DNA of 35,618 bases, taken from assembly GCA_011176615.1 (NCBI GenBank), contig DUEG01000016.1, forward strand, positions 1 to 35,618. The letters run 5' to 3'. Below the pieces are notes generated by a model. That model made no database searches. It had not been told where the DNA came from and worked only from the letters and a program-made list of their open reading frames with translations. Positions 1 through 35,618 of the stretch are shown here, one piece after another; position 1 is the first letter of the stretch, and each line of letters opens with the position of its first letter. Source of the DNA: Anaerolineae bacterium (GTDB taxonomy: Bacteria; Chloroflexota; Anaerolineae; Anaerolineales; UBA11858). The translations under genes were made by a program, and so were the position numbers.

Positions 1-1129
1 AGATTGGCTTTCCGGAAGCAACAACTGCTGCCGGTAGAAAAGGTCTGGCAATTCCATAGGTTACTAATAGAAAAACGTGCGTCCATTCCGGCGTATTTCT
101 AAGTACTTTTTGAACCCACCCGGAAGAACTTTCGCTTATATACAATTGCCATTTTGCTGTAGATTTGAGCCAATCTTGGATTAACGTAAATGGACTGTCG
201 TTACTCCCCGGTATGATTCGGTCACCTAACAGCCAAAACACGCCTAAGAGAATCACAAAGAATATAAGGAATGTTATCCAAACCCGACATTCACGGATGA
301 AGCGTCCATCGTTAATAAAGAACGCCAGGATGACCAAAGTTGCGAATAGCAATCCAGCGAAAAATGGGGAAAGAGGCAGACTGATCAACAAGGTGCCAAG
401 GACAAGAATTAAACCTTTCTTCGATTTTTCTTCCCAATAAATGATAAAACCATAAACTGCAACTGATGCAAGCGCCATCGTAAATGCTTCCCGCATCTGT
501 GAACTCCCCACCAGTACACCATCAGGGTATAACGCCGTGATCCAGGCTGCGATTTTTGCAGCCTGATTTCCCCACAATCGATTAACAAATGCCCAAACAT
601 AAAGTGGTAGCAATGCAGAGAAGAACGAAACCAATACTACCATTAGCAATGGTTGGTGATGGTCACCCCCAAGGTAACGGTAAACTGTCGCGCATAAAAA
701 TAACATTCCCCCATATTGATCCGCTTTCCTATAATCCTTAAATGCTGTAAGGATTGGCTTATCTGTTTGCGAGAGATTCCAAGCGGTTGTGTCCCGTTCG
801 TAAGCATCAGACATAACATACCCAGCATGTTCTACTGGACTGCCATATCCCCATTCCGGAAGGGATACGAAGAAAAACATTCCAACCAAAAGACGTAGCA
901 CCCCCGCTCCAAACACTAACCAAATTAACCAATGCGGAACGTCTTCTTGATACAAGGAAAGGATTGCCCCCCAACCAAGAAGAGTAACAAGGATAAACAT
1001 TATCAAAAAAGAGAGCCATCCATTTATTGAGTAAAAGCCATTGGATACCCATGCAACAATGAAAGAACCAATCATTAACGTCAAAAAGATAGCACCAAGT
1101 TTAATAATCATTTTCCTTTCAAATTTCAT
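1..1129 (-). CDS. Polytopic membrane protein, GT-C-type glycosyltransferase-like (3' end outside window)
   Basis: On the minus strand an uninterrupted frame runs from the ATG at 1129 off the left edge, about 376 codons, with no stop. The translation is strongly hydrophobic with many membrane segments. A long polar stretch after the second or third segment contains DAYERDT, KADQYGG and GGDHHQPLL, in the style of the first extracytoplasmic loop of GT-C (family 39-like) glycosyltransferases, which use polyprenyl-phosphate sugars. Later hydrophobic segments are separated by short basic loops. The start overlaps the end of the GT4 gene by 11 bases, so the two are translationally linked. ATG 1111 is an alternative start. 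The role in polysaccharide or glycan transfer is inferred from the neighbours and loop style; an O-antigen polymerase-like protein is the main alternative. Confidence 0.6.
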   Translation of the reverse strand, partial: MKFERKMIIKLGAIFLTLMIGSFIVAWVSNGFYSINGWLSFLIMFILVTLLGWGAILSLYQEDVPHWLIWLVFGAGVLRLLVGMFFFVSLPEWGYGSPVEHAGYVMSDAYERDTTAWNLSQTDKPILTAFKDYRKADQYGGMLFLCATVYRYLGGDHHQPLLMVVLVSFFSALLPLYVWAFVNRLWGNQAAKIAAWITALYPDGVLVGSSQMREAFTMALASVAVYGFIIYWEEKSKKGLILVLGTLLISLPLSPFFAGLLFATLVILAFFINDGRFIRECRVWITFLIFFVILLGVFWLLGDRIIPGSNDSPFTLIQDWLKSTAKWQLYISESSSGWVQKVLRNTPEWTHVFLLVTYGIARPFLPAAVVASGKPI

Positions 1130-2297
1130 TGGATAAATCCTCAAAAATGCGCTTAACACGAACATCCCATGTGTATTTTTCTACATCTCTTCTCGCTTGG
1201 GTGCTGAGTTTTTTAGCCAAGTTAGGATGATTTTTAATATAAAGTATTGCTTTATACCAGGCGTCAAGTTCATCCGGTGGCAATAATATTGCGTTTTCCG
1301 GATTCAACACCTCTCTCAATACTGGCAAATCACTCGACAAGATTACTCTCTCTGATGCCATATATTCAAATAATTTCATCGGGCTTAAATACTTACCAAT
1401 ATCCCCTCCCGAAGAAGCGGAAACTTTTACCTGATATGGCATTAAAAGCGCATCGCAGGCGGCTTGATAAAGCGGTAACTGAGCGTTTGGCACAAAGCCT
1501 GTTACAACCAGATTCTTATCTTTTAATTGATCCATCAAAGCCTGCGCGCGAAGAACATCTTTTGGCTCCCCGCCAATTAGGAGAAATTGAATCGCTGGTA
1601 AGCGTTGAGCAAGATTAATGATCATTTCAATACCACGTCCACGATAAAGATGTCCCGTATATCCCACTGTAAATTTTGCATCATTTAATTGAATTTCGGG
1701 ATGCAATTGATTCAGCCGTTCTCTAGCCTCTTTAGGCTGTAGAATATGCTCATATCGTTCAAGATCAATTCCATCTGACGCCACAATAGTAAAGTGGAAT
1801 GGTGGCAATTCAAAGGCTGCCTTCAAATCATTATGCAACATATGTGTAATAACTACGAGCCTAGCCGCTCCTTTCCCTTTTAAGTACCAACGGAACAACC
1901 GTTCGCTACCATGCCCCATCGGGAAATCATGTAACTCAAAAACCGTCTTCAAACCGATACACCTTGAATACACAGCGGCTTGTGGAAGACGTGTATAAAC
2001 GATATCTGCTCCCCATTTACGGGCTCTTCTGACAGAAGTGTAACCAAAGTCGTACCGTCTAAGAGCAGGAACAATCCGAATCCATTCGATTGGGAAAGTC
2101 TCCTTAATGCCATAGTGCTCCATCAGCAATTCCCATGAGCGTTCCGCGGGGACAATAGCCTTTTTCGTTCTGGAATCCGGGACAAACACCAAAACTTCAT
2201 TCCCCCTCCTTGCAATTGCCTGAGCCATTTTCATTACTTGAATGGTATTCGCTCGGCGTGCAGGCAAATAAGTTGGAGCAATCAAAGCAATCTTCAT
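1119..2297 (-). CDS. Glycosyltransferase family 4 (GT-B fold)
   Basis: A 392-residue protein opening with MKIALIAPTYLPARRANTIQV, the Rossmann start typical of GT4 enzymes that transfer a sugar from a nucleotide donor onto a lipid-linked or glycan acceptor at the cytoplasmic membrane face. The middle has the second-domain start VGYTGHLYRGRGIEMI, followed by FLLIGGEPKDV and VVTGFVPNAQLPLYQAACDALLMPY. Near residue 310 comes SPMKLFEYMASERVILSSDLPVLREV, the donor-binding region with its acidic residues. Length is normal for the family. Its ATG overlaps the flippase stop as ATGA, which fixes the start. Donor and acceptor cannot be told from sequence alone. Confidence 0.88.
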   Translation of the reverse strand: MKIALIAPTYLPARRANTIQVMKMAQAIARRGNEVLVFVPDSRTKKAIVPAERSWELLMEHYGIKETFPIEWIRIVPALRRYDFGYTSVRRARKWGADIVYTRLPQAAVYSRCIGLKTVFELHDFPMGHGSERLFRWYLKGKGAARLVVITHMLHNDLKAAFELPPFHFTIVASDGIDLERYEHILQPKEARERLNQLHPEIQLNDAKFTVGYTGHLYRGRGIEMIINLAQRLPAIQFLLIGGEPKDVLRAQALMDQLKDKNLVVTGFVPNAQLPLYQAACDALLMPYQVKVSASSGGDIGKYLSPMKLFEYMASERVILSSDLPVLREVLNPENAILLPPDELDAWYKAILYIKNHPNLAKKLSTQARRDVEKYTWDVRVKRIFEDLSNEI

Positions 2298-3652
2298 ATC
2301 ACATCAGGAGATGTATCTCTACGCTTTACATCAGAGAAAACTCTCATTACAGCAATTCCTACGGTATAGAGATAATAGCCACTTAATAAACCTGCAAAGA
2401 ACAGTGGGCTGAGAAATTTCGAAAACATTAAGATAATCGCAACCTTCATTATCATACCTGAGAAATTGATAATCGTTGGGAAAACAGGTCTAGCAAGGGC
2501 AAGCAAAGCCACACGATTCCAATAAAAGATATTCGCGAATGTAAATCCAATTAATAATAACATTAAGGGAGCATACGCTGGAATAAAAACGCCACCATAA
2601 AGGATTGTGATTATCCATTTTCCGAAAATCAATAAACCTGCAGACATAGGAAGAGAATACAGTCCTGCAAGTCGAGACCCTTGTTTTAAGATGTAACGCA
2701 CGTTCGTCCAATTTCTTCTTGCTATTTCTCGGGTCAATTCCGGATAAGTTGCTTTTGGTAAGGGACTAATGGGTAATTGCAGTAAATTAGAAATCGCTAT
2801 CGCTACTTTATAATAACCTGCAGCGGTCGTTCCTAAAAATGATGATACCCAAAGCACATCACTATCTTTAGCAATCAGGCTAACAGTACTGCTAATATTG
2901 GTACTGAAAGCAAAAGTAAGCAAACTGCGTCTCTCTGAACGTAACAATCCAAGTGGCGTTTTCCACCACGATCTCCCCCATGCTTTGGTGGCTTGGAGAA
3001 GTGCACTAAAGGTAACCGATAGAGCGCCGACAATCTTTCCGCTCATATACGCAAGAATAATATAAGTCAAACTTTGTTCTGGATGAAAGATATAGATTAC
3101 GATAATCAGGAGCAGCGTTGTTGTACTTTGAATTGCAGTAATCATGGCTATCGTACGGAATCGATCGAATATTTGTAACAGCCCCGTCGCACTCTCGTAA
3201 ATCATGTTAACCAACACGATACTGCCATAAAGGACAAACCAACGAGCGAGGTTCTCTTGGTGCGTGAAAATCCTAGATCCTATGGGAGCAAGCAACCAAA
3301 TTAATAAAAACGCGACCAAAGAGCCTAATATTTCCAGCAAACTAGCGGTTTTGAATACTGCAGCAGCGCGTTTATAGTCTTGCTTTTCTTGATAATTCCC
3401 CACATAACGAACAACCAATTCGTTCATTCTAAAAGAAGCGAAACGATTAACAACACTTGTAAATGTTGTAATTGTCCCGAGTATCCCAAAATTGGCTGGA
3501 CCCAGCATCCTACCCGCCAGTATACTTTGGAACATGCTCATCGCTGCCGAAATTCCGGTGGCGCTGAACAAATATCCGGCGTTCTTAACAATCCGCCGGA
3601 TCAATTCATTTTCAAGCAAACGATAGAAGACATTTCTCAAACGTTCGAACAT
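2294..3652 (-). CDS. Polysaccharide flippase, Wzx/MOP-family membrane protein
   Basis: A 452-residue, highly hydrophobic protein with about 12-14 predicted membrane segments. It starts with a short basic cytoplasmic tail, then NAGYLFSATGISAAMSMFQS and LAGRMLGPANFGILG, which matches the N-terminal pattern of Wzx/RfbX-type flippases (TGxxxxxxLGPxxFG). These proteins move undecaprenyl-linked oligosaccharide units across the inner membrane. A charged loop (LLRSERRSLLTFAFSTNISSTVS) precedes the second half, as is usual in the family. It sits 30 bases downstream of the epimerase and overlaps the GT4 gene by four bases, so it belongs to one polysaccharide-assembly operon. The transported glycan is unknown. 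Confidence 0.88.
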   Translation of the reverse strand: MFERLRNVFYRLLENELIRRIVKNAGYLFSATGISAAMSMFQSILAGRMLGPANFGILGTITTFTSVVNRFASFRMNELVVRYVGNYQEKQDYKRAAAVFKTASLLEILGSLVAFLLIWLLAPIGSRIFTHQENLARWFVLYGSIVLVNMIYESATGLLQIFDRFRTIAMITAIQSTTTLLLIIVIYIFHPEQSLTYIILAYMSGKIVGALSVTFSALLQATKAWGRSWWKTPLGLLRSERRSLLTFAFSTNISSTVSLIAKDSDVLWVSSFLGTTAAGYYKVAIAISNLLQLPISPLPKATYPELTREIARRNWTNVRYILKQGSRLAGLYSLPMSAGLLIFGKWIITILYGGVFIPAYAPLMLLLIGFTFANIFYWNRVALLALARPVFPTIINFSGMIMKVAIILMFSKFLSPLFFAGLLSGYYLYTVGIAVMRVFSDVKRRDTSPDVI

Positions 3653-3682
3653 ACCTTTTCGATTAATTCTTTCTTAAAGTCT

Positions 3683-4672
3683 CTATCCCGTATCAATATC
3701 CTTAGCCCACGATCTGTTTTCTTCATACCAATTTACCAGGTTCAAGACCCCTTCTTCCAACGCAACCTTTGGCTTCCATCCTAGCAACCTCTCTGCTTTT
3801 TCAACATTCGCATGATTTGCGAGCATATCTGCAGGATGACGAGGAAAAAAGTTTATTGTGGCTTGCTTACCAGTCAGTTTCTCAATTAAGTGAATCAATC
3901 CATTGATCGTAATCGTTTCATGTCCTCCCAGATTGACTATCTCGAAATTCACAGGTTTCAGTGCAAGGATAGTTCCATCAGCGATATCATCAACATAAGT
4001 AAAACCACGTGATTGCTCTCCATCTCCATTGACTCGTAAAGGAATTCCCTCGTTAATCCATTGAACGAACCGAAACATGACCATATCCGGTCTGCCTGCT
4101 GGCCCATAGACAGTAAAGTAACGAACAATCGTTACATCAATGTTATACAAATAATGATATGCGTGCGCTAGCGCTTCAGCCCCTTTCTTGCTAGCAGCAT
4201 ATGCTTGTAAAGGGCGATCACTATTGGCTGTTTCTGGTGTGGGAAGGGGAGCATCAGCACCATAAATACTTGATGTTGACGCCAATACAAATTTGGGAAT
4301 ACCATGTCTCTGGGAAAACTCTAATAGATTCAAGGTTCCAGTCACATTTGTGTCGATATATACCCAGGGATTTTCGACGCTTGCGCGCACACCCGCATGC
4401 GCTGCAAGATTTATTACCCCATTATACTTGCCTCGCTTCTTTTCAGCGGATTCTAAAACGCTCCAAATATTTTCTTTTTCACTTATGTCCACCTTGTAAA
4501 AATAAAAATTCTTTAAGCCTTCCAAATGGCTTAAGCGATACTCCTTTAATCGCACATCATATGCATGATTAAGATTATCAACACCAATCACCTGATGTCC
4601 CAGTTCCAATAATCGCTCAGCAACTCGAGCGCCGATAAAGCCAGCAACACCTGTAACTAAATAATTTTCCAT
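3683..4672 (-). CDS. NAD-dependent nucleotide-sugar epimerase, UDP-glucuronate 4-epimerase-like
   Basis: A 329-residue extended SDR enzyme. The NAD motif TGVAGFIG is at residues 7-14; VDN near 31 is the ribose-binding region. The catalytic residues lie in STSSIYG (133-138) and YAASK (Tyr158-Lys162). The stretch LAAHAGVRASVENPWVYIDTN closely resembles UDP-glucuronate/UDP-galacturonate 4-epimerases, where AGVR and YxxTN are characteristic. RYFTVYGPAGRPDM and SRGFTYVDDI are the C-terminal substrate-domain signatures. The upstream gene makes a UDP-uronic acid, so this enzyme would act on that product; the exact sugar is inference. A different 4-epimerase (UDP-GlcNAc/GlcNAcA) is also possible. Confidence 0.87.
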   Translation of the reverse strand: MENYLVTGVAGFIGARVAERLLELGHQVIGVDNLNHAYDVRLKEYRLSHLEGLKNFYFYKVDISEKENIWSVLESAEKKRGKYNGVINLAAHAGVRASVENPWVYIDTNVTGTLNLLEFSQRHGIPKFVLASTSSIYGADAPLPTPETANSDRPLQAYAASKKGAEALAHAYHYLYNIDVTIVRYFTVYGPAGRPDMVMFRFVQWINEGIPLRVNGDGEQSRGFTYVDDIADGTILALKPVNFEIVNLGGHETITINGLIHLIEKLTGKQATINFFPRHPADMLANHANVEKAERLLGWKPKVALEEGVLNLVNWYEENRSWAKDIDTG

Positions 4673-4731
4673 AATATCCTAACGTGCAACATCAATTTTT
4701 TTTCCTGCATATCCAAATGCTTTTCGTGGAT

Positions 4732-6054
4732 CTAGAGCCTGATGACTTTCGGGTTGTCTTTTCCCAACAACCCTAAGGCATTCCGTGTGTCAACAATACA
4801 TTTTGCAGCGTCAAGTATCGACGAATAATCGTAATCACTATGATTAGTAACAATCACGACACAATCTGATTTTTGAACAGCCAATAATAAATCTTTCACG
4901 CTCTCCAACTTCAAATTATCTTTATTGACCACTGGAATATAAGAGTCGTGATATTCCACAACAGCACCTTTTTGCTTAAGCAAACCAATCACATCAAGGG
5001 CAGGCGATTCACGCAAATCATCAATATCAGGTTTGTAAGCGACTCCTAGAACCAAAATATTGCTTCCCTTAATTGGTTTACCAAGGTCATTCAGAGCATC
5101 CTGTACCATTCCAACGACATATCGTGGCATTCCCGTATTGATTTCAGAGGCAAGTTCAATAAATCGTGCTGTGTAATTCAGGGCTCTTAGTTTCCATGAC
5201 AAATAAAGCGGATCAATAGGAATACAATGCCCTCCCAGTCCAGGCCCTGGAGTGAATTTCATGTATCCAAAGGGTTTAGTTGCTGCTGCTTCAATGACTT
5301 CCCATACATCAATACCAAGCCGATTACACATTAGTGCCATTTCATTGACAAGACCAATATTAATCATTCTAAAGGTATTCTCAAGTAATTTTGTCATTTC
5401 TGCTACTTCTGATGATGAGACAGGCACAACCGTCTCTAAGGCTTGTGCGTACCAAGTCTTCGCTACTTCCGTGCATGAAGGCGTAATACCCCCAATCACC
5501 TTTGGCGTATTCAATGTGGTCCAATCTTTCCGACCGGGATCAACACGCTCCGGCGAGAAAGCCAGGAAAAAATCCTCTCCAACAGTAAGGTCTATGGTCT
5601 GTGAAAACCTTGGCAACAAAATTTCACGGGTAGTTCCTGGATAAGTGGTAGATTCTAAAACCACAACCATCCCGGGATGAACATATTTTGCTAACTCACT
5701 AGTAACCGTTAGGATAAAAGACAGATCCGGATCACCTGTCTTTCGTAAAGGCGTTGGCACACAAATACTGACCGCATCTGCATCCTTTAGCACCGAAAAA
5801 TCAGTTGTCGCGCTAAGATTCCCTTCCTGCACCAGCCTTGCAATTTGTTCATTAGGAACATCTTGGATATAACTCTCTTTATTATTAATTCGATCTACTT
5901 TTCTCTCATCTAGGTCAATTCCTATGACTATAAAACCCTTCTCTGCAAATACTGTCGTAAGGGGAAGCCCAACATAACCCAAACCTAATACAGCAACCAA
6001 AGCTTTTTTACTTTGTAATTTCTCGATCAATTCATCTTTTATTGTGCTTTCCAT
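4732..6054 (-). CDS. Nucleotide-sugar dehydrogenase (UDP-GlcNAc/UDP-Glc 6-dehydrogenase family)
   Basis: A 440-residue enzyme that oxidises C6 of a UDP-sugar to the uronic acid in two NAD-dependent steps. The N-terminal Rossmann motif is GLGYVG (24-29) and the CVPTP motif is at 98-102. LESTTYPGTT (133-142) and FSPERVDPG (166-174) are family signatures, Lys222/Asn226 lie in EMTKLLENTFR, and the catalytic cysteine is Cys277 in GGHCIPIDP. A C-terminal UDP-binding domain follows (VLGVAYKPDIDDLRESPAL). The sequence favours the WbpA/TviB type acting on UDP-HexNAc over plain UDP-glucose dehydrogenase, but this is not decisive. It is the first gene of the polysaccharide operon and has a palindrome in its upstream region. 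Confidence 0.9.
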   Translation of the reverse strand: MESTIKDELIEKLQSKKALVAVLGLGYVGLPLTTVFAEKGFIVIGIDLDERKVDRINNKESYIQDVPNEQIARLVQEGNLSATTDFSVLKDADAVSICVPTPLRKTGDPDLSFILTVTSELAKYVHPGMVVVLESTTYPGTTREILLPRFSQTIDLTVGEDFFLAFSPERVDPGRKDWTTLNTPKVIGGITPSCTEVAKTWYAQALETVVPVSSSEVAEMTKLLENTFRMINIGLVNEMALMCNRLGIDVWEVIEAAATKPFGYMKFTPGPGLGGHCIPIDPLYLSWKLRALNYTARFIELASEINTGMPRYVVGMVQDALNDLGKPIKGSNILVLGVAYKPDIDDLRESPALDVIGLLKQKGAVVEYHDSYIPVVNKDNLKLESVKDLLLAVQKSDCVVIVTNHSDYDYSSILDAAKCIVDTRNALGLLGKDNPKVIRL

Positions 6055-6078
6055 TTTCCATTCCTATTCAATATACAT

Positions 6079-6095
6079 TTGATTTGTCAAATCAA
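6079..6095. promoter_or_regulatory. 17-bp perfect palindrome upstream of the polysaccharide operon
   Basis: TTGATTTG-T-CAAATCAA, two 8-base arms around one central base, 24 bases upstream of the nucleotide-sugar dehydrogenase start. On the minus strand a TATATT that could act as -10 follows at 6076-6071. The symmetry and position suit a dimeric repressor or activator site; no regulator is identified. Confidence 0.45.
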
Positions 6096-6151
6096 CGCCA
6101 TCAACTTATATTAACCTAATACATATTACCAGAAATAATCATTCTATAAAC

Positions 6152-6778
6152 TCAGAACATACTCAATTGCTTGGGTTCATCCTTTCTCTTATGCTCTTCC
6201 TCTTGGTATTCAATGATTGTATCTGTCTTTTGAATGAGTTCCGGTAATTTCTTGAAATCAGCCTCAATAATTGGTTTTAAAGAGCGTTGATGGAGGGCTG
6301 CTGCTGGATGATACATTGGGACAACTAATCGACCGCGAATGCTCATGGCTTGTCCATGAATTTGACCAATTTTCGCATTTGGCAGAAAGCGAAGCATCGA
6401 AAACCTTCCCAAGGTCACAATCACTTTAGGATTGATTGCATGAATCTGGCGTTCCAAATAATCACTACAAGCAGCCAATTCTTCCGGTTTAGGATCGCGG
6501 TTTCCTGGAGGCCTGCATTTTACAACATTTGTAATAAACACATCTTCACGTTTCAAATCAATTAGGGTTAGCAACTCATCTAGGAATTTGCCAGCAGCGC
6601 CAACAAAAGGTCTCCCTTGCTCATTTTCATGAAATCCCGGCCCTTCCCCGATCAACATAATTTCAGCATCCGCTGGACCTTCGCCAGGCACAGCATGTTT
6701 CCTCGAGTAATGCAATTCACACTTCTCGCAAGTTGCTGTTTCTTCAGCAATTTTTGCTAAAATCTCTTTAGGATTCAC
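6152..6778 (-). CDS. Uracil-DNA glycosylase, family 4 (4Fe-4S type)
   Basis: A 208-residue DNA repair enzyme that removes uracil arising from cytosine deamination. Four cysteines at 17, 20, 88 and 104 (CEKC near the start, KCRPPGNRDP, ACSDYL) match the 4Fe-4S ligands of type-4 enzymes. The active-site motif GEGPGFHENEQGRPFVG is at 44-60 and the second motif is YHPAAAL near 156. The start is GTG at 6778, chosen because a strong ribosome site (AGGAGGT, 6790-6784) lies five bases upstream and because the first cysteine pair then sits at the usual distance from the N-terminus. It lies 61 bases after rimI and may be cotranscribed with the tsaE-tsaB-rimI group. Confidence 0.93.
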   Translation of the reverse strand: MNPKEILAKIAEETATCEKCELHYSRKHAVPGEGPADAEIMLIGEGPGFHENEQGRPFVGAAGKFLDELLTLIDLKREDVFITNVVKCRPPGNRDPKPEELAACSDYLERQIHAINPKVIVTLGRFSMLRFLPNAKIGQIHGQAMSIRGRLVVPMYHPAAALHQRSLKPIIEADFKKLPELIQKTDTIIEYQEEEHKRKDEPKQLSMF

Positions 6779-6839
6779 ACCTTACCTCCTCAATGAAATC
6801 ATAAAACATATCCTACGTATACGATTAAAACTTGCGTGT

Positions 6840-7394
6840 CTATTTTCCTAACCAATCAACCAAACTCCTATTTTCTCGGTTTCTCAACCAAGAAAGATAC
6901 TCATCCCTATTCAACTTGAATGCAGCCATTTGAATCGCATCTTCTTGATTGTCAACATAATAATGCCAACGCCTTCCTACAATTTCAAATCCAAATCCGG
7001 TATAGAGATCTTGCGCAGCAGTATTGCTCTCTCTAACCTCAAGTGTAGCAATCTGTGCACCTTTTTCGATGACATCAAGTAATACTTTTCTGAGCAACTC
7101 CTTAGCAATTCCAAGCCGCCGGTATTTTGGATGTATTGCAAGCGTGGCAATGTGAGCATCATCACTTATCAGCCAAATGATGATCATTCCAATGATTTCG
7201 ACTGGTCTCTCACTTTCATTTACCTCAGCCACCCAACAATAAGAACGCTCGTTTTCAAGTATTTCAAATCTATATGCACTTTTTGGCCATGGCAAACTAA
7301 ATGATAATCGGTCGATTTCGCTAACTTGCTCAATATCATCTATACGCATTTCGCGAATCGTTACTTTTGGCTTTCTAGATAGAGTTGTGCTCAT
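6840..7394 (-). CDS. rimI: Ribosomal protein S18 alanine N-acetyltransferase (RimI-type GNAT)
   Basis: A 184-residue GNAT-fold acetyltransferase. VTIREMRIDDIEQVSEIDRLSF is the usual N-terminal start of RimI. IATLAIHPKYRRLGIAKELL contains the acetyl-CoA pyrophosphate-binding signature (R/QxxGxA form), and LEVRESNTAAQDLYTGFGFEIVGRR is the C-terminal RimI signature. The enzyme acetylates the N-terminus of S18; related proteins may acetylate other N-termini. The ATG overlaps the tsaB stop by four bases. The order tsaE-tsaB-rimI is a common bacterial arrangement and supports the name over other GNATs. The C-terminal 25 residues or so extend past the usual fold. Confidence 0.9.
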   Translation of the reverse strand: MSTTLSRKPKVTIREMRIDDIEQVSEIDRLSFSLPWPKSAYRFEILENERSYCWVAEVNESERPVEIIGMIIIWLISDDAHIATLAIHPKYRRLGIAKELLRKVLLDVIEKGAQIATLEVRESNTAAQDLYTGFGFEIVGRRWHYYVDNQEDAIQMAAFKLNRDEYLSWLRNRENRSLVDWLGK

Positions 7395-8059
7395 TCAGGT
7401 ATAGGAACCCCATAATGTAAATAAATTGGCGCAAGCGTTGCGGGATCATCAATCTGCCCAGCAACAAATTTCCTCCACGCTAATTCAGCAAGTATAGCAG
7501 GACGTCGAACACAATTTGCAGGGCTGGGGATAATCACGTTTTTATATCTTCGCGCCAATATCCTTCTGCTTTCCTTCGTAAGTTCCCCACAAATAAGTGT
7601 GGGGGAATGAATCTTTTGTCTGAGTTCTAAAATAGTGAGGTTCTCATAATTGCCCACTTGCTCCCAGTGATCCAACACAACTTTATACCACCCAACCGCA
7701 AAACGTTTCCTTCCTGATTCGAGTATCGCCGCCAGTTTGTAGCCCCCAATCGGTTGTAAAGAAGCGATGATATCCAAAGATGGGATTCCAATCAAGGAAA
7801 TAGGTAGGCTTAATGCTAATCCTTTTGCAAATGCCAAACCAATCCTTAATCCAGTGAATGAACCTGGACCAATCGCGATCCCAATCGCTGCCAACTCATT
7901 TGTTGAAAATCCCGACTTGGAAATTAATTCGTCTATTGCTGGACCCAATTCTACAGTATGGTGATTCTGACTTACCCAGGTCATCTCACCAATTACTCTT
8001 TCTTCTCTATAAAGAGCAATGCCAATCATTTTTGTTGAAGTGTCAATTGCAAGTAACAT
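7391..8059 (-). CDS. tsaB: tRNA threonylcarbamoyladenosine biosynthesis protein TsaB
   Basis: A 222-residue ASKHA-fold protein. It opens with MLLAIDTSTKMIGIAL, has SQNHHTVELGPAIDELI, and carries AIGIAIGPGSFTGLRIGLAFAKGLAL, the strongest TsaB signature. TsaB is a non-catalytic partner that scaffolds TsaD and TsaE to make t6A at position 37 of ANN-decoding tRNAs. Its start overlaps the tsaE stop by one base (TGATG). tsaD is not in this window. Length is usual for the family. Confidence 0.95.
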   Translation of the reverse strand: MLLAIDTSTKMIGIALYREERVIGEMTWVSQNHHTVELGPAIDELISKSGFSTNELAAIGIAIGPGSFTGLRIGLAFAKGLALSLPISLIGIPSLDIIASLQPIGGYKLAAILESGRKRFAVGWYKVVLDHWEQVGNYENLTILELRQKIHSPTLICGELTKESRRILARRYKNVIIPSPANCVRRPAILAELAWRKFVAGQIDDPATLAPIYLHYGVPIPE

Positions 8060-8559
8060 CAGCGAACCCCATACACACGCGTGCGAGTTTCACTCAATAA
8101 TGCCAAATAACGCTTACCATGAGCGGACAAAATTAAATCCCGTTGCTGTTCTGCTATCCAGTGCATATTAATCCACAAACGATTTTCTGACAACGCTCCC
8201 CGAATATGATCTGCCCACTCGATAATCATAGGACCTTCCGAAAGCATCATATCTAAATCCAATTCTACTGCTTCCCAATCTTTTTCAAGGCGATAAGCAT
8301 CAAGGTGATATATTTTTCCACCATCAACCCTGCGATAGACATTAACTAAGACAAAAGTTGGGCTTGAAACAGCATCGTATGAACCCCATCCTGCAACCAC
8401 TCCTTTTACAAATGTGGTCTTTCCAGCACCTAGTTCCCCTTCAAGGCAAATTAAATCTCCTACCCGAAGCAATGCACCTAACCGCATCCCAACACGGCGG
8501 GTCTGTTCAGCACTCTTACTGATGATTTCCAATGTGTTCGAACGTAAAATCGGAGACAT
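8059..8559 (-). CDS. tsaE: tRNA threonylcarbamoyladenosine biosynthesis ATPase TsaE
   Basis: A 166-residue P-loop ATPase needed for repeated turnover of the t6A synthase. Walker A is GELGAGKTT (about residues 41-49). SSPTFVLVNVY and IYHLDAYRLEKDWEAVELDLDMML contain the switch and the TsaE-specific D-x-YR motif, and IIEWADHI is the Walker-B-like region. It heads the tsaE-tsaB-rimI group. A consensus TATAAT lies only nine bases upstream of the ATG on the minus strand and no ribosome site is visible, so the message may have almost no leader. Confidence 0.93.
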   Translation of the reverse strand: MSPILRSNTLEIISKSAEQTRRVGMRLGALLRVGDLICLEGELGAGKTTFVKGVVAGWGSYDAVSSPTFVLVNVYRRVDGGKIYHLDAYRLEKDWEAVELDLDMMLSEGPMIIEWADHIRGALSENRLWINMHWIAEQQRDLILSAHGKRYLALLSETRTRVYGVR

Positions 8560-8568
8560 TATAGATGG

Positions 8569-8574
8569 ATTATA
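8569..8574 (-). promoter_or_regulatory. Candidate -10 box of the tsaE-tsaB-rimI operon
   Basis: Minus-strand TATAAT, a full consensus match, ends nine bases before the tsaE ATG. No good -35 is seen 16-18 bases upstream. If used, the transcript would start within a few bases of the ATG. Confidence 0.45.
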
Positions 8575-8631
8575 AGGCGAATCATCGTCCGCGTGGAGGG
8601 TAATCCAAACGTAACACTTTCGAAGACATGG

Positions 8632-10803
8632 CTATTTCCTAATATCCAATTTTGCCACAGCCGCAGATACCTTCTTCAACCCAACGCTTTCAAAGAAAAT
8701 ATCTACAATTTCATCTTCATCTTGGATTCTAGTATTAAGGACTACACCTTCACCCCATTGTGCATGTACAACATGCATCCCGGGTTTGTATTTCTTTTCA
8801 AGTAATCCAACAGATGATAACGGCTTTACATCCCACTTGTCTTCTCGTCTCTTGAAAGCAGATTGTTGGATAACAAATCCTGGACTACCCTCATCTAATA
8901 ATGTAATGGGAATATCTGCTAAGAATCGGGACGGTTCTACAGGTTCAATATAGCCAAACACATTCCGATTTAGTGAATACAATAAAACCAATAAATTTTT
9001 TGCCCGCGTTATGCCTACATAAAGAAGCCGGCGTTCTTCTTCCAACTCCTCTTGATCTTCAAGCGAGCGAGAATGAGGCAATATGCCATCATTTAATCCA
9101 ATAATGAATACGTTTGAAAATTCCAGACCTTTGGCGGTATGAAGCGTCAACAAGGTTGGCGCGTTCACATCATCTTCGATCGTATCTTGATCAGAAACCA
9201 GGGCAACGGTTTCAAGGAATGCATCTAAACCTTGTTCACGATATTCGCCAGCCAAGCGACGTAACTCGATGATATTATCCCAGCGATCCTTCCCTTCATC
9301 TGTGCCATCATCAATATAATCCCGATAGCCGGTATCATCCAAAACAGAATCCATAATCTCAAGCGGTGACAACTCATCGCGGTGAGTAATCCATAGCGAA
9401 AACATACGCCCAAATCGCGATAAATTGGTTGCCGCTCTTTTGCTAAACATATTCCAGTATGGCGATTCTTCTCCAATAGCCAGCGCGAGTAACAAATCAC
9501 CCATGCTCATATTTGTTTTTAATGCTATAGTTTTCAACGAAGCAAGCGTTTTAGTTCCAATCCCTCGTGGTGGCGTATTGATTACCCTATACAAACTTAA
9601 ATCATCCTTTGGATTGCGAATTAATCGGAGGTAAGCAATAAGATCCTTAATCTCCCGCCTACCATAAAACCTTTGTGCGCCCACAAGCCGATATGGTAAC
9701 CCTGCCGTGAGAAACGCTTCTTCTAATATTCGGGATTGGGCATTAACACGATACATCACAGCAAAATCACCTGGTTGGGCTTTGCCTTGCGCTACCATCC
9801 CAGCAATCGTATTGATAACATAAACAGCCTCTTCACGATCATCGTACATCTCTCTAAGGATGACCTTTTGCCCTTTTCCTCTCATAGTGAATAATTTTTT
9901 GGGTTTTCGGGTAGGATTCCGGTCAATTACCGACATTGCAGTATCTAAGATAATTTGGGTCGATCTGTAATTTTGCTCTAGCATAATCACTTGAGCATCA
10001 GAAAAATATTCTTCAAAGCGCAACACATTTTGATAATCTGCTCCCCGCCATCGGTAAATTGATTGATCTGCATCTCCCACTACGAAAATATTTCGATGAA
10101 ACACGGAAAGATTAGTCAATAAGGTGTATTGAGCAAAATTCGTATCTTGAAATTCATCCACCAGAATATGCTCAAATCGTCTTGCGTAACGATCTCGTAC
10201 AGCAGGATTCTCCTCAAGTAAAAAAGCCGTCCATAATAAAAGATCATCGAAATCCAACGCATTGCTAGCAAGCAAATAATTTTGATAACGCACATAGACA
10301 CGGCGAATCACCTCGTCCCTATATGTATTCACAGAAAAATCTTCGGGGAAAGTTAAGTTATTCTTCGCTTGCGAGATCACCGCATGAATACTTCCCGGCT
10401 TATATTGTTTTATATCTAATCCAATATCTAAGATAGCTTGTTTTGTTATTTTTCGCTGGTCGTCAGCATCAAAGATGACATAATTAGCGTTAAATGGGAG
10501 ATGCTCTGCTTCTCGACGCAATATCTTTGCGCATGTAGCATGAAAAGTGCCTAACATAAGACCGCGCGAACTTTTCCCTAGCAAAAGTTCCACCCTGTTT
10601 TTCATCTCTTTTGCAGCCTTGTTCGTGAATGTAACCGCTAAAATATGGTAGGGTTTTACTCCAGCAAATCCGATTAGATAAGCAATTTTATGTGTTAATA
10701 CGCGCGTTTTTCCTGACCCGGGTCCTGCCAAGACAAGTACAGGACCAGGATCAGATTGTACTGCCTTTTTTTGTTGTGGATTAAGACCAGCAAGAAAATC
10801 CAT
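8632..10803 (-). CDS. pcrA: ATP-dependent DNA helicase, PcrA/UvrD family (SF1A)
   Basis: About 723 residues from the start chosen here. It opens with MDFLAGLNPQQKKAV (Q motif region), then Walker A AGPGSGKT, VTFTNKAAKEMKNRV (motif Ia), LVDEFQDTN (motif II), GDADQSIYRWRGAD (motif III), EQNYRST (motif IV), LLTLHTAKGLEFSNVFIIG (motif V) and EERRLLYVGITRAK (motif VI). The C-terminal tail WGEGVVLNTRIQDEDEIVDIFF is the Tudor-like PcrA domain that binds RNA polymerase in known homologues. It acts in repair, replication restart and clearing of stalled polymerase. The frame is open back to an ATG at 10857, but a strong promoter lies inside that extension and positions transcription to begin at 10803, which also matches the family N-terminus. 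Confidence 0.95.
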   Translation of the reverse strand: MDFLAGLNPQQKKAVQSDPGPVLVLAGPGSGKTRVLTHKIAYLIGFAGVKPYHILAVTFTNKAAKEMKNRVELLLGKSSRGLMLGTFHATCAKILRREAEHLPFNANYVIFDADDQRKITKQAILDIGLDIKQYKPGSIHAVISQAKNNLTFPEDFSVNTYRDEVIRRVYVRYQNYLLASNALDFDDLLLWTAFLLEENPAVRDRYARRFEHILVDEFQDTNFAQYTLLTNLSVFHRNIFVVGDADQSIYRWRGADYQNVLRFEEYFSDAQVIMLEQNYRSTQIILDTAMSVIDRNPTRKPKKLFTMRGKGQKVILREMYDDREEAVYVINTIAGMVAQGKAQPGDFAVMYRVNAQSRILEEAFLTAGLPYRLVGAQRFYGRREIKDLIAYLRLIRNPKDDLSLYRVINTPPRGIGTKTLASLKTIALKTNMSMGDLLLALAIGEESPYWNMFSKRAATNLSRFGRMFSLWITHRDELSPLEIMDSVLDDTGYRDYIDDGTDEGKDRWDNIIELRRLAGEYREQGLDAFLETVALVSDQDTIEDDVNAPTLLTLHTAKGLEFSNVFIIGLNDGILPHSRSLEDQEELEEERRLLYVGITRAKNLLVLLYSLNRNVFGYIEPVEPSRFLADIPITLLDEGSPGFVIQQSAFKRREDKWDVKPLSSVGLLEKKYKPGMHVVHAQWGEGVVLNTRIQDEDEIVDIFFESVGLKKVSAAVAKLDIRK

Positions 10804-10839
10804 GCTGAGGATTGTAACTGCTGGGTTATAGCGTGTCAA
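10804..10839 (-). promoter_or_regulatory. Leaderless promoter of the pcrA-like helicase gene
   Basis: Minus strand: TTGACA at 10839-10834, a 17-base spacer, TACAAT at 10816-10811, then seven bases (CCTCAGC) to the ATG at 10803. The predicted start of transcription coincides with the start codon, and no ribosome site precedes it. Confidence 0.7.
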
Positions 10840-10895
10840 CTGATACCGCGAATCCATTATTAATCAACTAAAAAAGAAATATTTCAAGGTCACGG

Positions 10896-10930
10896 TTGTC
10901 AGCTTTTCATCTCTCGGCTAAAATGAAAGC
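10896..10930 (+). promoter_or_regulatory. Leaderless promoter of holB
   Basis: TTGTCA at 10896-10901, a 17-base spacer, TAAAAT at 10919-10924, then six bases to the ATG at 10931. Five of six bases match in each hexamer. Predicted transcription starts at the A of the ATG. There is no Shine-Dalgarno sequence. Confidence 0.65.
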
Positions 10931-11938
10931 ATGAATTGGAATATGATCGGACATGAATGGGCTGTCGAGTTATTACAAAGCCACATTGCCCATAAACGTA
11001 TCAAACATGCGTATCTCTTCACCGGACCTCCAGGAGTTGGACGGCGAACATTAGCACTTCACTTTTCTCAAGCCATAAATTGTACCCAACCGCTGAAGCC
11101 TGGGATCCCATGTGGAGAATGTCGAACTTGCCGCCAATTTGAACACATGCAACACGCTGATCTTTCTCTAGTCCAAGCATCAGAAATTGGGGGCACATTA
11201 AAAGTAGAGCAAATAAGAGAAGTTCAAAGAGCCATCTCATTATCCCCGTATGAGGCAAAGTATCGTATTGCATTATTTCTAAGATTTGATGAGGCAAACA
11301 TAAACGCGTCAAACGCATTATTAAAGGTTTTGGAAGAACCACCTGCAAGCACAATCTTGTTGTTAACTGCCGAAACCCCAGAAAGTCTTCTTCCGACAAT
11401 TGTCTCGCGCTGTGAAATATTACGACTACGTCCTCTCTCCTTTGAAACTTTAAGTGCAGGACTTCAGAATATGGCGTCAATCCCCAAAGATAACGCCAAT
11501 TTTTTAGCACATATTTCGCAAGGACGCCCAGGAACCGCCCTAACCCTTTATAAAGATCCAAGCCTTTTAGAAAGACGCCAAGAGATATTAGACTTGCACT
11601 TTCATCTTCTAAGGGCAGATACAATTGAGCGTTTCAACTATATTAAAACTCGTTATACAAAAAAGAGAGAAAATTTCCGAATTGAGTTCATTGACAACCT
11701 GCAAGTATGGCAAAGTGTATGGCGTGATGTGCTCCTGTTCCAAACGAAGAGTACCGAATCAATTATAAATATCGATCACAACGAAACAATTCACAACATT
11801 GCAGCGAAGATGACTATAGAAAAATCATTAAAGTTTATATCTGATCTAGATAAAAGCATACAATATCTTGATCATTATTCAAACCTTCGACTGACCTTAG
11901 AAGTATTAATAATGGATATGCCACATATCAGTTTCTAA
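10931..11938 (+). CDS. holB: DNA polymerase III subunit delta'
   Basis: A 335-residue AAA+ clamp-loader subunit. It opens with WNMIGHEWAVELLQSHI and AYLFTGPPGVGRRTLALHF, has the zinc-module cysteines in CGECRTCRQ, the delta'/DnaX signature LRFDEANINASNALLKVLEEPP, and sensor 1 LLTAETPESLLPTIVSRCEILRLRPL with the SRC arginine-finger motif. The Walker A lysine is replaced by arginine (GVGRRT), which fits a subunit that contributes an arginine finger but need not hydrolyse ATP. The C-terminal third is diverged, as is usual. It is divergent from the helicase and its promoter implies a leaderless message. Confidence 0.92.
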   Translation: MNWNMIGHEWAVELLQSHIAHKRIKHAYLFTGPPGVGRRTLALHFSQAINCTQPLKPGIPCGECRTCRQFEHMQHADLSLVQASEIGGTLKVEQIREVQRAISLSPYEAKYRIALFLRFDEANINASNALLKVLEEPPASTILLLTAETPESLLPTIVSRCEILRLRPLSFETLSAGLQNMASIPKDNANFLAHISQGRPGTALTLYKDPSLLERRQEILDLHFHLLRADTIERFNYIKTRYTKKRENFRIEFIDNLQVWQSVWRDVLLFQTKSTESIINIDHNETIHNIAAKMTIEKSLKFISDLDKSIQYLDHYSNLRLTLEVLIMDMPHISF

Positions 11939-12083
11939 ATATTCCTTGAATCTAAAGACTATTTTATATTTTAGCAATAATTTTCATACTATTTTTATAC
12001 GCTTTCTTTGTAAATCTCCAACTTTCTGTGGTTTAATTCTTATGTGAAGAAAAACGCTATTTTTTTTAAGGAGGAGTACCCTG

Positions 12084-12602
12084 ATGAAAAAGATTTTTTG
12101 GATTACCGCCCTAATTGTCCTAACAATAACACTCACTGCTTGTGGCGGTAGCAAACAAACTGCTGCACCATCAACTAAACAACCCGCCGAAAGCCAGCCT
12201 CAACCCACATCTCAACCCCCACCAGAGGCAACCAAAGAAACAGGTGAAGCCCCTACTTCGGATGACCCTTCTGCAATATTCCATGCCGCAATGGAAGGAG
12301 TAGAAACAAACGTCGAACGCTTTTTTGAAGGAATTCCCGTACCCGAAGATGCATCCATCCAGACGAAAAGAGATGAGAAGGTTGAATTCATAACATCATC
12401 CAATGTTGCCGAAGTAACACAATGGTATAGAGATACTTTTACATCATTAGGATTGGTAGAAATAGAACAACTTGCAAAAGAATCCGAATTTAGTACAACA
12501 ACATATTGGGGTGGATACCCAAATGGTCAAGCAATAATTGTCAAAGCCAAAAAATTATCCGCCACTTCTTCTAAGGTCACAGTATTTTTCAAAGACCTTT
12601 AG
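12084..12602 (+). CDS. Secreted lipoprotein of unknown function
   Basis: A 172-residue protein with a lipoprotein signal peptide: MKKIFW, a hydrophobic core, then a lipobox with the lipidated cysteine in LTACGG (about residue 20). A Pro/Gln/Thr-rich linker spans roughly 25-62. A small C-terminal domain follows (EGIPVPEDAS, then EVTQWYRDTFTSLGLVE, then WGGYPNGQAIIVKAKK), in the style of small domains that sit on the cell surface. It has a strong ribosome site, AAGGAGGA at 12068-12075. A possible promoter (TTGTAA, 18 bases, TTTAAT) lies in the 145-base gap after holB. I do not recognise the C-terminal domain and assign no function. Confidence 0.8.
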   Translation: MKKIFWITALIVLTITLTACGGSKQTAAPSTKQPAESQPQPTSQPPPEATKETGEAPTSDDPSAIFHAAMEGVETNVERFFEGIPVPEDASIQTKRDEKVEFITSSNVAEVTQWYRDTFTSLGLVEIEQLAKESEFSTTTYWGGYPNGQAIIVKAKKLSATSSKVTVFFKDL

Positions 12603-12766
12603 TTCGCCTTAATTAGCCAATTTCGCTCTAAAATTCTATTGTCTCTTGGCTATAAGACTTAGGTTATATTCCCCTGTGGAATTTTATTTCCAATTAATTT
12701 AATTCCCCAATAAAGACTTCTACGTCTAAATATTGTTAACTTAAATAGTTTTCTTTTTATGCACTA

Positions 12767-12814
12767 AAACTATACAAAAGAATGGATGAATCAGAAAGGA
12801 ATTTAGTATAGTTT
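12767..12814. repeat. Long-spaced inverted repeat upstream of thrC
   Basis: AAACTATAC (12767-12775) and GTATAGTTT (12806-12814) are perfect inverted copies 30 bases apart, ending about 28 bases before the thrC -10 box. No T-run follows, so it is not a terminator. The two arms would lie on one face of the helix at about four turns (39 bases, start to start), which suits looping or cooperative protein binding. The rest of this 252-base gap shows nothing I can name apart from the thrC promoter. Confidence 0.4.
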
Positions 12815-12838
12815 CCACCCATAAGAGCAATTTCGTTG

Positions 12839-12854
12839 TGCTATACTTAATCAA
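12839..12854 (+). promoter_or_regulatory. Extended -10, leaderless promoter of thrC
   Basis: TGC-TATACT (the hexamer is 12842-12847) followed by seven bases to the ATG at 12855. The -35 region is poor, but the TG dinucleotide is the extended -10 element. No ribosome site is present. Confidence 0.55.
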
Positions 12855-14027
12855 ATGAACTATCTTGCATCAAGTAGTCTTATTGATCTTGTTTGTTCAG
12901 TTTGTGGGCGTTCTTACAATGCGGATACACTCCAATCATATTGTAAAGAATGCAATGCACCTCTGCTTGCTCGATATGATATCGCAAAAGTCAGAAAACT
13001 TGTAGAACCACAAGTTATCCGAACACGGCAAAGGGGTATATGGCGCTGGTCAGAGCTTCTCCCCGTCAGAGATATCAAAAACCGAATTACATTAGGAGAA
13101 GGTGATACGCCATTAATTGAAACTGTACATTTACATAAAGAACTTGGATTGAAATACTTATTCATCAAAGATGAATCACGTAATCCAACCGGGACTTTCA
13201 AAGCCCGTGGATTAGTCATGGCTGTTGCTAGAGGTCGAGAATTAGGTGTCAGATCATTTGTCATTCCAACCGCGGGGAACGCTGGGGGAGCGCTTGCCGC
13301 TTACGCTGCAAGAGCAAATTGTGAAGCACATATATATATGCCGGAAGATGCCCCCATAGTCAATAAACAAGAGGTTACAATCACTGGCGCCAATCTTTAT
13401 CTTGTTAATGGCTTGATTACAGACGCTGCCCGCTTTGCAAAAGCAGAAGCGGACAAACATTCTTATTTCGATGTATCCACTTTCAAAGAGCCCTACCGCT
13501 TAGAAGGGAAGAAAACGATGGGCTTTGAGATTGCAGAGGCATTTAATTGGAATTTACCTGAAGTAATTATCTACCCAACTGGCGGCGGCACTGGTTTGGT
13601 GGGTATATGGAAGGCATTTCAAGAACTTGAAGAACTTGGATGGGTATCCAGTGCTCGACCAAGAATGGTTTCTGTGCAATCAACCGGATGTGCGCCTATT
13701 GTGCGGGCTTTTAATAATGGGGATTCTCAGGTAAGTTTCTGGGAAAATGCACAAACAATTGCATCTGGTTTACGCGTACCCGCGGTCTTTGCTGACCGCT
13801 TGATCTTAAAAATACTGAAAGATAGTCATGGCACTGCTATTGCTGTTTCAGACGAAGAGATTATTGCTGCACAAAAAGAGATCGCAACCTTAGAAGGCAT
13901 TTTTACTGCGCCAGAAGGGGCAGCGACTTATGCAGCATTACATCATCTCGTTAGAGATGGTTGGATAAAAGCAAATGAAAGAATAGTTCTTCTTAATACC
14001 GGTTCTGGATTAAAATATTTATCGTGA
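12855..14027 (+). CDS. thrC: Threonine synthase
   Basis: A 390-residue PLP enzyme converting O-phosphohomoserine to threonine. The N-terminus carries a zinc-ribbon-like cysteine set (Cys14, 17, 30, 33) found in many bacterial and archaeal threonine synthases. LGEGDTPLIET and IKDESRNPTGTFKARG follow, with Lys116 as the PLP Schiff-base residue. The glycine-rich phosphate loop is PTGGGTGLVGIWKAF. PTAGNAGGALAAYAARANCEAHIYMPEDAP is the substrate-binding segment shared with the family. The gene stands alone, with no hom or thrB beside it. Other fold-II PLP lyases are unlikely given the TFKxRG context and zinc ribbon. Confidence 0.93.
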   Translation: MNYLASSSLIDLVCSVCGRSYNADTLQSYCKECNAPLLARYDIAKVRKLVEPQVIRTRQRGIWRWSELLPVRDIKNRITLGEGDTPLIETVHLHKELGLKYLFIKDESRNPTGTFKARGLVMAVARGRELGVRSFVIPTAGNAGGALAAYAARANCEAHIYMPEDAPIVNKQEVTITGANLYLVNGLITDAARFAKAEADKHSYFDVSTFKEPYRLEGKKTMGFEIAEAFNWNLPEVIIYPTGGGTGLVGIWKAFQELEELGWVSSARPRMVSVQSTGCAPIVRAFNNGDSQVSFWENAQTIASGLRVPAVFADRLILKILKDSHGTAIAVSDEEIIAAQKEIATLEGIFTAPEGAATYAALHHLVRDGWIKANERIVLLNTGSGLKYLS

Positions 14028-14069
14028 GGAGAATAGAGAATTTACGAGTGAATACGAAATGGGGATATT

Positions 14070-16160
14070 ATGATGAGTAATGAAGAAAATAAAAATGGTT
14101 TAACACGTGCTTCTCTAGAGTTGTTATTTAACATCAGCCATGAAGTAGCAACAGTACTTGATCTTCCAACGGTCTTAGAGCGTGTTTTGTCTCTATCCAT
14201 GCATACCATTGGTGCCAACAGTGGCACTATTATTGTCCTTGATGACCAAGGCAATCCCATTGATTCAACGATAATTTATGGTTCAGAAGTCTTTGACCAT
14301 ACAACCCAACAACTTAAAGGCATCATAGACAATGGTCTCGCAGGTTGGGTTGTTAAAAAACGTCAAGCAGCACTTATCCCTGATACGAGCAAAGATGACA
14401 GATGGCTTCGGCGACCGGATGATGCTGAAGATGCAACAGGAGCAAAGTCTGCAGTTAGCGCTCCATTGGAAGCCCAAGAACGGCTGGTTGGAGTAATAAC
14501 GCTGGTTCAACCTGGACCGAATCATTTCAACAAAGATCATCTATCCCTTGTTCAGACAATTGCAAACCAGGCAAGCATTGCAGTTCTTAATGCCCGTTTA
14601 TACCAAGAAAGCCAACGCCAAGCCAGAGTTATGACAGCATTAGCAGAAAGCGCAGCAATAATAAATGCTAGTTTGAAATTTGACGATGTTATTCAACGCA
14701 TCTTGCAACAAATCATCAAGGGACTCGATGTAAAAGCAGTTTCCTTGGCGTTAATAGATACCAATACAAAAGAAATAGAATTCAAAGCATCGACTTGCAA
14801 AGACGAAACCGACCTTATTGGAAAACGTTTCAAAATGGGACAAGGTATTGCGGGATGGGTTGCTAGAGAAGGGCGAGACATAATTATTCCAGATGCCAAC
14901 AAAGACCCAAGGTTTTCATCAATTATTGATAATCTTTCTGGTCTTGAAACAGCATCCATCGCATGCGCTCCTATTCGCTCTAGAGGAGAGGTAATTGGAA
15001 TATTAGAAGCAATAAATCCAAAAGAAAAACAATTCGATCCAGACGCGCTTCTTGTTTTAAGAGGCATCGGTAGTCTTGCCGGTTCAGCGCTGAGAAACGC
15101 CCAATTGTATGAATATCTAGAAGCAGCACAACAACGCTATTATGACTTATTTGAAGAGAGCGCTGACAACATTCTAATCACTGATATGCAGGGTCGAATC
15201 ATTGAGGCAAATAAACAGTCTACCATTACGACAGAATATGACAAAGATACACTCCATAAATTAGACATTAACCAACTTTATCAGCAAAATCCCGATCTAC
15301 TAGGTAAAAATTTTGAGAACGTGCAAGCAAAGGAAACTATTTCGTTTGAATCCGTATTGTATGCTAAGAATGGAGACCAAATTCCCATTCAAGTATTTTC
15401 TCATTTAGTAACTATTGACGGAATTCCCCATCTGCAATGGATTTTCCGCGATATTTCAGAGCAGAAGAATCTTGATCAGATGCGCGACGATCTAATTTCA
15501 ATGATCTATCATGATCTTCGCTCTCCTCTATCAAATATCGTTTCTAGTTTAGACGTACTTTCCTCAATGTTAGATATTGAATCTGATTCGGCGATAAAAT
15601 CAATATTCATGATAGCCTTACACTCTACAGAAAGGATTCAGCGATTAACCAATTCATTGCTTGATATTAATCGGTTAGAAGCAGGACAACCTATTACAAA
15701 TCAACAGGTACTGGTCGTTTCTGAAATCATACAAGAAGCACTAGAAGCCACATCTCCTCTTGCACGTAATAAGAACCAAGATTTCGAAATAAAAATTCAG
15801 GAGGAACTTCCAAACATATTAGTTGACAAAAATATGATTCGGCGTGTACTAATCAACCTTATCGAAAACGCTATTAAGTTTGCGCCCGCTAAGAGTAAGA
15901 TTACGATCGGAGCCGAGACCAAAGATGAATGGGTCCATGTTTGGATTAAAGATAGAGGACCGGGGATACCAGACGAGGATAAGAGTCACATATTCGACAA
16001 ATATACTCGCTTAAGCAGTCAACATGTTAATCAAGGACTCGGCCTCGGGCTAGCATTTTGCCGTCTAGCAATAATAGGGCATGGCGGTCGTATTTGGATA
16101 ACTGATGCAGAAGAAAATGGCTCTATTTTTCACATTACACTACCAATCGCAACCATTTGA
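14070..16160 (+). CDS. Cytoplasmic sensor histidine kinase, GAF-GAF-PAS-HisKA-HATPase
   Basis: A 696-residue protein with no membrane segment. GAF1 is about 20-180 (DNGLAGWVVKKRQAALIPDTSKDDRW), GAF2 about 190-348 (MGQGIAGWVAREGRDIIIPDANKDPRF) and PAS about 353-465. The dimerisation domain has the phospho-acceptor His481 in IYHDLRSPLSN, and the ATPase domain has an N box (NLIENAIKFAP), G1 (DRGPGIPDED) and G2 (GLGLGLAFCRL). All catalytic boxes look intact. The ligands of the GAF domains are unknown. The start is ATGATG; a GGGGAT lies just upstream. The gene follows thrC by 42 bases and has no response regulator beside it, so its partner must be elsewhere. Confidence 0.92.
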   Translation: MMSNEENKNGLTRASLELLFNISHEVATVLDLPTVLERVLSLSMHTIGANSGTIIVLDDQGNPIDSTIIYGSEVFDHTTQQLKGIIDNGLAGWVVKKRQAALIPDTSKDDRWLRRPDDAEDATGAKSAVSAPLEAQERLVGVITLVQPGPNHFNKDHLSLVQTIANQASIAVLNARLYQESQRQARVMTALAESAAIINASLKFDDVIQRILQQIIKGLDVKAVSLALIDTNTKEIEFKASTCKDETDLIGKRFKMGQGIAGWVAREGRDIIIPDANKDPRFSSIIDNLSGLETASIACAPIRSRGEVIGILEAINPKEKQFDPDALLVLRGIGSLAGSALRNAQLYEYLEAAQQRYYDLFEESADNILITDMQGRIIEANKQSTITTEYDKDTLHKLDINQLYQQNPDLLGKNFENVQAKETISFESVLYAKNGDQIPIQVFSHLVTIDGIPHLQWIFRDISEQKNLDQMRDDLISMIYHDLRSPLSNIVSSLDVLSSMLDIESDSAIKSIFMIALHSTERIQRLTNSLLDINRLEAGQPITNQQVLVVSEIIQEALEATSPLARNKNQDFEIKIQEELPNILVDKNMIRRVLINLIENAIKFAPAKSKITIGAETKDEWVHVWIKDRGPGIPDEDKSHIFDKYTRLSSQHVNQGLGLGLAFCRLAIIGHGGRIWITDAEENGSIFHITLPIATI

Positions 16161-16229
16161 ATAAATCAAACATAACTTCCTATCCCCAAAAAAACATGCT
16201 TTGATAAAGGACAAACAACAGGAGCAATC

Positions 16230-17087
16230 ATGGAGGAAATTGCCAACGATATCTACATCGAAGATTCACTGCCAGGAGTAACTGTCGGAGCAATCATTCA
16301 AAGACAAGGTACTTTAATGATTGACGCGCCTTTACGCGCAGAAAACGCTCGCTCTTGGAAAGCCAAATTGCTTCATCAAGGCGGGGGAATCTATCGGTTA
16401 TTAGTCAACCTCGATGGTCACCACGATCGGATCCTCGGAAATCGTGCCATGGGGTGTAATACAATTGCACATCTAGAAACCTTACAATACTTTGAAAACC
16501 GACCGACCACATTAAAAGGGCAAAACGAAGATAGTGGTTCAGAGTGGGAAAATTTGTTAGAGATGCTCGGCACTCGTTGGATGGCTCCAAATATTTTCTT
16601 AACTGACAATATTAGTATTCATTGGGGAGGTCCAGAGATTAGGATCGAACATCATCCCGGACCAGAACCAGGTGCCCTATGGGTAATCGTTCCAGAAGAA
16701 AAAGTTGTATTCATCGGTGACGCTGTTGTCTTGAACCAGCCACCGTTTCTTGCTAGAGCGGATATTCCTCAATGGATTCAAACATTGAGGCTTCTTAGAA
16801 GAGTAAAATATCGTAACTATACAATCATTTGTGGAAGAGGGGGAAGAGCAACTGTCCAAGATGTGCAAAACCTACAAAAATATCTCAAAGGCATCTTAGG
16901 GCGCTTAGAGAGATTATCATCCCATGATGGACGCCCCGAACAAACCGGTAAATTTGTTAAATCATTGCTGAAAAAACACGACTTTCCGATAGAATTCAGT
17001 GTGCTTTACGAACACAGATTGCGTTACGGGCTCTATCAATACTTTACCAAGCATTATTATTCACAAACAAAACCGGACATCGAATAA
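16230..17087 (+). CDS. Metallo-beta-lactamase-fold protein with degenerate metal site
   Basis: A 285-residue protein whose layout follows the MBL fold: a start with a strand-rich stretch (GAIIQRQGTLMIDAPL), the loop NLDGHHDRILGN where HxHxDH is expected, then HHPGPEPGALWVIVPEEKVVFIGDAVV where the third histidine motif and the bridging aspartate lie, then IICGRGG where the last histidine is expected. His64, Asp66 and Asp164 remain; the positions for the other ligands hold Asp62, Arg67, Pro145 and Arg203. A basic helical tail follows. It has a good ribosome site (AGGAG). It may bind one metal weakly, or be non-catalytic. Its substrate is unknown. The asparaginase gene starts 15 bases later. Confidence 0.72.
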   Translation: MEEIANDIYIEDSLPGVTVGAIIQRQGTLMIDAPLRAENARSWKAKLLHQGGGIYRLLVNLDGHHDRILGNRAMGCNTIAHLETLQYFENRPTTLKGQNEDSGSEWENLLEMLGTRWMAPNIFLTDNISIHWGGPEIRIEHHPGPEPGALWVIVPEEKVVFIGDAVVLNQPPFLARADIPQWIQTLRLLRRVKYRNYTIICGRGGRATVQDVQNLQKYLKGILGRLERLSSHDGRPEQTGKFVKSLLKKHDFPIEFSVLYEHRLRYGLYQYFTKHYYSQTKPDIE

Positions 17088-17102
17088 TATACGGCTATAA
17101 CA

Positions 17103-18155
17103 ATGCTGTCCTCATCTTACAAACCTGTCCTTGAACTTACGCGAGGAAATCTCACCGAATCGATCCATTTTGGGGCTATTGCAGTAACAAATAGCCATGG
17201 CGAACTGATCGCGCACTATGGAAATCCACACCTAACCAGTTTTATGCGATCTAGCGCAAAACCTTTACAAGCGATTGCCCTTATCGAGAGAGAGGGGCAT
17301 AAGCATTTTTCATTCACCCCCGCACAAATTGCCCTTATATGCGCCTCGCATTCAGGAACTGACGCCCATGTTTCAGAACTAAACAAAATGCTTCAGAAGA
17401 TAGGTTCTGATGAAAGCGAACTGCTTTGCGGAGAGCATCCTCCGATCCATGTTCCCACAATGATTGCCATGCATGAGCGAGGGGAGAAAACCAGCCCGAT
17501 TCGGAATAACTGTTCCGGTAAACACATTGGCATGATTGCACTAGCCAAATTACTAGGCATAAATCCAAGCGATTATATAAATAAGAGTCATCCGATTCAA
17601 GAGATCATTCTTAAAGTCATCTCAGATATGTCTGATGTACCTGTAAGCGACATCGAACTTGGTATCGATGGGTGCTCTGTCCCCACCTTTGCTATTCCCT
17701 TATACAATGCAGCATATGCATTCGCAAAGTTATGTGACCCATCATCGTTATCTAAATCACGGGAAAGCGCATGCCGCACAATAGTATCGGCTATGGCAAG
17801 TCATCCAGACATGGTTGGCGGCTCAGAACGCTTCGATACAGATTTTATGTTAGCATCAAGTCAAATTGCAATATCAAAAATGGGCGCTGAGGGTTACTTA
17901 TGTCTCGGATTTCCGCCAGATGAAGATGAAAATCGTCCTAATGGGATTGGTATTGCCATCAAAATTGCGGATGGAGATGGTAAAGGAAGAACACGCCCTG
18001 CAATCGCTTTAGAAACAATCAGGCAACTCGGTTGGTTAAAACAAAAAGAAGCCAATAATCTTTCTAAGTATGGACCGACAAAAAGCCTTCATAATCTTAG
18101 GAATTTGAAAATAGGTGAAATGCATCCATGCTTTACACTAATCCACGACACATAA
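17103..18155 (+). CDS. L-asparaginase II family amidohydrolase
   Basis: A 350-residue protein of the asparaginase II family (the Rhizobium AnsA-like type, distinct from E. coli AnsB). Signatures are ELTRGNLTESIHFGAIAV at the N-terminus, MRSSAKPLQAIALIE (about 45-59), ICASHSGTDAHV, LLCGEHPP, NNCSGKHIGMIALAK (about 137-151) and GIDGCSVPTFAIPL. The predicted reaction is asparagine to aspartate and ammonia in the cytoplasm. Length is slightly above the usual 330. The start is 15 bases after the MBL-fold gene, with no clear ribosome site, so translation may be coupled. The C-terminus runs to within 10 bases of the nth-like gene. Confidence 0.9.
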   Translation: MLSSSYKPVLELTRGNLTESIHFGAIAVTNSHGELIAHYGNPHLTSFMRSSAKPLQAIALIEREGHKHFSFTPAQIALICASHSGTDAHVSELNKMLQKIGSDESELLCGEHPPIHVPTMIAMHERGEKTSPIRNNCSGKHIGMIALAKLLGINPSDYINKSHPIQEIILKVISDMSDVPVSDIELGIDGCSVPTFAIPLYNAAYAFAKLCDPSSLSKSRESACRTIVSAMASHPDMVGGSERFDTDFMLASSQIAISKMGAEGYLCLGFPPDEDENRPNGIGIAIKIADGDGKGRTRPAIALETIRQLGWLKQKEANNLSKYGPTKSLHNLRNLKIGEMHPCFTLIHDT

Positions 18156-18165
18156 CAACCCAATA

Positions 18166-18852
18166 ATGAACGATTCCCAAAAGACAGAAAGCAATATCAA
18201 ACTTGCTATTGAAATACATAATAGACTACTTAATCTTTATGGACCTCCTAAATGGCGCACTCCTTATCCACCCATAGATGAATTAGTCTCTACTATCCTT
18301 TCTCAAAACACAAACGACCATAATCGCGACCTGGCTTTTGGGAAATTGAAGCAAAATTTTGCTACCTGGGAAGCAGTGCGGGATGCTCCAGAAACCTTGG
18401 TGATTGAAACAATTCGCCCCGCAGGGCTTGCGAACCAGAAGGGGCCTCGCATTCAAAATGTTCTCAAAGAAATTACTCGGCAAAAAGGATCGCTAGACCT
18501 GTCATTTCTTCAAGATCTCGCTCCAGAGGAAATTAGAAAGTGGTTATTACAATTCAAAGGTGTTGGTCCGAAAACAGCAGCAATCGTCATTCAATTTGCA
18601 TTTGATAAACCGGCATTTCCTGTAGATACACACATCTACCGTGTAAGTGGAAGGATTGGAATACGCCCATTCAAAATGTCAGTAGAACAAGCGCATAAAT
18701 ACCTCGAAACACTTTTCCCTCCAGAAACATACTACGCAGCCCACCTGAATATCATTCGTTTTGGACGTGAAATCTGTAAGTCAAGAAATCCTTTATGTGA
18801 ACAATGTCCATTTCAGGATGTATGTAATTATTACAAAGAAAACCATATTTAG
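18166..18852 (+). CDS. nth: Endonuclease III-like DNA glycosylase/AP lyase (HhH-GPD, 4Fe-4S)
   Basis: A 228-residue base-excision-repair enzyme that removes oxidised pyrimidines and cuts at AP sites. The helix-hairpin-helix is LLQFKGVGPKTAAIV with the catalytic lysine in GPKTA, and the catalytic aspartate is in FPVDTHIYRVSGRIG. The iron-sulphur ligands are at the C-terminus with C-x6-C-x2-C-x5-C spacing (ICKSRNPLCEQCPFQDVC), exactly the Nth arrangement. The N-terminal LVSTILSQNTNDHNRDLAF has N in place of the usual T-D (QTTD), seen in a diverged subgroup. I call it Nth-like; substrate range may differ from E. coli Nth. Confidence 0.88.
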   Translation: MNDSQKTESNIKLAIEIHNRLLNLYGPPKWRTPYPPIDELVSTILSQNTNDHNRDLAFGKLKQNFATWEAVRDAPETLVIETIRPAGLANQKGPRIQNVLKEITRQKGSLDLSFLQDLAPEEIRKWLLQFKGVGPKTAAIVIQFAFDKPAFPVDTHIYRVSGRIGIRPFKMSVEQAHKYLETLFPPETYYAAHLNIIRFGREICKSRNPLCEQCPFQDVCNYYKENHI

Positions 18853-18942
18853 ATAATTCTCATTATCCATTCTTTTATCACGCTATCTAAGAAATGTTCA
18901 TGGTTAAGATGATATACTCGTCTATGAACGGAAGCGAAAAAC

Positions 18943-18958
18943 CTCCTCTCCCTAGGAG
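18943..18958 (+). promoter_or_regulatory. Hairpin covering the ribosome site of the GMC oxidoreductase gene
   Basis: CTCCT (18943-18947) can pair with AGGAG (18954-18958) across a six-base loop. AGGAG is the Shine-Dalgarno of the gene starting at 18965. A likely promoter is the extended -10 TGA-TATACT (hexamer 18913-18918), which gives a leader of about 40 bases that includes this hairpin. Confidence 0.4.
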
Positions 18959-18964
18959 TCTAAA

Positions 18965-20536
18965 ATGAAAAAGACCCACGAATTTGACTATATCATCATA
19001 GGCAGTGGCTTTGGGGGATCTGTATCTGCATTAAGATTATCCGAAAAAGGATATCGTGTTCTAGTAATTGAGAAAGGAAAAAGACTGGGAGCAAAAGACT
19101 TTCCAAAAACCAATTGGCATTTAAAAAAGTGGCTTTGGTTGCCTCCTTTGCGGTTTTTTGGTTTATTTAGAATAAACTTTTTTCGACACATAACTGTATT
19201 AACGGGTGTTGGTGTAGGCGGCGGTTCTCTCGTTTATGCAAATACCTTACCAATCCCTGACAAGGAATTCTTTGAAGCAAAAAGTTGGTCGAATTTAGCC
19301 GATTGGGAAAATGAACTCAAACCATTCTATCAAATAGGATTGAAAATGCTCGGCGTATCTCCCAATCCCCTCTTAAAAACTGGGGACTTAGCCCTAAAAG
19401 AACTTGCTAAAGAGATAGGAAGAGAAGACCAATTTGAAATTCCCAATGTCGGTGTATTCTTTGGAGAACCAGACATCACGGTACCAGACCCCTATTTCAA
19501 CGGGGATGGACCCGAAAGAACTGGCTGTAATTTCTGTGGTGGATGTATGGTTGGTTGTCGTTATAATGCGAAAAATTCTCTTGATAAGAATTACCTTTAT
19601 CTTGCTGAGAAAAATGGCGCCAAAATCCACGCAGAAGCAGAAGTATATGACGTTAAACCAATCAATAGCTCAGATGGATCTGATGGATATACCATATCTT
19701 GGAAATCATCCACAAAACTCATAAAACAATATGGGAAGTATACTAGTCAAGGAGTAATATTCGCGGGCGGTGTTTTAGGTACTGTTAAATTGCTTCTCGA
19801 ACTAAAGCACTCTTCTCTCCCAAATTTATCTAACAAAGTTGGGCTCGGAATACGCACAAATTCTGAGAGTTTGATAGGTGTAACTACTTTAGACAAAGAC
19901 ACTGTCTTTTCAGATGGAATCGCAATAGGCTCTCTACTCCATACAGATAAACATAGCAGCATGGAACCGGTAAGATATAATTCGGGTTCTGGATTCTGGA
20001 GATTATTACAAAGCCCAATGGTACATGGATCAAGCGCCCTTAATCGAATATGGAAAATATTAACAGAAATTGTCCGACACCCCATTAATAATTTTAGAAT
20101 CTATTTTGTCAATGACTGGGCTAAAAAAACCCAGATTATTTTATTCATGCAAACACTAGATAGCAAATTGCGATTCACAAAAGGGAAATTCGGATTAAGA
20201 ACATCGATAGAACAAGGAAAACCTCCATCCGCTTTTATCCCAGAAGCCAAGAATTTGGTGGATCAGTATTCAAAAATTGTTCATGGCAAGCCTAGAGTTT
20301 TGCTAACAGAGACACTATTTGGTATTCCAACTACGGCTCATATTCTTGGCGGAGCCATTATGGGCATGTCCCCATCCGAGGGCGTTATCGATAAAGATCA
20401 CAATGTGTTCGGATACAAGAATATGATGATATGTGATGGTTCATCTATTACAGCAAATCCAGGTGTTAATCCATCATTAACAATTACAGCCCTTGCAGAG
20501 AGAGCAATAAGTAAAATACCTCCAAAGTTAAATTAG
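18965..20536 (+). CDS. GMC-family FAD oxidoreductase (cholesterol-oxidase-like)
   Basis: A 523-residue flavoenzyme. The FAD dinucleotide motif GSGFGGS is at 13-19 with VLVIEKG at the end of strand 2. GVGVGGGSLVYANTLP (81-96) is the second FAD signature of the cholesterol-oxidase-like branch. The C-terminal GMC region is HILGGAIMGMSPSEGVIDKDHNVFGYKNMMICDGSSITANPGVNPSLTI. Four cysteines at 188, 191, 194 and 198 have C-x2-C-x2-C-x3-C spacing, so a metal or iron-sulphur site is possible. No signal peptide is seen. It probably oxidises an alcohol on a bulky lipid; sterol as substrate is not established. An SCP2 lipid-binding protein follows 76 bases later. Confidence 0.88.
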   Translation: MKKTHEFDYIIIGSGFGGSVSALRLSEKGYRVLVIEKGKRLGAKDFPKTNWHLKKWLWLPPLRFFGLFRINFFRHITVLTGVGVGGGSLVYANTLPIPDKEFFEAKSWSNLADWENELKPFYQIGLKMLGVSPNPLLKTGDLALKELAKEIGREDQFEIPNVGVFFGEPDITVPDPYFNGDGPERTGCNFCGGCMVGCRYNAKNSLDKNYLYLAEKNGAKIHAEAEVYDVKPINSSDGSDGYTISWKSSTKLIKQYGKYTSQGVIFAGGVLGTVKLLLELKHSSLPNLSNKVGLGIRTNSESLIGVTTLDKDTVFSDGIAIGSLLHTDKHSSMEPVRYNSGSGFWRLLQSPMVHGSSALNRIWKILTEIVRHPINNFRIYFVNDWAKKTQIILFMQTLDSKLRFTKGKFGLRTSIEQGKPPSAFIPEAKNLVDQYSKIVHGKPRVLLTETLFGIPTTAHILGGAIMGMSPSEGVIDKDHNVFGYKNMMICDGSSITANPGVNPSLTITALAERAISKIPPKLN

Positions 20537-20612
20537 CCAAAAATTCTTATCATTAGATTAATCACAATACAACCGCAATCTGCGCGGATTAAAAAAGGAG
20601 CACCTTTCAAAT

Positions 20613-21035
20613 ATGGCAATAGAATTCTTAAGCAGCGAATGGCTTCACGCCTTTAAAAATAAACTAAACCTTGACGAAAGATATGCCCGAATTGCAAAAA
20701 ACTGGGAAGGAGATTTTGCCTTTCGCATTGAAGCAGACGAAACCTTTCCGCAAGAAAGGATGCTGTATATGGATTTATGGCACGGGAAATGCAGAAATGC
20801 TTTTCTAATTGATCAAGAAAATAACAAGAATACCAAACCCGCCTACATTCTAAGTGCTACTTACAATATCTTTCTGCGAATCCTTGAAGGAAAACTAGAC
20901 CCAATGCAAGCCATGTTATCAAGAAAATTAAAAGTTTCTGGCAGTATGGCATACATGATGCGGAATATCCCAGTTGTCCTAGATTTTGTGCGATGTGCGA
21001 AGGAAACAACTCAACAGATCAAAACAAATAATTAA
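20613..21035 (+). CDS. SCP2 sterol-carrier-like lipid-binding protein
   Basis: A 140-residue single-domain protein matching the SCP2 fold: an N-terminal helix (SSEWLHAFKNKLN), a central sheet (GDFAFRIEADE, RMLYMDLWHGKCRNAFLI, PAYILSATYNIFLRILEGKLDPMQAMLSRKLKVSGSM) and a final helix. The segment ILEGKLDPMQAMLSRKLKVSGSM is the most family-specific, corresponding to the G-x-L-x-P-x-x-A-x-x-x-G-K-hydrophobic motif. Such proteins bind acyl or sterol-like lipids. AAGGAG lies 13 bases upstream of the ATG. Pairing with the lipid-type GMC oxidoreductase suggests it presents or carries the substrate; that is inference. Confidence 0.82.
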   Translation: MAIEFLSSEWLHAFKNKLNLDERYARIAKNWEGDFAFRIEADETFPQERMLYMDLWHGKCRNAFLIDQENNKNTKPAYILSATYNIFLRILEGKLDPMQAMLSRKLKVSGSMAYMMRNIPVVLDFVRCAKETTQQIKTNN

Positions 21036-21063
21036 AAAATCGCTTTTCAACAAGAACAATACC

Positions 21064-21687
21064 ATGTCTCGGCAAAAAAAGGGAAATCGCTACCGACTAT
21101 TAGTATATTATCGCACTTGGAACCGCTTATGGAAAGAAATGTTCGCCATAGGGTTTCTCCTCCTTATTTTATGGCATTTTGGCTACGATTCCTCTTTTTT
21201 ACATCTTACCCCATTAACAACAAACTTGGTATTGGGCAGTGCAGTCGTTTGTCTTTTTTTTAGCCTAGTTAGTTTCATTGCCCGACGTTTAAATTATGTT
21301 CAACCTTTTCCTACTCATTTACTCTTGGTTACACCCCTTTTAAGATTAAACATTTCTTACAAACGGATTAACAGTGTTCGTCCCATTGATGTCGCTAAAA
21401 TTTTCCATCCATCTAAATTATCTTGGTCACAAAGAAATACAATAGAACCATTTTATGGAATGACTGGCGTTGGTGTCATCCTATATCAATATCCACTGTC
21501 TTACAAATTTCTCCGATTATTTATTCCTCTCTCGCTCTTTTTGCCACACACCACCGGGATTTGCTTGATCGTAAAGGATTGGATGAACTTAAGCACAGAA
21601 ATCGATAGTATGATTGCTTCCCAATTAGATAAAAGAAGAGAAAAAAGAAAACAACCTGGATTAATTACTGACCTCAGAAGTGATTAA
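21064..21687 (+). CDS. Two-TM membrane protein, possible PH-like cytoplasmic domain, function unknown
   Basis: About 207 residues from the ATG at 21064. An in-frame ATG at 20986 exists but would overlap the SCP2 gene by 50 bases and add an uncharacteristic tail, so I prefer 21064. After a basic N-terminus (SRQKKGNRYRLL) come two membrane segments (about 24-43 and 52-72). Then a soluble region reads LLLVTPLLRLNISYKRINSVRPIDVAKIF, with the strand-turn-strand look of bacterial PH domains where a hydrophobic strand leads into YxRIxSVRP. The tail is strongly basic (DKRREKRKQ). Position after the SCP2 gene suggests one operon. I assign no function. Confidence 0.7.
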   Translation: MSRQKKGNRYRLLVYYRTWNRLWKEMFAIGFLLLILWHFGYDSSFLHLTPLTTNLVLGSAVVCLFFSLVSFIARRLNYVQPFPTHLLLVTPLLRLNISYKRINSVRPIDVAKIFHPSKLSWSQRNTIEPFYGMTGVGVILYQYPLSYKFLRLFIPLSLFLPHTTGICLIVKDWMNLSTEIDSMIASQLDKRREKRKQPGLITDLRSD

Positions 21688-21745
21688 CTCGTGCATAAAG
21701 TTTCCCCTAATTGCAGTTATTTTTAAACTTGTTGGAGTGAGTAAC

Positions 21746-21768
21746 ATCACATTAAAATCGTGATTTTT
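21746..21768 (+). terminator. Weak hairpin and T-run after the two-TM protein gene
   Basis: ATCAC and GTGAT (21746-21750, 21760-21764) form a five-base stem with a nine-base loop, followed by TTTTT. The stem is short and AT-rich, so termination would be partial. Confidence 0.3.
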
Positions 21769-21793
21769 GACAATCTTTATATAACACAAACTC

Positions 21794-21802
21794 TGGTATG
21801 AT
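21794..21802 (+). promoter_or_regulatory. Extended -10 promoter of a candidate small RNA
   Basis: TGG-TATGAT, the extended -10 form, in a convergent intergenic region with no protein-coding gene downstream on this strand. A TTGACA lies at 21767-21772 but 24 bases away, too far to act as a normal -35. Transcription would start near 21809. Confidence 0.5.
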
Positions 21803-21808
21803 AATTGT

Positions 21809-21907
21809 ACGAAAGGGAACAAAACCCTTTTCATTCATCGCTGTTTCCTCCTTTGGCGAAAGTTCCCACCGGGTTTTCCTCACCATCTCGGTGGGAACGT
21901 TTTATTT
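21809..21907 (+). ncRNA. Candidate small RNA with C-rich loops
   Basis: About 99 nt between the promoter above and a strong intrinsic terminator. Three hairpins are visible. Hairpin 1 is GAAAGGG (21811-21817) with CCCTTTTC (21825-21832), one bulge. Hairpin 2 is TCGC (21838-21841) with GCGA (21856-21859); its loop holds TTTCCTCCTTT (21844-21854). Hairpin 3 is the terminator, whose loop holds TTTTCCTCACC. The CCUCC and CCUC loop motifs are complementary to Shine-Dalgarno sequences, the hallmark of several sRNA classes that block ribosome binding. The longest plus-strand reading frame here runs on into the opposite gene and looks like a shadow. Existence is inferred from sequence only. Confidence 0.5.
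21862..21907 (+). terminator. Strong intrinsic terminator
   Basis: GTTCCCACCG (21862-21871) and CGGTGGGAAC (21889-21898) form a perfect ten-base stem with a 17-base loop, followed by GTTTTATTT. It ends just inside the stop codon of the convergent histidine kinase gene. The minus-strand flank has only a short T-run, so it works mainly on the plus strand. Confidence 0.85.
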
Positions 21908-23833
21908 ATACGTCTCACTTTCAATGATAGGTAAAACGACTGTAAATTTGCTCCCTTTTCCCAGAGAAGAATCAACCCATATACGCCCCTGGTGATTTTC
22001 AACGATTGATTTCACAATAGCAAGCCCTAAGCCTGTACCAGATATATTATTAGAAACATTACCTGCTCGATAGAATTTATCAAAAATATATGGTTGATCC
22101 GCTGGTGGAATACCTGGCCCATTATCAGAAATTCTGATGATCAATTGTTCGTTTTCCTCATGAGCAGATACTTGGATTTTTCCACCCTCTGGCGTGTATT
22201 TAATGGCATTTCCAACTAGATTATCCATCATTTGTCGCAATCTTGTTGTATCACCAAAAATCTTAGGCAACTCCGGTTCTGCTGATAAATCTAATTTAAG
22301 ATTTTTCTCTATTATTTGGTTACGAAAGTTTTCAAGTGTAAAATTAATAATCGGTAAAATCTGAACAACTTCCTTTCGTGTATCAAAACCAGACTCAATC
22401 CGCCCCAAATCTAATAAGTCGTTGATTAATTCTGTAATGTTTCGGACGCTCAATTGTACCCTTCTAACAAATTCCCGTTGCTGTTGATTGATTTCTCCTG
22501 CTCGTTCGATCAATTCAACATATCCTAAAATTGCAGTCAATGGGGACCTAAGGTCATGAGAAACAGTATTTACAAAATCTGTCTTGATTCTATCTAACTC
22601 TTTCAGGTGTGTAATATCCTGCATTGCTACAATGACACCAACATCCTCAATCGATGTGAGAAGAGCGTTGAAAACACGTCCATCTTCAAGCATAATCTCA
22701 TCCCGGTAATTATAGTCTCCCATATGGCTCTTTAGCATTTCTAATATTGGAGTGCCCTGAAACACATCCTCGATCGTCCCACCTATTATTTTCTTATCTT
22801 CAATCTGGAATGCTTCTTGTACAGTATGATTGACAAGGATTAGTCTACGATCTAATCCCACGACAATCACACCATCTTCAACATTCGTAAGTATTGTTTC
22901 CAGTTGCCTTCGTTCATTTTCAGAATCATTATACAGGCGAGCATTTTCAATTGCGATTACAGCATATTCAGCAAGTGTTTTTAATATAGAAATATGGAGA
23001 GTTGAATAAGCGGATGAATTACTGCGATTATCTACACCTAAAACCCCAATCACTAGACCATGAATAACTAACGGCACATATATTAAGGATTTTACTAAAT
23101 AGGTTGTTTTTATCTTCTGAGGTGCATCAGCATTTATCTCTACCAATTCACCTGTACGTATAACTTTCCCTGCTAAAGTGTCATTAATTGGCAAACGAAA
23201 TGTTTGCACAAACTCATCCTTGAAATTCTTCCCAGCCCGCATGTATAGTTCCCCGCTCTTTTCATCGATCAACAACAAACTACCCTCTTCCGATTCTGTT
23301 AGGTTAACAGCAGCATCTACAACCGAACTAAGAACTTGATCAATATCCAAAGATGCTGTTACTGACCGACCAATTTTACTTAATTGTTCAAGAATATCCA
23401 CTCGTTTTTGTAGGTAATCAGTATTTTTCCGATAAAGTAATTTTGCCCAGTTAGTAAGTTGCTGACCACGCTTCCGGGCTCGTTCAACTGCAGATAAAAC
23501 ATCATCCTTCTTTGTTGGTAAACATAAACATTGTATAGCACCAGTTTCATAAGCGCGAATAATATTTTCTTTATCACTATTGCGAAGAAGCAGAATCACA
23601 GGCAATTCTGGATGACTATGATTGATTCTTGAGGCGAGGTTTAATCCTTCTCTATCTGCAAATTCTTCGTCAATAATCATAAGATTATGGTTTGTTTTCG
23701 CAAGGTATGACTCAATATTATCGACATTACTCACCAAAGTTACATTAAACCCTGCAGGTGTTAATATTGTGCGCTTAAGTAGATTCCCTAAAAATTTATC
23801 TGAAACAGCAACAAGGATATTTTTATCAGACAT
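21902..23833 (-). CDS. Hybrid sensor kinase: receiver-like, GAF, PAS, HisKA, HATPase
   Basis: A 643-residue cytoplasmic protein. A receiver-like domain spans 1-120 with Asp55 at the phospho-acceptor position, but the N-terminal acidic pair is reduced (AVSDK), the switch Thr/Ser position is Leu and the KP lysine is Leu (LCLPT). A helical linker runs to about 150. GAF is about 150-300 (LINDTLAGKVIRTGE, ending AVIAIENARLYND), PAS about 305-410. HisKA has His426 in VSHDLRSPLTAILGY. The ATPase domain has N box NLVGNAIKYTPEGG, G1 SDNGPGIPPADQ and G2 GTGLGLAIVKSIVENHQG, all intact. It starts 23 bases after the pseudokinase gene, in the same operon, suggesting that the two work as a pair. Confidence 0.93.
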   Translation of the reverse strand: MSDKNILVAVSDKFLGNLLKRTILTPAGFNVTLVSNVDNIESYLAKTNHNLMIIDEEFADREGLNLASRINHSHPELPVILLLRNSDKENIIRAYETGAIQCLCLPTKKDDVLSAVERARKRGQQLTNWAKLLYRKNTDYLQKRVDILEQLSKIGRSVTASLDIDQVLSSVVDAAVNLTESEEGSLLLIDEKSGELYMRAGKNFKDEFVQTFRLPINDTLAGKVIRTGELVEINADAPQKIKTTYLVKSLIYVPLVIHGLVIGVLGVDNRSNSSAYSTLHISILKTLAEYAVIAIENARLYNDSENERRQLETILTNVEDGVIVVGLDRRLILVNHTVQEAFQIEDKKIIGGTIEDVFQGTPILEMLKSHMGDYNYRDEIMLEDGRVFNALLTSIEDVGVIVAMQDITHLKELDRIKTDFVNTVSHDLRSPLTAILGYVELIERAGEINQQQREFVRRVQLSVRNITELINDLLDLGRIESGFDTRKEVVQILPIINFTLENFRNQIIEKNLKLDLSAEPELPKIFGDTTRLRQMMDNLVGNAIKYTPEGGKIQVSAHEENEQLIIRISDNGPGIPPADQPYIFDKFYRAGNVSNNISGTGLGLAIVKSIVENHQGRIWVDSSLGKGSKFTVVLPIIESETYK

Positions 23834-23856
23834 ATATATTCTCTACATTGTTTTTT

Positions 23857-25500
23857 TCATGCGGTAGGAAGCGAAAAATAGCACTTTAATCCACCACTTG
23901 GGTTACTTTCTATGCCAATCTCCCCCCGATGAGATCGGATTATCTCCTTTGCTAAAACCAAGTCGATAAATAATTTATTCGGTTGATTATCTTTCAATTT
24001 AATTATCTGATAATAAGGATCAAACACATTTAATAGTTCTTCTTCTGCCATTCCCGCGCCAGAATCGATTACTGTCACATCCACTTTCCCTATACCGCTA
24101 ATAGTTATTCCAACATCAATCTCGCAACCTTCCGAACAATCTTCAATCGCTCTCATTAATAGCGTATCAAAAACTTGTCCAATTTTTACTGGATCAACTT
24201 CCACAAGGACGGGTAATGATGGGAAATTCCAATTTATATCTATATTCTTCATACCCAATTTTTCCATGTGCCTATTAATAGCATTTTTTGCAAGTGTTAG
24301 AAGATCGACTTTAACCATTTGCAACTTAGCGGTAGATTCCTGAAAGGCACTTACGGCACTTACAATATTAATCACGCCATTCAATCTTTTTCTAATTGAT
24401 GTTAATGCTTCATATTGGTCACTCCCAAGGTTTTCCACTCCATCTTGGAAGAGATTTGTAAATTCCTTTATCTCATTTAATTGGGATTTAACTTCTTGAT
24501 TCAAGTTATGCAAGATTTGTGCTTTCTCTCGTTTGTCCTTCTTTACATTATTTACCACCTCTTGTAGTTTTTTTGCTCTTCGTTCTAAAACATTAAATAA
24601 TTCAGCATTTACCATGGATATTGCTGCATAATCTGCAACCGCTTCAAGCATAGCCTGGTTACTTTGGCTGAAAGGTATCGCTTTATCGCGAGTAATTACA
24701 AGTATTCCTATCACTTCCTTTTGTGCTTTTAAGGGAACAACTAAGGCAGATGAACCCAATTGCCCAATTTTGAATTTTTTAAGGGGATTCCCATGAATTC
24801 TCATGGATACACCAGATAAGGCGACAATTGGGCTTAACCCATCATCCCAAGGTTTATTTATATTGTCTTCCAATTCTTTTGGAAGTCCGCGGAAAGCCTT
24901 GAGATAAAATGTTTTTGGTTCACCTTTACGGATTAATATCCACCCACGATCCGCTTCAGTAATATACAATGCCCCCTCAATAATCTTGTCAAACAAAATT
25001 CGTTGATCCGTGATTGACGTGACTGCCTTACCGAGAGCATAAATCGTTGTTAATTCACGTACTCTCTGTTGCAATTCCTTATTTAATTTTTCTAATTTCT
25101 TCCCCAATCGTTCTTTCTCCCTTTTTACCTGCACTTGTTTCATAACGCGTTCTACGGCGGAAACAATTTCGGTTTCTCGGATTGGGGATAACAAATAATC
25201 AGATGCACCCAAGCGAAACGCTTGGATAATATCTTCTTCTTGTCCACTTTCAGCAATAATAATTAATGGGACATCGATCCCTTGAGACGAAAAGGCGACG
25301 AGTAAATCCTTTCCGCTTAATCCAGACATATTTAAATCCATAATGATCATGTCCGGCATCACATGTATTGTTTTCTGAATCGCGGTTGAAGAATCCCCCG
25401 CTATTTCAACCTGATAGCCAAGAGGCTGTAAGGTTTGCCGGGCAATTAGATCACTGATTTCTGGGTTGCTTTCTATAAGTAGTATACGCACCAGATCCAT
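23857..25500 (-). CDS. Receiver-GAF protein with degenerate histidine-kinase module (pseudokinase)
   Basis: A 547-residue protein. The receiver (1-122) keeps Asp55 (MIIMDLNMSG) but has Ser for the conserved lysine (YLLSPI) and Ala for the switch Thr. A coiled coil spans 122-150, GAF about 150-300, and a second coiled coil about 300-330. The segment ILHNLNQEVKSQLNEIKEF aligns with the H box but has Gln335 for histidine. The ATPase domain has Arg450 in place of the N-box Asn (LLMRAIED) and a G2 region without glycines (NKLFIDLVLAKEI), while G1 (DSGAG, 479-483) remains. Autophosphorylation is therefore unlikely; a regulatory or scaffold role is inferred. The ATG lies very close to a candidate promoter, with no ribosome site. 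Confidence 0.88.
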   Translation of the reverse strand: MDLVRILLIESNPEISDLIARQTLQPLGYQVEIAGDSSTAIQKTIHVMPDMIIMDLNMSGLSGKDLLVAFSSQGIDVPLIIIAESGQEEDIIQAFRLGASDYLLSPIRETEIVSAVERVMKQVQVKREKERLGKKLEKLNKELQQRVRELTTIYALGKAVTSITDQRILFDKIIEGALYITEADRGWILIRKGEPKTFYLKAFRGLPKELEDNINKPWDDGLSPIVALSGVSMRIHGNPLKKFKIGQLGSSALVVPLKAQKEVIGILVITRDKAIPFSQSNQAMLEAVADYAAISMVNAELFNVLERRAKKLQEVVNNVKKDKREKAQILHNLNQEVKSQLNEIKEFTNLFQDGVENLGSDQYEALTSIRKRLNGVINIVSAVSAFQESTAKLQMVKVDLLTLAKNAINRHMEKLGMKNIDINWNFPSLPVLVEVDPVKIGQVFDTLLMRAIEDCSEGCEIDVGITISGIGKVDVTVIDSGAGMAEEELLNVFDPYYQIIKLKDNQPNKLFIDLVLAKEIIRSHRGEIGIESNPSGGLKCYFSLPTA

Positions 25501-25512
25501 CTCAATAACTTT

Positions 25513-25541
25513 ATAATAGCATGGATAACGTTTTTTGTCTT
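25513..25541 (-). promoter_or_regulatory. Candidate promoter of the pseudokinase-kinase operon
   Basis: Minus strand: AAGACA (25541-25536), a 17-base spacer, then TATTAT (25518-25513) preceded by TGC, an extended -10. The predicted start gives a leader of only about five bases before the ATG at 25500. Confidence 0.4.
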
Positions 25542-25586
25542 GCCAACTTGGTAATTAATTTAAAGAAATTTTTATTCTTCATCCAC

Positions 25587-25623
25587 AAATCTGCTAACAT
25601 CTATTTAACCGATATGCAGATTT
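25587..25623. repeat. Inverted repeat between divergent genes
   Basis: AAATCTGC (25587-25594) and GCAGATTT (25616-25623), perfect eight-base arms 21 bases apart, between the sensor-kinase operon and the protease gene. No T-run follows. It could be an operator for either side. The rest of this 282-base AT-rich gap holds the two candidate promoters and nothing else I can name. Confidence 0.35.
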
Positions 25624-25681
25624 CAGAAAAATTCTATACTATGTCAACAGGTTAATATTCTATAAGAAATCATGAAATTGC

Positions 25682-25709
25682 TTGACTTCTTAATACGATA
25701 CCATATAAA
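25682..25709 (+). promoter_or_regulatory. Candidate promoter of the HtrA-type protease gene
   Basis: TTGACT (25682-25687), a 16-base spacer and TATAAA (25704-25709). The leader would be about 65 bases and ends with an AAGGTAGGG ribosome site. Confidence 0.5.
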
Positions 25710-25782
25710 ATCAAAATAGAACAATTATGAAATGAATTATATCCTCAACATTATTTTACTTTTTTAAAGGTAGGGATAAACA

Positions 25783-26943
25783 ATGATTCGCAATAAATTA
25801 ATTGGTATTATAGGACTTATTTTCGTCCTCTTATTCATTTCATGTGTTTCCCTTTCGAGCATCGAATTCCCCTCGAAAACAACTCCAGCAACAAGCGCTC
25901 CTTTACAAACACAGAAAGTACCGGGTGAAATAGCAGTAATCGATCTATCAACTCAACAAAATATTTTTGCTGAACTATATGAAAAGGTTGATCCTGGAGT
26001 TGTGGCAATTCGTGTTCTGTCTAAAGAAGGACAAGGTTTAGGATCAGGCTTTGTTATTGATAAGGAAGGTCATATCATCACAAATTACCATGTTGTAAGG
26101 AGCGCAAAAGAATTGGAAATTGATTTTCCCTCTGGTTATAAAACGCGCGCAGAGATTCTCGGTACAGATTCGGATTCGGACATTGCTGTTCTAAAAGTGG
26201 AAGCCCCTTCTGATGAATTGTTCCCAATTCCCCTTGGTGATTCAGACTTAACAAGAGTAGGACAAATCGTCGTCGCTATCGGTAATCCGCGAGGGTTAGA
26301 TAGTACTATGACTACAGGAATCATATCTGCCAAAGGAAGAACGATGTCATCTTTACATGAAGCACCAGGTGGGGGCTCTTTCACCGCCGGCGGTATCATA
26401 CAAACTGATGCTGCCATTAATCCTGGAAACTCCGGGGGGCCTTTATTAAATCTTAACGGAGATGTCATCGGTGTTAATGTCGCTATTCAAACAACGAGTT
26501 TCGATATTACAGGTCAACCAATAAATTCAGGTATAGGTTTTGCAGTTCCCATAAATATTGTTAAACGCGTTGTTCCTGCTCTTATAAAAGAAGGAAAATA
26601 TGATTACCCTTATCTAGGTATTCGAACTCTCGATGAAATCACACTTATCCAGCAAGAAGCCTTGGGGTTGCCTCAAGCCAGTGGTGTATATGTAATTGAT
26701 GTAACTCCAGACAGCCCAGCGGATAGAGCCGGTTTACGCGGGGGAAAAACCAACACAAAGATAGCAAATCTACTTGGCGGTGGAGACCTGATTACGGCTA
26801 TTAATAATTTCCCTGTAAGAGATTTTAACGACCTAATTACTTATTTAATTCATAATAAGCAACCAGGGGATAATGTAACCCTAACTGTTTTACGAGATAA
26901 GGAACAAATTAACCTAAACCTAACCTTGGGAAAGAGACCTTAA
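25783..26943 (+). CDS. HtrA/DegP-type serine protease with one PDZ domain, membrane-anchored
   Basis: A 386-residue envelope protease. The N-terminus is a signal or anchor sequence ending FISCVSLSS; Cys21 could be lipidated, though Phe at -3 is unusual in a lipobox. A Pro/Thr-rich linker runs to about 48. The trypsin-like domain has the full triad: His103 (ITNYHVV), Asp133 (SDSDIAVLK) and Ser217 (NPGNSGGPL). A single PDZ domain follows from about 280 (YLGIRTLDE, then GVYVIDVTPDSPADRAGLRGG, GGDLITAINNFPVRDFNDL). It degrades or refolds damaged exported proteins. Adjacent envelope-stress regulators are not obvious, though the divergent sensor-kinase operon shares its upstream region. Confidence 0.93.
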   Translation: MIRNKLIGIIGLIFVLLFISCVSLSSIEFPSKTTPATSAPLQTQKVPGEIAVIDLSTQQNIFAELYEKVDPGVVAIRVLSKEGQGLGSGFVIDKEGHIITNYHVVRSAKELEIDFPSGYKTRAEILGTDSDSDIAVLKVEAPSDELFPIPLGDSDLTRVGQIVVAIGNPRGLDSTMTTGIISAKGRTMSSLHEAPGGGSFTAGGIIQTDAAINPGNSGGPLLNLNGDVIGVNVAIQTTSFDITGQPINSGIGFAVPINIVKRVVPALIKEGKYDYPYLGIRTLDEITLIQQEALGLPQASGVYVIDVTPDSPADRAGLRGGKTNTKIANLLGGGDLITAINNFPVRDFNDLITYLIHNKQPGDNVTLTVLRDKEQINLNLTLGKRP

Positions 26944-27059
26944 GTGCCTGTTTTATTTAATTTGCGATTATCTACTAACTTTAGTTAAGAACCATTTTTT
27001 AGATTGGTCATAAAGTAGGGAAACTAGATCTTTACCAACTAAACAGAGAGGAGTCTAGT

Positions 27060-28160
27060 ATGTTGACAAACCGCGATTTACAAGAATTGCTAAATTATCA
27101 ATCTCAACATCCAGTAGTCAGTGTATATTTAAACACCGATCCTTCTGAAGGTAATACGGAAGCCCATAGATTAAAATTGCGCTCATTACTGAAAGACATA
27201 CAGCAAAAAGATGATGCAGAAGCAATCGAACGCTATTTTGATCATGAATTTGATTGGTCCGGAAAAAGTGTAGTGGTTTTTTCCTGCATGCCAGATGATT
27301 TCTTTCGGGCTTATACCCTTGCTATTCCCATTTACAGCCGGATAAGGATAAGCAACAATCCTCATGTAAAACCTTTGGCTGACTTATTTGATTTGTACGG
27401 TGGTTATGGTATTGTCCTTATCGATCGCCAAAGTGCGCGTTATTTTGCTATTAACCTCGGTCAATTGGTCGATGAAAAAGAATTCAAGGGTAAAAGCGTT
27501 CGTAGGATAAAACATGGTGGCGGTTCTCAGTCTGCAGGTAGGAAAAGCGGAGAAGCCGGGCAAAATTATGCTGTCGAAGAAATTACAGATCGAAATATGA
27601 GAGAAGCGGGAGAATTCGCCTCGCACTTTTTCAAAACACATAAGATACGAAGGATTTTAATTGGTGGAACTGAAGATAACATCGCACTCTTTAAGCAACA
27701 TTTACCAAAAACATGGCAAAGTTTAATAATTGGTACTTGCTCTTTAAATATAAATGCAAACATCGACGAAGTTTTAGAAACCGCATTAGAAATCGGTCAT
27801 GCAGCAGAGCATAAAAAAGAAGCAAAATTAGTTGAATCAGTTATCACAAATGCTGCAAAAGGTCAGGATGGCGTATTAGGTCTTGATGAGACTCTTAGCG
27901 CAGTTCACGAAGGACGTGTTCAAATTCTCCTTTTTGACAGTCGTTTTCGCGCTTCCGGTTATCGTTGCACAGGATGCGGTTACATCACCACACAGCCAAT
28001 CGATATTTGTCCATTCTGCGGAAATGAATTTGAAAAGATTCAAGATGCAGTTGAACTAGCAGTTAGGAAAGTGCTTCAATCCGGTGGTGATGTTGAAGTA
28101 CTTCAAGGAGATATCTCACTCAAAGATCACGGGCATATTGGCGCTTTACTGCGTTATTGA
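27060..28160 (+). CDS. Bacterial eRF1/Pelota-like protein with GSQ loop and zinc ribbon
   Basis: A 366-residue protein with the three-part layout of the aRF1/eRF1 superfamily. An N-terminal region (SVYLNTDPSEGNTEAHRLKLRSLLKDI) is typical of bacterial eRF1-like (baeRF) proteins and lacks the stop-codon NIKS motif. In the middle domain KHGGGSQSAGRKSG (151-164) stands where eRF1 has HGRGGQS; Gln157 is in a G-S-Q setting as in Vms1/ANKZF1 peptidyl-tRNA hydrolases. RILIGGTEDNIALFKQHLP and IDEVLETALE continue as in eRF1 domain 2. The C-terminal part has ILLFDSRFRASGYRCTGCGY and CPFCG, a zinc ribbon (Cys303, 306, 317, 320) as in archaeal aRF1. A role in ribosome rescue is inferred. Strong ribosome site (GAGAGGAG). 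Confidence 0.8.
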   Translation: MLTNRDLQELLNYQSQHPVVSVYLNTDPSEGNTEAHRLKLRSLLKDIQQKDDAEAIERYFDHEFDWSGKSVVVFSCMPDDFFRAYTLAIPIYSRIRISNNPHVKPLADLFDLYGGYGIVLIDRQSARYFAINLGQLVDEKEFKGKSVRRIKHGGGSQSAGRKSGEAGQNYAVEEITDRNMREAGEFASHFFKTHKIRRILIGGTEDNIALFKQHLPKTWQSLIIGTCSLNINANIDEVLETALEIGHAAEHKKEAKLVESVITNAAKGQDGVLGLDETLSAVHEGRVQILLFDSRFRASGYRCTGCGYITTQPIDICPFCGNEFEKIQDAVELAVRKVLQSGGDVEVLQGDISLKDHGHIGALLRY

Positions 28161-28182
28161 CATCAAAAATATAAACGGTTCA

Positions 28183-28213
28183 GGGTTACCTTCATTGTAA
28201 GGTAACCCCTTTT
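28183..28213 (+). terminator. Intrinsic terminator after the eRF1-like gene
   Basis: GGGTTACCTT (28183-28192) and AAGGTAACCC (28199-28208), a perfect ten-base stem with a six-base loop, then CTTTT. A second AT-rich hairpin (GGATAGAA, TTCTATCC, 28219-28242) follows without a T-run. The remainder of the gap to 28397 shows nothing I can name. Confidence 0.85.
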
Positions 28214-28397
28214 GCTTAGGATAGAAATTCTATTTTCTATCCAAATACTTATTGTTATAAGAATTTAATTGCCATTCAATACAGGAAATTATTAGGACAG
28301 CAATTCCCACATTCCGACTTAGATAACCCAAATAACGTGGCTTAAGATGCTCCTAATACTGAGCCTAGAGATTCTTAATTAGACAGTGCCCTATTTG

Positions 28398-30830
28398 TTA
28401 TGGCGTTCTCTCATATAACCTGCGATAAATGTTGAATACTTCGTAAATCCCGCGTATATAGCGGCGGGTTTCATCAAAGCGAATTATTTCGACAAATAGA
28501 TCTGGATCTTCTAATGAAAGTGATTCCCAAACAGCAGCATTCCCCGGACCCCCATTATATGCAGCGAGGGCTACAAAAAGATCCCCATTAAAGTAATCTC
28601 GTTGGCTGTCTAAATAATCCGCTCCAAGGGTAATATTAACTTTTGGTCTATACAAATCCTCATCGGAGTAATCGGGGGGCCAGTCTGCTTGTAAAGCAAC
28701 TGTTGCTCCTGTGCTAGGTACAATTTGCATCAATCCTCTTGCTCCAGCCGAGGAGTGCACAAAGCCTTCAAAAAGACTCTCTTGCCGAATAACGGAAAAG
28801 AGAAATAGTGGATGAAAATCATAGGCTTGGGCAACAGGTATAATGATGTTTTTATAATAAGTTCCGAATCTAACATGATTAAAATAAATTGGAGCATTCA
28901 TCGTTTCCGCATCATTCATACCAGCCAAATTCAGCACTTGCCTAGCAGCGAATATCGCTGAACGGTACAAACCTAATTCCAGTAAATAATTCGCTAAGCG
29001 ATAACTATTGACAGGGTCGTTTTTTACCTCATCCCGCAAGTCCTCAAATTCAAGCCGTGCAAGTTCATATTCGCCCAATTTCCATAACGCTGTACCACGA
29101 ATTAACCTTTGATCCTTTAAAAGAACATTGGGGGAGTGAAGATCAATGTCTGATGAAAGTCCGAACTTCTCGCGCATCCATGCCTCTGCTTCTTTTTGTT
29201 CAGAAACATTATCTACCCCAAGATCGTATATAAGTGGCGGTTCAAAAGGTTGCCTATCAAGCAAAATATCCCTTGCTCGTTCGCTATAATAACCAGTTGG
29301 ATCAAGATTCGCCGTTATCTCAAACGTTGTTTGAGCACTTGATATATTCCCAAGCAACTGATATGATTTCGCAATCCAAAAATTCCCACGAGCCCGTTCT
29401 TCTAATTCAGAGACGTTTCCCGCGTAACTTTTGAACGTTGCTAATGCCTGTTCGTAGTTCGCACTTCGATAAAACGACAACCCTGCTTGAAACATCGCGG
29501 GATTAGCATATTCGCTCGTTGGATATTCAGGTGCAACTCTTCCCCAAATCTCAGCAGCCCTATCTAGCCTACCTCCCCTTTCTTGGATTCTCGCAGCCAT
29601 ATATAAAAATTCTGGAGCCCGCTGATGCCAGGGATTAGATTCTACGAAATCAAGAAGAATTTGTGAAGCGTTATCATAATCATCAAAATACGCCCAAAGC
29701 ACATATACTTTCTCCTCAATTACTTTATCAATAATATCTGACTCTGGATTTAATTCGAGAAGTTCATTCCAAACATCAATTGCGCTTTGTGGATCTCCGA
29801 GGGAAAGAAAGGCGAGACCTTTATAATAGATAGCAATATCTGCCTTCTCGGTATTATTGGTTAAGTAACGATCAAATGCAGCAATTGAAAGGCTATATTG
29901 ATTTGCAAAATAGTCAACCAAACCGCGATCAAACTCACTAACAGGATAACCTGCCTCTACTAAATTAATCAGTGAAATATACGAGTCATAGGCTAAAGGG
30001 TAATTTTCAACAGCATTCAGATAATGCTCATAAGCGGACTGCGTTTGCCCAAGAGGGATGTAGGCTTGCCCTAAAAGATAATCCGTCTGGGCTTTAATAT
30101 AATCATTTGTCGTCCTTGAAAACACATCAGTATAAGCCACTATCGCAGTTGTGTAATCACCAAGCGCAGCATATGCCTTACCTATCTTAACCTGTATTGA
30201 AAGAGATTCACCTACTCTTGGAGCAGCAATTGCTTTCTGATAATCCGAGATTGCTGATGAATAATTGCAATCTGCCATTAAAGAATCGGCTTTCCATTCA
30301 TAAATATAAGAATCTATCACACCAGGGTTTAAAGAAAGGTAAGAAGCATAAGCATCGGCTGCTTCTTGATAGCGGTTTAAAGCAGAATATGTTTGTGCCA
30401 TTTCAAAGTAAGCATCAGCAAGAACCATTGTATTTGGGTATTCTTCAACCACAGGTCTCAATGCATTCAAAACGCCAATATAATCGCCCATTTTGTAACG
30501 CGTCCGTCCAAGACCAAGCAACGCGGCACTTTTAACTTCAGGTTCAGAACTGTTCTCAAGTGCAAATGTATAGGCTTGCAACGCTTGCTCCCAATCCCCC
30601 TCCCAAAAGGCTTGATCCCCAGCAACAATGGAAGGAGTAGGGTTAGGAACTAGACTGACTGAGACCTGCGATGTAGGTAAGGGTGTTTCGATTTGAACCT
30701 GATTTGTTTCTATGCGAGTTGAACTAGGTTCAGTAATACCGATCCCTGGGGTGTTTTGTGCAGGAATAGTACAAGCGAATCCAAGGGAACCCATTAAAAC
30801 CAACAACAAATAAAGGTAGACCTTCTTCAT
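28398..30830 (-). CDS. Lytic murein transglycosylase lipoprotein with TPR array (Slt-like)
   Basis: An 810-residue exported protein. The signal peptide ends GFACTIPAQ; Cys20 is the likely lipid attachment site, although Gly-Phe before Ala-Cys is not a perfect lipobox. A Ser/Thr/Pro linker leads to many tetratricopeptide-type helical repeats (about 70-600: LLGLGRTRYKMGDY, AYFEMAQTYSALNRY and so on), echoing the helical ring of Slt70. The C-terminal catalytic domain has the GH23 set: Glu684 in VIRQESLFEG, GLMQIVPSTG, and AAYNGGPGNA. It cleaves peptidoglycan glycan strands to 1,6-anhydro products in the envelope. The gene has a near-consensus promoter that predicts a leaderless message. Confidence 0.93.
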   Translation of the reverse strand: MKKVYLYLLLVLMGSLGFACTIPAQNTPGIGITEPSSTRIETNQVQIETPLPTSQVSVSLVPNPTPSIVAGDQAFWEGDWEQALQAYTFALENSSEPEVKSAALLGLGRTRYKMGDYIGVLNALRPVVEEYPNTMVLADAYFEMAQTYSALNRYQEAADAYASYLSLNPGVIDSYIYEWKADSLMADCNYSSAISDYQKAIAAPRVGESLSIQVKIGKAYAALGDYTTAIVAYTDVFSRTTNDYIKAQTDYLLGQAYIPLGQTQSAYEHYLNAVENYPLAYDSYISLINLVEAGYPVSEFDRGLVDYFANQYSLSIAAFDRYLTNNTEKADIAIYYKGLAFLSLGDPQSAIDVWNELLELNPESDIIDKVIEEKVYVLWAYFDDYDNASQILLDFVESNPWHQRAPEFLYMAARIQERGGRLDRAAEIWGRVAPEYPTSEYANPAMFQAGLSFYRSANYEQALATFKSYAGNVSELEERARGNFWIAKSYQLLGNISSAQTTFEITANLDPTGYYSERARDILLDRQPFEPPLIYDLGVDNVSEQKEAEAWMREKFGLSSDIDLHSPNVLLKDQRLIRGTALWKLGEYELARLEFEDLRDEVKNDPVNSYRLANYLLELGLYRSAIFAARQVLNLAGMNDAETMNAPIYFNHVRFGTYYKNIIIPVAQAYDFHPLFLFSVIRQESLFEGFVHSSAGARGLMQIVPSTGATVALQADWPPDYSDEDLYRPKVNITLGADYLDSQRDYFNGDLFVALAAYNGGPGNAAVWESLSLEDPDLFVEIIRFDETRRYIRGIYEVFNIYRRLYERTP

Positions 30831-30866
30831 AAAAGAGACTATAATCTAACCTCTTTTAAACGTCAA
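30831..30866 (-). promoter_or_regulatory. Leaderless promoter of the lytic transglycosylase gene
   Basis: Minus strand: TTGACG (30866-30861), a 17-base spacer, TATAGT (30843-30838), then seven bases (CTCTTTT) to the ATG at 30830. No ribosome site; predicted transcription starts at or beside the ATG. Confidence 0.7.
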
Positions 30867-30870
30867 CCTT

Positions 30871-30898
30871 TTGACAAAGATAGTGAATATGTTAAATA
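30871..30898 (+). promoter_or_regulatory. Promoter of the mtnA-pfkB-ahcY operon
   Basis: TTGACA (30871-30876), a 16-base spacer and TAAATA (30893-30898). The -35 lies four bases from the -35 of the divergent transglycosylase promoter. A GGAGG ribosome site precedes the mtnA ATG, so this message has a leader of about 25 bases. Confidence 0.6.
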
Positions 30899-30930
30899 CA
30901 GATCGCTATTTGTAATATGGAGGCTAACTC

Positions 30931-31986
30931 ATGCGAACGGTTTTTTGGGATTACAACTCAAACCAATTAAACATGATTGACCAACGGCTACTCCCGAGTA
31001 CTTTTGAGATAGCCGTTTTTGATGATTATCACAATGTTGCGAAAGCCATCACAGACATGGTGGTTCGAGGTGCACCAGCAATCGGCGCTGCAGCAGCCTT
31101 CGGGTTGGCTCTGGCTGCAATTAAATCTAAAGCAACCTCCTTTGAGGAATTGCGACGGGAATTGAACACCGCTGCTGATCTGCTTCTACAATCAAGACCG
31201 ACAGCAATAAATCTCCATTGGGCAATCCACCGTGTTTTAAGCCATATACCAGGGTCATGCAATGATGTTGACGAACTACGTCAGTTTATCTTGAATGAAG
31301 CACAAGCGATAGCAGATGAAGATATCGAGATTAACAAAAGAATGGCTAAAAACGGCGCACAATTAATTCAGGATGGCGATACCATTATTCATCACTGCAA
31401 TACTGGGGCTCTAGCCACTGTTGATTGGGGAACTGCGCTCGGTGTGATTCGCATGGCACATGACCAAGGAAAACATATCCATGTGCTTGTTGATGAAACA
31501 AGGCCTCGCTTACAGGGTGCTCGTCTGACAGCGTGGGAATTATCTCAATATAAAATACCTTATGACATCATCACGGACAATGCTGCAGGATATTTCTTAC
31601 ATAGTGGTCAAGTTCAAAAAGTGCTATTTGGAGCTGACAGGGTCGCTTCCAATGGAGATGTAGCCAACAAAATCGGCACTTATATGCTGGCTTTGGCTGC
31701 TTTTGACAATAATGTACCCGCTTTTTCTGTCGTTCCCACTTCTACGATAGATTTATCTCTTAATACTGGAAATCTAATTCCAATTGAAGAGAGACCACAA
31801 GCAGAAGTTTTAGACATTACCATTGCAGAGCGCAAAGTATCCCCTGAAGGAGCAACCGCAAAGAATCCGGCATTTGACATCACGCCAAACAGGCTGATTA
31901 CCGGTATCATTACCGAGAACGGTATTGTTTATCCCCCATATGATGAAAACCTACAAAAAGTGGTAATTACCACAACGAAACCCTAA
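30931..31986 (+). CDS. mtnA: S-methyl-5-thioribose-1-phosphate isomerase
   Basis: A 351-residue aldose-ketose isomerase of the eIF2B-alpha-like family, converting methylthioribose-1-phosphate to the ribulose form in methionine salvage. Signatures are DMVVRGAPAIGAAAAFGLALA (42-62), the catalytic cysteine Cys156 in IHHCNTGALATVDWGTALGVI, DETRPRLQGARLTAWEL (188-204), and the catalytic Asp236 in FGADRVASNGDVANKIGTY. Length is normal. Other salvage genes (MTA phosphorylase, mtnB and so on) are not in this window; such partial sets may serve 5-deoxyribose disposal or an alternative salvage route. Confidence 0.95.
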   Translation: MRTVFWDYNSNQLNMIDQRLLPSTFEIAVFDDYHNVAKAITDMVVRGAPAIGAAAAFGLALAAIKSKATSFEELRRELNTAADLLLQSRPTAINLHWAIHRVLSHIPGSCNDVDELRQFILNEAQAIADEDIEINKRMAKNGAQLIQDGDTIIHHCNTGALATVDWGTALGVIRMAHDQGKHIHVLVDETRPRLQGARLTAWELSQYKIPYDIITDNAAGYFLHSGQVQKVLFGADRVASNGDVANKIGTYMLALAAFDNNVPAFSVVPTSTIDLSLNTGNLIPIEERPQAEVLDITIAERKVSPEGATAKNPAFDITPNRLITGIITENGIVYPPYDENLQKVVITTTKP

Positions 31987-32034
31987 CGCTAAAAAATATT
32001 TTCGTATTTAAAATCGCTTCGGAATTAATTAATT

Positions 32035-33012
32035 ATGGATATTGTATTAACAGGATCAGTCGCATTTGATTATCTGATGTCATTCCCAGGAAATTTTCGA
32101 GACCATATCCTGACAAATAAACTACAATCGATCAGTCTATCCTTTTTGGTCGATCAAATGGTAAAAAGACGTGGTGGAATCGCCCCAAACATCGCATACA
32201 ATTTGGCGCTGCTAGGAATTAAGCCTCGCATTATGGCAACCGTTGGTAGCGATTTTGAGGAATATCGTTCATGGCTGGATCAGAAAGGCGTTGATACTTC
32301 AGCGATGGTGGTTATACCAGGAGAATTTACTGCATCTTTTTTCGCAAACACAGACCAAGAGAATAACCAAATTGCAAGTTTTTACACTGGCGCAATGGCA
32401 TATGCTAAACAACTCTCCTTTTATGAACTAAAGGGGAAGAAGCCAGATCTGGTTATCATCTCACCGAATGATCCAACTGCTATGAACAAATACGTAAAGG
32501 AATGTCAAGAATTAGAAATTCCTTATATATACGATCCAAGCCAACAAATTGTCCGCTTAAGCGGTGAAGACCTTCGTAAAGGAATAGAGGACGCTCTTGC
32601 CTTGATGGTTAATGACTACGAATTTGGTCTTATTCAAAAACACACCGGAATGTCAGAAAAAGATATTCTTCAAAACCTATCTTTTATGGTAATCACTCAA
32701 GGTGAGAATGGCTCCACAATCTATACCAATTCTCAAACGTATCAAATTCCAATTGTTCCCCCAGAAAAAATCATTGATCCAACCGGTGTTGGCGACGCAT
32801 ATCGTGGGGGATTTCTCACAGGGTATAATTACGGATTTGACTGGCAAACTTGCGGTGAAATGGGGGCGCTCTCCGCATCCTATTGCCTAGGAAGCAGTGG
32901 TCCACAAAGCCATTCCTTTACAATCGATGAGTATATTGCCCACTTCCGTAAGTATTTCGATGATCATGAACAACTCGAAGTTCTTCGCCCAGTGGATAAA
33001 AAAATAATATAA
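32035..33012 (+). CDS. PfkB-family sugar/nucleoside kinase, probable adenosine kinase
   Basis: A 325-residue ribokinase-fold enzyme. MDIVLTGSVAFDYLMSFPG is the first signature, KRRGGIAPNIAYNLALLG (43-60) the substrate-binding di-glycine motif, and DPTGVGDAYRGGFLTG (248-263) the PfkB signature 2 with the catalytic base Asp254. GENGSTIY near 224 is in the ATP site. It lies directly upstream of ahcY, whose product adenosine would need phosphorylation to AMP, so adenosine kinase is the best guess; ribokinase or another sugar kinase cannot be excluded from sequence alone. There is no clear ribosome site; the start is 48 bases after the mtnA stop. Confidence 0.82.
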   Translation: MDIVLTGSVAFDYLMSFPGNFRDHILTNKLQSISLSFLVDQMVKRRGGIAPNIAYNLALLGIKPRIMATVGSDFEEYRSWLDQKGVDTSAMVVIPGEFTASFFANTDQENNQIASFYTGAMAYAKQLSFYELKGKKPDLVIISPNDPTAMNKYVKECQELEIPYIYDPSQQIVRLSGEDLRKGIEDALALMVNDYEFGLIQKHTGMSEKDILQNLSFMVITQGENGSTIYTNSQTYQIPIVPPEKIIDPTGVGDAYRGGFLTGYNYGFDWQTCGEMGALSASYCLGSSGPQSHSFTIDEYIAHFRKYFDDHEQLEVLRPVDKKII

Positions 33013-33034
33013 AATAATTTAACACCGGAGATGA

Positions 33035-34297
<1,263 letters not shown>

Positions 34298-34319
34298 AAC
34301 CCAACACTCTGATGACAAT

Positions 34320-34351
34320 ATCTCCACAGCAATTCTTGTGGAGATTTTTTT
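34320..34351 (+). terminator. Intrinsic terminator after ahcY
   Basis: ATCTCCACA (34320-34328) and TGTGGAGAT (34337-34345), a perfect nine-base stem with an eight-base loop, run directly into seven T residues (34345-34351). Confidence 0.9.
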
Positions 34352-34353
34352 AT

Positions 34354-35271
34354 TTAATCTCCTAAAACAATCGCCATATTCCCCAGAACCGCCCAGGATT
34401 CTAAGAATTTTTCAATTGGGCGATCATACTTCCACTCACCATCTAACACAGTAACGCTGCTTTGAGAGTACCCTATCACAATAACGGTGTGTTCATAATG
34501 AGCAACCACTGTCTCATCACCATCACTCGAGGTGTATGATAAAGGCATCCCATTTCCAACGCGACCAATAACCCAAACCATGACTGGTTTCCCATGAGCA
34601 ATTTCAGATTTTAATTTCTTCCATGACATTCCGTATATTGGCTCCGCATTTATTCCATATTCTCGGAGCAACTTCGCTACAGGTTTTGCATACACTCCAT
34701 AAGAATATGGAGGTATTAGTCCCCACACTCCGTGAACATTTCCCACAAAACCTCGGTTTGGATTATCCGAAATAGGCAAGGCTGCCTGGAAAGAAGCCTC
34801 TGCTATGACCACACCAAAGAAAGATGCCCAATCTACTGCAGAACGCGCTTCACAATCCAAAGAATATATGGGAAAACGACCATAGATTCCTGTTATCAAT
34901 GCTCGAGAAGGGTAAGGCGGCGTTGCAGTTTGCGTTGAGGTTCTTGTGGGTAAAGGGGTCATTGTAATGGTAGCAGTTGATGTTGGAGAAGGGGTTTGTG
35001 TAAACGGTTTCGGCTGGAATGGGGTTAGTGAGGGTGATAATTTCAGCTGATTAACATTCTCGATTAAACGTTTTTTTGAGATTGGTTGCTGAAGAAAGGT
35101 CCCAGCCACCCCGTTCTGCCCCCCAAAATTTTCATTAATGAAACTTAACGGTTCAATTCGAGATAGAATTTTTGCAAATGAATAACGCTGGGTGTTGATC
35201 CCTAGGTAAAGGAGGAAAATAGCACTTATACCAACGATGGAGAATAAAATTTTTTTATGCCCTGGCGTCAT
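34354..35271 (-). CDS. Membrane-anchored C39-like cysteine peptidase
   Basis: A 305-residue protein with one N-terminal membrane segment (about 8-25) and no lipobox, then a linker rich in Ser, Thr and Pro (about 80-122) that would hold the domain outside the membrane. The catalytic domain follows the C39-like pattern: Cys140 in SLDCEARSAVDWASFFG, His261 in AHYEHTVIVIGYS and Asp277 in VTVLDGEWKYDRPIEKFLESW. The stretch GLIPPYSYGVYAKPVAKLLREYGI is typical of this peptidase-like family. Substrate is unknown; release of a secreted peptide or cell-wall work are both possible. It converges on ahcY; I see no strong promoter upstream. Confidence 0.83.
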   Translation of the reverse strand: MTPGHKKILFSIVGISAIFLLYLGINTQRYSFAKILSRIEPLSFINENFGGQNGVAGTFLQQPISKKRLIENVNQLKLSPSLTPFQPKPFTQTPSPTSTATITMTPLPTRTSTQTATPPYPSRALITGIYGRFPIYSLDCEARSAVDWASFFGVVIAEASFQAALPISDNPNRGFVGNVHGVWGLIPPYSYGVYAKPVAKLLREYGINAEPIYGMSWKKLKSEIAHGKPVMVWVIGRVGNGMPLSYTSSDGDETVVAHYEHTVIVIGYSQSSVTVLDGEWKYDRPIEKFLESWAVLGNMAIVLGD

Positions 35272-35482
35272 ATATTCTCAGGTCTCTAAGCGAAGTATTT
35301 ATTCAGCGACAAACTACTCAGAAGGTTTTCTCTAACAGATTTTTAATTAAATATTTAAAACGAGGTCTATCGCTATATAATTTTACTCCAATTCGATTAG
35401 GACCTGGGCATTTCTATTCCTCTAGAAAATTAAGGATGGTTCTCGTAAATAGAATCGGGAGTGCACTTCCATTTATAGGTGT

Positions 35483-35618
35483 CTACTCTTTTATTTCTCT
35501 TGGGAATGTGATTACGACATTAAACCATCCAAACACAGATCCGATCCAGCCGGATATTATTGCCCAGATTCCTGCAACAATGGGTGCCATTACAGGAGTA
35601 AGCGCACCTGCATAAGGA
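35483..35618 (-). CDS. C-terminal end of an unidentified membrane protein (5' end outside window)
   Basis: On the minus strand a frame enters from the right edge and ends with TAG at 35485-35483. The visible 44 residues include a hydrophobic stretch (MAPIVAGIWAIISGWIGSVFGWF) and a short charged tail (PREIKE). This looks like a membrane protein's end, but too little is present to name it. The 211 bases between it and the peptidase gene show no recognisable feature beyond an AT-rich patch and an imperfect palindrome at 35457-35470. Confidence 0.5.
   Translation of the reverse strand, partial: PYAGALTPVMAPIVAGIWAIISGWIGSVFGWFNVVITFPREIKE

Follow-up and report, generated by a model that had tools for sequence, protein, structure and literature searches.

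Does the gap between two convergent genes in a genome of the Anaerolineales (Chloroflexota) hold a gene of its own, and if so, what might its product do? The window, by which we mean the whole 35,618-nucleotide stretch analysed, had been read from its letters as encoding a free-standing small RNA, and the elements named in that original prediction (an extended -10, hairpins and a terminator) all lie where it put them. It is very likely that a conserved RNA gene exists between the two genes. Our preferred reading, to which we give a probability of about 0.62, is that its product is an independently transcribed, single-copy, roughly 95-nt, trans-acting anti-Shine-Dalgarno small RNA of Anaerolineales. 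The features on which the argument turns are these:

21794 to 21802, plus strand: extended -10 promoter element TGGTATGAT (TG-G-TATGAT), with TG at 21794-21795 and TATGAT at 21797-21802; no clear -35
21809 to 21903, plus strand: predicted small RNA of about 95-100 nt, with its +1 near 21809 and its 3' end in the T-tract
21811 to 21832, plus strand: hairpin 1 (GAAAGGG/CCCUUUUC type) of the predicted fold, 21811-21817 with 21826-21832; local to the lineage
21814 to 21821, plus strand: 5' element AGGGAACA, corresponding to the GGAGACGG of relatives and able to pair with UGUUUCCU (21842-21849)
21838 to 21859, plus strand: hairpin 2 (UCGCU:GGCGA), its loop containing UUUCCUCCUUU, predicted in the window species and close relatives
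21841 to 21860, plus strand: near-invariant 20-nt core CTGTTTCCTCCTTTGGCGAA (family CUGUYUCCUCCUUUGGCGAA), from the alignment of 102 homologues and the core variants among 165
21846 to 21856, plus strand: invariant nucleus UCCUCCUUUGG, anti-Shine-Dalgarno, from core variants among homologues
21862 to 21898, plus strand: 3' stem-loop of 10-12 bp, a predicted intrinsic terminator, stem GTTCCCACCG/CGGTGGGAAC, 21862-21871 with 21889-21898
21878 to 21884, plus strand: terminator-loop motif CCTCACC, found in a subset of the family
21902 to 23833, minus strand: GAF/PAS histidine kinase gene, convergent with the RNA and not part of it; stop codon (21902-21904) in the RNA's T-tract

The case for a gene rests chiefly on how widely the sequence recurs. 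A BLAST search with the 131-bp region matched 30 of 61 genomes (the window's own and its relatives), and a pattern scan of GTDB genomes returned at least 119 matching stretches, of which those listed were all titled Chloroflexota, mostly Anaerolineae or Anaerolineales with a few MAGs under other Chloroflexota genus names. A covariance model built from 102 non-redundant homologues found the RNA in 156 of the 262 genomes of the order, spread over 63 of 102 genera and almost always in single copy, a distribution that puts the observation far beyond chance. Because the model search used strict filters, this number of carriers is a lower bound. Across the phylum the model matched 25 of 400 genomes, 23 of them within the order. 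Outside the order two copies looked likely to be genuine by eye (L205 and the weaker L204); the model matches L202 and L203 were weak, and among eight class-level matches to the pattern TCCTCCTTTGNCGAA that we read, L206-L211 proved to be unrelated sequence. The window itself matches the model at 21811-21913 (77.5 bits, E 6.7e-17), a score to be read knowing that its sequence was among those used to build the model. The 100-nt RNA folds at -34.4 kcal/mol against -21.15 +/- 3.17 for shuffles (z = -4.18), and none of 200 shuffles did as well. Carriers include the isolates Longilinea arvoryzae KOME-1, Bellilinea caldifistulae GOMI-1, Anaerolinea thermolimosa IMO-1 and Leptolinea tardivitalis YMTK-2.

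Whether a genome carries the RNA goes by genus (families f8, f12, f15 and parts of f13). Many small genomes of the order lack the RNA, many non-carriers being near 2 Mb, as if it had been lost with genome reduction; the window's own 2.1 Mb assembly (83% complete) is a counter-case that retains it.

A TATNAT-type -10 lies 6-7 nt upstream of the RNA's 5' element in 58 of 60 relatives measured, and TATNAT-like boxes occur in nearly all of 111 copies, 6-7 nt before a 5' element that is most often GGAGACGG. The extended -10 of the original prediction is thus borne out by conservation at a fixed distance, and it is on this that our promoter call rests and not on a consensus promoter scan, which alone was not significant (19 found, 26.4 expected). 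At the other end, the window's terminator stem is followed by GTTTTATTT, with the T-tract at 21900-21903. Three or more Ts follow the 3' stem in 153 of 163 copies, and four or more in 97 of 163. The ten-base stem that had been described is present and carries many compensating changes in relatives: in covariation analysis 99.0% of its cells were paired and nine of its ten pairs changed on both sides, and inspection of BLAST matches showed its sequence differing among relatives while the core stays. The conserved -10 and the T-tract stem would together supply the promoter and terminator of its own expected of a trans-acting anti-Shine-Dalgarno sRNA.

At gathering score Rfam 15 returned no family, neither for the window nor at the RNA locus of ten relatives, and a scan at lax thresholds gave chance matches only, so the check for an already known family came back empty. 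In the literature searched we found no paper on sRNAs in Anaerolineae or on the core sequence; a 2017 motif survey (NAR gkx699) lay outside the search, and an earlier description under another name is possible.

What the RNA does is suggested by its core. Within the 20 nt, the 8 nt of CCUCCUUU match the anti-Shine-Dalgarno tail of 16S rRNA letter for letter; in relatives a 16S-like 3' tail is seen as GGATCACCTCCTTT. Every BLAST-matched genome inspected had ATCRCTGTYTCCTCCTTTGGCGAA with few changes. In the copies found by the model, a less biased sample for core variation, the ends of the core vary (AUGU, UUGU or CAGU at one end and GGCGAG, GGCAUU or GGCUAA at the other) and UCCUCCUUUGG hardly varies. 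The anti-Shine-Dalgarno stretch is therefore conserved, and it is predicted to be accessible. Since the core matches the tail with which the ribosome binds mRNA, the RNA probably switches genes off by covering ribosome-binding sites. In 57 of 163 copies the 5' part also holds a further C-rich motif, ACCUCC. The C-rich motif claimed for the terminator loop is present in the window, where the loop includes TTTTCCTCACC, but does not hold for the family, since no more than 63 of 163 homologues have CCTCAC/CTCACC. Both recurring motifs, ACCUCC and the CCUCAC/CUCACC of the loop, are possibly secondary anti-Shine-Dalgarno sites.

Less of the proposed folding survived. Three conserved hairpins with conserved loops had been expected, and a covariance search for them upheld the terminator stem only. 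Hairpin 2 was rejected as a family structure, because covariation is absent and 48 of 95 relatives cannot form its middle pair; the family-wide 5' hairpin (GGAG:CUCC) was likewise rejected, its covariation being no better than that of shuffles. The family-wide structure, judged from the aligned sequences, appears instead to be a helix that the 5' end forms with the core, plus the terminator. In this helix, P1 (GGAGACGG:CUGUYUCC), 85-92% of cells are paired across the family, with G-C to A-U changes. The fourth pair is GC in 63 sequences, GU in 18 and AU in 8, and A faces C there in one aligned sequence versus U in eight, an A-U count that is approximate because some of these rows come from loosely aligned 5' ends. 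Compensated outer pairs occur as GGUGACAU/AUGUCUCC (L215, L233) and GGAGACAA/UUGUCUCC (L188, L191), and the outermost pair is an A-C mismatch in about 25 copies. Measures of covariation over the whole structure exceed both shuffles and slides, though they are dominated by the 3' stem and inflated by related sequences. Predicted ensembles leave UCCUUU unpaired at a mean probability of 0.52-0.77 and CUGUYUCC mostly paired. In the window, AGGGAACA and UGUUUCCU can form eight contiguous pairs, G-U included, a score reached by 1 of 50 shuffles of the 5' region. The 5'-end/core helix is not the minimum-energy fold in the window species, and predictions for the window's own family put hairpin 2 in its place, so the lock that this helix would form is a family trend and not universal.

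The main rival to anti-Shine-Dalgarno regulation accepts a real RNA and gives its pyrimidine-rich core to a protein (for example a cold-shock or ribosomal one), or to another conserved RNA, the molecule acting as a sponge or scaffold and the anti-Shine-Dalgarno match being secondary. Twenty near-invariant nucleotides, GGCGAA among them, are more than pairing to varied Shine-Dalgarno sites would obviously need, which is what makes a protein or conserved RNA partner possible. That searches for extended mRNA targets turned up none would also suit this rival. Allowing up to 2 mismatches, extended complementarity in the RNA's own genome gave 31 sites, versus 37 for a reversed control, and across 151 genomes the 14-nt extended complement AAAGGAGGARACAG was about as rare outside the RNA gene as its control. 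Sites of the form GCCAAAGGAGG-ATG outnumbered a permuted control (GCC-extended vs CGC) by about 141:44 in carriers and 40:22 in non-carriers. This excess, of about 3:1 and 2:1, does not decide the matter: base composition differs, and only listed self matches were taken out, so that some may remain. Hfq (PF17209), on which Hfq-dependent sRNAs rely, matched none of 61 genomes of the order, and control genomes did match. Against a binding partner of this kind, the strictest part of the core is precisely UCCUCCUUUGG with its 8 nt of 16S anti-Shine-Dalgarno, divergent copies differ in the flanks GGCGAA and CUGU, and no protein partner is indicated. We consider this rival unlikely, if the strongest of those weighed here.

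The Shine-Dalgarno sites named in the original prediction do exist, AAGGAGGA at 12068-12075 ahead of gene 12084 and AGGAGGT ahead of the gene that ends at 6778; as candidate targets, these genes simply carry two of the strongest such sites in the window. The best predicted partners in the window include genes 30931, 12084 and 6152-6778, at -18.4, -17.8 and -16.9 kcal/mol, energies that carry no shuffle control. Among 28 window genes examined, only a few have a strong Shine-Dalgarno site, and most initiation regions look weak or Shine-Dalgarno-free.

The neighbouring genes bear on a second rival, in which the RNA is an antisense or 3'-UTR partner of the convergent histidine kinase, overlapping its end and controlling its mRNA in cis. 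In 73 of 108 loci the convergent gene on the right is a homologue of this kinase, and in the window the kinase stop codon falls within the T-tract. In most of the remaining loci, about 34, an unrelated gene (PanC, DnaJ, SET-domain, MFS and others) stands on the right and the core is nonetheless retained, so the core is not conserved on the neighbour's account. In the window the kinase itself has a weak ribosome-binding site, with poor predicted pairing to the RNA (-5.3 kcal/mol), and the conserved core lies upstream of the overlap, all of which makes control in cis improbable. The original prediction had offered loss of the C-rich stretch beside kept flanking genes as grounds for abandoning it; we found the opposite, the core being kept where the neighbours change, and with no Rfam match the proposal of a free-standing small RNA gene stands. 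An mRNA leader or riboswitch was rejected, since the right neighbour lies on the opposite strand in 88 of the 103 loci having both neighbours. Because about two thirds of carriers have the sensor kinase lying convergent to the RNA, co-regulation of the two is possible. On the minus strand the window has two GAF-domain sensor kinases side by side (21902-23833 and 23857-25500), with receiver-like domains at their N-termini. On the plus strand, 20986-21687 encodes a 233-aa protein with no Pfam or NCBIfam match, a homologue of which lies directly upstream of the RNA in about 20 other loci.

It is very improbable that the locus is just a bidirectional terminator between convergent genes with a chance C-rich sequence and no separate RNA: the convergent context of most loci and the strong stem with its T-tract would suit such an element, but it fails to account for the near-invariant 20-nt core, the -10 at a fixed distance from GGAGAC, the covariation between 5' end and core, or conservation in non-convergent contexts. 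Least credible is a small protein-coding gene or a leader peptide, read in the frame ...I-A/T-V-S-S-F-G-E..., which is open across the core and places the Y of GTY and one GCT/GCA change at third codon positions, and which we rejected on substitutions, a stop and frame breaks (ATT, GTA or AAG for GAA, or TAA, and TTC for TCC in divergent copies; one-base deletions between the upstream ATG and the core frame), together with the lack of a ribosome site at suitable distance and a terminator loop of varying length.

The trans-acting anti-Shine-Dalgarno RNA that we favour would be a new sRNA family whose kind of action is already known. Among its closest counterparts is alpha-r14/NfeR1 of rhizobia, in which the ultraconserved anti-Shine-Dalgarno motif CCUCCUCCC sits in the unpaired region of each of three hairpins with variable stems, and which represses by covering ribosome-binding sites (PMC10746234). 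Both are small, free-standing RNAs with an ultraconserved anti-Shine-Dalgarno motif and sequence-variable stems, but the Anaerolineales RNA has, in place of three conserved hairpins, one invariant core with the motif UCCUCCUUUGG and a 5'-end/core helix, and belongs to another phylum. The csRNAs of streptococci are CiaR-dependent, under a two-component system and present in several copies per genome, and the unpaired region between their 5' structure and terminator is complementary to the Shine-Dalgarno and often the AUG (PMC3091779). Here the RNA is single-copy, in another phylum, and a sensor kinase is merely a frequent neighbour; in the corresponding pairing region the Shine-Dalgarno part is invariant and the anti-AUG part (CAUCG) varies as CAUCG, CCUCA and CCUCC types. 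RsaE/RoxS of Firmicutes, likewise a conserved sRNA, uses a C-rich motif (UCCC) to bind metabolic mRNAs at their Shine-Dalgarno sites (review PMC9266662); it differs in motif, anatomy and phylum, and the RNA described here matched no Rfam family. The alpha-R8 sRNAs SisA-D/MmgR are widely conserved and share a 10-nt anti-Shine-Dalgarno-like motif, but occur as several siblings in one genome, and those that have been characterised work together with Hfq (PMC12559287), in contrast to a single-copy RNA in an order with no recognisable Hfq. All four are anti-Shine-Dalgarno in kind, and none is homologous by the tests made here. The Chloroflexi-1 motif (RF01698), a candidate structured RNA listed for Chloroflexus aggregans (PMC2864571) and thus also from Chloroflexota, was matched by neither the window nor the ten relatives in the Rfam scan.

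How such an RNA might act can be sketched from its parts. It would offer UCCUCCUUUGG, the same anti-Shine-Dalgarno letters as the 16S tail, in trans to ribosome-binding sites; its targets would be the minority of mRNAs with strong Shine-Dalgarno sequences, and initiation on these would be blocked without Hfq. The RNA's own 5' end, GGAGACGG in most relatives, is itself Shine-Dalgarno-like, and there it would pair with the first half of the core (CUGUYUCC) and leave only UCCUUU exposed as a toehold. In this locked state GGAGACGG and CUGUCUCC would be protected and UCCUUU reactive. A strong mRNA Shine-Dalgarno would have to displace the internal helix, and selectivity would therefore be raised. 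In the window species a small hairpin exposing the same letters would partly replace the helix. More tentatively still, and with doubt outweighing confidence, we suggest a self-locked mimic of the ribosome's tail: as the 5' Shine-Dalgarno mimic GGAGACGG and the copy of the 16S anti-Shine-Dalgarno, UCCUCCUUU, pair with each other, the RNA would open only when it meets an mRNA whose Shine-Dalgarno site is long.

The conservation of trans-acting sRNAs usually reaches no further than close relatives, and we found no described regulatory sRNA for the phylum Chloroflexota in the literature searched. This RNA reaches across a whole order of Chloroflexota, abundant, for the most part uncultured and with no recognisable Hfq. 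If the self-locked mimic is true, the order would share a regulator that needs no Hfq and adjusts translation according to Shine-Dalgarno strength. The covariance model, the predicted 5' and 3' ends and the cultured hosts offer a way to test how an anti-Shine-Dalgarno RNA stays selective.
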